NCBI GenBank assembly: GCA_005223185.1
Contig: NJBN01000001.1
Location: 567,365 to 631,364, forward strand
Direction of reading: 5' to 3'
DNA from: a candidate division LCP-89 bacterium B3_LCP
GTDB lineage: Bacteria; Electryoneota; B3-LCP
DNA length: 64,000 bases
Shown: positions 1 through 64,000 of the stretch, one piece after another
Numbering within the stretch: the first letter of the stretch is position 1
How the letters are laid out: each line of letters begins with the position of its first letter
Translations under genes and position numbers: made by a program
Notes under the pieces: model-generated
Told to the model about the DNA's origin: nothing
Database searches by the model: none
What the model saw: only the letters and a program-made list of their open reading frames with translations

Positions 1-233
1 CCTTAGCTTTCTTATGGTTGATCATTGCTTTTTTCAAGCGCGTATTCAACAAGTGGAAACTTATTAAGGATCGTTTTTATCAAGCTATCGTGTTGGGAAT
101 TGCAGTAAGTATCGGCGGAATGATGGTTCACAGTCTTGTCGCAGCACCATTTTTCACCATTTTCTGGGCTGCTACTGCAGCAGTAAGTATTGGTATTGTC
201 GAAAAAATATTCGAATTTGAGGGAATTGCCTGA
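1..233 (+). CDS. C-terminal end of a polytopic membrane protein, probably O-antigen polymerase/ligase family (partial)
   Basis: The reading frame is open from base 3 to a TGA at 231-233, so the gene starts upstream of the window. About 76 residues are visible. They contain two hydrophobic segments (around AIVLGIAVSIGGMMVHSLV and FFTIFWAATAAVSIGIV) joined by a short loop, as seen at the C-terminus of Wzy/WaaL-type polysaccharide polymerases and ligases. The stop overlaps the next ATG by one base (TGATG), so the gene is translationally coupled to a GT2 glycosyltransferase. The position at the head of a polysaccharide cluster favours a role in polymerising or ligating glycan at the inner membrane. 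That assignment is inference, because too little sequence is present to identify the family. Confidence 0.55.
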   Translation, partial: LAFLWLIIAFFKRVFNKWKLIKDRFYQAIVLGIAVSIGGMMVHSLVAAPFFTIFWAATAAVSIGIVEKIFEFEGIA

Positions 234-1201
234 TGACAGTTACCAGGTTATACGCAGTAATTCCAGTGCATAACGGTATAGAACATACTCTGCCGATGAT
301 TAGGTCACTTCTGCCTCTGATGCCGCCTCAAGGGCGCATAGTCGTTGTCGATGACGGTTCCTCAGATGGCACTTCTGCCATACTTGAACGGGAACATCCT
401 GAAGTAGTGATCCTGCAAGGTGATGGCAACCTTTGGTGGTCTGGCGCCATCAATATGGGCGCAAAGCATGCTTTAGACGAGAGTGCGGATTACGTTCTCT
501 TGCTGAATAACGATACTGTATTACATCCACAGTTCCTGGAAGAGCTAATTGCAGGTGCACACGAGTTTCCCCATTCTCTGGTTACGTCCAAGATACTTTC
601 GGAAGAACAACCGCAGGTGATCTGGTCTATGGGCGGCAGGATCGATTGGCTGAAGGGCAGAGTGTGGATGGCAGGCTTTGGACAACCCGACGATGGCAGT
701 TGGAACGAACCCGTCGAAGCGGACTGGCTGCCCGGTATGAGTGTCTTAGTGCCTGCGGACGTGTTTCGTCAGGGCATCTGGGTGGATGAAGAACGTTTTC
801 CCCAGTATTCCGGAGATTCCGATTTCAGCATGCGAGCTAAGAACGCTGGTTTCAGGCTTATCACCTATCCTAAAAGCCGCGTTTATAATAAGGTGAATAA
901 CTCAGGGTTAGATACGCGACTCGTCAAGGGTCTGGAAACCATGACAGTTAAAAAATTCCTGGAATCGTTGACATCCAATAAATCATCGAAAAAACTGAAA
1001 GTCAACGCCAGGTGGCTGATGAGACACGCGCCCATCTGGTCCTGGCCCATGATGACGGGCAGATTGTACGGCTATTACCTGTTGAAGTGCCTGCAATTGT
1101 GGTTCGGATTATCGAAAGCAAAGAGTACTACTGGCAAAGCATGTGAAGACCCCATCCAACGCCAGGCTGTACGAGTTCCAACTGAAAAAGAAGAGCAGTA
1201 A
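233..1201 (+). CDS. Glycosyltransferase family 2 (rhamnosyltransferase-like)
   Basis: This 322-residue protein has a GT-A fold. The N-terminal strand AVIPVHNG is followed by the nucleotide-sugar site VVVDDGSSDGT (about residues 36-46), the segment GDGNLWWSGAINMG typical of the WcaA/rhamnosyltransferase-like branch, and the metal-binding LLLNNDT (about residues 88-94), which plays the DXD role. It would transfer a sugar from an NDP donor to a lipid-linked glycan at the cytoplasmic face of the membrane. The ATG overlaps the stop of the upstream membrane protein, and the gene belongs to the polysaccharide operon. The acceptor and sugar cannot be read from sequence. Confidence 0.85.
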   Translation: MTVTRLYAVIPVHNGIEHTLPMIRSLLPLMPPQGRIVVVDDGSSDGTSAILEREHPEVVILQGDGNLWWSGAINMGAKHALDESADYVLLLNNDTVLHPQFLEELIAGAHEFPHSLVTSKILSEEQPQVIWSMGGRIDWLKGRVWMAGFGQPDDGSWNEPVEADWLPGMSVLVPADVFRQGIWVDEERFPQYSGDSDFSMRAKNAGFRLITYPKSRVYNKVNNSGLDTRLVKGLETMTVKKFLESLTSNKSSKKLKVNARWLMRHAPIWSWPMMTGRLYGYYLLKCLQLWFGLSKAKSTTGKACEDPIQRQAVRVPTEKEEQ

Positions 1202-1217
1202 ACGAACTGATCATCCC

Positions 1218-2189
1218 ATGTTCGATGTAGAAGAAAAAGAAATTAGTTCTGAAGAAAAAGCGCAACCAAGGGGTCGCAGACTTATTGACCGCTACAAGAA
1301 GAACTACGCCATTCCATCCGAAGCTCCAGTTACTGAGGAAATGGTTCTGGATCACTGGGAATTGGAAAAGAACCTGACTGAAGAATTGTTAGCGTCCGAT
1401 TCGGAAAACCGCTGGGAAGTATTTGACCGCTGCTATACTGAACTCTACAGTCAGATCGAATGGCTGAACCGCTATGTGGATAAAGATGACAGCCGTGACT
1501 ATGAGGTGCGTTTTAGTAACTGGCTTCACGTAATCGGTGAACCTCCGCAAAAAATCTACGAAGTCGGCTCCGGCAAAGCCGGTTTGATCAGTTTCCTGGC
1601 GCAGAGAGGTTTCGAATGTAAAGCTACTGAAGTAACAATCGAGCGCGGACAGAGCTATGCGGACGTCATCCCCAACCTGCACTGGGGTATTTCCGATGGT
1701 ATCCATTTAGGAGAATTCGAGCCAGCGGGACAATACGAAGTGGTTATCTCCAATCAGGTGATTGAACATCTGCATCCGGATGACGTGCGTAAACATTTCA
1801 TAGGATCATACGCGATCTTAAAAAAAGGTGGAAGATATATATTCAGCGTACCACACCAGTGCGCGGGGCCTGCTGACATATCGTCAATATTCGGATGCAA
1901 TGAACCTCGCGGTATGCATCTGCATGAATACACCTACGGTGAACTAGCAAATATCTGTAAAGATGCAGGCTTCAGCGATATTTCGGCAGTTTTATCACTG
2001 CCCGTCAAGGTAGCGAAAATGACGAAAGGACTGTTCAAACCGATGCCATCCGGGCTATACCTGCATTATTCTCAAGCGCTGGAAAACGTACTTCTGTTCT
2101 TGCCGCCATCGGGATTGCGCAGAAAGATGGCGAAACTCATGCGCCTGTTACTTTTCGATCCCTGTATTTTCATGGTGGCAACAAGATAA
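1218..2189 (+). CDS. Class I SAM-dependent methyltransferase
   Basis: The Rossmann methyltransferase core is clear: motif I is IYEVGSGKAGLISFLAQRGF, motif II ends near KATEV, and a catalytic-region strand reads YEVVISNQVIEHLHPDDV. The C-terminal half is a variable lid. The protein is 323 residues from the ATG at 1218. A GTG at 1143 would extend it by 25 residues but would overlap the upstream glycosyltransferase by 59 bases, and the added residues look like readthrough of that gene, so the ATG is preferred. No clear ribosome binding site distinguishes the two. In a polysaccharide operon it probably methylates a sugar or caps the glycan chain; the target is unknown. Confidence 0.8.
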   Translation: MFDVEEKEISSEEKAQPRGRRLIDRYKKNYAIPSEAPVTEEMVLDHWELEKNLTEELLASDSENRWEVFDRCYTELYSQIEWLNRYVDKDDSRDYEVRFSNWLHVIGEPPQKIYEVGSGKAGLISFLAQRGFECKATEVTIERGQSYADVIPNLHWGISDGIHLGEFEPAGQYEVVISNQVIEHLHPDDVRKHFIGSYAILKKGGRYIFSVPHQCAGPADISSIFGCNEPRGMHLHEYTYGELANICKDAGFSDISAVLSLPVKVAKMTKGLFKPMPSGLYLHYSQALENVLLFLPPSGLRRKMAKLMRLLLFDPCIFMVATR

Positions 2190-2217
2190 GCTTATTTAAA
2201 TTGCAAGAGGACGTAAC

Positions 2218-3174
2218 TTGGAGCAAATATTATTTGAGTCAACTACTCTTACCGGCGGACTCATCTGTCCTGATTGCCGCGGAAGTTTAGACATAACAGA
2301 TGCCCAATCCTGGTGCATGCACTGTGACTTGCACTATGAAAGGAATAATCATGGTTATCTGGAATTCATAACTGATGAAAAAATCGCTCAGATAGACACT
2401 ACCACGGATGATTACGCGGAGGACCAGAGAACTTGCGGGGATCGGTTGTATGAAGAATATTTGCGACCGCTCTTCATGAAGGAACCTTTTCACCGAGTTT
2501 TAGATGTGGGTTGCGGTGTCGGCAGAGGCATCACACGGTTACTCGAAGGAGGGTACGATGCTTACGGAATAGACCTTCTGGGATTATCAAGGTATTGGAG
2601 AGAAGTTGGCAATGATCCTAATCATTTCTTCTGCTGTGATTCAACCCGCCTCCCCTTCCCTGATGGTTTCTTCGATTTGGTTTATTCTACCGGAGTTATC
2701 GAGCATATCGGGACTACTGATGGGAAGAGCACTCTTGCCGCAAATTATCTGGAATCGCGGCGGCAGTATGCTGCTGAAATTCTGCGGGTTACCCGACCCG
2801 GTGGGCGCATAATGATTTCCTGCCCCAATAAGAGCTTTCCTGTTGACATCCAGCATGGACCTCAAGATGAAACGGTTCCTAAAAGCAGTTGGTGGCGCAA
2901 TTTCATCTTTGACAAAACCAGAATGAACGTACATCGCATCAGAGGCAACTATCATCTGCTTTCTTATGCAGAAACCCGACGGCTATTTTGCCAATCCGGC
3001 GAAGTATCTTCCTTCGAGCCTTTACCGCTTAAAGGATACTTCGGTTTCGGACGCTTTCAGTCAGGATTCTTAAAGCCGATAACCAGACTGGCTAATGTTT
3101 ATGTGGAAAATCTCCCCGCGTCACTACGGGCGAGCTTTCTCAATCCATATATGCTTGTCGAAATTAAAAAATAG
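2218..3174 (+). CDS. Class I SAM-dependent methyltransferase with N-terminal zinc ribbon
   Basis: The 318-residue protein starts at a TTG with AAGAGG about eight bases upstream. Residues 17-36 carry two CXXC pairs (C17, C20, C33, C36), a Trm112-like zinc ribbon often seen in front of methyltransferases of polysaccharide clusters. Motif I is VLDVGCGVGRG at about residues 95-105, and a later strand is LVYSTGVIEHIG. It lies 28 bases after another methyltransferase and 24 bases before the glycosyltransferase-acyltransferase fusion. The substrate is probably a glycan or glycolipid intermediate, which is inference from context. Confidence 0.8.
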   Translation: MEQILFESTTLTGGLICPDCRGSLDITDAQSWCMHCDLHYERNNHGYLEFITDEKIAQIDTTTDDYAEDQRTCGDRLYEEYLRPLFMKEPFHRVLDVGCGVGRGITRLLEGGYDAYGIDLLGLSRYWREVGNDPNHFFCCDSTRLPFPDGFFDLVYSTGVIEHIGTTDGKSTLAANYLESRRQYAAEILRVTRPGGRIMISCPNKSFPVDIQHGPQDETVPKSSWWRNFIFDKTRMNVHRIRGNYHLLSYAETRRLFCQSGEVSSFEPLPLKGYFGFGRFQSGFLKPITRLANVYVENLPASLRASFLNPYMLVEIKK

Positions 3175-3198
3175 GAATATTCTGTAAAGACCCAAAAA

Positions 3199-5058
3199 AT
3201 GCACCTTCTTTTCTACTCAAATTGGTACATAAAGCAGACTGTGCAGTTAGCCAACGCATTGGCTGAAGAGCATGAAGTTACCCTGATCTTTCCTAAAATC
3301 AGTCCGGAACTGAACGCCTACAACGGCAGAGTTGAAGGGTTAAAAGCGATTCTTAAGCCAGGCGTTAGACTTATTACGCTACCGCACATGCAGAACCTGA
3401 ATCCCTTCGGTTGGATTCCGGTGTTGAGAGCTCTACGAATCATCAAAAAGTACAAACCTGACGTGGTACATTTCAACGAGTCATACGATTTTCGCTGTAT
3501 GCTCTTGATGGCTCTCTGCAGAAAGGTCCCCTATGTAACTTCAACTCACGATCCGGTGCCTCATTCCAGTGAACGGATATCCTTGCAGAGGTTCAAACAC
3601 TGGGTTAGAGACCGGATCCGGCGCAGGTCAAGTGGTCTTGTCGTTCATGGAAAGGGCTTGCGAAAAGTACTTGCTGATTATTCCAATCTATCCGTTGAAA
3701 AAATCTTCGCCGTTCCACACGGTGAATACAAGTATTATACCCATTTCGATAAAGGCGATTTAAAACACAAGGAGAATGGCAACAAGAACGTTCTCTTCTT
3801 CGGTCGCTGGGAATATTATAAGGGTATCGACGTCCTGATCGACGCCGAACCGATAATAACCGATAAAGTTCCGGATACTTTAATCACGCTCGCTGGTGAA
3901 GGCAGACTTTCGCTAAATGAAATTGACAAGAGAATAGCCAATCCCGATCATTTCATCATCAAGAACTATTCGATCGCAGATGAAGAGGTACCGGATCTCT
4001 TTCGCCAGGCGGACGTTGTCGTACTCCCTTACCGTGAAGCAACGCAATCGGGTCCTCTGCATATTGCCGGTTCCTTCGCGCGCCCGGTTGTCGTCAGTAG
4101 CGTTGGCGCTATGCCCGAAGTGGTTAAAGATGGAGAAACCGGGATTCTCATACCACCTGAAGATCCCGAAGAGTTAGCCCAGGCAGTCATCCGGCTTTTA
4201 CAAAATCCTGCAGAAGCGGAAAGGATGGGTCAGAAAGCTCAAGCACTTATGGCATCCGAAGAGTCGATGGAAAAGGTAGCGCAGATTCAAGTTGACGTTT
4301 ACAACATGGTAATCCAAGCATTCAAACATCAACGGGGGAAAGGAATTATCCTTAAAGTAGTAGAATTACTGGTGCAAAAAGTTAAGAACGATCCGAGTTA
4401 CCAATTAGACAGCGCCATCCACCTGAGCGATCTAATAGCTATGAGCACAAGGCTGGGATTGGGATTCCTGCGGGGATTATACCACAGAATCTCTTTAAAA
4501 AGGGCAAAAGGACTCTGTTTTGTAGGGAAAGGGGTAAAATTAAGCAACCGTAAACACATCAGCATCGGCTGTAATTTCGTGGCTGAGGACAATTGTGAGA
4601 TACAGGGAATTTCTAAGAAGGGTGTAAAGTTTGGCGATAATGTGACTGTTGGCTCGCACGCCATGGTTCGTCCTTCCGGCTATTATGGACGCTATGTAGG
4701 TGAAGGCTTCGAGATTGGTGACCGCTCAAACATAGGACCTTACTGCTATATCGGTGCCTACGGAGGGATCACCATCGGGTCTGATGTGATGATGGCGCCC
4801 CGCGTTTCCCTATTCGCTGAAAACCATAATTTCGACAGAACTGACGTTCCCATGCACCAACAGGGGTGTGAGAAGAAAGAGATCGTAATTGAAGATGACT
4901 GCTGGCTGGCTTCCGGGTGCACAATCTTGGCGGGCGTAACTGTCGGACACGGTTCAATTATCGCCGCTGGTGCAGTCGTTACCAAAAACGTCCCCCCTTA
5001 TTCGGTTGTCGCCGGCAATCCGGCTAAAGTAATACGTTCCAGGAAAGAGAAAAAATGA
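3199..5058 (+). CDS. Two-domain protein: GT4 glycosyltransferase fused to hexapeptide-repeat acyltransferase
   Basis: The 619-residue protein has two catalytic parts. Residues 1 to about 380 are a GT-B fold glycosyltransferase of family 4, with the donor-site strand VLFFGRWEYYKGIDVLI and a C-terminal lobe reading PVVVSSVGAMPEVVKDGETG. A helical linker (about 380-430) leads to a left-handed beta-helix acyltransferase (about 440-619) with hexapeptide repeats and the catalytic-type His in FAENHNF, ending in the conserved VVAGNPAKVI. One chain could therefore add a sugar and then O-acetylate it. The ATGA overlap with the next gene shows tight coupling. The two functions are usually encoded by separate genes, and both domains look intact. 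Confidence 0.85.
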   Translation: MHLLFYSNWYIKQTVQLANALAEEHEVTLIFPKISPELNAYNGRVEGLKAILKPGVRLITLPHMQNLNPFGWIPVLRALRIIKKYKPDVVHFNESYDFRCMLLMALCRKVPYVTSTHDPVPHSSERISLQRFKHWVRDRIRRRSSGLVVHGKGLRKVLADYSNLSVEKIFAVPHGEYKYYTHFDKGDLKHKENGNKNVLFFGRWEYYKGIDVLIDAEPIITDKVPDTLITLAGEGRLSLNEIDKRIANPDHFIIKNYSIADEEVPDLFRQADVVVLPYREATQSGPLHIAGSFARPVVVSSVGAMPEVVKDGETGILIPPEDPEELAQAVIRLLQNPAEAERMGQKAQALMASEESMEKVAQIQVDVYNMVIQAFKHQRGKGIILKVVELLVQKVKNDPSYQLDSAIHLSDLIAMSTRLGLGFLRGLYHRISLKRAKGLCFVGKGVKLSNRKHISIGCNFVAEDNCEIQGISKKGVKFGDNVTVGSHAMVRPSGYYGRYVGEGFEIGDRSNIGPYCYIGAYGGITIGSDVMMAPRVSLFAENHNFDRTDVPMHQQGCEKKEIVIEDDCWLASGCTILAGVTVGHGSIIAAGAVVTKNVPPYSVVAGNPAKVIRSRKEKK

Positions 5059-6269
5059 AACCGGCAGTACTGTTCGTTCATTCCAACACCGAGCTATATG
5101 GGGCTGACTTCATCCTGAGCGAAGTAGTTCGCGCTTTGGATGATAGAGTTCGCCCAATCGTAGCGCTGCCAGGTCCCGGCGAACTGACCGATCTTTTAAG
5201 TCACAGGGGTGTTCGGGTTATATATTCTCACGAAAGTATTTTGCGGCGGGTAAATTTTAAACCGCATAAACTGCCCGGTACGCTGGTAAATATTTTCAAG
5301 GACGTGGTAAAGCTCGTAAGAATAATCCGTGAAGAGAATATAAAACTGGTCTATTCCAACACTGGCGCAGTTGTAACAGGCGCTTTAGCAGCTCGTATCT
5401 GCAAAATTCCCAATCTCTTCCATATTCACGAAATTATCGTTAATCCGGTCTGGCTGTCGCGGGCTATTGCCAGGCTGGTGTTGAATAATTCCAGCGAAGT
5501 TATCGCCGTCTCCGGACCCGTGAAGGAATATCTACATAAATTCAGCAAACCTGGCGATCCATCAGTCCGAGTCATTCACAACGGGATAGACCCCGCGCTT
5601 TTTGACAATATTGACGATATCGATTCTGCGCGTCGAATGATGGGCGCTGAACCGGATAACGTCCTCATCGGAGTGATCGGGCGCATTCATCCCTGGAAGG
5701 GTCAAGATTATTTCGTTAAAGCAGCCCGGCTGGTAACAGATATCCATCCCAAAGCGCGTTTTGTTGTAATTGGTGGAACTTTTCCGGGATACGAAAGCCT
5801 GTTGGGTGAGTTAAAGGAGCGCGTTTCTACGCTCGAACTGTCCGGTGTTGTCAAGATTCTGCCCTTTCAAAAGGACGTTGCCCGACTGATGAATGCACTG
5901 GACGTCTTCGTCTTGCCGTCAACGCTGCCTGACCCTCTACCAACTGTAGTACTGGAAGCTATGGCAGCCCGGTGCCCGGTGGTAGCTACCGCTCACGGCG
6001 GCGCGCTTGAAATGGTGGAACATGACCGTACCGGTCTGTTAGCCCCCCACCACGACGTTACCGCTTTCGCAGAAGCCATGACAGAGATGGTTGGCGACGA
6101 GGGTAAAAGGATCAGGTTCGGACAGGCAGGACGACAACGCTTAGAGGCTGAATTTTCCAGAGATCGTTTCTACCGGGAAATCAGTCAATGTGTTTGGGAT
6201 CATATCCCGGATTCCGAGCTCGAAAAAGTAAGGGATAACCAAACTTCACGGGTGAAGGTAAAATTATAA
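5055..6269 (+). CDS. Glycosyltransferase family 4
   Basis: This is a 404-residue GT-B glycosyltransferase. The N-terminal acceptor domain begins FVHSNTELYGADFIL. The donor domain contains VIGVIGRIHPWKGQDYFVKA and the EX7E-region segment PTVVLEAMAARCPVVATAHGG. The family uses NDP-sugars with retention of anomeric configuration. The start overlaps the previous stop (ATGA), and the next gene begins three bases after this stop, so it is an internal gene of the polysaccharide operon. The specific sugar linkage is not predictable. Confidence 0.87.
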   Translation: MKPAVLFVHSNTELYGADFILSEVVRALDDRVRPIVALPGPGELTDLLSHRGVRVIYSHESILRRVNFKPHKLPGTLVNIFKDVVKLVRIIREENIKLVYSNTGAVVTGALAARICKIPNLFHIHEIIVNPVWLSRAIARLVLNNSSEVIAVSGPVKEYLHKFSKPGDPSVRVIHNGIDPALFDNIDDIDSARRMMGAEPDNVLIGVIGRIHPWKGQDYFVKAARLVTDIHPKARFVVIGGTFPGYESLLGELKERVSTLELSGVVKILPFQKDVARLMNALDVFVLPSTLPDPLPTVVLEAMAARCPVVATAHGGALEMVEHDRTGLLAPHHDVTAFAEAMTEMVGDEGKRIRFGQAGRQRLEAEFSRDRFYREISQCVWDHIPDSELEKVRDNQTSRVKVKL

Positions 6270-6272
6270 TCA

Positions 6273-6965
6273 ATGTCTTCTAAAAGTTTAACCATTTTTT
6301 TCCCTTGTTTCAACGAGGAAGGTAACGTACAAAAAGCAGTCGAGGCAGCCATAGAAGCAGCTCAATTGATCACCGATGACTATGAAGTTATCGTGGTTAA
6401 TGATGGATCGGTTGATCAGACCGGTCCCATTGCCGACAAAATAGCTGCTGAGAATGATCGGGTTCGAGTGGTACATCATGGCAACAACAGAGGTTACGGA
6501 ATTGCCCTGCAGTCCGGCTACAGAAATGCTTCAAAAGATGCGGTATTCTACACTGACGGGGATCTGCAATTCGACATAAAAGAGATAACTAAGCTCTGGC
6601 CCCTGCTTGACGATTATGACGTGGTAACGGGATACCGCATAAAGAGAATGGATCCTTTCATCCGCAAATTGAATTCGTACGGATGGACTTCGTTGACAAA
6701 AATGCTTTTCGGGCTGCCTGTCAGAGACGTTAATTGCGCTTTCAAACTGTTCCGGCGCGAAGTCATCGCTGACATGGAACTAAAGTCCGAAGGCGCGTTA
6801 ATTGATGCCGAAGTGTTTGCTCGCGCTAAAAAAGCGGATTACAGGATCACTGAAATCGGCGTGCATCATTATCCCAGACAAACTGGCAGCCAAACTGGCG
6901 CTAACCCGCTGGTGATTTTTGTTGCTTTCTGGGAACTGTTTAAACTCTGGTGGAAACTGCGATAA
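6273..6965 (+). CDS. Glycosyltransferase family 2, polyprenyl-phosphate sugar synthase-like
   Basis: The 230-residue single-domain GT-A protein resembles dolichol/polyprenyl-phosphate mannose synthases: FFPCFNEEGNV at the N-terminus, VVNDGSVDQTG, the metal site YTDGDLQFD, and the later conserved segment RDVNCAFKLFRREV. No membrane segments follow the catalytic domain. It probably loads a hexose onto a polyprenyl phosphate or builds part of the repeat unit. It follows the GT4 gene by three bases and precedes the DUF1972-type glycosyltransferase by 55 bases. Confidence 0.82.
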   Translation: MSSKSLTIFFPCFNEEGNVQKAVEAAIEAAQLITDDYEVIVVNDGSVDQTGPIADKIAAENDRVRVVHHGNNRGYGIALQSGYRNASKDAVFYTDGDLQFDIKEITKLWPLLDDYDVVTGYRIKRMDPFIRKLNSYGWTSLTKMLFGLPVRDVNCAFKLFRREVIADMELKSEGALIDAEVFARAKKADYRITEIGVHHYPRQTGSQTGANPLVIFVAFWELFKLWWKLR

Positions 6966-7020
6966 TTCACCCTAATGCGATTCTGGGGGGAATCAGCTAA
7001 TTGATTTATAGGGCAATATA

Positions 7021-8238
7021 ATGAAGATCGCTTTCATGGGAATTAGGGGGATCCCTGCTTCCTATTCAGGATTTGAAACCTTCGTCGAACAAACTGCCCG
7101 GAGACTTGTGCGCCGAGGGCACGAAGTTACAGTATATAACCGCAGCTCGTTCGTCCCTTACCGCGGCAAGGAATACCTCGGAGTACGGCTGGTACATCTG
7201 CCCACTCTGGCGACCAAACATTTAGATTCCATCGTTCACACATTCCTGTGCTGCATTCATGCGATGTTCCAGAAGTACAACGTCGTTTATATATGCGGCG
7301 TCGGGAATGCGCCCCTGGCATTTATATTGCGCATAAGGAAGACCAAGGTTATCGTTAATGTGGATGGCGCTGATTGGAAACGCGATAAATGGAGCAGATT
7401 TGCCAGAACTTACTTGCGTCTGTGCGAACCAATCGCCACAAAATCAGCTCATGCCGTTATAGCTGACTCCAAAGTCATAAAGAAACGCTATCTCGATCTG
7501 TTCGGAATAAATACGTTGTACATCCCTTACGGAGCCAATATCCGCCGATATGAAGGATCTGACCTACTGGAAAGATTCGGACTGGAATCCCGCCGTTACG
7601 TGCTCTTTGTGGGGCGTTTGGTCCCCGAGAATTGCGCCCATACCTTGATTAGAGCTTTCAAACGCGTGGAAACCGATCTAAAGCTGGTCATTGTGGGCGA
7701 TGCACCTTATTCCAGTGGATATAAACAATCACTTATAGATTCAGGCGGGAAGAATACCGTTTATACGGGTTATCTCTTCGGGGAGGAATATCAGGAAATC
7801 TCAAGCAACGCATATCTATATGTTATGGCGAGTGGAGTAGATGGCACTCGCCCGGTACTTCTAGATCAGATGGCTTTCGGAAATGCCATACTCACGCGCA
7901 ATACCCCGGCAAATATGGAAGTAGTAGGTGATTCCGCCATGAATTTTGCCGATATAAATGATGAGGAAGATTTAGCTATTAAACTCCAGTACCTCTCCGA
8001 TCATGCTGAAGAAGTCATTGCTCTGCGCGCCGCCGCTGAGGATAGAGTTAAAGAGAAATATTCCTGGGAGAGAGTTACTGACAAATACGAACTGCTTTAT
8101 ACCGATCTGCAAGCCGGGTATCCAGTAAATGAAATCGTCCGAAATCTGGAAGAGAAAATTCCTTCCGAACCTGTGAGAAAAACTGCTGCACCGGTGGAAA
8201 TAACTCATTCTGTGGAGGAGGCTCTTGACCATGAGTAG
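7021..8238 (+). CDS. Glycosyltransferase with DUF1972 N-terminal domain (GT4-like)
   Basis: The N-terminus MKIAFMGIRGIPASYSGFET is the signature of DUF1972 glycosyltransferases, many of which are annotated as rhamnosyltransferases. The donor lobe contains YVLFVGRLVPENCAHTLIRA and an acidic segment GVDGTRPVLLDQMAFGNAIL in place of the usual EX7E region. The length of 405 residues is usual. About 30 C-terminal residues after the GT core are a charged tail. The stop overlaps the start of the phosphoglycosyltransferase gene by eight bases. Confidence 0.84.
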   Translation: MKIAFMGIRGIPASYSGFETFVEQTARRLVRRGHEVTVYNRSSFVPYRGKEYLGVRLVHLPTLATKHLDSIVHTFLCCIHAMFQKYNVVYICGVGNAPLAFILRIRKTKVIVNVDGADWKRDKWSRFARTYLRLCEPIATKSAHAVIADSKVIKKRYLDLFGINTLYIPYGANIRRYEGSDLLERFGLESRRYVLFVGRLVPENCAHTLIRAFKRVETDLKLVIVGDAPYSSGYKQSLIDSGGKNTVYTGYLFGEEYQEISSNAYLYVMASGVDGTRPVLLDQMAFGNAILTRNTPANMEVVGDSAMNFADINDEEDLAIKLQYLSDHAEEVIALRAAAEDRVKEKYSWERVTDKYELLYTDLQAGYPVNEIVRNLEEKIPSEPVRKTAAPVEITHSVEEALDHE

Positions 8239-9781
8239 CACGGGATCTGTGAGTTTGGACGGCAGTGATAGCACGCTGAATCAGGACAATTCTTCGGCTG
8301 ATAACACGGAAAAAAAACCACAGAATGGACCGGCAGTTATAAACGGCTCTGCCAAAGCTTACAAACTTCATCGAGTTGTTTCCAGGTTTTATTTCGCCGG
8401 GCAGGTCATTGCCGACATTCTGGTAATCACCGGGTCGATGCTGCTGGGATATTGGTTCTACCATCTCCTGTATGCACAAGTTGGTATCGGGAAAGGCATA
8501 CAACCGTTCGAAATGTACCTGCGTCTCACTCTGATAACCAACATTATCCTCCTTTTAGTATTCGAGAGATTAGGACTTTACCGCCGCACGATCTCTATCA
8601 TGAACATCGAAGAGATCAAGGGGATAGTCAAGGCAGTTGTCATCGCTTCGGTTATCTTGTTCACGGCGCTGTTCTACTTTCAGGATGTCACCTACTCCCG
8701 TCTGATCGTTACCTATTCGCTTGTCTCACTTCTGATCTTTTTAAACCTGGAAAGATACGTCTTCTTCAAGTTGTTCCAGATGCTATATTCGAGAGGAATC
8801 GGTGTTCGGCGAGCGCTGGTATATGGAGCTGGCGAAGCGGGTCAGATGTTGGCTGAACGCTTTATAAGATCTCCACGGCTGGGCGTGAGGCCTTTAGGAT
8901 TTATTGACGATAATACCGAACTGTGGGACAGAAAAATACGCTCGAAGTCAGACGAAGTGAAATTTAAATTACCTGTTTATGGGGGTTTTACACGCCTGGC
9001 AGAGACTGCCGCCAAGTACAAAATTGATGAGCTGTTCATATCTCTGCCTTCAGTGCCGCAAACGCGCATCGCTGAAATCATACGCCGCTGTGAAGAGATC
9101 AGCCTTAAATTCTATTTTATCCCCAATCTGTTCAGCTACAAACTGCAGAGCATAACCATTGAATCTTTAGATGGCGTCCCGCTTCTGACTTTAAAAGAAT
9201 CGCACATCAGTTGGTGGCATCTTGTTGTGAAGCGAATTATGGATATCATACTGTCAGCGATCGCCATAACCCTTCTGTCCCCACTCATGCTGCTGTTAGC
9301 CATCCTGATTCGCAAGAACTCTCCGGGTGCGGCTATCTTCAAACAAGAACGAGTCGGACTGAACGGAAAGAAGTTCATGATCAGCAAGTTCCGCACGATG
9401 TATGTGGATACTCCGCAATATGCCGTTACGCCGGAAAGCGGGGAAGATTCGCGCATTACAAAAATCGGTCGCTTCCTGAGAAGATGCAGTTTAGATGAAC
9501 TACCCCAGTTATTCAACGTCTTCAAGGGTGAAATGTCTATGGTCGGTCCCCGACCTGAAATGCCCTTTATTGTCGATACCTACGATGGTATCACCATGAA
9601 TCGGTTAAAGGTAAAGCCTGGTATCACCGGCTTGTGGCAGATTTCCGCTGACCGAGCTAAGCAGATACATGACAATATCGACTACGATCTTTATTACGTT
9701 GAAAACTTCTCACCGCTGTTGGACATTGTTATTATTTTGCGTACATTCCTTATGGCAATTATAGGAAGAGGAGCATACTAA
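8231..9781 (+). CDS. Polyprenyl-phosphate hexose-1-phosphate transferase (WbaP/WcaJ-like initiating enzyme)
   Basis: The 516-residue protein should start glycan repeat-unit synthesis by moving a sugar-1-phosphate from an NDP-sugar to undecaprenyl phosphate. It has four N-terminal membrane helices (about residues 55-185), a Rossmann-like CoA-binding-3 domain (YGAGEAGQMLAERFI, about 195-320), one further membrane segment (about 335-360), and a C-terminal sugar-transferase domain with FKQERVGLNGKKFMISKFRT, DELPQLFNVFKGEMSMVGPR and KPGITGLWQIS. The ATG at 8231 has GGAGGAG ten bases upstream. A TTG six bases earlier is a weaker alternative. It lies in the same operon as the glycosyltransferases it would supply with lipid-linked acceptor. 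Confidence 0.92.
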   Translation: MSSTGSVSLDGSDSTLNQDNSSADNTEKKPQNGPAVINGSAKAYKLHRVVSRFYFAGQVIADILVITGSMLLGYWFYHLLYAQVGIGKGIQPFEMYLRLTLITNIILLLVFERLGLYRRTISIMNIEEIKGIVKAVVIASVILFTALFYFQDVTYSRLIVTYSLVSLLIFLNLERYVFFKLFQMLYSRGIGVRRALVYGAGEAGQMLAERFIRSPRLGVRPLGFIDDNTELWDRKIRSKSDEVKFKLPVYGGFTRLAETAAKYKIDELFISLPSVPQTRIAEIIRRCEEISLKFYFIPNLFSYKLQSITIESLDGVPLLTLKESHISWWHLVVKRIMDIILSAIAITLLSPLMLLLAILIRKNSPGAAIFKQERVGLNGKKFMISKFRTMYVDTPQYAVTPESGEDSRITKIGRFLRRCSLDELPQLFNVFKGEMSMVGPRPEMPFIVDTYDGITMNRLKVKPGITGLWQISADRAKQIHDNIDYDLYYVENFSPLLDIVIILRTFLMAIIGRGAY

Positions 9782-9786
9782 GCGCC

Positions 9787-10830
9787 TTGTTACCTCGTTC
9801 CACCTCAAATGATTCCTTTTTAGTCATCCGTTTGAGTTCCCTGGGTGACGTTCTCCTCACAACACCGGCTCTGCGGTGCCTGCGTAAAACCTATCCCCAA
9901 TCACATATTGACGTCATTGTCCGTGAGCGTTATGTCGAACTCCTGCGAGGAAATCCCAACATCTCCTCGGTTATCCCCTTACCTGAACCCGCCGATCGGA
10001 AGACCATCCGAAACGTCGCCGAAACCATGGAATCGCGTTATGATACAGTTATAGATCTTCATACAGGATTCCGCAGTACGTATCTACGCAGGCTACTTAA
10101 ACCTGAAAGAGCTCTAATCTACCACAAACGCCGCTTGGTACGCTGGTTAAAGGTGAGATTAAAGCTGGATTTATACGGGGATGAATTCAGCGTCCCCCTC
10201 GCCTATTTGAAATGCCTGCAGCCTTTAAACGTGAAGGACGATAACCTGGGTATGGAATGGCAGGGAGCACTGCTTCAAAAGGATCAGTTCCTGGAAAAAG
10301 CCAAACTTGCATACCCGTCTGAAGTTCCCACTATAGCATTATGTCCCGGCGCATCTTTCGCCAGTAAACGCTGGCCCGTCGAAAACTGGTGCTCCCTTGC
10401 TGCCGAACTTTTAAAAGAGAACTTCAACCTGTGGATCATCGGCGACAACAGCGATAAAACTGCAGGTGATCAGATCAGGTCGGTCAATCCAGAGCATATC
10501 AACAATTTCTGTGGTTTATTGTCATTTGCTCAATCCGGAGCAGCTCTATCCCTGTGCAATCTGGCAATTACCCATGACGCAGGACCATCCCACATGGCTG
10601 CTGCGGTGAAAACGCCCCTGGTCGCCATCTTCGGATCGACGGTATTGCAGTTCGGCTTTCGCCCCTTTAGAATTCCTCACCGTATTGCAGAGGTAAACGT
10701 AACCTGTCGTCCCTGTTCCCACCTTGGATTCGACAGGTGCCCCAAAGATCATTTCCGCTGCATGAAGGACATAACCAGCGAACATGTTCTGCAACTGGTC
10801 AAAGATCTCCTCTCCGATATATCCCAGTAA
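9787..10830 (+). CDS. Glycosyltransferase family 9 (ADP-heptose:LPS heptosyltransferase-like)
   Basis: The 347-residue protein shows the GT9 hallmarks FLVIRLSSLGDVLLTTPALR at the N-terminus, a central PGASFASKRWPVENW, and the conserved donor-site region THDAGPSHMAAAVKTPLVAIFG. A Cys-rich C-terminal segment (CRPCSHLGFDRCPKDHFRC) is typical of the heptosyltransferase II branch. It would add heptose to lipopolysaccharide core at the inner membrane, which suggests that the outer membrane carries LPS. It starts at TTG five bases after the previous stop and is the last gene of the operon; the next gene has its own promoter. Confidence 0.85.
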   Translation: MLPRSTSNDSFLVIRLSSLGDVLLTTPALRCLRKTYPQSHIDVIVRERYVELLRGNPNISSVIPLPEPADRKTIRNVAETMESRYDTVIDLHTGFRSTYLRRLLKPERALIYHKRRLVRWLKVRLKLDLYGDEFSVPLAYLKCLQPLNVKDDNLGMEWQGALLQKDQFLEKAKLAYPSEVPTIALCPGASFASKRWPVENWCSLAAELLKENFNLWIIGDNSDKTAGDQIRSVNPEHINNFCGLLSFAQSGAALSLCNLAITHDAGPSHMAAAVKTPLVAIFGSTVLQFGFRPFRIPHRIAEVNVTCRPCSHLGFDRCPKDHFRCMKDITSEHVLQLVKDLLSDISQ

Positions 10831-10905
10831 TAGTTCCGAAATATCAACTGTTTACATGTTTGTTACTACCAGAGTGGTAATTTTTGCTTTCCTTTTATAT
10901 TTCGC

Positions 10906-10934
10906 TTGCATATTCGTGAAAATTTTATTATATT
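10906..10934 (+). promoter_or_regulatory. Housekeeping-type promoter for the first transglutaminase gene
   Basis: TTGCAT (10906-10911), a 17-base spacer and TATATT (10929-10934) lie 45 bases before the start codon. The arrangement matches several other promoters in this window. AAGAGG at 10967-10972 is the ribosome binding site. Confidence 0.65.
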
Positions 10935-10978
10935 ATCTTAAAATTCTTCAATTATGATTTGTCGATAAGAGGAATATC

Positions 10979-13591
10979 ATGAAAAATCATTCTAACCTGA
11001 AAACTACGCTGATTATTTCAATTCTGCTTATAATCGGTATCCCCCATTTGGCGTCTTCACAACAAGGGGCAACAGGAATAGATCCTAATGTCGGATCTGG
11101 TCCCATCATCGACGATCCAGCCACCATCAGAACGGCTGAGATCACACCAGAAGTACCATTCCAGCCGACACCCGCAGCCATAACCGATGACTGGGTACTC
11201 ATATCATCCGATTCCATCTCATTTTTCATACCTGAGGGTGAACATTTCGCTATAATGTATGATCCTCAAACCGAAGAGTTATCCTTCCAGGATCCAAACC
11301 CGGATCTTTCTGCCACACAAATGGCAGCGATAGAGCGCGCACCTCGGTGGCTGCGTGCGGATCTTTACGATAATTTCCGCCGTTTCGATTATCCCATCAT
11401 CGCTGATTGGGTAGCTGATGAGATATTAAATGCCCCCGACCCCTATGTGGATGAAGTCGCTTTTCAAGCTGCTCATATCGCTCCCGGAGTGCTCGGTGGG
11501 AATACCTACCTGCAGTTGTTACTGGAAAACAGCCAGTGGGTTTACGAAATTGACAGTTCCTTAAATTACGTGGAATTAGTTGACTATGGCGTTTCTAACG
11601 ATGATGATTACTGGACGACCGCCGTTTACACCACCATAGAAGAAGGAGGCGACACCATCCAGGTTGAAGTGGATCGCGAAATCTACTACTGGTACGTGCT
11701 GCATCCAAAACTGTCTGATGAAATGCCTACCTACATAAATCCGGAAACAGGCTACCCGGCTGATCCGCCTGTGGGTGTGTTCTGGAGGGATTACTTATGG
11801 CATCACGCTGACCCCGGATACCCTCTCTTCAGCGAACAGTTCGGCGATTGTGATTTCCTCTGGGCGCGTTCCACCGGACCCAATGATGCTATCGCCACTG
11901 CGAACCAATGGGTAAGCGATGTCATGAATTGGAATGTCGGCCCGGAACGACCTATTCAGCCGGTTCGGATTTATGCCCTGCATCAGGGATACTGCGGCGA
12001 ACACTCCGACATTCGCGGAGCAGCGGGTCGCGTAGCTCTAATCCCTTCTGTCTGCACCACTAATTTCTGTGAAGACCACGTCTGGAATGAATTCTGGGAG
12101 AGGGAATGGATTCACTGGGACGGCGGTTCCGTGAACACGCCTTTGATGTATGAAAATAGCTGGGGTAAAACGCTTTCTGCAGTGTTCAATTGGCGAGGTG
12201 ACGGCTCGGTCTGGACTGTAACCGAACGCTACAGCGAAGACGTCTGTACTTTGAACGTGATGGTCTATGATTCTTTAGGTAAACCCGCAGACAGCGAAAG
12301 GATTACCATCCAGAGCAACGCCTTGTGGGGCGGGATGTATTACGCCACCTGGGGTGTTACCAATTCTGAAGGAATAGTTACTTTCCTTTTAGGTGATGAC
12401 CAGAACTACTACCTGCGTATCGATGGACCTCTGGGCGCTTATCCCTTCAGTGGTGGATACGCCTGGGTGGTCGGCAGCACTCAGCCGGGAGCTGTGTATG
12501 ACTTCGAACACACTTTCGATGCTTACACACCCGATCTTGAAGTCTCCCAGGCACCCGATTATCCCAATCCGGATGAAGACTATCTGGTGGAGATAATTTA
12601 CGAATGTGAGTATGAAACCGAATACGCTACTTATTTCACCTACAATGATTTCGGTGATAAACAATTCCCGGGCTTGACGGACGTTTTCGTACTTAATGAC
12701 AGCAACTTCACCGCTCATGAAGCCTTCGATCCAGCTTTGGGTTTCGAAATATCCCACGATGTTTCTTCCGGTACGATCAGTTTCGTTCTGCCCACGGATA
12801 GCCCCTGGTACACTGTCTTCTCATCGCGGGAGCTTTCATTGACGCGACCTTGGATCAGCGGCGTCGTCAATGTCTATCGCAACACTCTGAATGACGTATC
12901 GGTAACGCTTACACCCTACAACCCGCCAGTTACGGTTCCTGCTTCAGGCGGTGACTTTGACTTCAACATAGCTCTGACCAATAACGAAGCAGTGCCCGTC
13001 ACCTACGACGCCTGGATCATGGTACAGCTTCCCGATGGTACCTGGATAGGCCCGGTTCTGGGACCTGTGAATCTCACTCAAGCAGGAGGAGCTACTTTGG
13101 AGCCTGATCGCACTCAGGTCGTTCCCGCCACTGCACCAGCAGGGACTTACACCTATGAAGCGCGGGTTGGTGCTTATCCTGATGAAGTCTGGAGTACTGA
13201 CAGCTTCACTTTCGAAAAGCTGACCACAGGTGACGGAATATACGCTGCAAACTGGGAGAACAGCGGTGAAGGATTCGATCAATGGTTTACGACAATGCCG
13301 ACGTCATCACCATCTGAACTTTCGCTGATGAGCGCTTTCCCCAATCCCTTCAATAACGAAACGGTAATCTCCTTCTCTCTACCTTCATCTGAAAGTGTCA
13401 GGATTACCATCTACAACCTGCTGGGACAGGAAGTCGCCACCCTCACTGATCAATTGTACGCTGGCGGTACGCACAACGTCCGCTGGGATGGACGAAATTA
13501 CCTCAATCAGGTTGTTACATCAGGGGTGTACTTGGTGAAGATGAGTGCAGGTAACACCAATACAGTTCAAAAAATATGCTTTGTGCAGTAG
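10979..13591 (+). CDS. Secreted transglutaminase-like protein with stalk domain and T9SS sorting tail
   Basis: The 870-residue protein begins with a signal peptide (about residues 1-27, ending LASSQ). The central part is a transglutaminase-fold domain with an apparent catalytic triad: Cys339 (in GYCGEHSD), His367 (in EDHVWNEFW) and Asp381 (in HWDGG). After a carboxypeptidase-regulatory-like region (about 430-510) comes the 105-residue stalk module shared with other proteins here (about 639-750, PVTVPASGGDFDFNIALTNN), then a T9SS sorting tail (about 776-870) with FPNPFNNETVISFSLP and SGVYLVKM. It is probably a surface or secreted protein that cleaves or cross-links peptides; proteolysis and amide transfer cannot be told apart. 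It has a paralogue immediately downstream. Confidence 0.83.
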   Translation: MKNHSNLKTTLIISILLIIGIPHLASSQQGATGIDPNVGSGPIIDDPATIRTAEITPEVPFQPTPAAITDDWVLISSDSISFFIPEGEHFAIMYDPQTEELSFQDPNPDLSATQMAAIERAPRWLRADLYDNFRRFDYPIIADWVADEILNAPDPYVDEVAFQAAHIAPGVLGGNTYLQLLLENSQWVYEIDSSLNYVELVDYGVSNDDDYWTTAVYTTIEEGGDTIQVEVDREIYYWYVLHPKLSDEMPTYINPETGYPADPPVGVFWRDYLWHHADPGYPLFSEQFGDCDFLWARSTGPNDAIATANQWVSDVMNWNVGPERPIQPVRIYALHQGYCGEHSDIRGAAGRVALIPSVCTTNFCEDHVWNEFWEREWIHWDGGSVNTPLMYENSWGKTLSAVFNWRGDGSVWTVTERYSEDVCTLNVMVYDSLGKPADSERITIQSNALWGGMYYATWGVTNSEGIVTFLLGDDQNYYLRIDGPLGAYPFSGGYAWVVGSTQPGAVYDFEHTFDAYTPDLEVSQAPDYPNPDEDYLVEIIYECEYETEYATYFTYNDFGDKQFPGLTDVFVLNDSNFTAHEAFDPALGFEISHDVSSGTISFVLPTDSPWYTVFSSRELSLTRPWISGVVNVYRNTLNDVSVTLTPYNPPVTVPASGGDFDFNIALTNNEAVPVTYDAWIMVQLPDGTWIGPVLGPVNLTQAGGATLEPDRTQVVPATAPAGTYTYEARVGAYPDEVWSTDSFTFEKLTTGDGIYAANWENSGEGFDQWFTTMPTSSPSELSLMSAFPNPFNNETVISFSLPSSESVRITIYNLLGQEVATLTDQLYAGGTHNVRWDGRNYLNQVVTSGVYLVKMSAGNTNTVQKICFVQ

Positions 13592-13649
13592 TTTTTCGCT
13601 GAAAGAGTCTGTACTAATAAGTTGAAAAATTCTTTTGATGTGAGTCGTC

Positions 13650-15881
13650 ATGGAACATAAAAACACTACGGTCAGATTGCTGCTTATTGCCAGCATCATG
13701 CTCTTCGCATGCACAAGTATGGCAGATGATCAGATAGGCGTTACCGGCATAGATCCCACCATTCCGGATCGACCGGTGATCCACCAGCCTGCCCGGATTG
13801 GATCACCCTTGCAGGTGGATCAATATAGGCATGTTGACTATCTGTCACCCTGGTTTGATCAGACCGACGACTGGGAATTGATCGCTTCCGATTCCTTCAG
13901 CGTGATGATACCAGCAGGAGATCATCTTGCCGTTTCCTTCGATCCGGGGACGGAAATCCTGCAAATCATTGATCCCACTGTAGAACTCACTGCCACCCAG
14001 ATGGCTGCCATCGAACGAGCTCCTGCATGGCTGAGGTCTGATCTGTACGACAACTTCCGCCGCTTTCTCTATCCTTTCCTGGCTGATTCTATGGCTTTAC
14101 GAATCCTGGGCGCACCGGACCCTTATGTGGATGAAGTGGCTTTTCAGGTGGCGCATATCGCTCCTACAACTCTGTGCGCTATGTACTATCAACTATTCTT
14201 AGAAAACGCTCAGTGGATCTACACAGCAGATAGTTCACTGAATTACGTGGAACTGATGGATTACGGTAACTCCAATGATGATGACTATTGGACCACCGCC
14301 CGCTACTCTGTCATTGAAGAGATCGGTGATACGGTGCAGGTAGAGATTGACCGGGAAATTTACTACTGGTATATCCTCCATCCCAAACTTTCCGACGAGT
14401 TCCCTACCTATATCTATCCCGAAAATGGCAATCCAGCGCAGCCTCCCTGGGGAGTTTTCTGGCGTGATTATTTGTGGAATCATGCCGATCCAGGCTATCC
14501 ACTCTTAAGTGAACAATTCGACGATTGTGATTTCCTGTGGGCACGCGGGACCGGTCCCAACGACGCCATAGGAACAGTCAACGGCTGGGTGGGGGATGTC
14601 ATGGCCTGGGGAGCTGGTCCCGAAAGACCCATTCAACCAGTAAGAATATACGTTCTTCATTGCGGAAACTGCGGTGAATATTCCGACATTCGAGCTGCCG
14701 CAGGACGTATTGCTCTCATTCCAACAGTATGCACGACAAACTTCTGCGAAGATCATGTGTGGAATGAATTCTGGGAGCGCGAGTGGATCCACTGGGATGG
14801 TGGTTCGGTGAACACGCCACTCATGTATGAGAATAGCTGGGGTAAAACCCTCTCAGCAGTTTTTAACTGGAGGGGAGATGGTTTTAACTGGAACGTAACT
14901 GACCGGTACAGCGAGGAATTCTGCACCCTGAATGTATCGGTTTATGATTCTGCCGGAAAACCCGCGGATGGTTATTCCATTACTGTAGAGAGCGATGCTC
15001 TCTGGGGAGGTTCATTTTACGCAACCTGGGCGGTAACCAACTCTCAGGGTGTAGCTTCTATCATTTTGGGAGATGACCAGAGCTTCATGCTGCGTTTAGA
15101 TGGTCCTTTAGGTGGTTATCCTTCCGTGGGCGGTTTGGTTTCCGTAATAACAGGCTCTCAGGCAGGCGCTGCCTACAATTGGGAACATACCATGTCCTCG
15201 GCATCTCCGAACTTAGGTGTGATGCAGATGATAGAACCTCCCAATCCTGATGACGATTATATGATGGAAATCACCTTTGACTGTGAATATGAATCCACCT
15301 ACGGCATGTTCTATGATAACAACGAATTCACTGAAAAGCTGACACCAGGTTACGTCGATTTCTTCTTCGCTGACGAGGAGAATTACAACGCCTATTGTGG
15401 ATTCCAACAAGCCTGGGTTGGAGGTCCCTTCGAAAACAGTTCATCAGGGGAATTCGATTTTGTGATACCGACATCTGAAGAATGGTACGGTGTCTTCTCT
15501 GCTCGTGAAGAATCGATCACCTGCCCCATGGTCAGCGGTACGGTTAATATTTACCGGTCTCTTCCTACTTCGGTTTCATGCGAAGATTATCCAACGCAAC
15601 CGCTTTCATTTGATATAAACGGCGTCTTCCCCAATCCCTTTAATAATGAGACGGTAATCTCCTTCTCTCTGCCTTCATCTGAAAGAATCAGGATTGCCAT
15701 CTACAACCTGCTGGGACAGGAAGTCGCCACCCTCACAGACCAAATTTACGCTGGCGGTATGTACAACGTCCGCTGGGATGGGAGAAACGATCTGGGGCAT
15801 ATGATTACCTCAGGGATCTATCTGGTCAGGATGAATTCCGAACACAATCAGGCGATACAGAAGATATGCTATATGCGGTAA
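13650..15881 (+). CDS. Secreted transglutaminase-like protein, paralogue of the preceding gene, T9SS sorting tail
   Basis: The 743-residue protein is collinear with its upstream neighbour, with long blocks of near identity such as TNFCEDHVWNEFWEREWIHW. It has a signal peptide (about 1-25), Cys341, His369 and Asp383 in place of the triad, and a T9SS tail from about residue 653 (FPNPFNNETVISFSLP, SGIYLVRM). It lacks the 105-residue stalk module of the first copy, which accounts for much of the length difference. The 58-base gap holds no clear promoter and only a weak ribosome binding site, so the pair is probably co-transcribed. This is a tandem duplication followed by loss or gain of the stalk. 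Confidence 0.82.
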   Translation: MEHKNTTVRLLLIASIMLFACTSMADDQIGVTGIDPTIPDRPVIHQPARIGSPLQVDQYRHVDYLSPWFDQTDDWELIASDSFSVMIPAGDHLAVSFDPGTEILQIIDPTVELTATQMAAIERAPAWLRSDLYDNFRRFLYPFLADSMALRILGAPDPYVDEVAFQVAHIAPTTLCAMYYQLFLENAQWIYTADSSLNYVELMDYGNSNDDDYWTTARYSVIEEIGDTVQVEIDREIYYWYILHPKLSDEFPTYIYPENGNPAQPPWGVFWRDYLWNHADPGYPLLSEQFDDCDFLWARGTGPNDAIGTVNGWVGDVMAWGAGPERPIQPVRIYVLHCGNCGEYSDIRAAAGRIALIPTVCTTNFCEDHVWNEFWEREWIHWDGGSVNTPLMYENSWGKTLSAVFNWRGDGFNWNVTDRYSEEFCTLNVSVYDSAGKPADGYSITVESDALWGGSFYATWAVTNSQGVASIILGDDQSFMLRLDGPLGGYPSVGGLVSVITGSQAGAAYNWEHTMSSASPNLGVMQMIEPPNPDDDYMMEITFDCEYESTYGMFYDNNEFTEKLTPGYVDFFFADEENYNAYCGFQQAWVGGPFENSSSGEFDFVIPTSEEWYGVFSAREESITCPMVSGTVNIYRSLPTSVSCEDYPTQPLSFDINGVFPNPFNNETVISFSLPSSERIRIAIYNLLGQEVATLTDQIYAGGMYNVRWDGRNDLGHMITSGIYLVRMNSEHNQAIQKICYMR

Positions 15882-16343
15882 TTCTGCGCTTATACCTGCA
15901 TAACCTAAAAAAAACCATAAAAGCTTATTTTTTACTTGTTTTCTACTTAATAAGGTATTAACTTACTGCACCTAACCAAACTTAATAACAATGCGATATC
16001 AAGCTTTCGAATCCACTTGAGGTATTACTGACCTCCAGTTTGGGAGTCTCCCTGGGATGACGGAACAGGGTTTCCAGGTGGATTTGAAGGTTTTGCCATG
16101 ATCCCCTGAAAATAAGTCCTGCCAAAGCGGCAACCTCCATATTCTACCCTTACCCTCTCCAATCATCCTAAAGCCCAAACCAATAATCAGAGCATTTGTG
16201 AATATTTCTCATTTCATATTTGAGAATTCATTCACAATGTGATTTGAACTCTTCAAGCAGATGCGCTCATCTGTAGTGGGTTTATCGCTACCAAATTACA
16301 GCACACATATATACAATCGTTAAATCAACGGAGGAGGTTGCAA
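15882..16343. other. Intergenic region without a recognised gene
   Basis: These 462 bases separate the transglutaminase pair from the ABC transporter operon. No coding stretch, strong hairpin terminator or promoter of the type seen elsewhere is evident. A GGAGGAGG ribosome binding site occupies the last bases before the next gene (16330-16337). Confidence 0.5.
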
Positions 16344-17474
16344 ATGAAAATCAAATCGTTGTTTCTTTTCACGTTGTACATGCTGCTACTATCATTCACG
16401 GTATGTATAGCCGGAGATGTTCCGGTTCTCAAGGTAGGTCACGTTGGGCACGATCATCATACCGCTCTTTACGTGGCGGCGCAGAATGGTGATATGTTCA
16501 AGAAGGATTATGGCATCTACCTGAAGGAAATTCGGAGTAAGAAGCTATATGAATTGTACGATGGTAATAAGCTGGTCTGTGAACTGGAATTGTACAAAGT
16601 GGGCGGTGGTTCCAAGATGCCCACTGCCATGGATCAGGGCATGTTCGACGTGGGATTCGGTGGTGTAGCTGCTGTGGCATTCCATGTGGACAAGGGACGT
16701 CCCATGAAGATCATATCACCTCTGCACAGTAAGGGTGATATGCTGGTTGTGGGGAATGACGTTCCGGTGAAAGACTGGGACGAATTTATCAAGTACACTA
16801 AGAACCGCGAGGAACCGCTAAAGGTGGGTTTTAAGGCTCCCAAAGCAATTGCACTGCTGATATTCCAGGGTGCCATGGATGAGGTGGGAATCACTTACTC
16901 GTACGACGTCAGTAAGCGCGACGTTAACGTCCACCTGATCAACATGAAAGGCGCCAAGCACATTAATCCCGGTCTTCTAAACGGTATTATTGATGCCTAC
17001 GTATGCAATAATCCCTTCTGTGCAATAGCTGAGGAGAAGAAACTGGGAACCTGCATCGCAGACTTGAATGATCTCCCACCGGGTCTCTGGAAGGATCACC
17101 CCTGCTGCATGATCTCGGCGATGGACGAAGTGATTAAAGAAAAACACGACCTGGTTGTCAGATTCTTAGAACTGATCATCATCGCCACGGACTACATGAA
17201 CGAAGACCAGAAAATCGCGGTAAAATCAGCTTCACAATGGATTGGTACTTCTATCGACGTGGAAGAAAGATCAATTCCCACATCCATGTACACAACTGAT
17301 CCTGATGATCAGGTTTGGCTCAATGGTGTTTACACCTGGGCGCATGCCATGGAAGAACTGGGTCACATTAAGGATCAACTGTTAGGAAAGTCAAATGAAG
17401 AAATCGACAGGCTCTTGCTCGACTTCTCACTCATTAAGGAAGCACGAAAAAACGTTGCCAAACGAAAGAAATAA
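16344..17474 (+). CDS. ABC transporter substrate-binding protein, NitT/TauT (SsuA-like) family
   Basis: The 376-residue protein has a signal peptide of about 22 residues and a type II periplasmic-binding fold of the nitrate/sulfonate/taurine class. The early VGHVGHDHHTALYVAAQNG aligns with the ligand-site region of that family. GGGSKMPTAMDQGMFDVGFGG and VGFKAPKAIALLIFQGAM follow. Unusual features are the His cluster GHDHH and a CC pair in DHPCCMIS. The ATG at 16344 has GGAGGAGG six bases upstream; a TTG two codons earlier is less likely. It is the first gene of a binding protein-permease-ATPase-barrel operon. The ligand is unknown; a sulfonate, nitrate-like anion or small organic is possible. 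Confidence 0.83.
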   Translation: MKIKSLFLFTLYMLLLSFTVCIAGDVPVLKVGHVGHDHHTALYVAAQNGDMFKKDYGIYLKEIRSKKLYELYDGNKLVCELELYKVGGGSKMPTAMDQGMFDVGFGGVAAVAFHVDKGRPMKIISPLHSKGDMLVVGNDVPVKDWDEFIKYTKNREEPLKVGFKAPKAIALLIFQGAMDEVGITYSYDVSKRDVNVHLINMKGAKHINPGLLNGIIDAYVCNNPFCAIAEEKKLGTCIADLNDLPPGLWKDHPCCMISAMDEVIKEKHDLVVRFLELIIIATDYMNEDQKIAVKSASQWIGTSIDVEERSIPTSMYTTDPDDQVWLNGVYTWAHAMEELGHIKDQLLGKSNEEIDRLLLDFSLIKEARKNVAKRKK

Positions 17475-18309
17475 TGCCGGTGCAAAGAGACTAACGGAGA
17501 CTGCGCAGGGCTTCATCCTTCCGCTGCTGTTCCTGATCTCTTGGGAACTCATCGCTATATGGATGGATAATCCCGCGCTGGTCCCTCGGCTGACTGCCGT
17601 GCTTTCGGTTTTACTGCATCCATTCACGGAACTGGTTGGTACCGGTTCTCTGATTTGGAATACAGTAGTATCGCTGGTTCGAGTACTATCAGGATTTGCG
17701 GTAGCTGTGGTGGTTTGTGTACCCTTAGGCATCTTTATGGGAACCTCCAAGTTCATCCACCGGCTGGTTAACCCCCTGGTGGAACTGTTCAGGCCATTGT
17801 GCCCAATCGCCTGGATACCATTTGCCATGGCGGTATTTAAAACCACCACCGTGCCGCAGCTTTTCGGGGTCAGATATTCCGATACCATCCTGGACAGCGT
17901 TCAGGTCGGCATGATCTTCATCATCTTCTGGGGAGGTCTTTTCCCCATCCTGCTGAACACCATCCATGGGGTAGCCGGAGTTCGCACTATCTGGCTGGAA
18001 ACGGCTCAAATGCTCAATGCTTCAAAGGTACAGACATTCAGGAAAGTTGTGCTTCCTGCTGCCTTGCCCGCTATCATGACCGGATTGCGTGTCGGTTTGG
18101 GGATAGCCTGGATGGTGATCATAGCAGCAGAGATGCTGCCCGGATCCGATTCCGGAATCGGCTACCTGATCATGTACTCTTATGAACTGGCAGAAATGCA
18201 GATTCTTGTTGCCTGCATGATAGTTATAGGATTAATGGGATTGGTTCTGAATAAAGGTCTGCAGATAATTTCGGATCGCGTGTCAAAATGGGAAGCTCTG
18301 GAGCGATAA
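17395..18309 (+). CDS. ABC transporter permease, SsuC/TauC family
   Basis: The protein is 304 residues from the ATG at 17395, which overlaps the binding-protein gene by 80 bases. A TTG at 17455 would shorten the overlap to 20 bases and remove a polar N-terminus of 20 residues, so it is a plausible true start. There are six predicted membrane segments. The BPD_transp_1 coupling loop is ETAQMLNASKVQTFRKVVLPAALPAI (given here in overlapping view: TAQMLNASKVQTFRKVVLPA). It ends one base before the ATPase gene and forms the transmembrane channel of the importer. Confidence 0.88.
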   Translation: MKKSTGSCSTSHSLRKHEKTLPNERNNAGAKRLTETAQGFILPLLFLISWELIAIWMDNPALVPRLTAVLSVLLHPFTELVGTGSLIWNTVVSLVRVLSGFAVAVVVCVPLGIFMGTSKFIHRLVNPLVELFRPLCPIAWIPFAMAVFKTTTVPQLFGVRYSDTILDSVQVGMIFIIFWGGLFPILLNTIHGVAGVRTIWLETAQMLNASKVQTFRKVVLPAALPAIMTGLRVGLGIAWMVIIAAEMLPGSDSGIGYLIMYSYELAEMQILVACMIVIGLMGLVLNKGLQIISDRVSKWEALER

Positions 18310-18310
18310 C

Positions 18311-19063
18311 ATGAAAGAATTTTCCATAAGCAGCGTCTCCAAGCTTTTCACTGCTTCACCAGACCGGGAAGTAATCGCCTTGGATGGAATTGACCTAAAG
18401 ATTAGGGCAGAGGAATTTGTCTGTATTCTAGGTCCTACTGGATGCGGCAAGACCACGTTACTGCGCATCATAGCTGGATTGGAGAACCCCACGTCCGGTC
18501 AAATTCTGCAGGATGGTGAATCGGTAAGCCATGCACATGAGTTCTGTACGCTGGTGTTCCAGCAGTATTCCCTGTTCCCCTGGCTGAATGTTCATGAAAA
18601 TGTCTCCTTCCCCATGGAGATGAAAGGGGTTTCCAGACAGGAAAGAACAATGAAAGCAAAGGAACTCCTGGAGCTGGTCGGTCTTACCGGTGTTGAAAAA
18701 GCACAAACCTATGAACTATCCGGAGGCATGCAGCAACGCGTCGCCATCGCCAGAGCACTGGCTCACGATCCGGAGATTCTGCTCATGGACGAACCATTCG
18801 GCGCTCTGGACGAACGTACCCGAAACCGACTGCAGAAAATACTGCTGGACATTTGGCAGAAGAAGTGCAAAACGGTCATCTTCGTAACGCATAACATCGA
18901 TGAAGCCATTTATCTGGCTGACCGGATAATAGTTATGACAACTGAACCGGGACGTATAGCTGAGGAACTCAAAGTGAACCTTCCCAGACCCCGGCAGAGA
19001 CTGGGGGAAGAGTTCACCAAACTTCATTTGAAGATCAGAAAAATACTGGAAGATTCTGCGTAA
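18311..19063 (+). CDS. ABC transporter ATPase, SsuB/TauB family
   Basis: This 250-residue nucleotide-binding subunit is complete: Walker A GPTGCGKTT (about residues 40-48), Q-loop LVFQQYSLFPWLNV, signature LSGGMQQRVAIARAL, Walker B ILLMDEPFGALDE, and the switch His in FVTHNIDEA. It powers the importer encoded by the two preceding genes from the cytoplasmic face. The gene starts one base after the permease stop. Confidence 0.93.
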   Translation: MKEFSISSVSKLFTASPDREVIALDGIDLKIRAEEFVCILGPTGCGKTTLLRIIAGLENPTSGQILQDGESVSHAHEFCTLVFQQYSLFPWLNVHENVSFPMEMKGVSRQERTMKAKELLELVGLTGVEKAQTYELSGGMQQRVAIARALAHDPEILLMDEPFGALDERTRNRLQKILLDIWQKKCKTVIFVTHNIDEAIYLADRIIVMTTEPGRIAEELKVNLPRPRQRLGEEFTKLHLKIRKILEDSA

Positions 19064-19106
19064 CAACATCTAAACCTACTCAAACATCTCATTAAGGAGG
19101 ATCACG

Positions 19107-19991
19107 ATGAGAAAACTAATTACACTAACATTACTTATGGCAGTCTTAAGTCTGTACCTGTTACCACAGGCTGATGCGCAAGTCCTCTGGCGCGGCGCCA
19201 AAACTATGAAGAAGGGTTCTTTTATAGCTATGGCACGGTGGTATTATATGGATTTCACAAAAGTGTATGATACCACCAACGAGGAATGGAAGGACAATGA
19301 TAATGACCATCTAAAGTGGGGCTTTGAGACCATGATTGGTTATGCGCCAATGGATCGCTGGGAGATCATGATGCATATTCCTTTCAGGCTTCACAGCTTT
19401 ACTACATCTACACTTGATGAAAGCAGTTCCGGGATTGGCGACATATTCTTTAAAACCAGGGTCGCAGTTCTACCCTGGTCAAAAAAGAAGCACGGTCTCA
19501 CGTTCGTTGGATCAGTAAGATTAGGTACCGGTGAATATGATAATCCCTACTCATTCTGCAACTGCGGCGATGGCTCCACTGACTTTGGCGTAGCAGGTAT
19601 TTTCTCCTCAAAATGGATGAATAAGTTCAGAGGGCATCTGAAATTAAATTACTGGGTCAATGGGGAAGGCAAAGCCGTCAACGATGTGACTTATAACGTT
19701 GGAAACGAGATGAAATTCATCGGTAAGTTGGATTACAACTTCCACAAGAAATTCATGGGTTTTGCAACGTACATCTATTACAATCAAGCTGAAAAGGAAG
19801 ACTCGCAGGGTAACGCCATCCAGAATTCTGATAAGACACGGCACAGCTTCGCTCTTGGTGGTATATGGAAACCCAAGAAGGGAATATTCGTTCGACCTAA
19901 AATAGTTCTGCCCATCGGAGCTGAAAACGGCAAGAATTACAGCTTCAAACCTGTCCTCGATTTCTGGTACGTTTTCGCACTGGGTTCTTAA
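19107..19991 (+). CDS. Outer-membrane beta-barrel protein (transporter-like), last gene of the ABC operon
   Basis: The 294-residue protein has a signal peptide (about 1-24, ending PQADA) and then alternating polar/hydrophobic strands with many aromatic residues, typical of a small outer-membrane barrel related to MetA-pathway phenol-degradation or generic transporter families. The last residues FWYVFALGS resemble a barrel end but lack the usual terminal Phe. AAGGAGGATCACG precedes the ATG. It lies 43 bases after the ATPase gene, so it is likely co-transcribed and may let the importer substrate cross the outer membrane. That pairing is inference. Confidence 0.68.
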   Translation: MRKLITLTLLMAVLSLYLLPQADAQVLWRGAKTMKKGSFIAMARWYYMDFTKVYDTTNEEWKDNDNDHLKWGFETMIGYAPMDRWEIMMHIPFRLHSFTTSTLDESSSGIGDIFFKTRVAVLPWSKKKHGLTFVGSVRLGTGEYDNPYSFCNCGDGSTDFGVAGIFSSKWMNKFRGHLKLNYWVNGEGKAVNDVTYNVGNEMKFIGKLDYNFHKKFMGFATYIYYNQAEKEDSQGNAIQNSDKTRHSFALGGIWKPKKGIFVRPKIVLPIGAENGKNYSFKPVLDFWYVFALGS

Positions 19992-20013
19992 GATCCAATC
20001 TTGTAACAATAAA

Positions 20014-20048
20014 AAGAGGCTGACCCTTTTGGGACAGCCTCTTGTTTT
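20014..20048. terminator. Bidirectional intrinsic terminator
   Basis: AAGAGGCTGACCC (20014-20026), a TTTT loop and GGGACAGCCTCTT (20031-20043) form a hairpin with one A-A mismatch. A-rich and T-rich flanks allow it to stop the + strand transporter operon and the - strand cold-shock gene. A sister hairpin with almost the same sequence lies at 22900-22938. Confidence 0.75.
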
Positions 20049-20063
20049 GGCGAAGTGAAGAGG

Positions 20064-20273
20064 TTACTCGATCACTTTCACGTTCTTAGCCATGGGGCCC
20101 TTCTGGCCTTCCACGATTTCAAATTCGACTTTTTGATCCTGGAACAACTCGTTACGGAAACCGGCGCCAGTGACTTCGTTGGCGTGCACAAAGACATCGT
20201 CTTCGCTGTCATCCACCTTGATGAAACCGTAACCTTTACGAGGGTTGAACCACTTCACGGTACCTGTTGCCAT
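20064..20273 (-). CDS. Cold-shock protein, CspA family
   Basis: The 69-residue single cold-shock domain has the RNA-binding motifs KGYGFIKV (RNP1) and VFVHA (RNP2), starting [16 protein letters not shown]. It binds single-stranded RNA and DNA, acting as an RNA chaperone or antiterminator. AGGAG lies eight bases before the ATG. About 230 bases upstream are noncoding, which would allow the long leader usual for this family; a 7-base inverted repeat (GCAGTAT...ATACTGC) lies near 20380-20398. Its terminator is at 20014-20048. Confidence 0.95.
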
Positions 20274-20508
20274 TACCTTACTCCTGTAAACTATACTTTA
20301 GAAACTTACACCAGATGGTCAATGTACCTTAGATAAATATTCAGGCGATAATGCGTGAAATAAAGTCCGCTGACAATCTGCAGTATATAAGATACTGCGA
20401 ATATTTTATAAAAAAAGCACTATTTCTCACTTTTTTTCATGGGGACTCTCTCTGAGATAACCGGTAAAAACTGCTGATAGAGTATAGTGCTGTTCCAATC
20501 CTCAAATT

Positions 20509-22821
20509 CTAAAACTCAAATTCCAGCCCAAACGCTGCCAGTGTTCCCCATTGCTTGAAGGTATCCTGCTTGTTACTGAGTTCGTTCCAATAGTAGCTGG
20601 CAATGTTATCACGCCCGTAAACGTTCCACATACTCAGGTATAGGATGAGGTTCGATGCCTTGAAATTGAATCGCCGGTCACAGCGAAGGTTCAGGTTGTG
20701 ATAATCGGGCAGGCGTTCCGCATTGATTCTGTCCGAATCGTATATCCCCCGGTTAGCATTTTCTGAAGCAGTAATGTCAAATGGAGTGTACGGAGCACCT
20801 CCTGCATAAACCCAGCGCAGACTGAATTCCCATTTGTTATTGGGCTTGTATCCGCCTTCAGCTGTGCACATATAGCGGTTATCGTAGATTCGGTCTCTCC
20901 ATAAGCCGTTGAAATCCCGGTATCTTGACCTGAAGTAGGAACCGCTGATCAAGCCATAGATTTTATCAGCTAACTTCTTCTGCACCATGAGTTCAATGCC
21001 CCTTGTATAAGCCACCCCATTATCCACTAATTGTTCATGGCTGGCAAACCCATTCTGATTGTTTGACTCATCGATGATAAATAGGGATGGTTGCGCGGGA
21101 TCCAGCGGGATGTTCCGGTATTCTTTTGCGTAACCTTCCAGCGTTAGACGAGTATTTTCGGTCAACAGATGGCTGATGCCCAATATATAATGATGCGCCA
21201 TCGGATCACTCAATTCCTTGAATTCAGCCTGTTGCGACATGAGAGTCAAAGGCAAAAACTGGTAAAACTGCCCATAAGCACCGTTTAAAGTTGTGTTTGC
21301 ACGCAGCTGATAGGAGAACTGAAATCGCGGCGAGACTTGCAGGTTCTCGTTATAATCGAAGTAATCCGCGCGGACTCCGTATATCGTGGTCAATCGAAGA
21401 AATGGCTTCCAGGTGTAGCTTAAAAACGCCCCTGCCTTGGTCGAGGTGATAGCATCATCAACATGCATTTCCGGCGTCGGATTCCCTAAGGGATCAGTAT
21501 ATGCGGCGTAGAAATCATCGTACTGGTTGTCGATTAGCTGAAGTTCCACACCAAAGTCAATTGAATTTATCCGGTTTAAGTTGAGATGATTCGTATTTCG
21601 AAGCGATATTTTTTGCTCGGTCGATCTGTTTTCGGTCAGCAGAGAATCGCTGATTGTTTCAAGCCATTGGTCTTCCCAGTTTATAAAGCTGTGAGACAAC
21701 GACGTGTTTGAATACCCCTTGCCACCCCATAAATATCGCCAGTTGAGACCTGCTGTGTTCGTTTCCCAAATCCCATCTCCGTAAACGTTTTCTTCGTTAT
21801 CTAAGGATCTTTCTTTTTCAATAACACTCTTATCTACTCCTAAAACGTCTAAAAATGTGAGCTGATGTTTATCCGATAAATCTAAAACTATTTTGCCCTG
21901 CAGGTCGCTGTATTCCGGTATCGTGCTGGCTTCCACGTCCTCGCTGTTGATAATCAGATCCAGATAACTCCTGCGAGCCGAGAAGAGCCAGGTATTCCCC
22001 CTGCCCAACGGCCCTTCCATGATCGCACCGACTCCCATCAAGCTCAGATCAAGCTGACCGTCGAATTCCTGAGAATTTCCTTCTCTAAAAGAAATATCCA
22101 TGATCGATGAAAGCCTGTCCCCGTAGGCAGCGGAGAAACCACCGGTGTAAAAACGGACGTCTTTAATAAAGTCCACGTTTAACAGACTCGTAGCACCGCT
22201 GGAAGCTCCCTGAAGAGGAAAATGATTTATGTTGGGAATGGCGATGTTATCCACGAAATAGCCGTTTTCCGTTGGGCTACCACCCCTGACTACCAAGCTG
22301 TTGCGTGTATCATTGACCTTTGCTACACTGGGTAGCGCCATGATAATGCGGCTAACATCGCCTACTGCTCCGGCGGTTCGCCGAATTTCTTCATAACTGA
22401 GGTTGGTTACACTTGTCGGTTGGCTTTTCTCCTTCGAAAAGTAATTCGGCTTCACCGTAACAACGTCCATTTTAATAGCTGATGCCTGCAGTTCTATCTC
22501 TACCACAGTAATCCGTCCAGATTTGACGATGACGTCCGCGATAATAATGGGTTCGTACCCTAAATAACTGCACTGCATTGAATAATTACCGACCGGGATG
22601 AAATCTAAGGTAAAGTTACCATCAAGGTCGGAACAGGCGCCTAACTGAGTATTTGCCAGGACGACATTAGCTCCCGCCAATGGCATCTTTGTATTTGTAT
22701 CGATGATCCTTCCATTTATGGTCCCGCAAGGCTGCTGGTCCATGGCAAAACATACTGTGTGTGTTAAAATATATCCTGAAAGAATCAGGGATAAACAAAC
22801 TTTGTAGATATTTTGGCTCAT
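20509..22821 (-). CDS. TonB-dependent outer-membrane receptor with carboxypeptidase-regulatory-like N-domain
   Basis: The 770-residue receptor has a signal peptide (about 1-26), an Ig-like CarboxypepD_reg domain (about 33-115, with GTINGRIIDTNTKMPLAGAN), a plug domain (about 125-250, containing VVRGGSPTENGYFVDNI) and a 22-strand-type barrel ending in Phe (FGLEFEF). It takes up a large or chelated ligand across the outer membrane with TonB energy. AGGAG precedes the ATG by about eight bases. No SusD partner is adjacent, so it is not an obvious SusC. The ligand is unknown. Confidence 0.88.
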   Translation of the reverse strand: MSQNIYKVCLSLILSGYILTHTVCFAMDQQPCGTINGRIIDTNTKMPLAGANVVLANTQLGACSDLDGNFTLDFIPVGNYSMQCSYLGYEPIIIADVIVKSGRITVVEIELQASAIKMDVVTVKPNYFSKEKSQPTSVTNLSYEEIRRTAGAVGDVSRIIMALPSVAKVNDTRNSLVVRGGSPTENGYFVDNIAIPNINHFPLQGASSGATSLLNVDFIKDVRFYTGGFSAAYGDRLSSIMDISFREGNSQEFDGQLDLSLMGVGAIMEGPLGRGNTWLFSARRSYLDLIINSEDVEASTIPEYSDLQGKIVLDLSDKHQLTFLDVLGVDKSVIEKERSLDNEENVYGDGIWETNTAGLNWRYLWGGKGYSNTSLSHSFINWEDQWLETISDSLLTENRSTEQKISLRNTNHLNLNRINSIDFGVELQLIDNQYDDFYAAYTDPLGNPTPEMHVDDAITSTKAGAFLSYTWKPFLRLTTIYGVRADYFDYNENLQVSPRFQFSYQLRANTTLNGAYGQFYQFLPLTLMSQQAEFKELSDPMAHHYILGISHLLTENTRLTLEGYAKEYRNIPLDPAQPSLFIIDESNNQNGFASHEQLVDNGVAYTRGIELMVQKKLADKIYGLISGSYFRSRYRDFNGLWRDRIYDNRYMCTAEGGYKPNNKWEFSLRWVYAGGAPYTPFDITASENANRGIYDSDRINAERLPDYHNLNLRCDRRFNFKASNLILYLSMWNVYGRDNIASYYWNELSNKQDTFKQWGTLAAFGLEFEF

Positions 22822-22899
22822 GTCAGCGTCTCCTGTTTTTCTGCGGTAAATGTAATGCTGAATTCTAAGCGATCCAAAACGAAAAGAGAGTAAGGAGCT

Positions 22900-22938
22900 A
22901 AGAAGAGGCCGACCCTTTAAGGACAGCCTCTTCTTTTT
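22900..22938 (+). terminator. Terminator-like hairpin related to the one at 20014
   Basis: AAGAAGAGGC (22900-22909) pairs with GCCTCTTCTT (22926-22935), followed by a short T run on the + strand only. It lies between two - strand genes, and on the - strand no T run follows, so its termination strength in that direction is doubtful. The core AGAGGCYGACCCTTT..GGACAGCCTCTT matches the 20014 hairpin. Confidence 0.45.
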
Positions 22939-22970
22939 CAGTCTGAATTCTGACTCCTGGCTTCCGGATT

Positions 22971-24281
22971 CTACTTCATCAACACCATCTTGCCATTGGC
23001 GGTAAATTCACCTGCCTCAAGTCGGTACAAGTAGATCCCTGAAGCCAAGCCCGAACCATCGAAGGTGATCTGGTGGGTGCCGGGGGGATAATGGCGGGTC
23101 GACGCAAGGTCGACCCCTACGCGGGAACCGGAAATATCGAACACTTCCAGCTTCACCATACTCGCAACCGGCAGGGAGAAACTGATTACGGTGGTGGGGT
23201 TGAAGGGGTTGGGGTGGACTCTCTGTAAGGTGAAACCCTCGCAGATCGTTGTTTTGTCATTCCCAAATATTTTCGTCAGACTTTCACCGGTGCAATTCCA
23301 ACCAGTAACCGATCCGTTGCCATCGGCAAGGGTCGACTTGGAGAACGCAAAATGATCCTCTGTCCACACTGTATTCGGATAATTACCTACATATGCATCG
23401 TAGGTATAATCGCCGGCAGGAGCGTTTGCTGGAACCACCTGCGAACGATCACGATCGATTGATGAATTGGGACCCATGGACACAGAAACATTGATTATTG
23501 GACCATATTCACTGCCGTTCGGCAGCGTCACCATCGTCCATATATCAAAAGTAACAATTTCAGGTGAGCTGTTTTCCACGGCAATATTGAAGTCGAACGA
23601 TCCACCGTTAGCGGGAATCTGGATAGGTGGATTATCAGGAGTCAGAGTAACTTCAATCGGGCTTAAAGTTTGGTAAGTGATCGTCATTTGGGGTCTGTAA
23701 GCCGGAATAGTATAGTCAGAGGAATACCAGTTCGCATCGCATGTCCCGGAGGTATTCCTTGAATGCATGATAATACCGAAGTTTGGATAAGCTCCTGAAT
23801 ACCAGCCCTGAACGAATTCGGTTACATCTACAACGTGCCATTGCCCACCGACTGGCCAACCTGTTACAATCTGTCCATCCTCAGTATATCTGGGTAGTGT
23901 ATTATGAGTCACCAGGGTTTCACCCCAGTCCTCGAGGATGCGTGAATAGAGCATTTCACCGGTTAGTGTGCCCTCCATCTGGAAGCAATGAAATTCAACG
24001 GTAGCGTCCGTGATGATCACATTTGCTGGAATCGTAGAGATATCCCACTGGCTTAAAGCGGTGTTAATGCACACTCCAATTTGACCCTGGTACAGTTTAG
24101 TAATCGGTCCAAATGGGTTGTTGGTATTGGGCGCACAGTTACAGGTGTAGGAATCTTTTCCTTCAGCACCCGGCTGCAATACCAGGGTTTCAGCAATTAC
24201 AATTGACATTGGTACAAGTATTAGAAGAGTCAAGAGAATAGCGATTCTTGTCACTCTGCTCGAATTAATTATTACACACAT
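22971..24281 (-). CDS. Secreted DNRLRE-domain protein with stalk domain and T9SS sorting tail
   Basis: The protein is 436 residues from the ATG at 24281, which has GGAG just upstream; a TTG four codons earlier is less likely. A signal peptide (to about residue 29) is followed by a DNRLRE-type beta-sandwich (about 30-205, with SQWDISTIPANVIITDATVE and VVDVTEFVQGWYSGAYPNFG), the shared stalk module (about 210-320, IPANGGSFDFNIAVENSS) and the T9SS tail (about 350-436, HPNPFNPTTVISFSLP). DNRLRE domains occur on surface polysaccharide-binding or adhesin-like proteins. The tail includes a palindromic repeat read in frame (23094-23126) and is nearly identical at the DNA level to the tail of the next gene. 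Confidence 0.82.
   Translation of the reverse strand: MCVIINSSRVTRIAILLTLLILVPMSIVIAETLVLQPGAEGKDSYTCNCAPNTNNPFGPITKLYQGQIGVCINTALSQWDISTIPANVIITDATVEFHCFQMEGTLTGEMLYSRILEDWGETLVTHNTLPRYTEDGQIVTGWPVGGQWHVVDVTEFVQGWYSGAYPNFGIIMHSRNTSGTCDANWYSSDYTIPAYRPQMTITYQTLSPIEVTLTPDNPPIQIPANGGSFDFNIAVENSSPEIVTFDIWTMVTLPNGSEYGPIINVSVSMGPNSSIDRDRSQVVPANAPAGDYTYDAYVGNYPNTVWTEDHFAFSKSTLADGNGSVTGWNCTGESLTKIFGNDKTTICEGFTLQRVHPNPFNPTTVISFSLPVASMVKLEVFDISGSRVGVDLASTRHYPPGTHQITFDGSGLASGIYLYRLEAGEFTANGKMVLMK
23094..23126. repeat. Palindromic repeat read in frame inside a T9SS tail
   Basis: GGGTCGAC and GTCGACCC form an 8-base perfect inverted repeat around GCAAG, continuing into CCTACGCGGG. It is translated as part of SRVGVDLASTRHYPPG in the sorting tail. 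The same block occurs at 24741-24773. Confidence 0.7.
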
Positions 24282-24617
24282 TATACACTCCAATTAAACA
24301 AGGATAGACTATTTCAACGAAACAACTTTTCGACTTGCCTTTAATCCATCTATGTACAGATGGCAGTACAAAGTAGGCAGCATGAAGTGTTCTAATAATT
24401 AATATAAGCAAAGATTTAGGTAAAATCAAGTATTATTAAAAATATAAGATATTTTTCATTGACGATCAGAGAGAGATGCTGCACAGGCTCATCCTTCAAA
24501 ATGGAAAAATTCAAGATTCATCCCTACAGAGTAATACCCCCCCCTCGCTCGTTTATCAAGAGGTGAGGGGGGATCAAAGGAATACATGGCATCAAATATT
24601 CAAGTCAAGTAGTTATC
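24282..24617. other. Intergenic region with promoter and GC-rich hairpin
   Basis: The 336 bases contain the promoter of the DNRLRE gene (24401-24429) and a hairpin of CCCCCCTC (24539-24546) with GAGGGGGG (24565-24572) just after the end of the giant beta-helix gene. The hairpin has no T run on either strand. No coding sequence is seen. Confidence 0.5.
24401..24429 (-). promoter_or_regulatory. Housekeeping-type promoter for the DNRLRE gene
   Basis: On the - strand TTGATT (24429-24424), a 17-base spacer and TATATT (24406-24401) lie about 120 bases before the start codon. Confidence 0.6.
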
Positions 24618-27600
24618 TTATTTCATCAACACCATCTTGCCATTGGCGGTAAATTCACCTGCCTCAAGTCGGTACAAGTAGATCCCTGAAGCCAAGCCCG
24701 AACCATCGAAGGTGATCTGGTGGGTGCCGGGGGGATAATGGCGGGTCGACGCAAGGTCGACCCCTACGCGGGAACCGGAGATATCGAACACATCCAGTTT
24801 CACCGTACTCGCGACCGGCAGGGAGAAACTGATGACTGTTGTGGGGTTGAAAGGGTTGGGGTAGTTTGACACAATCACCTGCCCTATAGGTAGCGCGGGG
24901 GCTTGTCCCCCGCTAATTTCAACCAACGGATCGCCTGCATTGCCCCAACTGTCAGAGCCATTAAGAACTGTTCCCAATTTTCCAAACATGAAGCTGTCCT
25001 TGGATGTATCCTGATCTACAACTGCGTAGGCGTTGTAATGATAAACGCCCATCGGTGCGGCAGCGGGAACGGTCTGCGTGCGGATGCGTTCGACAGTCTG
25101 TCCAGGTTCGATGGTGACGGTAACCGGACCTAAGACCGGCCCGTAAATCGTGCTATCTGGGAGCTCGACATCGCACCAGATGGTAACATCATGAGAACTC
25201 TGATAAATATTGGTGCCCTGGATGGTGTAATCCATAGTTCCGCCTTCAGGTTCGATCAGGTAGGGGATTTCGTGAGGTGACAGAAGGATACGTACCGGTA
25301 CACTCTGATCGAAGTAGAAAGCGCCCATGTCGGCTCTGGTGCTGTCTGGATCGTTGTACTGAGGATCAGGATCGCCGGCATCGATACACGGTGATCCCCA
25401 CTGCAGGCGATAGTCATTCAAATCGGGATTAACGAACAGAGGATCTTCGTCGATGTTGCCGACACCGGGCCAGAGGGTGTCCTGAATGGTGGAGTAGGTA
25501 ACCAGTAGATTGCCCCCCCCACCTACAGAGATTTGTTGCAAACTATTTAATGAGAAAATGTTGTTTATTGTATTTGGGTTTGAATCATAACTAAAGAGAC
25601 CACCAGCGCCAAATGTGGAGAAATTACTGCTTACCGTATAGTTTGTGATTAAGGGATCGGAATCAATGAAATACATGCCTGCGCCATTCTGGTCGGTAGT
25701 ATTTCCTGCGACCACACAACCATTGACAACAGGAGATATTTGATTACAAAATAAACCCCCACCAATATCTTGAGCGATATTATCTATGATGCTACAGTTA
25801 TCTATGGTAAGATTCTGACCACTATTGCCACCTATACCACCACCATCTTCATTCGCTATATTTCTGGCAATAATACAGTTAATAAGATTTACCACACCAC
25901 GACAATGTAGTCCACCAGAATAATTTGCTGAATTATCCGTAATAATGCAATTCCCTAGCGTAATAGTTGCTAAGTTATGAATACCTCCACCTCCACCACC
26001 AGAGAGTACATGTGAATTATTCGCGATAATACTGTTGGTGACGATTGTATTTGAGTTTGAGCAATTATATATCCCACCACCCTGGTAGGAAAAAAGATTG
26101 TCTTTTATAATACAGCCATGTATATTTGCTGTTGAATTTACTATTCCTATTCCACCCCCGCAACTTACGCTGTTATTCGTGATTATGCAGTAATGTAATA
26201 TTGGTGTAGAACTGTACCCGATATATATTCCACCACCGTAACCGAACCCAGTTGATGCTCCACCTGTAATAGTGCAGTGACTTAAGGTAGGATTACTCCC
26301 ATTAATCTGAATGCAGCGGTTTCCGGCACCCTCTATTGTACAATACTGCAATAGACAAGCCTCATAGGTGTTAATAAACTTCAAACCCTGCCAGGCATTT
26401 ATACCTTCAGCTGGTCTAAACCTGATACTGTCGATTTCTCCTCCCGCTGCATGAATATATCCCTCAATTTGAAAGTAGAAGTCACCATTAAAATTAAAGG
26501 TTGAACCAGGTTCAATATAAAGTGAATCCCCAATATTTACCATGATATTCGATTCTACAATGTAAACTCCTGAATCTAGCGTTCCGTTTAACGATCCTGA
26601 AATATGACAGACTGATCCGGTTTCGCGTAAAGTTACATTGGGTAATGTTAACGGACTGGTACAGTTTTGTCCAAGAATCACGCGGCTTCGGTACCCTGCT
26701 TGAATGAAAGATATGTCATAAATTCCCTCTGGTATTGCTATCGCGTAATGACCTGCCAGATTTGTAAAGGTTGAGTCACTAACTGCTCCTGGGGAGGCGG
26801 CTATAAAAAGAACCTTAGTACCGGCATGAATTGTTTGGTTCTCAAGATAACAGTAACCGTCTATGGGAACCGTTTCCCCAGTCTGGTGATAGTAAAAAGC
26901 CCCCATGTCTGCGACTGTCCCATCGGGATCATTTTGGGATTCCGGGTCACCGGCGTCGATACAGGGAGATCCTGCCTGGAGATTATAATCTCTGATTACG
27001 GGATCCTCATACATCGGATCCATCAGGATATTATAGTAAGAATCGCAGCTATCGCCATTTGCATTGACCGCGGATAGTATCCCAAATCCCGGGGGAGCGG
27101 TTCCACCGGTTGTGCCGCCGGCGTTGTCATATATGTCGCAATATGCAATTTGAGGATCTTCCAGGATCTCAAAGTAGAATCCAGATCCCAGGGTTGAACC
27201 ACTAATAATGCTGTTCTTTACTACGCCGGAAGAATTGCTCAAGTAAATCCCCGCTCCGGAAGACGATTGGTTTTGATCGAATGTGCAGTGCTCAATCGTG
27301 TCGGCGCTGGAGCCTATTCCCCATAAATATGTACCTCCACCGTACTCAGCACTGTTGTTGTAAAATAAGCAATATCTAGCTGATAGGCTACCATCATAAG
27401 CGTATATCCCCCCCCCTTTTGCAAGGCTGGTGTTGTTACCGAAATAGGAATCGAGAACCATCGGCTGAGATCCACCTTTACTATGTAATCCACCACCGTG
27501 GGTGCTGGCTGAGTTACCGTTGATGATACAGTTTATTATAATTGCATCAGAGAGACTGGTGAGGTAGATACCACCCCCATGGTAGCTGAAATTGGCCTGG

Positions 27601-28529
27601 ATTAGGCAATTAATTATTTGCGGGTTATATGAATAACGGCAGTAAATACCACCCCCATAAGTGTCCGCCGAATTCCCTACAATTTCACAATTTGAGAGAA
27701 TTGGGTTATCACAGTAATTAAATTTCAGTCCTCCTCCGCGACTATTACTGGATACGTTGTCGTTGATATCGCAATCAACCATTAAAATATTAGAATAATC
27801 CGCATCCACTCCTCCACCTCCCGAAAAGGAGGTGTTATTGTTGATTGCGCAATTAGTAAAACTAGCAGCAGAATAACTATAGCAACCAACCCCGCCGCCT
27901 CTCTCGCTGGCGTAATTGTTACTAATATCGCAATCTGTAACGATAGGTGAAGAATACCAGCATGCCAAACCTCCGCCATCGGTAGCCCAGTTATCTCGAA
28001 TAATACAATCAGATATGGTAGGATGTGACCAATAACAGTAGATGGCACCACCGCTTGCATCGACTAATTCAGCTTCATTACCTTTTAAAGTGCAATGTTC
28101 CAGTGTAAGATTCGTATAGTACAGGTAGATAGCACCCCCACCATCACTGGTGGCTCCTGTTTGGATTGAACCATCGGATATTATGCAATATGCCATATTT
28201 GAGGAATCGTTTGCATCTATAAACTTGATTCCTCCCCATTGTCCACCAGGTGCATAAGAAGCAAATACGATAGAATCTGTTTCGGTACCAACGGAAGTAA
28301 GTGTGGCATTGGTATCCACGATGAACTCAAAGAAGCCTTGAAACATAACCTTCACCCCAGGCTCAATAGTCAGCGTCTGCTCTTGTGGTACCCTCACTTC
28401 CCCCACAACCAGCACCGTATCCGCTGACCATGTGCCTGATACATCCCCGGAGACGGTTATGGTTTCGGCGAAAGTGATGCTGAAGCTAAACAGAATTATC
28501 AATGCGAGAATTGAAAGTGAGCGTTTCAT
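24618..28529 (-). CDS. Giant right-handed beta-helix surface protein, two helix units, stalk and T9SS tail
   Basis: The protein has 1303 residues from the ATG at 28529 (GGAGG five bases upstream). A signal peptide (about 1-22) is followed by beta-helix unit 1 (about 30-545; polymorphic-repeat coils such as NNTSFSGGGGVDADYSN), which closes with CIDAGDP. A carboxypeptidase-regulatory-like domain (about 552-625, PIDGYCYLENQTIHAGTKVL) leads to beta-helix unit 2 (about 640-1065, again ending CIDAGDP), the shared stalk (about 1075-1180) and the T9SS tail (about 1222-1303, YPNPFNPTTVISFSLP). The second half is paralogous to the protein at 39533. It is probably a secreted adhesin or polysaccharide-active surface protein. 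The helix parts are more AT-rich than neighbouring genes. Confidence 0.83.
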   Translation of the reverse strand: MKRSLSILALIILFSFSITFAETITVSGDVSGTWSADTVLVVGEVRVPQEQTLTIEPGVKVMFQGFFEFIVDTNATLTSVGTETDSIVFASYAPGGQWGGIKFIDANDSSNMAYCIISDGSIQTGATSDGGGAIYLYYTNLTLEHCTLKGNEAELVDASGGAIYCYWSHPTISDCIIRDNWATDGGGLACWYSSPIVTDCDISNNYASERGGGVGCYSYSAASFTNCAINNNTSFSGGGGVDADYSNILMVDCDINDNVSSNSRGGGLKFNYCDNPILSNCEIVGNSADTYGGGIYCRYSYNPQIINCLIQANFSYHGGGIYLTSLSDAIIINCIINGNSASTHGGGLHSKGGSQPMVLDSYFGNNTSLAKGGGIYAYDGSLSARYCLFYNNSAEYGGGTYLWGIGSSADTIEHCTFDQNQSSSGAGIYLSNSSGVVKNSIISGSTLGSGFYFEILEDPQIAYCDIYDNAGGTTGGTAPPGFGILSAVNANGDSCDSYYNILMDPMYEDPVIRDYNLQAGSPCIDAGDPESQNDPDGTVADMGAFYYHQTGETVPIDGYCYLENQTIHAGTKVLFIAASPGAVSDSTFTNLAGHYAIAIPEGIYDISFIQAGYRSRVILGQNCTSPLTLPNVTLRETGSVCHISGSLNGTLDSGVYIVESNIMVNIGDSLYIEPGSTFNFNGDFYFQIEGYIHAAGGEIDSIRFRPAEGINAWQGLKFINTYEACLLQYCTIEGAGNRCIQINGSNPTLSHCTITGGASTGFGYGGGIYIGYSSTPILHYCIITNNSVSCGGGIGIVNSTANIHGCIIKDNLFSYQGGGIYNCSNSNTIVTNSIIANNSHVLSGGGGGGIHNLATITLGNCIITDNSANYSGGLHCRGVVNLINCIIARNIANEDGGGIGGNSGQNLTIDNCSIIDNIAQDIGGGLFCNQISPVVNGCVVAGNTTDQNGAGMYFIDSDPLITNYTVSSNFSTFGAGGLFSYDSNPNTINNIFSLNSLQQISVGGGGNLLVTYSTIQDTLWPGVGNIDEDPLFVNPDLNDYRLQWGSPCIDAGDPDPQYNDPDSTRADMGAFYFDQSVPVRILLSPHEIPYLIEPEGGTMDYTIQGTNIYQSSHDVTIWCDVELPDSTIYGPVLGPVTVTIEPGQTVERIRTQTVPAAAPMGVYHYNAYAVVDQDTSKDSFMFGKLGTVLNGSDSWGNAGDPLVEISGGQAPALPIGQVIVSNYPNPFNPTTVISFSLPVASTVKLDVFDISGSRVGVDLASTRHYPPGTHQITFDGSGLASGIYLYRLEAGEFTANGKMVLMK
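24741..24773. repeat. Palindromic repeat read in frame inside a T9SS tail (second copy)
   Basis: Same GGGTCGAC-GCAAG-GTCGACCCCTACGCGGG block as at 23094-23126, at the equivalent position of the sorting tail of the giant beta-helix gene. About 160 bases around it are identical between the two genes. Confidence 0.7.
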
Positions 28530-28566
28530 GATGTCCTCCAAAATGTTTTTATGGAATAACCACTGG

Positions 28567-28594
28567 ATTCCGGATCAGCTTCGCTGTCCGGAAT
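28567..28594. repeat. Hairpin repeat of the ATTCCGGA...TCCGGAAT type in a leader
   Basis: ATTCCGGA-T-CAGC-TTC-GCTG-TCCGGAAT is a near-perfect hairpin lying between the promoter (28632-28660) and the start codon of the giant beta-helix gene, so it would be in the 5' leader. Related ATTCC...GGAATGA hairpins occur at 42517-42543, 43869-43911 and 56301-56346. Confidence 0.6.
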
Positions 28595-28631
28595 GACAGT
28601 CTGCCTTTCGGTTGGGACAATGATTCATATT

Positions 28632-28660
28632 AATATACACAATATTTTCGAATTTGTCAA
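28632..28660 (-). promoter_or_regulatory. Strong housekeeping-type promoter for the giant beta-helix gene
   Basis: On the - strand TTGACA (28660-28655), a 17-base spacer ending TGTG and TATATT (28637-28632) lie about 100 bases before the start codon. Confidence 0.75.
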
Positions 28661-28691
28661 GTGGTTTGTTTTTTTGAGGGAATTTCTACAC

Positions 28692-28716
28692 AAAAAAAGC
28701 GGGGGCAAGCCCCCGC
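28692..28716 (-). terminator. Intrinsic terminator of the M6 protease gene
   Basis: On the - strand GCGGGGGC-TT-GCCCCCGC (28716-28699) is followed by seven T residues. It lies 22 bases after the stop of the M6 metalloprotease gene. Confidence 0.8.
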
Positions 28717-28737
28717 GTTACAGTTATCGGTTTACGG

Positions 28738-30789
28738 TTATTTCATTAAAATCATCTTTCCTGTCATTGTCAGATCACCAACCTCAAGCTGATATACGTA
28801 CACACCTGAAGCCAATCCAGCAGCATCGAAGGTTACTTCGTGATTACCGGCATCCTGCACCCCATTAACTAGTTCAGTTATCAAGCGACCAGCAACGTCA
28901 TACACAGATAACTTTATCAGACCTGCATCTGGCAACTCATAGCTGATAACCGTACGAGGATTGAACGGATTGGGGTAAGCTTGTGTCATCAGGTACGCAG
29001 TCGGTTGGCTGGTTTCCATCGCTTCAAATCCACCTTCAGTAGACCAGTCGATGAAGTTCTGTCCATTTCCTGCCCCGTCACCGGATTCACTCTTCTCAAA
29101 GCTGAAAGCTGCAGAATCTTCCACGATTCCAGAGTATGTCCCCACATATCCGATCAAGCTGTATTCGCCAGCAGGTGCTCTCACGGGAACAACCTGTGAT
29201 AAGGTACCTGAAAGGTTGCCATTTCCAGGAACAGTCAGGTCAATAGGTCCCATTAAAGGCCCGTAGTAAGAACCGCTGGGAAGCACAGCTCTTACCCAGA
29301 ACTGCGTCTGCACTGGATCGGGATCGTTATTAACCAATTCCGCTTGATATGTGATGACACCGCCGTTAGCAGGTATAATCACAGGCGCGCCTTGAGGCGT
29401 TATGCTCAGATCAAGTCCAGTGGCAGCGGCAACGCCTACGTGAAAATCAGCCGTCATTATACTGGCAGATGAGGAGATATTGGTGATAGCTATGGAAGTT
29501 TCGTCGAAATCATAATCTTTGCTGTCAGGCGTGCTTATTTCATCGAAATCGGTTGCGCCGGTATTCCCGGGCCAGGGATCACCGGCATCCCCTGAGTTGA
29601 TGTTCTTTTCCAGATCCCAATCACCATCCGCCTGTTCGATAGCAACTTTATAATGACCGGAGTTCGTGTAACCGGGGTACCACTGGAAGCTGTTGGAACC
29701 GAACATCTCTTCGATGTGGTAGATCAACAAACCTTCCCCCGGAAGGGAGATGTCAAATCCGACTTTCTGGCGGTTCTCAACCAAGAAATACTGCGGGCCG
29801 GGATTTCCTTCCGTCCACAGGCGGTACACCGTATGGGCTGTTTCCACCTGTGCGATGGAAACGCCGCTTTGATCACTGGAAATGTTCACGGGGTTAATAA
29901 ACCCAGCCTGAATCTTGGACCAGGCATCGAAGTGGACGGGCGTATTCCCGCCACCACCCCAGGAACCACTCGACATCATAGACCAATCGCCCGTACCTTT
30001 TGAATCATAATTCAGGTCGTAAAGATCAGGAAGACCGAAGAGCGCGTGTCCTAACTCGTGTCCGAATACGCCCACAGCGCCGTCATCGGGTTCCATGGAA
30101 TAGGAATGGATCAGTTTTCCATCAGCTAAGGGCACATCATAGGTAACCCAGGCATGCGACCAGATATCGTCAGCAGAACCGGTCTGTTCAGCACCAGAAC
30201 CCGCGTGTACGATGAAGACCGCGTCCACATAACCGTCGTTGTCGTTGTCATAAATGGAGAAGTCAACGTCCGGATCAGCGGCGGCGACTGCATCTTCGGT
30301 AAGTTTCTGGGCGTTCTGAGGATAGGAACCCCATCCGTAGTTGTTATCCACGTAGTAGGAATAGGAATTGGGCATGCGATAATATCCTGCTACTGCACCG
30401 ACAATACGCACTTCGTCATTGGAATTCTCTAAGATATAATCCCGCAGACTTCCGGTGGGATAACTGCCTTCGGAATACAGCAGTTCTTCGTAGTGATTTA
30501 CCGGATAGATGGAATTGTTAGCCGGATTATCCCAGAAATCCACTAAGATGGTCAGAACGTGGAGTTCATTCCAATCCAGCGTGTTGAACATTTCCAGATT
30601 AATGGGACGTGAAGTCGGCTGGTTTACGCCTCGACTGTGAGCATCAAGGTAGGCTTGTCTGGTCTGTTCGTACTGCCCGGAAGCCTGTAGCTCCTGTTCC
30701 GTTTCCGGATGCAGAGGCATGGCTATTAGGACCGTTGGCAGTAGAATCAGAGATGTTAAACAGAATACAAAACGTGCGCAAAAATTCAT
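28738..30789 (-). CDS. Secreted M6-family metalloprotease with stalk and T9SS sorting tail
   Basis: The 683-residue protein starts at the ATG at 30789 (GAGGG upstream; a TTG two codons earlier is an alternative). After a signal peptide, the M6/immune inhibitor A-type catalytic domain (about 60-440) carries the zinc site HELGHALFGLPDLYD, with His244, Glu245, His248 and a following Gly/Asp. The Met-turn region is GDWSMMSSGSW. The stalk module (about 453-563, IIPANGGVITYQAELVNN) and a T9SS tail (about 600-683, YPNPFNPRTVISYELP, SGVYVYQLEVG) follow. It is a secreted or surface-bound zinc endopeptidase. A terminator lies at 28692-28716. Confidence 0.9.
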   Translation of the reverse strand: MNFCARFVFCLTSLILLPTVLIAMPLHPETEQELQASGQYEQTRQAYLDAHSRGVNQPTSRPINLEMFNTLDWNELHVLTILVDFWDNPANNSIYPVNHYEELLYSEGSYPTGSLRDYILENSNDEVRIVGAVAGYYRMPNSYSYYVDNNYGWGSYPQNAQKLTEDAVAAADPDVDFSIYDNDNDGYVDAVFIVHAGSGAEQTGSADDIWSHAWVTYDVPLADGKLIHSYSMEPDDGAVGVFGHELGHALFGLPDLYDLNYDSKGTGDWSMMSSGSWGGGGNTPVHFDAWSKIQAGFINPVNISSDQSGVSIAQVETAHTVYRLWTEGNPGPQYFLVENRQKVGFDISLPGEGLLIYHIEEMFGSNSFQWYPGYTNSGHYKVAIEQADGDWDLEKNINSGDAGDPWPGNTGATDFDEISTPDSKDYDFDETSIAITNISSSASIMTADFHVGVAAATGLDLSITPQGAPVIIPANGGVITYQAELVNNDPDPVQTQFWVRAVLPSGSYYGPLMGPIDLTVPGNGNLSGTLSQVVPVRAPAGEYSLIGYVGTYSGIVEDSAAFSFEKSESGDGAGNGQNFIDWSTEGGFEAMETSQPTAYLMTQAYPNPFNPRTVISYELPDAGLIKLSVYDVAGRLITELVNGVQDAGNHEVTFDAAGLASGVYVYQLEVGDLTMTGKMILMK

Positions 30790-30927
30790 AAGCAACCCTC
30801 AGATACGTTTCCCCCTAGTTGTATTCGTTTGTTGATGAGAATATATGCTATGAATCAGCCAAAAGATGCGATGCAGATCACATTTTGGGCTGTTTTTACA
30901 TTTTTTCTCAGCACTACTCTTCTTTCA

Positions 30928-32475
30928 TTACTCAAAATGCTTGATATCTTCCCAGATCTCCGACAGGCTGACCTGCGGATCGGTGCATAAATAGACGATT
31001 AAATCGGCTTCGTAGGGCATGGCGTATTGGGATTTTACCTGAGCTGAGGGACTGACGATAGTAAATATACTGGCTAAGTCTTCCGGATTGAATCCTACGC
31101 TGATTACCGTCTGTGCTGTGGTGTCTCCCGGTCCCCAATAATAGTAGTTATTGTGTCCGGAATAAACCTGCGGTAGATCGTGTCCGCGCCCATAATAGGT
31201 TATGGCGCCGGCTTCGCCGTAATTGGAGGCAACTATAATGCAATCTGATTTCTGTTCTGATTCGAGATTCTGATAGGTTGACGTTACCGCTGCGGCCAAT
31301 TCCTGCCAGCCGAAACGGTCGGCGAAGTGTTGCGGTAGTAATCCCATCTGGTGCCTCTCACTGGAAGAAGGCGATTGTCCAGTCTTCTCCTGGTAGGCGA
31401 TGAATTCTTCAACCGGGAGCAGCGGGATGGACATTGGAGCCGTAACTGCACCACCAAAAAGGAGAACAGCCACCATGACCGGTATAGCCCACCTCCAGTA
31501 TTTTCGATCCAGCCATGATTCGATAGCAAATCCTCCGGCAGCGAAGACTACCGGAAAGGCGGGTTCCAAGTAGTAGGATTTACCCTGCTGGATTACCAGT
31601 AAAGCGAATACTGCGATGAAGATGATGCCAAATATCCTGTATACTTTCAGCTTCCTGTGAAACAACAGGAAGAGTAAACCTATCAACCAGATAGGGAAAC
31701 TGAAAGGATGATTGCCCACTATCTGCGCTGATATGAACTGTGATGGGGAAATATCGAGCATTTTATATAGTCTGGCGTTGTTCATGAATTCCAGCGTGGG
31801 CCAGCCTTTGTCAATCTGCCAGATGATATGAGGCGTGAAAATGGCAGCAGCGATGGCGGCGCCGAACCACAGGTATTTTGTTCGGAAGGCGCTTCGATGT
31901 TTCGTCAGGATTAAACCGACAGCCAATCCGAAAACCAAAAAGAGAACGCTGATTTTGTTCAATAATCCCAAACCAATTATCACACCTAAGATAATCCAGA
32001 GTCTTTCCTCATTGTGATTAATGATGCGAGCGATCAGGTAAAACGCTACGATCCAGAACAAGGAGTCGAAAGCGTTCATGGAATAGGGGCCGGTCAGATC
32101 TAAGTACAGTGGGGATATCAACAGGCATACTGCCGCCAGCACCTGAGCGTATCTGCCTCCACCCAGTTCTCGGGCTAAGATACCCGTCATAAAGATCACA
32201 CTCCCGCCCGCTAATGCCGCCAGAAGACGCACAGCTTGAACGGAATCTCCGAAGAGAGCTTTCCAACCAGCAAGTAATGCAATTGACAAGGGCGGATGAT
32301 CTACATATCCCCAGGCTAAGTGATCGGCGCAGGCTAAGTAATAAAACTCATCCCGGAACATGCCGTAGTTGCCGTTTGTCAACACGTGCAATAAGACGTG
32401 GACTAAAGCAATAAAGCCCAGGAGCTTCACTGTTACCGGGCTGGTTTTTACTGACGGATGTTGTGTGTTTTCCAT
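30928..32475 (-). CDS. GT39-family integral membrane glycosyltransferase (ArnT/PMT-like)
   Basis: The protein is 515 residues from the ATG at 32475 (AGGA seven bases upstream; ATG 32481 is equally possible). It shows the family signature MFRDEFYYLACADHLAWGYVDHPP in the first periplasmic loop (the DE pair is the expected catalytic acid) and about eleven further membrane segments, then a soluble C-terminal domain (about 390-515). GT39 enzymes transfer a sugar from a polyprenyl-phosphate donor to lipid A, protein or glycan at the periplasmic face. The 5' leader and promoter (32542-32570) exclude the longer open frame upstream. Surrounding T9SS cargo genes suggest a surface-glycan role, but no direct link is visible. 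Confidence 0.85.
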   Translation of the reverse strand: MENTQHPSVKTSPVTVKLLGFIALVHVLLHVLTNGNYGMFRDEFYYLACADHLAWGYVDHPPLSIALLAGWKALFGDSVQAVRLLAALAGGSVIFMTGILARELGGGRYAQVLAAVCLLISPLYLDLTGPYSMNAFDSLFWIVAFYLIARIINHNEERLWIILGVIIGLGLLNKISVLFLVFGLAVGLILTKHRSAFRTKYLWFGAAIAAAIFTPHIIWQIDKGWPTLEFMNNARLYKMLDISPSQFISAQIVGNHPFSFPIWLIGLLFLLFHRKLKVYRIFGIIFIAVFALLVIQQGKSYYLEPAFPVVFAAGGFAIESWLDRKYWRWAIPVMVAVLLFGGAVTAPMSIPLLPVEEFIAYQEKTGQSPSSSERHQMGLLPQHFADRFGWQELAAAVTSTYQNLESEQKSDCIIVASNYGEAGAITYYGRGHDLPQVYSGHNNYYYWGPGDTTAQTVISVGFNPEDLASIFTIVSPSAQVKSQYAMPYEADLIVYLCTDPQVSLSEIWEDIKHFE

Positions 32476-32541
32476 TGACATATCCTGTTTTGCAAGATCT
32501 TTTAATCTATCAACAGATGGTTTTGAGTAGTCAATACGCCT

Positions 32542-32570
32542 AATATACACAAACTTTTCGATACTGTCAA
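32542..32570 (-). promoter_or_regulatory. Strong housekeeping-type promoter for the GT39 gene
   Basis: On the - strand TTGACA (32570-32565), a 17-base spacer ending TGTG and TATATT (32547-32542) lie 67 bases before the start codon, giving a short leader. Confidence 0.75.
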
Positions 32571-32594
32571 GGGATTTGGATAGTAACAAGAAAA

Positions 32595-32620
32595 GGGCGG
32601 GCACAGAGGTCCGCCCCTAC
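32595..32620. repeat. Dispersed palindromic repeat, GGGCGG..CCGCCCCTAC type
   Basis: GGGCGGgcacagaggtCCGCCCCTAC lies upstream of the GT39 promoter. It belongs to the same loose family as the repeats inside sorting tails at 23094, 24741, 32819 and 41684, all ending in GCCCCTAC or its complement. Confidence 0.55.
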
Positions 32621-32688
32621 AATTGAACTGAGATCCTTCACTACGTTCTCCGCAGGAGTCCTACGGACAGGATGACACACTTCGTGCG

Positions 32689-32929
32689 TCACTTCAGCAA
32701 CACCATCTTACCACGAGTGCTGAAATCTCCTGCCGTCAAGCGGTAAATGTAAATACCCGACACCAATCCTGAACCATCAAAACTGATTTGGTGAATGCCA
32801 GGGGGATAAAATCCCGTAGTCGGGTCGCCTGCCCCAATGGGGCCCCTGACCCCGACGGACACAACGTACAAAATTATAAATACGTATTGCATCTCCTTGT
32901 GGTCCATGACCGGTTGGGTAATCATCAGT
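32689..32929 (-). pseudogene. Remnant: 3' end of a DUF1566 gene joined to a T9SS tail end
   Basis: Reading the - strand from 32929, one frame gives DDYPTGHGPQGDAIRIYNFV and then RCVRRGQG, the typical C-terminus of DUF1566 proteins and close to that of the neighbouring gene at 34275. In another frame the last 45 codons give YPPGIHQISFDGSGLVSGIY and then the tail end GKMVLLK, a T9SS sorting-tail end. Between the two lies a GC-rich palindrome (32819-32857) like those inserted in other tails. It has no start region and is not functional. It abuts the stop of the nitroreductase gene, which appears to have replaced the rest of the gene. Confidence 0.75.
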
Positions 32930-34081
32930 CTATTTATCTAATACCCAGCTTACATCATATTTAGAAGTTTCGCGATTTATAGGCATTTTTGAAATATTTC
33001 TTTGTTTTTCAGATAACAGTTCAAAGTGACCATTGACACCCAATGCTTCACAGCCTATTTCCCAATTTGCACACCAAATACCCAGAGCAACCGGAGCATA
33101 GTAGCGAGAACTTGTTGTGGCATAGAAATCAAATCGTAATAGACCCGATTCATTGATGGTCGCTGGCAAATTATGTTCTTTTTCATTTTCTTCATCTGTT
33201 TCCATAACTGCGACACATCTGGTCGGTTGGGCGTTGAATGAAGATGGTGCCCATTGACAGACCTCATAACAACGTCCAAACAGGTTGAATGGATAAACTA
33301 ACTCACTTATGGGTTCTTTTAATAGAGGATCAGTAAAGAATAGTGAAGAAATTGGTAATCGTTTGTGTTGAATAAAAGATGCAATCCTTAAAGTAATAGG
33401 AGTAAACCACGATTTGTAACCAAACGCACAAACACAAATAATGTGATCTTCTGATGCTTTAAACCTGTCACCTAACTGTAAAGCAATACTCTCCTGGTCA
33501 GCACCAGGCCCTATCCAGCATGATGCTAAACCCATTCGTGTGGCATGGTGGACAATCTTCTGTAGATTTCTTCCTACATCAATAACTGATTTCCGACTGT
33601 AAGCCTTAGGGACAATTGCTACCAGGAATTCCTGGGCACCAACAACCGGCCAAACAGTCAGCCTTGCATTGATGTATTCAAATCTAATTGCGTGAGCACC
33701 AATTTTATCACTCTCTGAAGCATGAAACTTTTGAGATGTTTCAAGAAGTTCTTCACGATCAGAAGATGTCAAAAGGCGACTCTGGAATGAACGGCAGGAA
33801 CGTCTTGCCCTCATTAGGTCAAATTCATCCATCCCCTCATAACGTTTAGAAAGTTTTTCGCGAGGTCTGATATCGTATTTTACAGTCAATATATCAAAAA
33901 GTGTTATTGCAAATAAAAGACTACTTGTTCCCAAAAACAGATTGGCAAAAATCATTAACTCGAACATCCATATTATAGAAACTGCAATTAAAAAAATTAT
34001 TACAATAACGAGAGGGAGAAGATATTGCAACCAACCAGTAAATTGCAATTTTAGTTTCAACTTCTTAAAAAAACTTATCAT
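32930..34081 (-). CDS. Membrane-anchored nitroreductase-family protein (TM1586-like)
   Basis: The 383-residue protein starts with two hydrophobic segments (about residues 18-75), then a nitroreductase-like FMN fold: RRSCRSFQSRLL as the phosphate-binding start, GLASCWIGPGADQESIALQL in the middle, and a second half-domain with YEVCQWAPSSFNAQPTRCVA. The double arrangement resembles the TM1586 family, in which two halves form one FMN domain. It may be a flavin oxidoreductase facing the cytoplasm; the substrate is unknown. Base composition is more AT-rich than the surface-protein genes, and it is flanked by two copies of a DUF1566 gene end and a tRNA-like fragment, so it may have been acquired. 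Confidence 0.72.
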   Translation of the reverse strand: MISFFKKLKLKLQFTGWLQYLLPLVIVIIFLIAVSIIWMFELMIFANLFLGTSSLLFAITLFDILTVKYDIRPREKLSKRYEGMDEFDLMRARRSCRSFQSRLLTSSDREELLETSQKFHASESDKIGAHAIRFEYINARLTVWPVVGAQEFLVAIVPKAYSRKSVIDVGRNLQKIVHHATRMGLASCWIGPGADQESIALQLGDRFKASEDHIICVCAFGYKSWFTPITLRIASFIQHKRLPISSLFFTDPLLKEPISELVYPFNLFGRCYEVCQWAPSSFNAQPTRCVAVMETDEENEKEHNLPATINESGLLRFDFYATTSSRYYAPVALGIWCANWEIGCEALGVNGHFELLSEKQRNISKMPINRETSKYDVSWVLDK

Positions 34082-34208
34082 AGCATTTTACCTCATTTAC
34101 AATTTTGCAAGTCCATATTGAAGTGTTTGACGTACACCTCTTTCTAACAATCTTTTAGCATAATAAGCCAAAACAGTATAAAATAGGAGAAAATACCTGT
34201 CAAGCAGT

Positions 34209-34238
34209 AGTCAGGGTTCAAATCCTCTCCCCCCACCA
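34209..34238 (+). other. tRNA-like 3' fragment (T arm, acceptor end, CCA)
   Basis: The stretch AGTCAGGGTTCAAATCC followed by TCTCCCCCCACCA looks like the T loop (GGTTCAAATCC), acceptor strand and CCA of a tRNA gene. No matching 5' acceptor strand (GGGGGG type) or anticodon arm lies within 90 bases upstream. The T stem pairs imperfectly and the count is one base short, so it is a degraded fragment. Such fragments mark attachment sites of integrated elements, which is inference here. Confidence 0.45.
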
Positions 34239-34274
34239 AAAATACGTTATTGATGATGAACTCCCCTCGCTGGT

Positions 34275-35488
34275 TTATTTCATATCCCTCACGCAACGGA
34301 CATAATTGAATATCCGTATTGCATCACCTTGTGGGCCATGCCCGGTTGGATAATCAGCAGGTCTCCAATTTTGGGATCACTGCGTTGAGCGCCGGCACCA
34401 TGTACATCCATCCAACTACCCATATAGCCCATTGCTCGTCCAAAAGAGAGATAGGCTGCTTGTTCTCCTTCATGACCAGCGATCCAAAAAGCATGTGTGG
34501 TGCTTGTCCAGTAACAGGCATAATCCGCATCTCCGGCCTCATTGATAATCTGGGTACAGTTAAAAAGCGGATCAATAGCAGCAAAACTTGTTGTTGATGG
34601 TGAACGTGTGTAATCAACTATACTTTGTAATTCCTTTGCGTTTGGCAAGCGCCAGTCTGTGTGTCCGGCATACTCATAATTTTCCGCATAACTGAGAGCA
34701 TCTTCCCAGTTCATGGCCGAGCGGCTGTCGTTTTGCATCCACATCAATCCGGTGGCATTATCAGATATTGTGCTGTCGCCATTATCTGAATAATTATTAA
34801 TTCCATAAGTAGTATTACCTCGTACGTACATAACATAAAAGAGTTTATCTGTAGGGTAGCCCTTTATTCTTCCATCAGCCAGATTTGTGCCGAACATAGC
34901 TTCTTTACCATCCATAACAGTAGAAACATTCTTCGCCGTTGTTGCAAACTGGGCATCAATAAGACGCTCACCAGCGTCAAGATCTCCATAACCGAACTCA
35001 AAATAATCAGTATCAATAAAAGGTGTAAATCCTTTAGCAGAAGTTCCTTCAAATCCGCTTATATCTTCTCCGCTAAAAAGAATAAGAGAATAAGCTTCCT
35101 TAATTGAAGGCAAACGCCAGTCTGTATATCCGGCAAGATTAAAACTTGATGCGCCGGCTAATGCATCGGCATAGGTAAGTTTATCATCCACATCAATTGT
35201 GCCATCTTCATTAAGGTCAGAGCTTTGCGCCCACATAAGTCCGGTTACGTTATCTGTTACGGTTCCATCGCCGTTATCTGTGTAAGATGGCTGGTTACCG
35301 GAATAATGTGCATCCTGTCCATAGAAAGGTTCACCCGAGTTGGGCGATGTAATCTGGATGGATTCATCGTAGCAGTTCTCCTGACCGGTGTCGACCACTT
35401 GATAAGTCTGACTGAAGACATTCACACTCAATCCTGATAGCAGAATTGAGACTATGATCGCTAAAATTACCGCTCTGAATTTTTTCAT
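34275..35488 (-). pseudogene. Secreted DUF1566 (Lcl C-terminal-like) protein with a one-base frameshift near its end
   Basis: A signal peptide (about 1-26) is followed by two DUF1566 domains (about 60-235 and 236-395), each starting like DNGDGTVTDNVTGLMWAQSS and containing AGYTDWRLPSIKEAYSL or AGHTDWRLPNAKELQSI. The uninterrupted frame ends at 34289 with an atypical C-terminus. Shifting frame by one base near 34358-34364 gives PADYPTGHGPQGDAIRIFNY and then VRCVRDMK with a TAA at 34275, the standard DUF1566 ending. One C seems to have been lost from GGAGACCCTGCTG. The protein may still be made with a 30-residue altered end. Function is unknown; it is probably secreted. The ribosome binding site is GAGGA, eight bases upstream. 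Confidence 0.78.
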
Positions 35489-35591
35489 TTAAGGATTCCT
35501 CAAGTTTATCTATGTTAAAGTTCTCAATAGTTAGACACATTAAATATAAAAAGGTTTAATCCAGTAATAAAAAATCTTCAAAAAATTTCCT

Positions 35592-35623
35592 ATAAAAAAA
35601 ACCTCCGGCACGTGCGGAGGTTT
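35592..35623 (-). terminator. Intrinsic terminator of the broken beta-helix gene
   Basis: On the - strand AAACCTCCG (35623-35615), a loop and CGGAGGTTT (35607-35599) are followed by further T residues, 20 bases after the stop at 35642. Confidence 0.8.
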
Positions 35624-35641
35624 CGTATCCTGTAATTGGTA

Positions 35642-37045
35642 CTATTTCACCAACACCAACTTCTGCGTCTGTTGTAAATTACCCACCTGTAGTCTGGCAA
35701 AGTAGATACCGGAGGAAAGATTGACAGCGTCGAAAATCAATTCATGGGAACCAGCAACCTGGCAGCCGTCGGCAAGCTGCGCGACCTGTTTGCCATTGAT
35801 GTCATATACAGTCAATAAGATGTGAGCGGCTTTGGGCAGATCGTAGCTTATGGCAGTTGATGGATTGAAAGGATTAGGATAACACGAGTACATGAAGAAA
35901 CCTGAAGGATTTCCAGCTTCATTTCCGTTTTCAACACCGGTGGTTTGATCGAACGGATAGGCGCCCATATCTGCTATAGTACCATCCGGGTCATAAGCAC
36001 TTAGCGGGTCTCCGGTATCTATGCAGGGCGAACCCCATTGCAGGCTATAATCATCTGTAAACATGGGGTCGTCAGTTATGTTGCCGGTTCCGGTCATCCC
36101 GCCTTCGATGCAACTGTAGTTGAAGAAGACGTCCCCATGACAATTGGGATTCACAGTGGCGATATTTCCGTATACGATGTTGTTGCTACCATCAATTGAA
36201 CTACCACCCGCATAGGCATGAACGCCAGCGCCCGAAGCTGCTGGCGTAATATCGGTACATTGGTTCTTACTGATGGTATTATTGACGAGCGCAAAAGGTG
36301 TGTATAGAGTTAGAACTCCAGCTCCGCGATACACGGCTTTATTTTCGGCGATCAGATTGTAGGTAGTGAGGACGTCACAACTTTCGAGGCGGATCCCGCC
36401 TCCTCCACAGCTCCCTCACGTACCTGTGGAAGTGTTCCACATAATCACGCTATTGCGTATCTCTCCTCTGCTGGTGGTGCTGTAATAAAGACCCCCCCCG
36501 CTGCTGGCAGTATTATGGAGAATGCTGCACTGGTCAAATACCACCTGAGCCCCATTCACACTGTAAAATCCACCTCCATCGCTGGCTTCGCAGTACTGAA
36601 TGGTAGTATGGCTTACGTTGAATGAGACTCCATCTGAGTAGATCCCACCTCCTTGATTATTGAGCCATTCATAATTCATGCAGTTATCGATGAGGCAGTA
36701 TTCTATGATACTCCCAGCGGGAGCTCCGGACATGAACCTCAAGCCGCCCCAGCGATGCCCCTGAGTGGGATTCTGCCGGGTGAAGACGATGGAATCGGTC
36801 TCTGTCCCCTGAGCAATTAGTGTCCCGTAGATCTTCCAGTAGTAATGACCGGAAAACAGGAAGGTCGTACCCGGCGCGATTGTCAGTGTCTCTCCTTGAA
36901 GAATGTCACAGTCTCCTTCGACTAAGAAGACGTCAGGTCCTATCGTTCCTGACAGCGAACCGCTTAGTGGCGTCTGAGCGAAAGCCAATCCTGCGCTAAG
37001 CATGAATGACAGTACTATGGTAATCGCAGTTTTTGCATGTTTCAT
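35642..37045 (-). pseudogene. Beta-helix T9SS cargo gene interrupted by a single in-frame TGA
   Basis: The gene is open in one frame for 468 codons except for a TGA at 36418-36416. Upstream are a signal peptide (about 1-24, ending LAFAQ) and beta-helix coils (CDILQGETLTIAPGTTFLFS, DNCMNYEWLNNQGGGIYSDG). Directly after the TGA the same frame continues GSCGGGGIRLESC and more coils, then CIDTGDPLSAYDPDGT and a T9SS tail (YPNPFNPSTAISYDLP, SGIYFARLQVG). Nothing else is damaged, so it is a recent nonsense mutation (from CGA, GGA or TGG) or a sequence error. The ribosome binding site AAGGA is eight bases before the ATG. It is probably co-transcribed with the cytochrome gene upstream. Confidence 0.8.
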
Positions 37046-37107
37046 TTTGAATTTCCTTAATAGTTCGATTTTCAGAATCAGAGCTTCCTTTAAGATTCTT
37101 TTTAGTT

Positions 37108-39180
37108 CTATTTCAGTAGAACAAATTTCGTGGTTTGTTGTGTCTGGTTAGTTGTCAGTCTGGCTACATAAACACCGCTGCTAAGCATATCGCTGTCGAA
37201 AGTTACCTGATGCACTCCTGCGCCTCGCTGGCTGTTGATCAGTTCCGCAACCTTTCTTCCGTAAATGTCATAAATTGCCAGATTTACCATGCTTGCAACA
37301 TGCAACTGGTAACTGAGAACAGTGGTTGCGTTGAAGGGATTGGGGTAAACGTTCAATTCGAACATCTCTATCGCCGCCCCATCCGAAGTAGTCACTACTG
37401 AAGAATTCCCTTCCTTCTCCAGATAAAAGCTCTCCTGATCGTACAATTCAAGCGTGATCTGATCCCGTGCAAATGCCGAACAGGTGTATTCACCAGCTAA
37501 AGTGCCCGTCGGCAGGCTGTATTGTCCATCCAGTTGAATGATGCTGCCTATCTGCAATGTTGTATCTGCCGCGCTTATCAAAGTATCGACCAATCCAGCC
37601 GGATCAACTATTTCCGCCCAATAATTGATACGTAATCCGCCTGTCTGGTTGTTGGCAATCGTGAGGTTAAAATCGAAACTACCCCCTTCTGGCGGGATTA
37701 GAATAGGAGGATTATAGGGAGCAAAATCGATAGAGAGCGATCCCGGCTGTTTCTGAACTGCGAAGACGTCATGATCGTAGAGTTCCTGCCAAACATGTTC
37801 TTGAACATAAGCACGGTACATGTGCGCGCCCTCTTCCGCGGCAGCAGATAGGGCATAGGACGAATCTATGTAGAACGTTTCACCGGGTTGTAGGGTGATA
37901 TCCGTAAACAGGATGTGGTCAGTTACAATACCATTTGGATCAGTTATATCGCTCCAGAAGTCGATTCGTAACTCGTATGATTGGTTGTTTTGCCCATTCA
38001 GGCTGAAATCGAAACTTCCGCCATCAGGGGGTATTATCACCGGCGGATTAGCGGCTGTCAGGTTGATGGAAACCAGCGGTTCGACGTGAAAACCCTGCGC
38101 CATCTCGGCAGCTTCTTCGATGGTTAAAGGGATACCGTTATCAATATGGCAGCCCAGGCAGGCGTAATCCAGAGTAATTTTGGCTATATCACCGGAGGGC
38201 GTATAAGTCAATTGCCAGTAAGTTGTATCGCCGATTTGATAGGTATTTTCGTATCCGTAAATCGGCAGAGGCAATATCCCATAGATGTGAGACCGCACAT
38301 CTGCTTTGTATTGGTTGACCGATCCTGCGGAAATATCCATGTAAGGCATGTGACAGTCGATGCAGTCAACCCCCTCCATCACCTGATCCATGTACATCTT
38401 CTTGCCGGGTTCAGGTGAATGCCCATCACAGGAACTGCAGTCGAAATTGGACGGTATCCCACCCAGATCATAAACAGTGGACCGGTGTGGTTCGTGGCAC
38501 TGTTCGCAGGCGATTTCCGTCATGCCGCCTGTGTACAATTCAACCGCTTCTTGCCTATCTAAGAGAAATCCATCCTGCCAAATCAAGCGGTTCTGGCGAT
38601 CGCGGTAATGGCATTCCCCGCATTCCAGGCCGCCCGGAGTGAGTATTGCGGAATTTACCACGTGGGATGAACAAGGCCCATGACAAGCTTCACATTGAAC
38701 TCCATCTAAATACCACCCTCCCACGATATTAGGGTAATTTGGCATGATACCGTATTCCGTGTAACCCGTGGTGTGACAGGGGGCGCAATCATATTGCATG
38801 GTTTCACCGGGATGGTAGGAACTCCAGTTATCAAACTGCAGGTTCCACTGCGTCATATCCCCCGATTCGCCGGTGATGATAGCGCCGGTTTCATCTAAAA
38901 AGCGCGCTTTCCAGTAGTAATTGCCGATTACGTAGTGCACGTCCGACCATTCTAATGGCAATCCGTTTACTGTGGGAAGAGGAGGAACGGAAGTGAAGGG
39001 CCAGGTGTACGAAGGAGGGGTGTATCCGTTGTTGTGATACAGTTGGTGAGGATGTCCGGAATTCTTGTATTCCACGTATTTATCGCTGTGGCACATGCCT
39101 CCCAAACAGGACAGATCACCAGAATAGTTCTGCGCCAGAACTGAGGCGGGGAGTAGCATAAAGATCAAGAGTAACCGCAT
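37108..39180 (-). CDS. Secreted multihaem c-type cytochrome with two stalk modules and T9SS sorting tail
   Basis: The 690-residue protein has a signal peptide (about 1-16). Six CXXCH haem sites start at Cys132, 163, 187, 225, 273 and 341, with a CX4CH at 25-31 and a CSSCDGH at 248 as possible extra sites. The first 350 residues thus resemble cytochrome c554-like multihaem proteins. Then come two copies of the shared stalk module (about 372-478, VIIPPDGGSFDFSLNGQNN; and 480-587, ILIPPEGGSFDFNLTIANN) and a T9SS tail (about 607-690, YPNPFNATTVLSYQLH, SGVYVARL). The layout suggests export of a haem domain to the cell surface, possibly for extracellular electron transfer. Its promoter is at 39237-39265. 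Confidence 0.87.
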   Translation of the reverse strand: MRLLLIFMLLPASVLAQNYSGDLSCLGGMCHSDKYVEYKNSGHPHQLYHNNGYTPPSYTWPFTSVPPLPTVNGLPLEWSDVHYVIGNYYWKARFLDETGAIITGESGDMTQWNLQFDNWSSYHPGETMQYDCAPCHTTGYTEYGIMPNYPNIVGGWYLDGVQCEACHGPCSSHVVNSAILTPGGLECGECHYRDRQNRLIWQDGFLLDRQEAVELYTGGMTEIACEQCHEPHRSTVYDLGGIPSNFDCSSCDGHSPEPGKKMYMDQVMEGVDCIDCHMPYMDISAGSVNQYKADVRSHIYGILPLPIYGYENTYQIGDTTYWQLTYTPSGDIAKITLDYACLGCHIDNGIPLTIEEAAEMAQGFHVEPLVSINLTAANPPVIIPPDGGSFDFSLNGQNNQSYELRIDFWSDITDPNGIVTDHILFTDITLQPGETFYIDSSYALSAAAEEGAHMYRAYVQEHVWQELYDHDVFAVQKQPGSLSIDFAPYNPPILIPPEGGSFDFNLTIANNQTGGLRINYWAEIVDPAGLVDTLISAADTTLQIGSIIQLDGQYSLPTGTLAGEYTCSAFARDQITLELYDQESFYLEKEGNSSVVTTSDGAAIEMFELNVYPNPFNATTVLSYQLHVASMVNLAIYDIYGRKVAELINSQRGAGVHQVTFDSDMLSSGVYVARLTTNQTQQTTKFVLLK

Positions 39181-39236
39181 AATTCTTTAGAAACCTTCCG
39201 AAAAATTCTTTTCGTTTAAGACCGCCCCAGTTATAC

Positions 39237-39265
39237 AATATAACAAATTTCAACGCTTCTTTCAA
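39237..39265 (-). promoter_or_regulatory. Housekeeping-type promoter for the multihaem cytochrome gene
   Basis: On the - strand TTGAAA (39265-39260), a 17-base spacer and TATATT (39242-39237) lie about 57 bases before the start codon. A divergent promoter is at 39388-39416. Confidence 0.7.
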
Positions 39266-39387
39266 GTGAATTTTGTTATATTCGGAATTATGGAGAATTG
39301 AGGGTGTAAACGCAGAGGGAATTTTTACAGGCATCAGGTTATATCACCCTTTTTCCATCCAAGAAATCCCACAAAAAAATAAATGAC

Positions 39388-39416
39388 TTGACAAAGCGTT
39401 TTAGATTTTGTATATT
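39388..39416 (+). promoter_or_regulatory. Strong housekeeping-type promoter for the 39533 beta-helix gene
   Basis: TTGACA (39388-39393), a 17-base spacer ending TTTTG and TATATT (39411-39416). The leader of about 110 bases contains inverted repeat AGTCAGAC (39465-39472) / GTCTGACT (39500-39507), enclosing GTCC-TTGC-GGAC. Together with the divergent promoter this accounts for the 352-base gap 39181-39532. Confidence 0.75.
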
Positions 39417-39532
39417 GCAATACCGTAATGTGGCGTTGCACGCCCTCGTGTGACGCCCAAATCCAGTCAGACCACTTAAGGGTCCTTGCGGACGGGGGCG
39501 TCTGACTCACATAGAATTAACAGGAGGTTACC

Positions 39533-41872
39533 ATGTTGAGGAAGATATTGGTTTTGGTGGGGGTGGTTGTGGGAATGGTAACTATTTGCCACGCCGTACA
39601 GATGGATGGGTATTGTTATTTGGGCGGACAGACAAACCACGAGGGTATTAAGGTACTATTTCAAGCGGACTCACCTTCTGCTGTGACGGATTCCGCCTAT
39701 ACAGATCAAATCGGTCACTATCAAGCTGATTTAATTGGTGGATTCTATGACATATCGTTTTCGTATGAGAGTTTCCTCACAGAAACAATCATTGACCAAA
39801 ATTGCTTTAATCCTCTTACATTGCCCGAAATGATAATTTATATTCCCCTTTCTGGGGCTTTGAGTGGAACTATTGAGACTAATCCCTATATTATCATTGA
39901 TGAGATATGGATATGGGTGGGAGCATCTCTGATAATAGAACCCGGCACCACTTTCCTTTTTGATGGCAATTATGAATTCTTTATAAATCATGGCACTCTA
40001 TATGCTATTGGGACAGAAGAAGATAGTATTAGATTTATCCCTAACGAGGGAATAAATTACTGGGAGGGCTTCGAGTTCTCAATCTCTGATTCAGCTGTGC
40101 TCGAATATTGCTTAGTTTCTGGAAGTAATTCATCTGGTATCTATTGCGGGGGGTCAAATCTTAGAATAGGCAATTGTTCGATAATTGGGAACTCATCCCC
40201 CGATTGGGGCGGAGGTATTCACTGTGCGGGCTTTTCGGAAGCGACATTAATCACTAAATGCTTGATAGCGAGTAATAGTGCCTCTCAGGGTGGTGGAATT
40301 CGGTGCTACAATTCCAATCCGGTGATAGACCATTGTGTCATTTCAAATAATACTGCTCAAAGTGGTGGGGGACTTTTTTGCAGCAATGACGCGAATCCTA
40401 TAGTAGTGAATTGTACGTTTACCGGAAATGCCTCCTACAGTCAGGGGGGTGGAATATATTGTTATGAGTCCAGTCCAAATATAAAAAACACAATAATCTC
40501 AAATAGTGTTAATGCGGGAATCTATTTTAATGATTCACAAAATACCTCCATAATTAATGGAGACTTCTATGGAAACTCTTGGAACTTTGGAGGGAACTAC
40601 CTTCCTCAATATTTAGGCCAACTCGTCACCACTAATACCAACGGCGATTCCTGTGATGCGTTCTACAATATCTTCGAAGATCCTCAATTTGTCAATCCGA
40701 GCATCGGTGATTTTAATCTCCAAGCAAGTTCTCCCTGCATAGACGCAGGTGATCCGACCTCTCCCTTTGATCCTGACAGTACCATAGCAGATATAGGTGC
40801 ATTTTACTATCACCAAGTACCACCGCCAGTAATTATTGTCTCTTCTGATACTTTAGATTTCAGTTCAATTGTCGTCAGTTACTCAGATGTACTCCCTTTA
40901 ACCATCTTTAACATCGGCGACACAACCCTTGTTCTATACGCCATCACTACGACCGATCCTGTCCTTACAACTGACTATAATCCTGCAGATAGTCTCATTG
41001 AGGCTGGTGACAGTCTGGAAATCACCGTTACCTTCTTACCGGATGAAATCGCTACGTATAACGCTGTCTTATCCATAGATAACAACGATGAACTGGTAGA
41101 AGTTGCACTGCAAGGCAAGGGTGTTGGTCCGGTGGATGTGGAATTAAGACCATACAATCCACCTATCGTCATTCCTGAAACTGGAGGATCATTCGATTTC
41201 AATATTTCCGCCTGGAACCGTTCACAGGACCCGCAAACCTTTGATCTGTGGACTGAAATTCGCCTGCCTGGCTTTGGTACTGTGCCCATCATGACGGTAA
41301 CAGATTTATCACTTCCCGCAGGAGTTACTGTTGACCGTGATCGTTCTCAGGAAGTACCAGGTAACGCTCCCGCCGGAATATATTCATATTATGCTTATGT
41401 GGGCGAGTATCCCTGGGTGATAGAAGATTTTGGCGTGTTTACGTTTGAGAAGGAAGGCACAGCGGGCGAAGGATCGTTAGGATTACCATCCGATTGGACA
41501 TGCACGGGTGAAGGATTCGAAGAATGGATCGAACCCGTCGGATTCGGGGAATCCAACCTACCAACGGAATTTGCGTTATTGGGCGTCTATCCCAACCCCT
41601 TCAATCCCATCACCACCATTTCATTTACGCTGCCGGAAGCTGGGATGGTGAGGTTGGAGGTTTTTGATATAAGCGGGCGTAATGTAGGGGCGACCCTCTG
41701 TGGTCGCCCAGGATTGGGTAGCCACGGAGGGCGACCCCTACGCGAGGATTGGATGAATGCTGGGCGGCACCTGATTTCCTTCGATGGTTCGGGTCTGGCA
41801 TCGGGGATTTATATCTACCGTCTGACTGCCGGGGAGTTTACAGCGTCAGGGAAGATGGTGTTGATGAAGTAA
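39533..41872 (+). CDS. Beta-helix surface protein with HYDIN-like domain, stalk and T9SS tail
   Basis: The 779-residue protein follows AGGAGG. A signal peptide (about 1-22) leads to a regulatory-like domain (about 22-95, MDGYCYLGGQTNHEGIKVLF), a right-handed beta-helix (about 100-425, closing with CIDAGDPTSPFDPDST), an ASPM/SPD-2/HYDIN-like Ig domain (about 430-532, DTLDFSSIVVSYSDVLPLTI), the shared stalk (about 532-645, PETGGSFDFNISAWN) and a T9SS tail (about 676-779, YPNPFNPITTISFTLP). Its first 425 residues are paralogous to the second half of the giant protein at 24618. A palindromic repeat adds about 23 residues inside the tail. The role is probably adhesion or carbohydrate contact at the surface. 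Confidence 0.83.
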   Translation: MLRKILVLVGVVVGMVTICHAVQMDGYCYLGGQTNHEGIKVLFQADSPSAVTDSAYTDQIGHYQADLIGGFYDISFSYESFLTETIIDQNCFNPLTLPEMIIYIPLSGALSGTIETNPYIIIDEIWIWVGASLIIEPGTTFLFDGNYEFFINHGTLYAIGTEEDSIRFIPNEGINYWEGFEFSISDSAVLEYCLVSGSNSSGIYCGGSNLRIGNCSIIGNSSPDWGGGIHCAGFSEATLITKCLIASNSASQGGGIRCYNSNPVIDHCVISNNTAQSGGGLFCSNDANPIVVNCTFTGNASYSQGGGIYCYESSPNIKNTIISNSVNAGIYFNDSQNTSIINGDFYGNSWNFGGNYLPQYLGQLVTTNTNGDSCDAFYNIFEDPQFVNPSIGDFNLQASSPCIDAGDPTSPFDPDSTIADIGAFYYHQVPPPVIIVSSDTLDFSSIVVSYSDVLPLTIFNIGDTTLVLYAITTTDPVLTTDYNPADSLIEAGDSLEITVTFLPDEIATYNAVLSIDNNDELVEVALQGKGVGPVDVELRPYNPPIVIPETGGSFDFNISAWNRSQDPQTFDLWTEIRLPGFGTVPIMTVTDLSLPAGVTVDRDRSQEVPGNAPAGIYSYYAYVGEYPWVIEDFGVFTFEKEGTAGEGSLGLPSDWTCTGEGFEEWIEPVGFGESNLPTEFALLGVYPNPFNPITTISFTLPEAGMVRLEVFDISGRNVGATLCGRPGLGSHGGRPLREDWMNAGRHLISFDGSGLASGIYIYRLTAGEFTASGKMVLMK
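41684..41750. repeat. Large palindromic repeat inserted in frame in a T9SS tail
   Basis: GTAGGGGCGACC...GGTCGCCC followed by GGAGGGCGACCCCTACGCG forms a nested inverted repeat. It is translated as VGATLCGRPGLGSHGGRPLR between FDISGRN and the GRHLISFDGSGL that resumes the tail. Ordinary tails lack this segment. Confidence 0.75.
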
Positions 41873-42120
41873 ATTGTAGGTTGGGTTAAGACGCCGAAGG
41901 CGGATGTAACCCAACGATTCGTGGCTCATCCGTCCGATTCCCGACGAAGTGAGAATGACGGATGAGTATTAATCTGTGCAATCTGCGTAATCTGTGGTTC
42001 AGCTTTTTACCCTCTCAACACCCTGTCAAAAAACGCCCGCCTTGATTCCTTTAATAGTCTGCTCACCTGTCAAATATCCCTGCAATCAAATTCACACACT
42101 GTTTGATAAATTCAGAGTAA

Positions 42121-42324
42121 TCAATAACTAATGGAATGATTCGGTTCTGGCATCCGTATTGCTTTATCAGTAGATGGATCCAGTGCGGGATACCAATGCC
42201 AATGCCGCCGTATCGTATTAAGGGTCTTCGGGGGGAAACCCGATGCGGCGGCTAACCCAAAATGTTCTCTCACATAATATAAAAGCGGTTCGGCAGTGCG
42301 ACCACTCCGACAGCGAACCAGATT
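42121..42324 (-). other. Short open stretch without start codon, overlapping a GC-rich structured block
   Basis: The - strand is open for 67 codons from 42324 to a TGA at 42121-42123, ending FGLAAASGFPPKTLNTIRRH and, further on, WHWYPALDPSTDKAIRMPEP before NHSISY. No ATG or ribosome binding site begins it. On the + strand the same DNA forms strong hairpins (CCGCCGTATCG / CGATGCGGCGG; GGTTCG / CGAACC). It may be the end of a decayed gene, or a structured RNA whose complement happens to be open. I do not recognise either with certainty. Confidence 0.35.
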
Positions 42325-42423
42325 TTAAACGGCGCTGCCTCCGCTGAAGCCTCCGGGGTTATTCTGATCCCGTTTGCGGGCCCGAAGTCCCGACTTTGTT
42401 GGGGCCCCCGGTGGGCGAATTGA

Positions 42424-42457
42424 AAAGCCCTGCCTCGTATGAGGCGGGGCTTTTTTT
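42424..42457 (+). terminator. Intrinsic terminator-like hairpin
   Basis: AAAGCCCTGCCTC-GTAT-GAGGCGGGGCTTT with flanking A4 and T7 runs. No complete + strand gene ends just before it; it follows the structured block at 42170-42420. By symmetry it could work on both strands. Confidence 0.7.
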
Positions 42458-42619
42458 AGTTATTAGTCGAATGCGGTTAGTGAATTAGAAAAACCAATCA
42501 TTGGCGAGATTACTAACACCTCTGGATTCCTGCGTTCGCAGGAATGATATGAGGACTAGACTGGGTTTCATTCCTAGCTATGATCCGGTAAATAATGTTA
42601 TCCATAGAATCCTTCTGAT

Positions 42620-42805
42620 CTAGGGTTTGCCACCCCAACCATACATCTTCCAAAGTGCATCATGCAGGTGCACCCGGTATAAAAGCCCGGTGGAATCAAC
42701 CTCCAGTAAACCTCTTCTCATCGAACCGAAGAAAGTTTCCTCATCAGCCCAAACAGCATCCACGATTTCGTGGCGATCCTGCGGGCTTAAAATTATAGCT
42801 TGAAG
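42620..42805 (-). pseudogene. C-terminal remnant of an unknown gene upstream of nuoA
   Basis: From 42805 to a TAG at 42620-42622 the - strand encodes [20 protein letters not shown] and then DEETFFGSMRRGLLEVDSTG, ending DALWKMYGWGGKP. The composition and codon use look like real coding sequence, but there is no start codon with a ribosome binding site, and the frame runs through the nuo promoter. I do not recognise the family. It is probably the end of a gene whose 5' part has been lost. Confidence 0.4.
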
Positions 42806-42824
42806 CGAGAAATCCGATTTTTCA

Positions 42825-42853
42825 TTGACTTGATTAGCCGTATTTTGTATATT
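42825..42853 (+). promoter_or_regulatory. Promoter of the nuo operon
   Basis: TTGACT (42825-42830), a 17-base spacer ending TTTTG and TATATT (42848-42853) lie 24 bases before the nuoA ATG, so transcription should start about 16 bases before it. GGAG at 42869-42872 is the ribosome binding site. Confidence 0.75.
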
Positions 42854-42877
42854 AGTGAAATTTATAACGGAGACCTC

Positions 42878-43291
42878 ATGAATTTCGGGCCGATTTTCCT
42901 CTTTTTGATAGCCGCAGGAGGAGTCGTCTTTGTGGCGCTCTTCTTAAATCGTATGCTGGCGCCCAGGAAACCCAATCCAGAGAAGCTTTCCACTTACGAA
43001 TGCGGTGAAGAAGCAGTTGGTTCACCCTGGATTCGCTTCAATACCCGTTTCTACGTCATCGCCCTGATCTTTTTAGTCTTTGACGTGGAAGTGTTGTTCC
43101 TCTTCCCCTGGGCAGTGAATCTTAAATCACTGGGCATGTTCGCCTGGATCGAGATGGCTGTATTTATAATCATCCTTTCCGTCGGTCTGGCTTATGTATG
43201 GGCGAAACGCGATTTAGAATGGATCAAACCCGATTCGGATGAAATACAGGCTGCCTTAAGGCAGAGTTCACAGACAATAACTGATAAATAG
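42878..43291 (+). CDS. nuoA: NADH-quinone oxidoreductase subunit A
   Basis: The 137-residue membrane subunit of complex I has three hydrophobic helices and the conserved loop [22 protein letters not shown], here seen as YECGEEAVG and [20 protein letters not shown]. The ATG at 42878 has GGAG five bases upstream and a promoter just before it; an in-frame extension to 42800 would run through the promoter and is rejected. It links the quinone site to the membrane arm. Confidence 0.95.
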
Positions 43292-43368
43292 GTCTTTAAG
43301 AAAGTGGCTAATAGTGCCACTTTCGCTCCTTTGGAAATCTAATCACCTGATAAACCGATAAAAATAAT

Positions 43369-43857
43369 ATGAGTATTATAGAAGGCCGCTACGGTCCCAA
43401 CGTAATAATCACGTCGGTTGATAAAATCTTCAACTGGGCGCGCCTGAGTTCCATCTGGCCGCTGACTTTTGGGCTGGCTTGCTGCGCCATCGAAATGATG
43501 TGCACCAATGCTTCCCGGTTCGATTTAGATAGACTGGGTATTTTCCCTCGGCCGTCGCCCCGCCAGGCTGATTGTCTGCTGGTTTCAGGTACATTAACTG
43601 CGAAGATGGCAGAACGCGTCCGCCGCCTATACGATCAGATGCCGGAACCGAAATGGGTAATCTCCATGGGTTCCTGTGCCAACACGGGTGGACCTTATTG
43701 GCAGCATGGTTATCACGTTGTCAAAGGTGTGGATCAGGTTTTACCTGTGGATGTGTACATTCCAGGCTGTCCGCCCCGACCAGAGGCACTGCTTGATGGT
43801 TTTCTGCAATTGAAGGAGTTAATTAAAAAAGAAACGTTGGCGAAGAAGCCGGCGTAG
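43369..43857 (+). CDS. nuoB: NADH-quinone oxidoreductase subunit B (N2 cluster)
   Basis: The 162-residue subunit carries the four Cys that bind the terminal [4Fe-4S] cluster N2: the CC pair in [10 protein letters not shown], one in MGSCANTGG and one in [11 protein letters not shown]. It passes electrons to quinone at the junction of the two arms. It starts 77 bases after nuoA with no clear ribosome binding site. A hairpin repeat lies in the following gap. Confidence 0.96.
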
Positions 43858-43868
43858 GAATCTTTCCT

Positions 43869-43911
43869 AGAATTCAGTCAGATTCCGGACAAGCCAGAAT
43901 GACTGAATTCT
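43869..43911. repeat. Long hairpin repeat in the nuoB-nuoC gap
   Basis: AGAATTCAGTCA (43869-43880) pairs perfectly with TGACTGAATTCT (43900-43911), with ATTCCGG/CCAGAAT pairing inside. It starts 11 bases after the nuoB stop and has no T run. The inner part is the ATTCYGGA...AGAATGA core seen at 28567 and 56301. Confidence 0.65.
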
Positions 43912-44009
43912 ATCTTATAACTGGCATGCAGGCAAACTAAACCAAAGACACTGCGAATACCCGGGCAAACATATACACGAAGAATTACAGACCTAAGGTA
44001 AATAAAATT

Positions 44010-44507
44010 ATGACCACCGAAGAGATCGTCAACAAGATCAACGCTGCCGGATTTCAGGTTGAAGTCAACGACGAAGGTCCGGATCCTTTCATTGAAGTTG
44101 ACCGCGAAAACCTGATTGCCACCGCGAAATTCCTGAAGAATGATCCCGATCTGAATTTCGATCTGCTCATGTGCTTGTCAGGTTTAGACTGGCCGGAATA
44201 CTTCCAAGTAGTTTATCATCTGATCTCGACAGAATACAAGCACACCATTACGGTGAAGGTGCGTTGCCTCAAGGATGATCCGATCATTCCCTCCGTTTCG
44301 GATATATGGAGAACGGCTGAATGGCACGAAAGGGAAGCCTATGATCTGGTGGGGATACGCTTTGATGGTAACCGTGATCTCCGGCGCATCCTGCTGCCTG
44401 AAGATTGGGAAGGACACCCCCTGCAAAAAGATTACGTTCCGCCAACATCATGGCACAAAATTCCTCTGACTAACCTGGGCGCGGAATCTACCAATGAAGG
44501 AAACTAA
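44010..44507 (+). CDS. nuoC: NADH-quinone oxidoreductase subunit C
   Basis: This 165-residue hydrophilic subunit of the quinone module has the family motif WRTAEWHEREAYDLVGIRFDG followed by RRILLPEDWEGHPLQKDY. AAGGTA lies about ten bases before the ATG. Its end overlaps nuoD by 14 bases, the only tight junction in this part of the operon. It is a separate protein rather than a fused NuoCD. Confidence 0.95.
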   Translation: MTTEEIVNKINAAGFQVEVNDEGPDPFIEVDRENLIATAKFLKNDPDLNFDLLMCLSGLDWPEYFQVVYHLISTEYKHTITVKVRCLKDDPIIPSVSDIWRTAEWHEREAYDLVGIRFDGNRDLRRILLPEDWEGHPLQKDYVPPTSWHKIPLTNLGAESTNEGN

Positions 44508-45684
44508 AGAACTAAACATCCCGCTGGGACCGGTTCTGGAAAAGTGGGAAACCTTAGTGGAATCTTCCGGTGCAAGCGGCGAACGGATGGTTCTGCAGAT
44601 GGGTCCCCAGCATCCTGCTACTCACGGAGTGCTTCGCCTGGAATTGGAAACGGATGGTGAGATCGTCACCAAGATCGTCCCCTATATCGGCTACCTGCAC
44701 CGTTGCTTCGAGAAGGTCGCTGAAAATATAACCTGGAATCAGGTGGTTCCCTACACCGACCGCATGGATTATTTAGCCAGTATGAACATGAGTTTGGGCT
44801 ATGCTCTGACGGTTGAAAAGCTGATGGGGATAGAGGTCAACGAGCGGGTTCAGGCATTGCGGGTGATCACCTGTGAGATTAATCGAATCGCCAGCCACTG
44901 CGTCTTTTTAGCGACGTACGGTTTGGACATTGGCGCATGGACTCCACTGCTGTACCTCTTCCAGGAACGCGAACACATCATCGATCTATTAGAAGAACTG
45001 AGCGGCAGCCGCTTGCTGTTCAATTACATCCGCCCGGGTGGCTTGGCACATGATGTTCCCGATGGCTGGTTGAAGAAGGTGCGTGAGTTCTGCGATTTCA
45101 TGGATCCTAAAATACCCGAATTGAATGAGCTTCTATCCTACAATAAAATATTCATCGAACGTACTGCTAATGTGGGCGTCATGACGCCGGAAGTGGCGCT
45201 TACATACGGTATAACTGGACCCAACCTGCGCGCTTGCGGCGTTGATTACGATCTGCGCCGAGATATACCCTACAGCGGCTATGAAAAATACGACTTTGAG
45301 CCTCAGTTAGGTAAGGGAGAACAGGGTCAGGCCGGAGATAGCTGGGATCGTTACATCGTCCGCGTTCGGGAAATGCAGGAATCGTTGAAGATCATCCGTC
45401 AGGCTATTGACAGTCTGCCTGATGGCGATATAAGTGAGAAGATCCCCAAGAATTTCAATAAGATGCCTGTTGGCGATGCCTACATGACTACGGAAGCTCC
45501 CCGAGGTGAAGTAGGTTTCTATATTGTATCGGATGGCACTAAAACGCCCTATCGTGTGAAAGCTCGTTCTGGTGCGTATTGTTCGGTATCCGTTATTCCC
45601 GCTATCGGCACCGGATTACTGATAGCTGACGTAGTAGCCATTGTCGCCAGTGTCGATATCGTCCTGGGTGAGGTTGACCGATGA
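44494..45684 (+). CDS. nuoD: NADH-quinone oxidoreductase subunit D
   Basis: The 396-residue, 49-kDa-type subunit has [20 protein letters not shown] near the N-terminus (the quinone-site HXXXH region), [12 protein letters not shown], and a C-terminal end [11 protein letters not shown]. With nuoB it forms the quinone-reducing site. The ATG overlaps nuoC, and the stop overlaps nuoH (ATGA). Confidence 0.97.
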
Positions 45685-46691
45685 ACGTACTTGAACCCTA
45701 CATGGATCTAATCTTGTCAGTCGTCTATTTAGTCGGCGTGTTAATGTTTCTAACCATATTTGCTCTGTTGGCGGTATGGCTTGAACGCAAAGTGTCCGCG
45801 CACCTGCAGGATAGGCTTGGTCCCATGATGACCGGCGGCTGGCACGGCTGGTCACAGACAATCGCCGATGCGCTTAAACTGATCCTCAAAGAAGATATCA
45901 TCCCCGCGGTCGCTGACCGCAAGCTGTTTCGATTGGCGCCTTATTTAGTTTTCATCGGTAGTTTAGCGGGTTTTGCCGTATTGCCGTTTGCTCATAATCT
46001 AATCGGCAGCGATATAAACATCGGTGTGTATTACGTCATCGCCATCACCTCTTTAGTGGTGATCGGAATCCTGATGGCGGGCTGGGCTTCGAACAACAAA
46101 TGGGCGTTGTACGGCGCCATGCGTGCGGCGGCGCAGATGGTTTCTTATGAAATACCGGTGGCGCTTTCGCTTTTGATCCCGGTGCTCATGGCAGGGACGA
46201 TGTCCATGCAGACTATAGTGCAGAATCAGGCGGGCGGATTCTGGAACTGGTACGTATTTCAGTCAATTCCGTTCAGCTTAGTGGCTTTCGTGATTTACTT
46301 CTGGGCGTCTTTAGCGGAAGTCAACCGCACGCCCTTCGACATACCGGAAGCTGAATCGGAATTAGTCGCCGGTTTCCACGTGGAATATTCAGGGATGCGG
46401 TTCGCGGTGTTTTTCCTGGCGGAATATGGAAATATGTTCGTGGTTTCCGCCATAGCCGCTACGGTTTTTCTGGGTGGTTGGCACGCACCGTTCACGTTCC
46501 TGGATTTCATTCCGGGACCGATCTGGTTCATCGGCAAATCTATGGGACTGGTGTTGGTGCAATTATGGCTGCGCTGGACGCTGCCCCGCCTGCGCGTCGA
46601 TCAATTGATGCACGTCTGCTGGAAGATATTCCTGCCTTTCTCCTTCGCCAACCTGCTGTTGGTGGGGTTGTGGGTGGTGTTGAAGGGGTAG
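45681..46691 (+). CDS. nuoH: NADH-quinone oxidoreductase subunit H
   Basis: The 336-residue membrane subunit next to the quinone chamber has about eight helices. Conserved segments are [40 protein letters not shown], and [20 protein letters not shown] with its acidic residues. It overlaps nuoD by four bases. A 213-base gap with hairpins follows before nuoI. Confidence 0.97.
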
Positions 46692-46904
46692 TGTGATTCT
46701 GCTCTCAGACGCACCCGACTAAAGTTCGGGTGCTCAATAATAGATTCAAGTCGTTGAAACGACTGAGAATTCGTTAGGTACTGATTGCCAGTACGATAAT
46801 CTTCACTTTGAAAATCACAAAACGTCTGATAAAAAAGAAATACGCAGGCATAGAACCCGAACATTCTGAATCCTGACTACTGACTCCTGAATCCTAAAGA
46901 AAAA
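46692..46904. repeat. Hairpin-rich gap between nuoH and nuoI
   Basis: Two hairpins are clear: GCACCCGA (46711-46718) with TTCGGGTGC (46725-46733), and AGTCGTT-GA-AACGACT (46749-46764). The last 40 bases hold a microrepeat of TGACTCCTGAATCC type just before the nuoI start. There is no terminator T run. Confidence 0.55.
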
Positions 46905-47651
46905 ATGAACCCACTATACCGATACTTCAGGGATATCTACTTAGGGGTGGTAACCACCTGCATTGGCATGAAGGTAACTCTCACGCATATTTTCATGCCG
47001 ACCATAACCGTGCAGTACCCCAAGGAGAAATTGACCTATCCTCCGCGCGCTCGCACCATGTTGGTTACCGACATGGAAACCTGCAACGGCTGTTTGCAGT
47101 GTTCGCGAGCCTGTCCGGTGGAAATTATCCACATCGAAACAGTCAAGGCTCTACCGGAAGACAATTTAGGTAATGCGCCTGATGGCAAACCACGCCGTCT
47201 GCACGTCCTGCTTTTTGACGTTGAAATGGATAAATGTGTGCATTGTGGTTTATGTACGGAAGTCTGTCCCACAGAATCTATCCACTGGGAAAATCAGCAC
47301 GAAGAGGTTTCCTTTACCAGGGATGGCATGATGCGTCATTGGGCTGAATATTCGGTCGAGGACAGGGAGCGTCTGAAGAAAAGGGCTGAAGAGATCAAGG
47401 CTGAAAAAGCCAAAGCTGCCGCTGCGGCTCAGGCGGCGAAAGAAGCCAAAGCCAAGAAAGAAGGGGATGCCCCCCCCAAGAAAGCCGATAAAGAAGGTGA
47501 GCCGCAAATAAAATCTACACCAACAGAAAAACCTGCCGCAAAAGCTGATACCGCAGATGAGAAGGGTTTCGAACCAGGCACACCGGAAGCAAAGCCAGAT
47601 AAGGCGCCACCTGCCGACGATTCACCGAAAAATGACGAGGAAAGCAAATGA
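46905..47651 (+). CDS. nuoI: NADH-quinone oxidoreductase subunit I with long charged C-terminal extension
   Basis: The first 150 residues are a normal NuoI with two [4Fe-4S] motifs, CNGCLQCSRACP and CVHCGLCTEVCP, each followed by its partner Cys/Pro pattern. Residues 150-248 are an extra tail rich in Ala, Lys, Glu and Pro (KAEKAKAAAAAQAAKEAKAK and similar), starting as a likely coiled coil and ending disordered. NuoI is usually about 160-190 residues. The stop overlaps nuoJ (ATGA). The ribosome binding site is weak. Confidence 0.93.
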   Translation: MNPLYRYFRDIYLGVVTTCIGMKVTLTHIFMPTITVQYPKEKLTYPPRARTMLVTDMETCNGCLQCSRACPVEIIHIETVKALPEDNLGNAPDGKPRRLHVLLFDVEMDKCVHCGLCTEVCPTESIHWENQHEEVSFTRDGMMRHWAEYSVEDRERLKKRAEEIKAEKAKAAAAAQAAKEAKAKKEGDAPPKKADKEGEPQIKSTPTEKPAAKADTADEKGFEPGTPEAKPDKAPPADDSPKNDEESK

Positions 47652-48160
47652 TAGATATATTAATTCAAGCCATCTTCTGGCTCTTCGTTGTCCTGACTGT
47701 GGGATCAGCTATAGTGGTCGTTTTCAGCAAACGGATCATATATTCCGCTTTTGCGCTGCTTTTTACCTTAATCGGGGTTGCCGGATTGTACGTATTTTTA
47801 GCTGCCGATTTCTTAGCTGCCAGCCAGATGCTCATATATGTCGGCGGCATATTGACCCTGATTATTTTCGGTGTGTTTCTCACCGCTAAAATATACGGCA
47901 TGACCATTCCGGATCAAGCGCATCAGCGTTATTTAGCTCTGCTGCCAGTTGCCGGTTTCGCAGCGGTGCTCATCCACGTTTTATTTTCAGCAGATTGGAA
48001 TTTGCTGCAATCTACAGCAGAACCGACTACGGAAAATCTGGGTAAGCTCCTGCTCACAACGTACCTGGTGCCGTTTGAAGTAGCCAGCGTACTACTGTTA
48101 GCAGCGCTAATCGGAGCGATGCGAATTTCCCGTCCGAGGGAGGAAGATGATGATAGATAA
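47648..48160 (+). CDS. nuoJ: NADH-quinone oxidoreductase subunit J
   Basis: The 170-residue membrane subunit has five hydrophobic helices; the characteristic third-helix region reads SQMLIYVGGILTLIIFGVFL. It overlaps nuoI by four bases and nuoK by 14 bases, so nuoI-J-K form one coupled unit. Confidence 0.95.
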   Translation: MIDILIQAIFWLFVVLTVGSAIVVVFSKRIIYSAFALLFTLIGVAGLYVFLAADFLAASQMLIYVGGILTLIIFGVFLTAKIYGMTIPDQAHQRYLALLPVAGFAAVLIHVLFSADWNLLQSTAEPTTENLGKLLLTTYLVPFEVASVLLLAALIGAMRISRPREEDDDR

Positions 48161-48458
48161 TTTTCAAGTATATCTAGCTGTGGGTGTGATCCTGTTCTGC
48201 TTAGGTCTGCTTTGTGTGATGACCCGCAAGAGTGCCATCTCAGTTTTAATGGGAGTAGAACTGATCCTGAATTCTGCTGCTCTGAATTTCGTGGTGTTCA
48301 GTAAATATACCGCAGGTAATCTACTGGGGCAGGGAGCAGCGATATTCATCATAATACTTGCTGCCGCGGAAGCAGCAGTTGCTCTGGCAATTTTCCTGAA
48401 TCTATATCGAACTATTTCTACGGCCGAGGTTAACCGGGCAGATCAACTGCGAGGATGA
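48147..48458 (+). CDS. nuoK: NADH-quinone oxidoreductase subunit K
   Basis: The 103-residue subunit has three helices and two conserved membrane Glu: one in LMGVELILNSAALN and one in AAAEAAVALAIFLNLYR. Both are part of the proton path. The gene overlaps nuoJ. The next gene in the operon is not nuoL but a Cys-rich exported protein. Confidence 0.96.
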   Translation: MMIDNFQVYLAVGVILFCLGLLCVMTRKSAISVLMGVELILNSAALNFVVFSKYTAGNLLGQGAAIFIIILAAAEAAVALAIFLNLYRTISTAEVNRADQLRG

Positions 48459-48540
48459 TCGCATTGACTGCTTGAAAGTGCGTTGATATAGGAAACAACT
48501 AAGAATACTGCATAATCGTCAAACGGCAAGGAGGAATCAA

Positions 48541-49044
48541 ATGGAGAATTCTAAAGACACTCTGGACCGAAGACGCTTTCTGAAAACGACTGGCGCTGTT
48601 TGCATTGCCTCATGTTTGCCGTTAGCCTTAGGATGCAGCGGTAAAAAAGAAACAGGAGAAACTGCCAAGTCTTCATTAGACAAGGAACCTGAAACTGAGG
48701 TGAAAATGATCGCTATGTGCGGGCTGGTTTGCACCGAATGTGAAGCATACATTGCTACTAAAAACAACGACCAAGCTGCCAAGGAAGAAGTCGCCAAGAA
48801 GTGGTCGGAAATGTATGGTGCTGAGGTAACCGTCAAGGAAGTTACCTGCGATGGATGCCAATCTACAACGGGACGACTGTCCAGTTATGCTTCCAGCATG
48901 TGTGAGGTCCGTACCTGCGCTTTAGAGAAACAGGTTACTAACTGTGCGCACTGTCAGGAATATGCCTGTGAAAAGCTGACTGAATTCTACAAGATAGCAC
49001 CGGAGGCGAAAAAAGTTCTGGATGAAATCCATGCGAAAACATAA
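48541..49044 (+). CDS. Tat-exported Cys-rich DUF3795 protein inside the nuo operon
   Basis: The 167-residue protein begins with a twin-arginine signal (LDRRRFLKTTGAVCIASCLP) that ends near LALGCSG, where the Cys could be a lipid-attachment residue although the lipobox is imperfect. The mature part is a DUF3795 domain with paired Cys: MCGLVCTECEAYI, CDGCQ, CEVRTC and CAHCQEYACEKL. It could bind a metal or cluster; no function is established. AGGAGG precedes the ATG. It lies between nuoK and nuoL on the same strand. Tat export implies that a folded, cofactor-bearing protein sits on the periplasmic side. Confidence 0.8.
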   Translation: MENSKDTLDRRRFLKTTGAVCIASCLPLALGCSGKKETGETAKSSLDKEPETEVKMIAMCGLVCTECEAYIATKNNDQAAKEEVAKKWSEMYGAEVTVKEVTCDGCQSTTGRLSSYASSMCEVRTCALEKQVTNCAHCQEYACEKLTEFYKIAPEAKKVLDEIHAKT

Positions 49045-49068
49045 TAATTCCCGCGTAAAATGATGGTA

Positions 49069-49092
49069 GCGCGGGGGTTTGCCCCCCCGCCT
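49069..49092. repeat. GC-rich hairpin repeat in the gap before nuoL
   Basis: GCGCGGGGGTTTGCCCCCCCGC resembles the hairpins at 24893-24918 (inside the giant beta-helix gene) and 28699-28716 (a terminator). Here no T run follows. Confidence 0.5.
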
Positions 49093-49180
49093 AATAAGGA
49101 CATGCTTCGTCTCGCCTGCGGCGATCCGGAAGCATGCCACCCATTGAATGCAAGCCTGATGTAATAAGAAAATAAATATA

Positions 49181-51385
49181 ATGATAACCGAAGCGATAAT
49201 TATCCTGCTGGCTCCGATCATAGCCTTTACAATAGTGATCTTCATAGGTAAAAGGCTGCCCCGCGGCGGGGATTGGGTGAGCCTTGCCGCCATATTCTTA
49301 GGACTCATCTTAGCATTACATCTTCTGTCACGCATGCTGGGAGAGTGGGACCCTGATTTCGCCATAAGCTGGCAGTTCCACTGGTTCATGTTCGGCGATT
49401 ACGACCTGACCATCGGGATCAATTTGGACAACATGGCGATCATGATGCTGGTCGTGGTGACCATCGTCAGTTCGCTGGTGCACCTCTTCAGCGTGGGTTA
49501 CATGCATGGCGATGTACGCTATTCGCGCTTCTTCGCTTATCTCTCCTTCTTCAGCTTCAGCATGCTTGGTTTGGTGCTGGCGGATAACATCTTCATCATC
49601 TTCTGTTTCTGGGAATTAGTCGGTCTGTCCAGTTATCTTTTAATCGGGCACTGGTACGAAAAGAAAAGCGCCTCGGATGCCGCGGTCAAAGCCTTCGTGG
49701 TCAACCGCATCGGCGATGCGGGCATGATCGTAGGGATCATGCTAGTATTCACCCACTTAGGCACACTGAACTTAAATGACATCATCGCTGCTGTGGGGCG
49801 CGGAGAAATGACTGGCACGTTACTCACTGTTACGGGAATCTGTCTCTTCTGTGGCGCTATCGGCAAATCAGCGCAATTCCCATTGCACGTCTGGCTGCCC
49901 GATGCCATGGAAGGTCCCACTCCGGTTTCCGCCTTGATTCACGCCGCCACGATGGTCGCCGCTGGTGTTTATCTGACCGCACGGATTTTCCCCATACTTT
50001 CACTTGATGCTGGTCTGGTGATAGCCTACGTGGGTGGATTCACCGCGTTGTTCGCCGCCACCATAGCGGTCGCTCAGAACGACATCAAGCGGGTTTTAGC
50101 TTATTCCACTTTAAGTCAATTGGGTTATATGGTCATGGCTTTAGGTGCCGGAGCGTACACTGCAGGTTTCTTCCACCTGTGTACGCACGCCATGTTTAAA
50201 GCCGCTCTCTTCCTGGGATCAGGCAGCGTCATTCACGCCATGCACGGCGCTCTGCATCATATCCATTCCGACGCCGATCCGCAGGACATGCGCAATATGG
50301 GTGGGTTGAAGAAATATATGCCCAAAACCTACTGGTCTTTTCTGCTGGCGACGCTGGCTCTTTGCGGTGTGCCTCTGACTGCTGGATTCCTCTCCAAGGA
50401 TGCCATTTTAGGCGGGACTTTAGCTTATGCTCAGCTTAACCCGGGCAATTGGCTACTACCCGTCTTCGGTTTCGGAGCGGCTATCCTGACCGCATTTTAC
50501 ATGTTCCGCTTAATATATTTGACTTTTTTCGGTAAATTCCGACCCGGAGAAGAAGCGGAAAAACATCTGCATGAAGCCCCAGCAAACATGACTATACCGG
50601 TCGCCGTCATGGCGGGCTTGAGTATCTTTATCTTCTGGTCGCTACCGACCGTGAATCCGACGTCAGCGGAAAAGGGCTGGTTTGCGCATCTGTTCCCGAC
50701 GCCGGGAAAGGTGTATGAACATATTATACCCAACCGTCAGATGCGGGTTGATACAACACGGGATGATTATCTTACATTAATGGTAGAACCTGAAACTTCA
50801 GGATCAACCGAACATCATGATGAAGCTGAAAAGCATGAAACTCACGGACATGCTGTACCCGACCACGATGCTGAAGGTCATGCGGTTGCAGGAGCAGATC
50901 ACCATGATGATCATGTAGCTCACGTTCACCATCAGGCGCATACCACTGCTATGATTATATCCATCATCATGGCTGGGTTGGGTATTCTGCTGGCGTATCG
51001 CACCTACTATCAGTGGAAGATTTCCGCCGCCGCCTGGCAGAAACGGCTGGGGATCATCTACCAGGGCATGTTCAACAAATGGTGGGTGGATGAGATCTAC
51101 GACGTAGTTTTCGTTAAGGGATTGCACCTGTGCACTAAGATACTGGCTGCTTTTGATCTCTACGTCATAGATGGGATCGTCAATGCAACTGCGGCGTTGT
51201 GGCGTGCGCTTGCTTTCATACACGGCATATTTGACCATTACGTCATAGACGGTTTAGCGAACGGTATAGCCTGGTTCGTGGGGCTTTGGGGACGTTTCGC
51301 TCGCATGTTCCAGACCGGTTCAGTGCAGAGATATATGCTGATCACCGCTGTGGTGGTGGCGCTGTTTTTGTTGCTGAGGTTGTAA
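49181..51385 (+). CDS. nuoL: NADH-quinone oxidoreductase subunit L with a His-rich loop
   Basis: The 734-residue antiporter-like subunit shows the Mrp/NuoL core: FCFWELVGLSSYLLIGHWYE, LHVWLPDAMEGPTPVSALIH and TLSQLGYMVMALGAGAYTAG. The C-terminal lateral helix and last membrane helix are present. Between the core and the final part, residues about 540-592 form an inserted loop with about 14 His and many Asp/Glu (AEKHETHGHAVPDHDAEGHA, then further HH pairs), which is not part of standard NuoL. It pumps protons in the distal membrane arm. There is no clear ribosome binding site. Confidence 0.95.
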   Translation: MITEAIIILLAPIIAFTIVIFIGKRLPRGGDWVSLAAIFLGLILALHLLSRMLGEWDPDFAISWQFHWFMFGDYDLTIGINLDNMAIMMLVVVTIVSSLVHLFSVGYMHGDVRYSRFFAYLSFFSFSMLGLVLADNIFIIFCFWELVGLSSYLLIGHWYEKKSASDAAVKAFVVNRIGDAGMIVGIMLVFTHLGTLNLNDIIAAVGRGEMTGTLLTVTGICLFCGAIGKSAQFPLHVWLPDAMEGPTPVSALIHAATMVAAGVYLTARIFPILSLDAGLVIAYVGGFTALFAATIAVAQNDIKRVLAYSTLSQLGYMVMALGAGAYTAGFFHLCTHAMFKAALFLGSGSVIHAMHGALHHIHSDADPQDMRNMGGLKKYMPKTYWSFLLATLALCGVPLTAGFLSKDAILGGTLAYAQLNPGNWLLPVFGFGAAILTAFYMFRLIYLTFFGKFRPGEEAEKHLHEAPANMTIPVAVMAGLSIFIFWSLPTVNPTSAEKGWFAHLFPTPGKVYEHIIPNRQMRVDTTRDDYLTLMVEPETSGSTEHHDEAEKHETHGHAVPDHDAEGHAVAGADHHDDHVAHVHHQAHTTAMIISIIMAGLGILLAYRTYYQWKISAAAWQKRLGIIYQGMFNKWWVDEIYDVVFVKGLHLCTKILAAFDLYVIDGIVNATAALWRALAFIHGIFDHYVIDGLANGIAWFVGLWGRFARMFQTGSVQRYMLITAVVVALFLLLRL

Positions 51386-51677
51386 GATTCAGTGGGGGGG
51401 AGGATAGACATTCCTGTCTGTCGAAGAGGATGTCTGAATCGCAGATTTTCACAGATTATCGGATTTCGCTGATAAAATTATCTGAACCGCAGATTCCCAC
51501 GGATAACACTGATGACGCGGATAGTATCCGTGCAGTCCGTGACATCCGCGAGTATCCGTGGTTCCGACAAAACAGCGTCAGGTTAGCGCTGCGCTGAGGA
51601 CCCCGAAGGCAAGCCTGAAGCAACGGGAAGAACCGGGACATCAAGCTGTCCCGGGCACCCGCTATATAGGAGGTTTC
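51386..51677. repeat. Repeat-filled gap after nuoL
   Basis: This gap holds GGGGGAGGATAGACATTCCTGTCTGTC (51393-51422, a hairpin, given here to 27 bases only as positions: core AGGATAGACATTCCTGTCTG), a run of degenerate TCTGAATCGCAGATT-type units (51433-51570), and a GCGTCAGGT...CCTGAAGCAAC element (51575-51624). Each has sister copies at 54711-56544. AGGAGG at 51668-51673 serves the next gene. Confidence 0.6.
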
Positions 51678-52307
51678 TTGGGGATAAAATATTGTCCAAA
51701 ATGTCATGATGGTGTTATTAACACAGATAATGGTATATGTATTCAGTGTGGCTTTGAACCTAGGAAAACTTCCCACATCCAAGAATATGTTGATAAAATA
51801 ATTGCATTCTCATTCGATTGCGCAAATGTTATTTGTCGGATGGAAGATAATGATATATCATCTGAGGGGAAAAAGACTCGAGATGAAAAGTGGTTTAAGG
51901 TATTACTTGAAATTATTTATTTTTATATTCATCTTACAGATAGATTTGCTTTTGGTCTGTGGGATGAAGAGACCAGAGATTCAGTAATGACGGATATTGT
52001 AGAAGGTACTATTCCCATAGTAGCTGAACAGATTTGTCAAGAATGGCCAGAAGAGATGGTTGATAAAATCAAACAGGAGTGTATGGACAACTTTGTTAAT
52101 GCGATGAAAGAATATGGGAGTTATCAAAAATTGTCAGCAAAAAAGGATGAGGATCTTAAGGATACACTTTTTTGGGAATTCGGTAAGAACGTGGCTAACT
52201 TGACTGAAGAGTGGCCAAATCCAGCTAGCATCATTCGGATCGAAGGTATAGTAACAATCTCCCTTAAAGAATTGGATATAAACTCTTTTATAGAGAAAGC
52301 AAGATAG
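51678..52307 (+). CDS. Zinc-ribbon protein of unknown function between nuoL and nuoM
   Basis: The protein is 209 residues from a TTG at 51678, with AGGAGG four bases upstream. A longer open frame reaches 51558 but its extra part is the repeat region, so it is rejected. The N-terminus is a CXXC...CXXC zinc ribbon (YCPKCHDGVINTDNGICIQC). The rest is mostly helical and acidic (QICQEWPEEMVDKIKQECMD). I do not recognise the family. It is AT-rich compared with the nuo genes and followed by another AT-rich orphan, so the pair looks inserted into the operon. Confidence 0.65.
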   Translation: MGIKYCPKCHDGVINTDNGICIQCGFEPRKTSHIQEYVDKIIAFSFDCANVICRMEDNDISSEGKKTRDEKWFKVLLEIIYFYIHLTDRFAFGLWDEETRDSVMTDIVEGTIPIVAEQICQEWPEEMVDKIKQECMDNFVNAMKEYGSYQKLSAKKDEDLKDTLFWEFGKNVANLTEEWPNPASIIRIEGIVTISLKELDINSFIEKAR

Positions 52308-52406
52308 TCATCGCAGAAAAAGCTGCCAGGTACGAAGACCCGGGTGCAATGTAGGATTCCCACAGCAGAGCTATAGGGCACCCGGCAACGGGAATTGGTG
52401 AGTGAT

Positions 52407-53057
52407 ATGACCAAACCATTAATTAGAGAGCGGATTGTCATTTCTTGGTTCCTCAGCGGTCTGGAAGACTTTTTCTACGCCTTTAAAATTCATTCCCCTT
52501 GGCGCTATGAGCCTTTCCTTTGCTCCATCGGCTTTGAAAAAATTAGCAAAGCATATATTCTTGCACTGAACGCTGCTAAATATGAAAACCTAAAATGGCA
52601 TGATGCAAAGGAAATGGTTAACTGCTTAGCAAAAAAAAGGGGACACCATTTAAAAAAAATGGTTAAAGAGATAAAAAATCACGTTAATGATCCAGACCCC
52701 GAAAGCATATTGAACAATTCCAGTGCTAAGCTTAAGGATAATCACAAAACAACATTAGAAGCTATGGAGGCTGCTTATCTTGAATGCAGATATCCTGTTC
52801 CCAGTTATTTTCATGAGAAGTTCCCTGTAGCGTCCATTTTGGTTAATGGTCATCCTGTTGTATATGATGATCCGATAGGCTCAACCAACTTTGTTAATTT
52901 CTGTGCTTCTTTCGCTGGTAAAATTTCAAAATATTTGAAGAAGAATTTTGATATTTCGATCTCCAGAAAAAGGTTTGATAGCGTTGTCAATGGCAATGCC
53001 AGCGATGGGTTTTGTAATCGGTATCTGCAATATTTTACTTTGAACGATAGCACTTAG
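52407..53057 (+). CDS. Orphan protein between nuoL and nuoM, possibly HEPN-like
   Basis: The protein is 216 residues from the ATG at 52407 (GTG 52398 is an alternative; GGTGA lies just upstream). The helix IGFEKISKAYILALNAAKYE resembles the EK..KA..L helix of HEPN domains, and KKRGHHLKKMVKEI resembles the later GHDLxxL helix. This is suggestive only, because the usual Rx4-6H motif is not clearly present. No signal or membrane segment is seen. It follows the zinc-ribbon gene by 99 bases and is AT-rich. Products unrelated to respiration are likely; a two-gene defence or toxin-antitoxin unit is one speculative reading. Confidence 0.55.
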   Translation: MTKPLIRERIVISWFLSGLEDFFYAFKIHSPWRYEPFLCSIGFEKISKAYILALNAAKYENLKWHDAKEMVNCLAKKRGHHLKKMVKEIKNHVNDPDPESILNNSSAKLKDNHKTTLEAMEAAYLECRYPVPSYFHEKFPVASILVNGHPVVYDDPIGSTNFVNFCASFAGKISKYLKKNFDISISRKRFDSVVNGNASDGFCNRYLQYFTLNDST

Positions 53058-53144
53058 AGTTAATTGGCCAATGGGTGTCGTCCCCGACCCCGACATGTAA
53101 ACAGACAAAACACTAACCCAAATATACAGGAGAACCCCACACCC

Positions 53145-54710
53145 ATGGGACCCTTAACACTGATAACTTTCTTACCCGCTGTGGGAGCCGCCGTCATCGG
53201 GCTGCTGCCGGCAAAGAACCACAATCTGATAAGATACACCGCTCTGGTGACGACTCTGATCGTGCTGATAATCGCCGGCGCGCTGTATCCGCAATTCAGC
53301 CGCACTGGTTTCGGCATCAACGAAGAAGCCAGCTTCCAGTTCGTCGAACACGCCAACTGGATACCGGCATTCAACATCGAATACTTCGTCGGAGTGGACG
53401 GACTATCCTTCCCCATGGTGCTGCTGACCGCGCTGCTGAGTTTTCTCTGCATCCCGGCGTCGTTCGGCATTAAAAAGGGAGTTAAAGGTTACTTTGCCAT
53501 GTTCCTGCTGCTGGAAACCGGCATGATGGGAACCTTCGTGGCTTTGGACTTCTTCCTCTTTTATGTCTTCTGGGAGATAATGCTCCTGCCCATGTATTTC
53601 CTGATCGGAATCTGGGGCGGTCCGCGCAGAGTGTATGCTGCTATCAAATTCTTCATCTACACTCTGGTCGGTTCGGTGCTGATGCTTCTGGTCATGCTGG
53701 CTTTTTACTTCAATGTGCAGGATCCGGTGACCGGAGCCAACACCTTCAACATGCTGCACATGATGGGCCAGGATAATCATTCTACCTGGTTGAACGTTTT
53801 CAATATCCGAGCGCTGCTCTGGTTCGGTCTCTTTATCGGTTTTGCCATCAAGGTGCCGGTTTTCCCATTCCATACCTGGCTGCCTGATGCTCACGTGGAA
53901 GCGCCCACCGCCGTTTCCGTCATTCTGGCTGGCATCCTGCTGAAGATGGGAACCTACGGCATGCTGCGCATCATGTATCCGATTCTGCCTGACGCCACCA
54001 TGTCATTCCTCTGGTTCATCGCGCTCATGGGGGTGATAAACATCATCTATGGAGCCTTCTGCGCCATGGCGCAGAAAGACCTGAAGAAACTGGTGGCGTA
54101 CAGTTCCATCAGCCACATGGGTTACGTGATGCTGGGTATGGCTGCCATGACCTCCGCAGGCATCAACGGAGCGGTCTTCCAGATGTTCAATCACGGCTGC
54201 GTCACGGCTATGCTATTCCTCTTAGTGGGCGTCATCTACGAACGCGCTCACCACCGCGAAATCGCCCGCTTCGGTAATCTGTCCAACATAATGCCCAAGT
54301 ATTTAGGCATCAGTGCGGTCGCCTTCTTCGGAGCTTTGGGTCTGCCGGGACTTTCCGCCTTCATATCCGAAGCGATGGTATTCTTAGGTTCATTCCCAGT
54401 TTGGCCGGTACATACCATTCTAGCAGTATCGGGAATTATCGTCACCGCAGCTTACGTTTTGTGGACGCTGCAACGCATGTTCTTCGGTGAGGTCAAGGAT
54501 CCTGCATTGCAGAACCTATCTATCGAAGAACTGAAGAAGAAATTTCCGGAAATTAACGGCCGCGAACTGTTTACTCTGATCCCGCTGGCGATCATCATCA
54601 TCTTCTTAGGTATCTGGCCCCATCCGGTCCTGAACCTGATGAACGCCTCATTAGTGCATCTGATCGATATTGTCAAGGTTGCACCGGGAAGTATGGCGGG
54701 GTTGTTTTGA
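53145..54710 (+). CDS. nuoM: NADH-quinone oxidoreductase subunit M
   Basis: The 521-residue antiporter-like subunit has FFLFYVFWEIMLLPMYFLIG, FPFHTWLPDAHVEAPTAVSV and the Lys/His-bearing SSISHMGYVMLGMAAMTSAG. The ATG at 53145 matches the usual NuoM start (MGPLTLITFLPAVGAAVIGL) with AGGAGA upstream; an extension to 53064 is a Pro/Arg-rich readthrough and is rejected. It is the last nuo gene in the window. The expected nuoN does not follow. Confidence 0.96.
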   Translation: MGPLTLITFLPAVGAAVIGLLPAKNHNLIRYTALVTTLIVLIIAGALYPQFSRTGFGINEEASFQFVEHANWIPAFNIEYFVGVDGLSFPMVLLTALLSFLCIPASFGIKKGVKGYFAMFLLLETGMMGTFVALDFFLFYVFWEIMLLPMYFLIGIWGGPRRVYAAIKFFIYTLVGSVLMLLVMLAFYFNVQDPVTGANTFNMLHMMGQDNHSTWLNVFNIRALLWFGLFIGFAIKVPVFPFHTWLPDAHVEAPTAVSVILAGILLKMGTYGMLRIMYPILPDATMSFLWFIALMGVINIIYGAFCAMAQKDLKKLVAYSSISHMGYVMLGMAAMTSAGINGAVFQMFNHGCVTAMLFLLVGVIYERAHHREIARFGNLSNIMPKYLGISAVAFFGALGLPGLSAFISEAMVFLGSFPVWPVHTILAVSGIIVTAAYVLWTLQRMFFGEVKDPALQNLSIEELKKKFPEINGRELFTLIPLAIIIIFLGIWPHPVLNLMNASLVHLIDIVKVAPGSMAGLF

Positions 54711-55124
54711 TACCCTGATTGGGGTGGCATAGGCGCAAGCGACCCCGACTATGGAAATAGGTAAGATGGTATTGATGAAGTAGTTGTCTGAACCGCGGAT
54801 TCACGCAGATTTCACGGATTTCGCAGATTATGGATGGTCATTCCGGACAGCGATCCGGAAACCAGTAACTAGGCGCAGCGCTGAAGCACTGCGCTACGGA
54901 TATTCAGAACCCCGCTAAAGCGGGCTATGGCTAAGTGGAAGGATTATAGGTTATTGGGGGAGGATAGGCATTCCTGCCTGTCCTGACCTTTGTTGTCAGA
55001 TAAGAATATCTAACCTCCCCGGTGAAGACAGCGTCAGGTAACATCCTGCCTGTGCGGGACAGGCTCCCCGTCTTTGGCGTCCAAGACTTGACGCAACTTG
55101 GTAAACACAGATTAGACTTACATT
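54711..55124. repeat. Repeat-packed gap after nuoM
   Basis: In order: a 24-base T9SS-tail remnant (54760-54783); TCTGAACCGCGGATT-type tandem units (54787-54830); an ATTCCGGACAGCGATCCGGAA hairpin (about 54840-54860); AGCGCTGAAGCACTGCGCT with CCCCGCTAAAGCGGG (54877-54937); AGGATAGGCATTCCTGCCTG (54956-54982); and GCGTCAGGT...GACTTGACGCAAC (55031-55097). No nuoN or other gene is present. Confidence 0.65.
54760..54783 (+). pseudogene. Minimal remnant of a T9SS sorting tail
   Basis: The bases encode GKMVLMK and a TAG, identical in protein to the last seven residues of the sorting tails at 22971, 24618 and 39533. The preceding 45 bases contain GGGGTGGCATAGGCGCAAGC-type sequence but no tail. It is a scar of a lost cargo gene, or of a tail fragment carried with repeats. 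Confidence 0.55.
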
Positions 55125-55639
55125 ATGACTATTTTCATTGTAATTATCACTTCCTCTCTATTATTGTTTTTCCTAATTAGGCTGCTGTTTGTACAATACC
55201 TTAAAAAAGAAGCAGTTGCCTGTGCAAAGAGTTATTTGAACAAAGCCATAAACAACAGGTTTGAGGCGTTGGAAGTAGCAGGGATATTCTTAGTTATTTT
55301 CATAAGATTGACAGAGAGTCAGTTATTGTACTCTTCCTTAATCAAGGAAATAAATGTGTCCATACAGAAGTTAGATTCGGGGATAATACTTCAGTAAACT
55401 TTCCCACTGATTCTATAATTGATATTGCAGAGACCAAAGATTCAACAAAAATATTTCTTGCTCATAACCATCCAGGTGACAGAGCAACGCCATCTGATTA
55501 TGATGTCCAACATGCGGCAGCATTATATCTATCATTGCCAACGGATTTTCAACTTGTAGACGATTTAGTGTGGTGTCGAGGAAAAGTGAAATCAGTTATG
55601 AACACACACCGATTTAAGCAGATGGTAAGAATGTACTGA
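55125..55639 (+). pseudogene. Membrane-anchored JAB/RadC-like (MPN+) protein, frameshifted
   Basis: The first frame starts at ATG 55125 with a hydrophobic N-terminus (FIVIITSSLLLFFLIRLLFV) and charged helix. Near 55265-55270 homology moves to another frame, reading GSSRDILSYFHKIDRESVIV, then a JAMM metal site AHNHPGDRATPSDYD and LVDDLVWCRGKVKSV, ending at TGA 55637-55639. The combined product would be about 170 residues, similar to RadC-type JAB-domain proteins. The frame without the shift stops at 55397. MPN+ proteins are zinc isopeptidases or DNA-repair-associated proteins; this copy is probably inactive unless the shift is a sequence error. Confidence 0.65.
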
Positions 55640-55701
55640 GTAGTTTAACCATACGCATAGCGATAACAGATTCATAATTCATACTTTAATAGAGTCGCCC
55701 C

Positions 55702-56214
55702 ATGCCCAAACCCACCCAAATAAAAGGTAAAATCTGGCTGGTGGATCATGACAACATCGACACTGACATGATCTTCCACAATAAGCATCTGCATATCACC
55801 AAATTGGAGGAGATGGGTCCTTTCACCTTCGGTAATCTGGAAGGCTGGACGGATTTTCCGAAGAAGGTAAAGACTGGTGATCTGGTTTTGGCAGGTGAGA
55901 ATTTCGGATCGGGATCATCGCGCCAGCAGGCTGTGGATTGTTTCACTTCGCTGGGCGTTCCTTTGATCATCGGAGAATCGTTCGGCGCCATCTACAAGCG
56001 TAACGCCATTAACGCTGGCATGGCGTTGATGGAATGTCCTGGACTGAAGGAATCGAGTCTGGAGTCCGGTGATGAAATCGATGTGGACTTGGTGACAGGC
56101 GAGATTAAATGTTCGGCGAAAAGCATCACCCTGCAGGGCAAACCCTTCTCATCCGTGCAGATGGATATCTATCAAGCGGGTGGGCTGTTTGAGTATGGGA
56201 GGAGTGTGGGGTAG
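55702..56214 (+). CDS. Aconitase-superfamily small subunit (LeuD/HacB-like)
   Basis: The 170-residue swivel-domain protein carries DHDNIDTDMIFHNKHL (the substrate-specificity loop region), AGENFGSGSSRQQAVDCFTS, and ESFGAIYKRNAINAG. This matches small subunits of 3-isopropylmalate dehydratase, homoaconitase and related dehydratases. The loop HNKHLHIT lacks the YLRT typical of isopropylmalate or homoaconitate enzymes, so the substrate is uncertain. No large subunit is nearby. It is bordered on both sides by repeats, and the ribosome binding site is weak. Confidence 0.85.
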   Translation: MPKPTQIKGKIWLVDHDNIDTDMIFHNKHLHITKLEEMGPFTFGNLEGWTDFPKKVKTGDLVLAGENFGSGSSRQQAVDCFTSLGVPLIIGESFGAIYKRNAINAGMALMECPGLKESSLESGDEIDVDLVTGEIKCSAKSITLQGKPFSSVQMDIYQAGGLFEYGRSVG

Positions 56215-56544
56215 AGAATTTTTATAGCGTCAGGTCACACTTTCCCGCCTGGGCGGGAAACCAAGACCTTACGCAACAACTAATAACTATCAATCGTTGA
56301 CACCTGTCAGATTCTGGACGCACTTCGTTTGCCAGAATGACAGGTGTGTTATACTCCGGAGTGGGATGGGACCCGAAGGCAGAGGACTGACAAAACAGGG
56401 AAATATGCCCAGCGCTGAAGCACTGGGCTACGGATTATTCGAAACCCCGCTAAAGCGGGCTATGAACAAATGAGAAATCCATTTGGAAAGCGTCAGGTCA
56501 CACCCGTCTTCGGCGTCCAAGACCTGACACAACAGGGATTTATC
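56215..56544. repeat. Repeat-packed gap between leuD-like gene and dtd
   Basis: The 330 bases hold GCGTCAGGT...GACCTTACGCAAC around CCCGCCTGGGCGGG (56227-56278); a hairpin CACCTGTCAGATTCTGG / CCAGAATGACAGGTG (56301-56346); AGCGCTGAAGCACTGGGCT with CCCCGCTAAAGCGGG (56407-56466); and a second GCGTCAGGT...GACCTGACACAAC (56490-56536). No gene is present. Confidence 0.65.
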
Positions 56545-56985
56545 TCACGGATACTCCAGCATCAGTGTCACCGGTCCATCGTTGACCAATTCCACCTGCA
56601 TGTGTTCACCGAAGGCTCCGATCTGGACGGGGATTCCCTCCTCTTTTAACAGTTCCACGAAGCGGATGAAGAGCGGTTCAGCAATATCAGGTGGGGCTGC
56701 TCTGGTGAAAGATGGTCGCTTCCCTCTCCGGCAATCACCCAATAGAGTAAACTGAGAAACAGCCAGAACTTCGCCCCCGATTTCTTCAAGAGATAAGTTC
56801 AACTTGCCGTCTTGATCATCATGCACCCGTAAGCCCGCTACCTTCTTCGCCATCCAGCGTAATACTTCACTGTCGTCGTCTCTTTTTATCCCTACAAGCA
56901 AGAGAGCGCCTCTCCCAATAGCGCTGGTTATTTCCTCACCAACTCTCACTTCCGCCCTGTTAACTCGCTGATATATTACGATCAT
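56545..56985 (-). CDS. dtd: D-aminoacyl-tRNA deacylase
   Basis: The 146-residue homodimeric enzyme removes D-amino acids (and Gly from tRNA-Ala) from mischarged tRNA. The family motifs SQFTL and NDGPVT are present (AVSQFTLLGDCRRGKRPSFT and VELVNDGPVTLMLEYP), forming the cross-subunit active site. AGGTGA lies just before the ATG. It is cytoplasmic and monocistronic here. A weak promoter is at 57025-57053. Confidence 0.95.
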   Translation of the reverse strand: MIVIYQRVNRAEVRVGEEITSAIGRGALLLVGIKRDDDSEVLRWMAKKVAGLRVHDDQDGKLNLSLEEIGGEVLAVSQFTLLGDCRRGKRPSFTRAAPPDIAEPLFIRFVELLKEEGIPVQIGAFGEHMQVELVNDGPVTLMLEYP

Positions 56986-57024
56986 CGATCACCTTTTCTG
57001 CTGTTGAACCGACTAATACATGTA

Positions 57025-57053
57025 AAAATAGCGATTATTAAGCAAAAAATCAA
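57025..57053 (-). promoter_or_regulatory. Possible promoter of dtd
   Basis: On the - strand TTGATT (57053-57048), a 17-base spacer and TATTTT (57030-57025), 40 bases before the start codon. It is weaker than others in the window. With the divergent promoter at 57188 it occupies the 347-base gap 56986-57332. Confidence 0.4.
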
Positions 57054-57187
57054 CCGATATTACACGTGAAATGTGACCTTAAGCACAAAGAAAGTGAGTT
57101 TATATTGTTATAATAAGACTGTAGTAGGAAAAATTGTGTTTAAATGGCTGTCAATAAAAAAATAAATGAAAAATTAAAAAAAACTAC

Positions 57188-57216
57188 TTGACAGCAGCAT
57201 AATTATTTTGTACATT
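57188..57216 (+). promoter_or_regulatory. Strong housekeeping-type promoter for the 57333 beta-helix gene
   Basis: TTGACA (57188-57193), a 17-base spacer ending TTTTG and TACATT (57211-57216). The leader is about 110 bases. GGAGGG precedes the ATG. Confidence 0.7.
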
Positions 57217-57332
57217 ATGTTTGGGAAGTATATGCCTCTCTTAAGCGTATAACTCTCTATCCGAACAGAAAGATAATATAACGAAAGGTGACAAAGAAAA
57301 GACCTTGACTTTATGACTACGGAGGGTCATCC

Positions 57333-59009
57333 ATGAAAATGCTACGTCTTTTTTCACTTCTAAGTTTCCTGATGGTTTTGAGCGCCGGTCTTTGCTATGG
57401 TACTAGCAACAATGTTCCGGTTCCATTCTCAACTATCCAGGAAGCCATCGACGCTAGTGTTGATAGCGATACTGTGCTCGTCGATGAAGGTACCTATCTT
57501 GAAAACATCGACTTTTCAGGAAAGAACATCATTGTAACCAGCCAGTACATCTTCACCGAAGATTCTGCCTCGATAGTGAATACGGTAATCGATGCGCAGA
57601 ACAGCGGCGCTTGCGCGTCCATGATGTCCGGTGAGACAAATGACGCCGTCCTGATGGGATTCACCCTGATGAACGGAACGGGTCATATCTATGAACCCGG
57701 TTACGGCACTTACTACGTCGGTGGTGGAGTCTTCATACTGGAATCATCTCCCACCATTCAGTACAACCTGATCAAAAATAACGATACAGTTGATGGTGGT
57801 GCGGGTATCTTCATTGCTGAAGGTGATCCGATCATCCAGTACAACTACATCGTGGAAAACTACACGCTGGTTTACAGTTGCGGCGCTGGTATGTTGATAA
57901 AGAACTCGGATGCAGCGGTGATTGCGCACAACTATATCCAGGACAATCTTGCCATACACGCTGGCGGAATCGGCTTGAAGAATGCTTCCCCCGAAATCAC
58001 GCGAAACGTCATTACCAACAATGCCGCTTCGTCTCAAGGTGGTGGTCTGAAGTTGTATTCCGGGTCCAATCCCACCATCATCAATAATACCATATCCGAC
58101 AACTGCGCCAATTCCCAATTGGGCGGCGGAATCTACGTTGCGGATAGTTCGGGATGTGTCTTCATGAACAACATCATCTCCTTCACAGATGAAGGTGGTG
58201 GTTTTGTATCGGCGACCATGGGCGTCATTGACATATCCTACAATCTGTTCCATGAGAACGTTGATGGTGATTACATCAATCTTCTGCCTGGCCCTGGTGA
58301 CACAGTTGGTGATCCGGCTTACGTCGGCGGCGATCCCTTCGACTATCATCTGACGGAAACATCTGCTGCCATTGACGTCGGAAATCCAGATATCATGTAC
58401 AACGATCCCGACGGCACGCGCAATGACGTGGGCGCTTTCTACTATGACCAGAGTCCACCCACGCCGGTCGAACTGACCTATTTCAGCGCCAACGTTACCG
58501 AAGATGGTGTGCTGCTCAGTTGGAATACAGCATCTGAAATAGATTGCTACGAATGGACCGTTCAGCGCGATGGTGAAGCTATAGCAGTTCTACCTGGACA
58601 CGGCACCACGGTCGATCCGCAGTCCTACAGCTACCTGGATAACGTAGGCGCGGGGACGTACGTCTATCAGTTGAAGGAAACGGATATCGGCGGCGCTGTT
58701 ACTTTCAGTGACCCGGTTGTGGTTACTGTGGGAGCCACACTTGCGTCTGAATTCAGCCTCAGGCAGAATTATCCCAACCCCTTCAATCCGGAGACCGCGA
58801 TTGTTTATTCGCTGCCGGAAGGTTCCGATGTGGTCGTTAACATATATAATACTTCCGGCGCTTTGGTCAAGGAACTGGTTAGTGGTTATCAAGTTGCGGG
58901 TTTACACACTGTTACCTGGAACGCGGAAGATATGCCCAGTGGTTCCTATATCTGCCGGATGTTGATTAACGGTCAGACTTACTGCACGACTATGACTTTA
59001 CTGAAATAA
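57333..59009 (+). CDS. Secreted right-handed beta-helix protein with T9SS sorting tail
   Basis: The 558-residue protein has a signal peptide (about 1-23, ending LCYG). The beta-helix domain (about 25-365) opens VPVPFSTIQEAIDASVDSDT, the usual start of pectate-lyase-like or DUF1565 surface proteins, and ends AIDVGNPDIMYNDPDGTRND. An FN3-like region (about 375-460, PVELTYFSANVTEDGVLLSW) and a T9SS tail (about 469-558, YPNPFNPETAIVYSLP) follow. It lacks the shared stalk module. No catalytic acid cluster typical of lyases can be pointed out, so it is probably adhesive or glycan-binding. Confidence 0.83.
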   Translation: MKMLRLFSLLSFLMVLSAGLCYGTSNNVPVPFSTIQEAIDASVDSDTVLVDEGTYLENIDFSGKNIIVTSQYIFTEDSASIVNTVIDAQNSGACASMMSGETNDAVLMGFTLMNGTGHIYEPGYGTYYVGGGVFILESSPTIQYNLIKNNDTVDGGAGIFIAEGDPIIQYNYIVENYTLVYSCGAGMLIKNSDAAVIAHNYIQDNLAIHAGGIGLKNASPEITRNVITNNAASSQGGGLKLYSGSNPTIINNTISDNCANSQLGGGIYVADSSGCVFMNNIISFTDEGGGFVSATMGVIDISYNLFHENVDGDYINLLPGPGDTVGDPAYVGGDPFDYHLTETSAAIDVGNPDIMYNDPDGTRNDVGAFYYDQSPPTPVELTYFSANVTEDGVLLSWNTASEIDCYEWTVQRDGEAIAVLPGHGTTVDPQSYSYLDNVGAGTYVYQLKETDIGGAVTFSDPVVVTVGATLASEFSLRQNYPNPFNPETAIVYSLPEGSDVVVNIYNTSGALVKELVSGYQVAGLHTVTWNAEDMPSGSYICRMLINGQTYCTTMTLLK

Positions 59010-59040
59010 ATCAGTACCCCCTGATGACCCTCTACATAAA

Positions 59041-59075
59041 AGAGGCTTAACCGGATTCGGTTAAGCCTCTTTTTA
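59041..59075. terminator. Bidirectional intrinsic terminator
   Basis: AGAGGCTTAACC (59041-59052), loop GGATTC and GGTTAAGCCTCT (59059-59070) form a perfect 12-base stem with A-rich and T-rich flanks. It lies between the convergent beta-helix and helicase-associated genes. Confidence 0.88.
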
Positions 59076-59102
59076 TATTTAATTATTACCTTTCTATGTT
59101 GG

Positions 59103-61232
59103 CTACATTGTTCTCGGTGTATATCCCGCCCGGCGAAGTTCCTCAACCAGTTTAGTTAAATCAACGTCGCGCCGTAGTAAAGCGCGTTTTTCACTGTCTC
59201 TTTCCTTGAAAACGGAATTGAATTGCTTATTCACGAGCAATTCATCGAGCAGGTTATGATTGTTTACTTCCAGTCTGATCGGTTCTCCACCTATCAAAAT
59301 ATGTCCAGCCTTCTCATTGACCTCTTCCAGCAGGTGGACACCGTTATGAGGCACCGGATTCTTACTGTTGGTATTGAGGAAGTCCTGCATCTCCTGGATG
59401 GATAATCCTTCAGCTAATCCCCGGCGTATGGATGCTCTATTTAGCAGGATCCTTCCTTTTTGATCGTCGGTGAATCTCGCCAGGTAGAACTGTTTTTCCA
59501 GCGGGAAGTTGGACGGTACGATTATCTCCAGGTTCGGCTGAATACTTAAAGATCCCACTTCTTCGGTTGCCGCAAACGGTTCAATATCCGCTTTGCAACC
59601 TAACAACCAGGCGCCGATCTCCGTCAACCGAAATAGATCAGTGCGTTGAATTGCTACAGTAGTCGTGTCCACAAGACCTATCCATGTCAAGGACCTCTCT
59701 ATGTTAGACTTAACCAGACGGTACTTCTCGCGCAAGGGATCACTCGCTATAGTCTGTATCTCCTCTACACGAAAAGCTCTTTCGCGGTTACAGATTTTAT
59801 CGAAGAATACCTTCATTTCGACCCACTGTCCTATGGTGCATTCCCATAACATCCGCAATATCGCCCGCCGAAAGCCGAATACTTGCTGCGAATCCCCTTT
59901 TTGCAGCACACCCTGAAGGGGGCTGGAATCACGATCATTCCAGGATGCATTATTGCGGTAGAAAGCCCAGAAATCACGATAAAACGCAGAAATATCCTGA
60001 ACGAGGAGGATGTTGGCGACGTTTATTTTCCACCTTTCGTTTTCCGGATAGATGATTTCCCGTTCATAAGCGTACAGGAATAAGAAATCTAAGTAGTGAT
60101 ACGCATCGATTGGCTGACCTTCAAGGCGATCTAAGATGCGCTTCAGGTTCTTCTTATGCATGCCGCCTTTTCGAATGACTCCAACTTCACAGCGTACTAA
60201 GTGATTCAAGAGCTGCTGGAAATCGATCCATAGAGTTGGCTTCTCCTTTCCTCGAGAACCTAAAGCGAAATCCTCATCTGGCGAAACAAACAGTGGCATG
60301 GCGGGAAGTTGATCTGAATATTTCTCCTTGAAATTCGACCGGATGATATATGACATCTCACGTGGCAGCCTGTAGTAGAGTTGTTTTACTTCCTTCCGCC
60401 CGATCTTCTCTGTCTGTATTTTAACGTCAACTAAACCAAATTCATCACGAAGATGTTTTAGACTCTGTAGCAATGTCTCTTCTACGCCTTCGGTGCAAAA
60501 GAGAGAATACTCATACATGAACTCTTCGGGAAGCAATCCTTCTGGGTGGAGCGCCAGGATCTTTAGGAGCTTACGTTCATTTGTGTCAAGTGAATCAAAG
60601 AAGCGCCGCAGTTTGGACAGATTGCGAAGCTGTTCCTTCAGCCAAGGGACTACAATGTGATTTCTGGCTAACTTTTTAACGTCTCCGTCAAAGACTCTTA
60701 CCAGGTTGTAAAGCTGTTCTTTTTTCCTTTTCGGCAGGATTGAACCGTATTTCCCCTCTAAGTAAGAAGGGAGTTCCAATATCTCCATGCAGGAATCGAG
60801 AATGAAGAATCGAGCTGAAGATTGTACACGAGGCGCCTGTCTGCATTCCCAGACAAGTCCGCGCTCTAAAAGTGGGTTTAGCAGGAATCTTAGTTTTTCA
60901 TTCTCTTCGACGGGAAAACCAGCTTTCAATTCCTCCATGGTGATATAACCGCTTTCTGATATGACGTAGAGAAGCAGGTCATAACTCCGTTTGGGCAGGC
61001 GGTCGAGAATGACGGCAACCTTTTTGCCGTTCTTCATCGCCCTGGTTAATTGCTTCTCAATTCGCTCTAAGGACCCAATCATGGCATCATTCGATCCTAT
61101 CCAGTATGCCGCCATTCGTCTTTTTGTGCTTTCCTGTAAAAGCGGCAGTCCGTCTTTAATGGCTTCAAATTGAGCCTTCTTATAGAGCAGATAGGGTTCT
61201 TCGATTCTTTTGATTTTATCTTTCTGTGTCAT
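59103..61232 (-). CDS. Helicase-associated-domain protein (XPB/Ssl2-like N-terminal domain family), no helicase motor
   Basis: The 709-residue cytoplasmic protein has several winged-helix-like segments (for example ERKLLKILALHPEGLLPEEF and SYDLLLYVISESGYITMEEL). Its C-terminal 200 residues match the helicase_C_3 / XPB-like pattern: SLSIQPNLEIIVPSNFPLEK, LNRASIRRGLAEGLSIQEMQ and NPVPHNGVHLLEEVNEKAGH. In actinobacteria and others this domain is a stand-alone protein or precedes an XPB-type helicase. No Walker A or DEAD box is seen, and no helicase gene is adjacent. A role in DNA repair or transcription is inference. Confidence 0.7.
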   Translation of the reverse strand: MTQKDKIKRIEEPYLLYKKAQFEAIKDGLPLLQESTKRRMAAYWIGSNDAMIGSLERIEKQLTRAMKNGKKVAVILDRLPKRSYDLLLYVISESGYITMEELKAGFPVEENEKLRFLLNPLLERGLVWECRQAPRVQSSARFFILDSCMEILELPSYLEGKYGSILPKRKKEQLYNLVRVFDGDVKKLARNHIVVPWLKEQLRNLSKLRRFFDSLDTNERKLLKILALHPEGLLPEEFMYEYSLFCTEGVEETLLQSLKHLRDEFGLVDVKIQTEKIGRKEVKQLYYRLPREMSYIIRSNFKEKYSDQLPAMPLFVSPDEDFALGSRGKEKPTLWIDFQQLLNHLVRCEVGVIRKGGMHKKNLKRILDRLEGQPIDAYHYLDFLFLYAYEREIIYPENERWKINVANILLVQDISAFYRDFWAFYRNNASWNDRDSSPLQGVLQKGDSQQVFGFRRAILRMLWECTIGQWVEMKVFFDKICNRERAFRVEEIQTIASDPLREKYRLVKSNIERSLTWIGLVDTTTVAIQRTDLFRLTEIGAWLLGCKADIEPFAATEEVGSLSIQPNLEIIVPSNFPLEKQFYLARFTDDQKGRILLNRASIRRGLAEGLSIQEMQDFLNTNSKNPVPHNGVHLLEEVNEKAGHILIGGEPIRLEVNNHNLLDELLVNKQFNSVFKERDSEKRALLRRDVDLTKLVEELRRAGYTPRTM

Positions 61233-61408
61233 TTTGTTGTATGTTAGATATGAATGGGATTCAGCAATAAAAGTGGGTCTGTTTTCATGGTACTTGAAAG
61301 CTCATCAACTCACTTTGTTTAATCCCAATTTGAGTTTTTAAAGGTTATAATTATGATGTCAGCAGTCTAAACCGCCCAAGGAGTGACTTTGTTCTGCCCA
61401 AATGTAAA

Positions 61409-61819
61409 CTAACTGGTACCCTGATGTATCGGTGTAATCCACACGCTGCGATTCCTGGGTCCGTCAAATTCTGCAAAAAACACAGATTGCCAGGTGCCCA
61501 GCTTGAGCGTGCCATCAGATACCGGTACTTGGACAGAACTTCCAACCAGAGATGCTTTAATATGTGCCGCGGAATTTCCTTCCTGATGCAAATATCCTTC
61601 AGAAAAAGGAATTTTCTTCTCGAGGGAAGCTATTATATCATGCTTTACAGCAGGGTCGGCATTTTCATTAATTAGTATGCCTGCGGTTGTGTGTGGTACG
61701 TACACACAGATAACGCCTTCACGCAGGCCACTACTCTTTATCGCATCTTCCAGAAGGGGATCAATCGCCACTAATTCGCAGCGTTGCCGCGTCTTAATCT
61801 CTGCTTTAATCAATTTCAA
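61409..61819 (-). CDS. yjbQ: YjbQ family protein (UPF0047)
   Basis: The 136-residue single-domain protein has the family motifs VYVPHTTAGILINENADPAV, HQEGNSAAHIKASLVG and LGTWQSVFFAEFDGPRNR. YjbQ proteins have been reported to have a weak thiamine-phosphate-synthase-like activity, but the physiological role is unsettled. It starts at TTG 61819; no ATG is available. A promoter lies at 61931-61959. Confidence 0.93.
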   Translation of the reverse strand: MKLIKAEIKTRQRCELVAIDPLLEDAIKSSGLREGVICVYVPHTTAGILINENADPAVKHDIIASLEKKIPFSEGYLHQEGNSAAHIKASLVGSSVQVPVSDGTLKLGTWQSVFFAEFDGPRNRSVWITPIHQGTS

Positions 61820-62152
61820 TCGCTCTGTTGGACGTTTTTTTCCGCGATTTCAAGCCGGTGATGATTAACCGCGTCTACTTATTCCCCCTCCTTCAACGAA
61901 TCATTTTGGACTATTCAAGCAACGGTATATATAATAATAAAAAAAAACGCAAAAGTCAAGTGATTTGCGAAAATAGGGCAATTTTCTTAAAATCTATACT
62001 TTATACCGAAATAATCGAAGAGTATCGCTTAAATTTGGTAGTCATATTTTAAAAACCGGCAAAAAATACCTATCAAAATAGGGTGTCAGGCATTCTAAAT
62101 ATTAAACCAGTATATCCTTTTTATGTTCCAAACTGCGATGCTCGCCGTAAAA
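61820..62152. other. Intergenic region upstream of yjbQ and downstream of the rRNA methyltransferase gene
   Basis: The 333 AT-rich bases contain the yjbQ promoter (61931-61959) and nothing else that I can identify. No clear terminator is seen for the methyltransferase gene ending at 62153. Confidence 0.5.
61931..61959 (-). promoter_or_regulatory. Promoter of yjbQ
   Basis: On the - strand TTGACT (61959-61954), a 17-base T-rich spacer and TATTAT (61936-61931), about 110 bases before the start codon. Confidence 0.6.
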
Positions 62153-62959
62153 TTATCGAGTTGATGCAGATCTCTGTCGGGCTACTTCAAAGAGGCAAAC
62201 AGCCGCCGCTGCCGAAGCGTTCAGTGAAGAGATTCTACCATAAAGAGGAATCGAACATATTTGAACGCATCTGCGCTTGATTCCCGGGCGCAGTCCTTTT
62301 TCTTCCGATCCAATGACCAAAACAGTGGGGCCCTTAAATTCGAAATCGTAGATCGTCCTGTTCCCTTCCTGATCGGCGCCGACAATGGAGAAGTCAGCAT
62401 CTGACAATCTGTCCAAGGTTTTTGCTAAGTTCACTACTCTACTGACGGGCAAACATAGAGCTGCTCCTGCAGATCTGCGTATCACCGCGGAAGTTATGCC
62501 AGCCGAACGGTGCGCGGGAATTATTGCACCCTTTGCTCCGGCGCATTCAGCAGATCGGAGGATGGCGCCTAAGTTGCCCGCATCCTGTATTTGATCGAGA
62601 GCTATCAGGAGGGGTTCTTTATCGCTCTTCTGATCTATGAATGATTTTAAGGGAACATAGGGGAAATAGGTAATAAAAGCTAAATATCCCTGGTGATTCA
62701 AGCCCCCGGATTCTGAATCAAGATAGGATTTCTCCTTGAAAACCACCTTCCAGCCGGCGTGACGGCACTTAGAAATTAAGGTATCGTCTTTACGCCCTTT
62801 CGGCAATTTCGATGAAAACAATACTACCGGTTCGATTTCCTGCCTTAGCAATTCTTCCACAGGGCGTTTGCCCGGTATCGGAATGAGATCGGTAGCGCGG
62901 CTTTTTCCCCGTTTGTCTTTTGGAATTTTCTGCGGTGTTGGTGGATTGCGTTTACTCAT
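62153..62959 (-). CDS. rlmB: TrmH-family RNA 2'-O-methyltransferase (RlmB-like)
   Basis: The 268-residue SpoU/TrmH enzyme has an N-terminal RNA-binding region (about 1-95) and a trefoil-knot SAM domain with the three family motifs: DQIQDAGNLGAILRSAECAG, VLVIGSEEKGLRPGIKRRC and IPLYGRISSLNASAAAAVCL. RlmB methylates G2251 of 23S rRNA; assignment among TrmH subfamilies is by overall similarity. It starts at ATG 62959, 20 bases after aspS on the same strand, so it is likely co-transcribed. Confidence 0.88.
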   Translation of the reverse strand: MSKRNPPTPQKIPKDKRGKSRATDLIPIPGKRPVEELLRQEIEPVVLFSSKLPKGRKDDTLISKCRHAGWKVVFKEKSYLDSESGGLNHQGYLAFITYFPYVPLKSFIDQKSDKEPLLIALDQIQDAGNLGAILRSAECAGAKGAIIPAHRSAGITSAVIRRSAGAALCLPVSRVVNLAKTLDRLSDADFSIVGADQEGNRTIYDFEFKGPTVLVIGSEEKGLRPGIKRRCVQICSIPLYGRISSLNASAAAAVCLFEVARQRSASTR

Positions 62960-62979
62960 CAAAACTGTCGCTCTTCCTG

Positions 62980-64000
62980 TCAGTTTCCCTTAGCCTTACC
63001 GATCGGTTTGAGACCTAACTCCAACCACTGTTTTTCATCCGTAACCGCCGGTGAACCATCCATCAGTGAGAGTGCGGCAGTTGTCTTGGGAAAAGCGATC
63101 ACCTCTCGTATTGAATCGACGCCCGCCATGATCATCGCCATTCTATCCAAGCCGAAAGCTATCCCACCGTGCGGTGGAGTCCCGTATTCCAGAGCTTCCA
63201 GGAGGAACCCGAAACGTTCTCTGGTCTCCTCTTCCTTAAACCCCAAGAGTTCGAACACCTTTCTCTGAATTTCGCGGTCATGGATACGGATAGAGCCACC
63301 TGCAATCTCATGGCCATTTAGCACTAAATCGTAAGCTTTAGAACGAATTCTCCCCGGTTCGTTTTCATATTTATCGAGATCTTCTTCAACAGGCAATGTA
63401 AACGGATGATGCGCGGCTTGGTAACGTCCGATCTCGTCGTTATACTCGAACATGGGGAAATCAGTTATCCAGCATAATCGATTTTCAACCTCGCTTATGA
63501 GGTTCAGGTTCTTTCCCGCCCATGATCTAAGCTGACCCATTCCCAGAGCTACCTTTTCAATGGACGCATCTGCTGCGACTGCCAGCATATCCCCCGGCTT
63601 AATATCGCACTTTTCAACCGCTGCAGCCATTTCGGCTTCACTTAAGAACTTGGCAGCAGATGACGAGATGCCTTCATCCGATGACATGAAATAAACCAAT
63701 CCCCCCAGTCCCCATGATTTGCTTAAATGTATCAGTTCATCCCTTTTCTTACGGGAGTATCCTCCACAACCGGGCAGATTCAAACCGCGAATGGCGCCAC
63801 CGGCTTCTATCGCAGATGAGAAGACGCGGAAATCGCTCCCCCTGAAGGTTTCAGTCAGATCAGTAATCTTTAGGGGAATCCTCAAATCCGGCTTGTCGGA
63901 TCCATAAAGGGAAATAGCCTCGCTGTATGTGATTCTCGGGAACGGTGCGTCAATTTCGATATTCTTTACTTCCTTATATATGCGCACCATCAAGCCTTCA
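62980..64000 (-). CDS. aspS: Aspartyl-tRNA synthetase, C-terminal part (cut by window end)
   Basis: The - strand frame is open to the window end, giving about 340 C-terminal residues. It includes the bacterial-type GAD insertion domain (about residues 20-200 of the visible part, SDKPDLRIPLKITDLTETFR), the catalytic-domain segments WITDFPMFEYNDEIGRYQAA and ELNGHEIAGGSIRIHD-like NGHEIAGGSIRIHDREIQRK, and motif 3 HGGIAFGLDRMAMIMAGVDS with IREVIAFPKT. The GAD domain marks it as a bacterial-type AspRS; discrimination between AspRS and AspRS/AsnRS cannot be judged without the N-terminus. Confidence 0.96.
   Translation of the reverse strand, partial: EGLMVRIYKEVKNIEIDAPFPRITYSEAISLYGSDKPDLRIPLKITDLTETFRGSDFRVFSSAIEAGGAIRGLNLPGCGGYSRKKRDELIHLSKSWGLGGLVYFMSSDEGISSSAAKFLSEAEMAAAVEKCDIKPGDMLAVAADASIEKVALGMGQLRSWAGKNLNLISEVENRLCWITDFPMFEYNDEIGRYQAAHHPFTLPVEEDLDKYENEPGRIRSKAYDLVLNGHEIAGGSIRIHDREIQRKVFELLGFKEEETRERFGFLLEALEYGTPPHGGIAFGLDRMAMIMAGVDSIREVIAFPKTTAALSLMDGSPAVTDEKQWLELGLKPIGKAKGN

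Follow-up and report, generated by a model that had tools for sequence, protein, structure and literature searches.

A T9SS-tailed octahaem-family cytochrome with predicted surface targeting and its likely operon partner, a beta-helix selenoprotein, in candidate division LCP-89

OcwA of Thermincola potens is a nonahaem terminal reductase (PDB 6i5b) whose location at the cell surface has been established by experiment (PMC6703420). Other surface multihaem proteins, the outer-membrane decahaem cytochromes of the MtrC/OmcA type, go together with the porin MtrB, while cargo of the type A T9SS is recognized by its C-terminal sorting tail (TIGR04183), an N-terminal signal peptide and the presence of SprA and PorU in the genome. 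Multihaem proteins also figure among catalogued selenoproteins, as ExtKL (NF040886), octahaem tetrathionate reductase (TIGR04315) and UshA-like proteins (NF041198), and the same source lists NF041046, a UGSC-containing selenoprotein (PMC13188914). Here we compare with these systems a locus from candidate division LCP-89 bacterium B3_LCP (GCA_005223185.1). The window, that is the whole stretch of DNA analysed, comprises 64,000 nt (NJBN01000001.1:567,365-631,364, forward strand), and the comparison set within the phylum consisted of 39 genomes, in which the window's genome is coded G000 and its relatives G0xx; the genomes compared were mostly metagenome-assembled. The features of the locus are collected in Table 1.

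Table 1. Features of the cytochrome and beta-helix selenoprotein locus, in window positions
Feature	Position	Strand	Basis or remark
T9SS-tailed octahaem-family cytochrome, 690 aa, ATG start	37108..39180	(-)	ORF reading, Pfam/NCBIfam matches
Haem site 1, CLGGMCH (CX4CH, aa 25-31)	39088..39108	(-)	two-residue insertion, common to G012 (CVGGMCH)
Haem site 3 and loop, CEACHGPCSSH (aa 163-173), extra Cys170	38662..38694	(-)	alignment; TGA in loop in G014 and G011
Haem site 6, CSSCDGH (CXXCXXH, aa 248-254)	38419..38439	(-)	His displaced; common to G012
Haem domain, aa 18-365, OcwA-like fold	38086..39129	(-)	AF2; Foldseek 6i5b, E 3.4e-8
Two Ig-like stalk modules, about aa 370-600	37381..38073	(-)	PF22021 sub-threshold; module recurs in the genome's other T9SS cargo
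T9SS type A sorting tail, aa 611-687	37120..37350	(-)	TIGR04183, 47.1 bits, cut-off 23
Promoter-like site upstream of cytochrome, TTGAAA-17-TATATT, extended -10	39237..39265	(-)	consensus match only
T9SS-tailed beta-helix selenoprotein, 467 aa, TGA read as Sec210	35642..37045	(-)	read-through frame, relatives, AF2
In-frame TGA (Sec210), UGSC motif	36416..36418	(-)	same codon in G012 and about 30 relatives
SECIS hairpin, 7-bp stem GAGGCGG/CCGCCUC, loop GAU, 20 nt after UGA	36386..36402	(-)	fold and covariation
Intrinsic-terminator-like hairpin just after read-through stop	35598..35624	(-)	consensus match only

The larger of the two genes encodes a multihaem c-type cytochrome, as indicated by six CXXCH motifs (CAPCH 132, CEACH 163, CGECH 187, CEQCH 225, CIDCH 273 and CLGCH 341) together with three haem families above their Pfam cut-offs (PF13435, 31.7/20.8 bits; PF14537, 30.1/25; PF14522, 25.3/24.8). 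An initial annotation of this DNA had counted six CXXCH motifs, one CX4CH and one CXXCXXH in the first 350 residues; all were recovered within the first 345, the eight sites spanning aa 25-345. In an AlphaFold2 (AF2) model built on an alignment of 44 relatives, the haem domain was mostly predicted at pLDDT 87-97. OcwA is the best solved fold match to this domain, accompanied by a weak sequence match around c554-like haem motifs, and the match is a remote one (15% identity, TM-score 0.43 by target length; Foldseek). Unlike OcwA, the window cytochrome has eight haem-motif sites rather than nine, lacks the C-terminal three-helix bundle and continues after the haem domain into an Ig stalk and a T9SS tail, with T9SS as its predicted export route. 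It may work like OcwA, and it is not classed as a member since nine haems and the three-helix bundle were not found.

Not all eight sites seem equally sound. Sites 1 and 6 depart from CXXCH only in the window and in its nearest genus, represented by G012, whereas the other aligned full-length members have eight canonical sites. CX4CH, the form taken by site 1, is known to bind haem in other cytochromes, and at site 6 the histidine is displaced where other aligned members have CXXCH; we therefore consider seven haems likely for the predicted protein, and an eighth uncertain. Haem binding by site 6 appears doubtful from its motif and from the model, in which pLDDT drops below 50 at residues 255-261, directly after the site.

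The loop that follows haem site 3 varies among relatives. Both the window cytochrome and that of G012 have an extra cysteine there, Cys170. In the octahaem gene of G014 (L121:7206-8590), site 3 is instead closely followed by an in-frame TGA (CEGCHGPDS-U-DKPDTR), and downstream of this lies a hairpin with a GAU loop (-11.9 kcal/mol); an octahaem fragment of G011 (L019) has the same TGA (GPDS-U-xKPDTR), its contig ending just beyond. At this position relatives retain a conserved His, and the window reads CHGPCSSH. Such a loop would suit a catalytic reductase of a soluble small molecule (nitrite, hydroxylamine, tetrathionate or selenite) whose active haem would lie close to the Cys170/Sec loop and which would have no role in electron transfer with minerals or electrodes, and enzymes of this kind occur among the c554/NrfA/OcwA lineage (PMC6703420). 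Yet soluble substrates do not require surface export, and models for NrfA, HAO and tetrathionate reductase gave no match above cut-off, so that we regard this reading as distinctly unlikely. Octahaem tetrathionate reductase (TIGR04315) was also tried as an identity for the cytochrome and rejected, with no match at E<=1 in NCBIfam. The likeness to catalogued multihaem selenoproteins lies in the pairing of selenocysteine (Sec) with a multihaem module, seen as TGA in the G014 and G011 cytochromes; by contrast, the window cytochrome has PCSS rather than Sec, and T9SS tails are not described in the catalogue's table (PMC13188914).

Both ends of the protein point to export. The N-terminus, MRLLLIFMLLPASVLAQ, was called as a signal peptide by direct reading, and AF2 predicts a helix at residues 2-14. 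The clear T9SS tail reported initially was borne out by TIGR04183 and is also found by Por_Secre_tail (40.3 vs cut-off 27; Pfam); it is modelled at pLDDT of about 83-94. The two stalk modules reported with it correspond to the two Ig-like modules, the second of which has a sub-threshold match to RbmA FnIII (24.8 vs cut-off 27; Pfam), and the stalk is modelled at pLDDT <50. A check for T9SS core and cytochrome c maturation genes, as had been proposed, found SprA (819 bits summed over parts), PorU (744 bits) and a cytochrome c assembly protein (PF01578, 122 bits) in the window's genome, along with >150 matches to tails and tail-linked or stalk modules. With its C-terminal tail above cut-off, its signal peptide, and SprA and PorU in the genome, the cytochrome resembles T9SS type A cargo, and differs in having a multihaem passenger, as its operon partner does in having a selenocysteine passenger.

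As a surface multihaem protein the cytochrome would also resemble MtrC and OmcA, but its match to PF22113 is sub-threshold (17.7/30), on which ground assignment to the MtrC family was rejected, and it has no lipobox and carries a T9SS tail. No outer-membrane electron route was identified: MtrB/PioB, sought with the PF11854 profile, was found in 0/9 genomes of the phylum, in agreement with the initial annotation, which saw no classical electron conduit among the neighbouring genes (nitroreductase, other T9SS cargo). Given this, the tails on relatives, SprA, PorU, the many tail and stalk matches and the cytochrome c assembly protein, placement of the cytochrome at the surface is the best reading, and its predicted surface targeting is well supported. 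Neither of the observations named at the outset as contrary to the annotation was made, that is, a genome without any T9SS core genes or a structure model with CXXCH motifs that do not bind haem. Of the multihaem wire placed at the surface by the initial annotation, the surface targeting stands, on the tail, SprA, PorU and the OcwA fold match, while the term 'wire' is not supported.

Could the haem domain, despite the tail, fail to be exported and instead stay folded in the periplasm or be degraded? In the open-access papers searched we found no report of multihaem cargo being tested for T9SS export, which leaves room for this; however, T9SS exports large folded proteins, and tails are kept on haem-domain relatives across T9SS-bearing phyla, and we judge a failure of export very improbable. 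Nor did we find an open-access paper on T9SS multihaem cytochromes or T9SS selenoproteins, an absence that is weak evidence as subscription papers lay mostly outside the search.

Within the phylum, 16 of the 39 genomes have a match to the haem domain, eight of these nearly full length. Scanning one genome apiece for 84,980 species gave at least 80 loci (at least 243 confirmed stretches), among Chloroflexota, Planctomycetota, Gemmatimonadota, Bacteroidota, Calditrichota, Krumholzibacteriota, Methanoperedens, Pseudomonadota and others, and in most of the family the CXXCH count is exactly eight. The haem layout is shared by homologues in other genera, most of them from the window's phylum and with the same tail, so the architecture of the cytochrome is not due to chance. 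The search of related genomes for CXXCH proteins with a T9SS tail, as first suggested, returned both octahaem relatives and other multihaem types; since the latter (L026, L194:2009-3490 and L198:1547-3397, with 8-9 CXXCH) carry the tail at their end, the combination of tail and multihaem protein is not confined to the octahaem family. Two Bacteroidota loci, L082:7929-10640 and L087:4248-8108, have 16 and 24 CXXCH, respectively, in octahaem modules that are repeated along the chain, with a T9SS tail after them.

Members of the haem-domain family with T9SS tails belong to the window's phylum, Krumholzibacteriota, Calditrichota and Bacteroidota, and the remaining members are without the tail; those of Methanoperedens finish with a hydrophobic segment and then basic residues. 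A tree of 71 members requires four changes in tail state, of which well-supported branches force at least two, and tails occur in at least two separate clades. The idea of many separate tail gains was set aside, as only two of the four changes are forced by well-supported branches and gain and loss are indistinguishable.

The mention of other T9SS cargo among the neighbouring genes was correct as far as it went, and incomplete in that the cargo immediately downstream is one gene split by an in-frame TGA. It appears as two ORFs (36416-37045 and 35642-36334) that form one frame with a single TGA between them, in the context STGT-U-GSCGGGG (STGT-U-GTCGGGG in G012). With the read-through protein as query against the 39 genomes, the best 25 matches (query included) each have exactly one TGA and zero TAA or TAG. 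The TGA falls at the same codon in about 30 genes from at least seven genera, nearly all with a UxxC motif, and beyond it the frame remains long and conserved and ends in a T9SS tail. AF2 predicts a continuous beta-helix across the TGA, in which Sec210 and Cys213 would sit in a loop between rungs.

The hairpin downstream of the UGA is consistent with the published bacterial SECIS model, and the folded stretch reaches -15.5 kcal/mol. Standard pairs fill 98.6% of pair cells in the 30 sequences compared, and double-sided changes number eight vs 1.5 in shuffles (0/500); single-sequence folding z-scores are modest (-0.4 to -2.9). Beneath the hairpin, Gly-Ile-Arg is encoded as GGG-ATC-CGC in 30/30 scored Sec sites and by varied codons in seven other such sites. 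When 386 genomes were scanned for the Sec DNA signature, 31 sites were found in nine of them and none with a reversed-pattern control. The positive genomes comprise every one of the six in the window's family and two more from the same phylum; the ninth, G139, belongs to another phylum, and its two beta-helix genes with the TGA/SECIS signature (L231 and L232) showed no T9SS tail within the frame read.

A cysteine homologue at the Sec210 position, which would back a selenoprotein without being required for one, was sought and none was found; beta-helix paralogues without the TGA are also without the loop, which is why no such homologue is known. Taken alone, this lack would favour an ordinary stop or a decayed gene, with no selenoprotein at all. 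That explanation is nevertheless scarcely credible in the face of the recurrence of the same TGA in so many genes and genera with no other stop in the best 25 matches, the covarying hairpin, the conserved frame running on to a T9SS tail and the Sec machinery of the genome. Decay of the beta-helix gene by a stop codon was rejected because the only stop in the best 25 matches is TGA and a SECIS element follows it, and general reassignment of TGA because, in the window, only this TGA splits a long frame (>=120 aa before, >=100 after).

That machinery is present in duplicate. G000 has two copies of selA (C7:557388-558758 and C6:6896-8254), one of them about 8.6 kb left of the window, two of selB (C16:189863-191713 and C18:232578-234473) and two of tRNA-Sec with anticodon UCA (C18:55476-55568 and C13:102551-102642). 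The beta-helix partner thus qualifies as a predicted selenoprotein in that its UGA is kept across species and SelA, SelB and tRNA-Sec are encoded in the genome. Taken together, the sequence evidence strongly supports the predicted composition of both genes and the recoding of UGA. Both selA and tRNA-Sec are also doubled in G011, G012 and G014, and selB is doubled in most of the family. Elsewhere in the phylum (G025-G028, G030, G031 and G033-G036) numerous UshA-like genes contain a single in-frame TGA and probably encode selenoproteins, which suggests that the phylum has a large selenoproteome. The beta-helix family itself is absent from NCBIfam and from the 119-family 2026 catalogue (PMC13188914). 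It has the same UGSC motif as NF041046, an identity that was rejected for want of an NCBIfam match.

The cytochrome and Sec beta-helix genes adjoin on the same strand, with a gap of 62 bp in the window and 38 bp in G012, where Sec beta-helix genes lie on both sides of the cytochrome. G014 has the order octahaem gene, T9SS-tailed kelch-like gene, Sec beta-helix gene. Another multihaem gene of a different type, likewise with a T9SS tail, is divergently oriented to a Sec beta-helix gene in G010 and G011. In all, a T9SS-tailed multihaem gene stands beside or near a Sec beta-helix gene in five of the six genomes of the window's family. The cytochrome and beta-helix genes of the window likely form an operon. 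A respiratory complex I (nuo) cluster (window 42800-54710) lies directly right of the T9SS cargo genes, and the other multihaem genes of the genome are clustered elsewhere, on contig C15, with cytochrome b.

As the other product of the likely operon is a T9SS-tailed selenoprotein, the likely job of the cytochrome shifts from bare conduction to membership of a redox pair. We propose that the operon makes a surface redox module, in which an OcwA-like cytochrome and a selenol/thiol beta-helix partner would act together on an extracellular substrate, and we give this proposal about an even chance of being right. The cytochrome would be loaded with haems in the periplasm, cross the outer membrane via T9SS and be attached to the surface by PorU, while the beta-helix protein, rigid and with an exposed Sec-x-x-Cys loop, would take the same export route. 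Once there, the cytochrome and the selenol/thiol pair could exchange electrons and jointly serve as a terminal oxidoreductase for a metal, a metalloid, a sulfur species or a disulfide.

A simpler account is that the cytochrome is a surface wire alone, co-transcribed by chance with an unrelated surface protein. The OcwA-like fold and the lack of an MtrB barrel in the nine genomes are compatible with it; T9SS beta-helix genes are numerous in the genome, and the majority of Sec beta-helix genes lie away from cytochromes. It does not, however, explain why multihaem and Sec beta-helix genes are linked in most genomes of the family through two different multihaem types, and we see it as possible rather than probable. 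For about 25 of the 31 Sec beta-helix genes the stretch read contains no cytochrome, and it therefore seems that the selenoprotein also acts without one.

If the proposed redox module is real, T9SS-bearing lineages could equip their cell surface with multihaem reductases and need no Mtr-type barrel to do so. Gene callers will split every member of the beta-helix selenoprotein family into two false genes; if our reading holds, a multigene outer-surface selenoprotein family would be added, on a beta-helix scaffold unlisted for selenocysteine in the catalogue (PMC13188914). More tentatively, and on the unlikely side of our expectations, the lineage may display an expanded set of T9SS-anchored beta-helix selenoproteins with multihaem partners, which the second SelA/SelB/tRNA-Sec set may serve, and so carry out extracellular electron transfer between selenol and haem.
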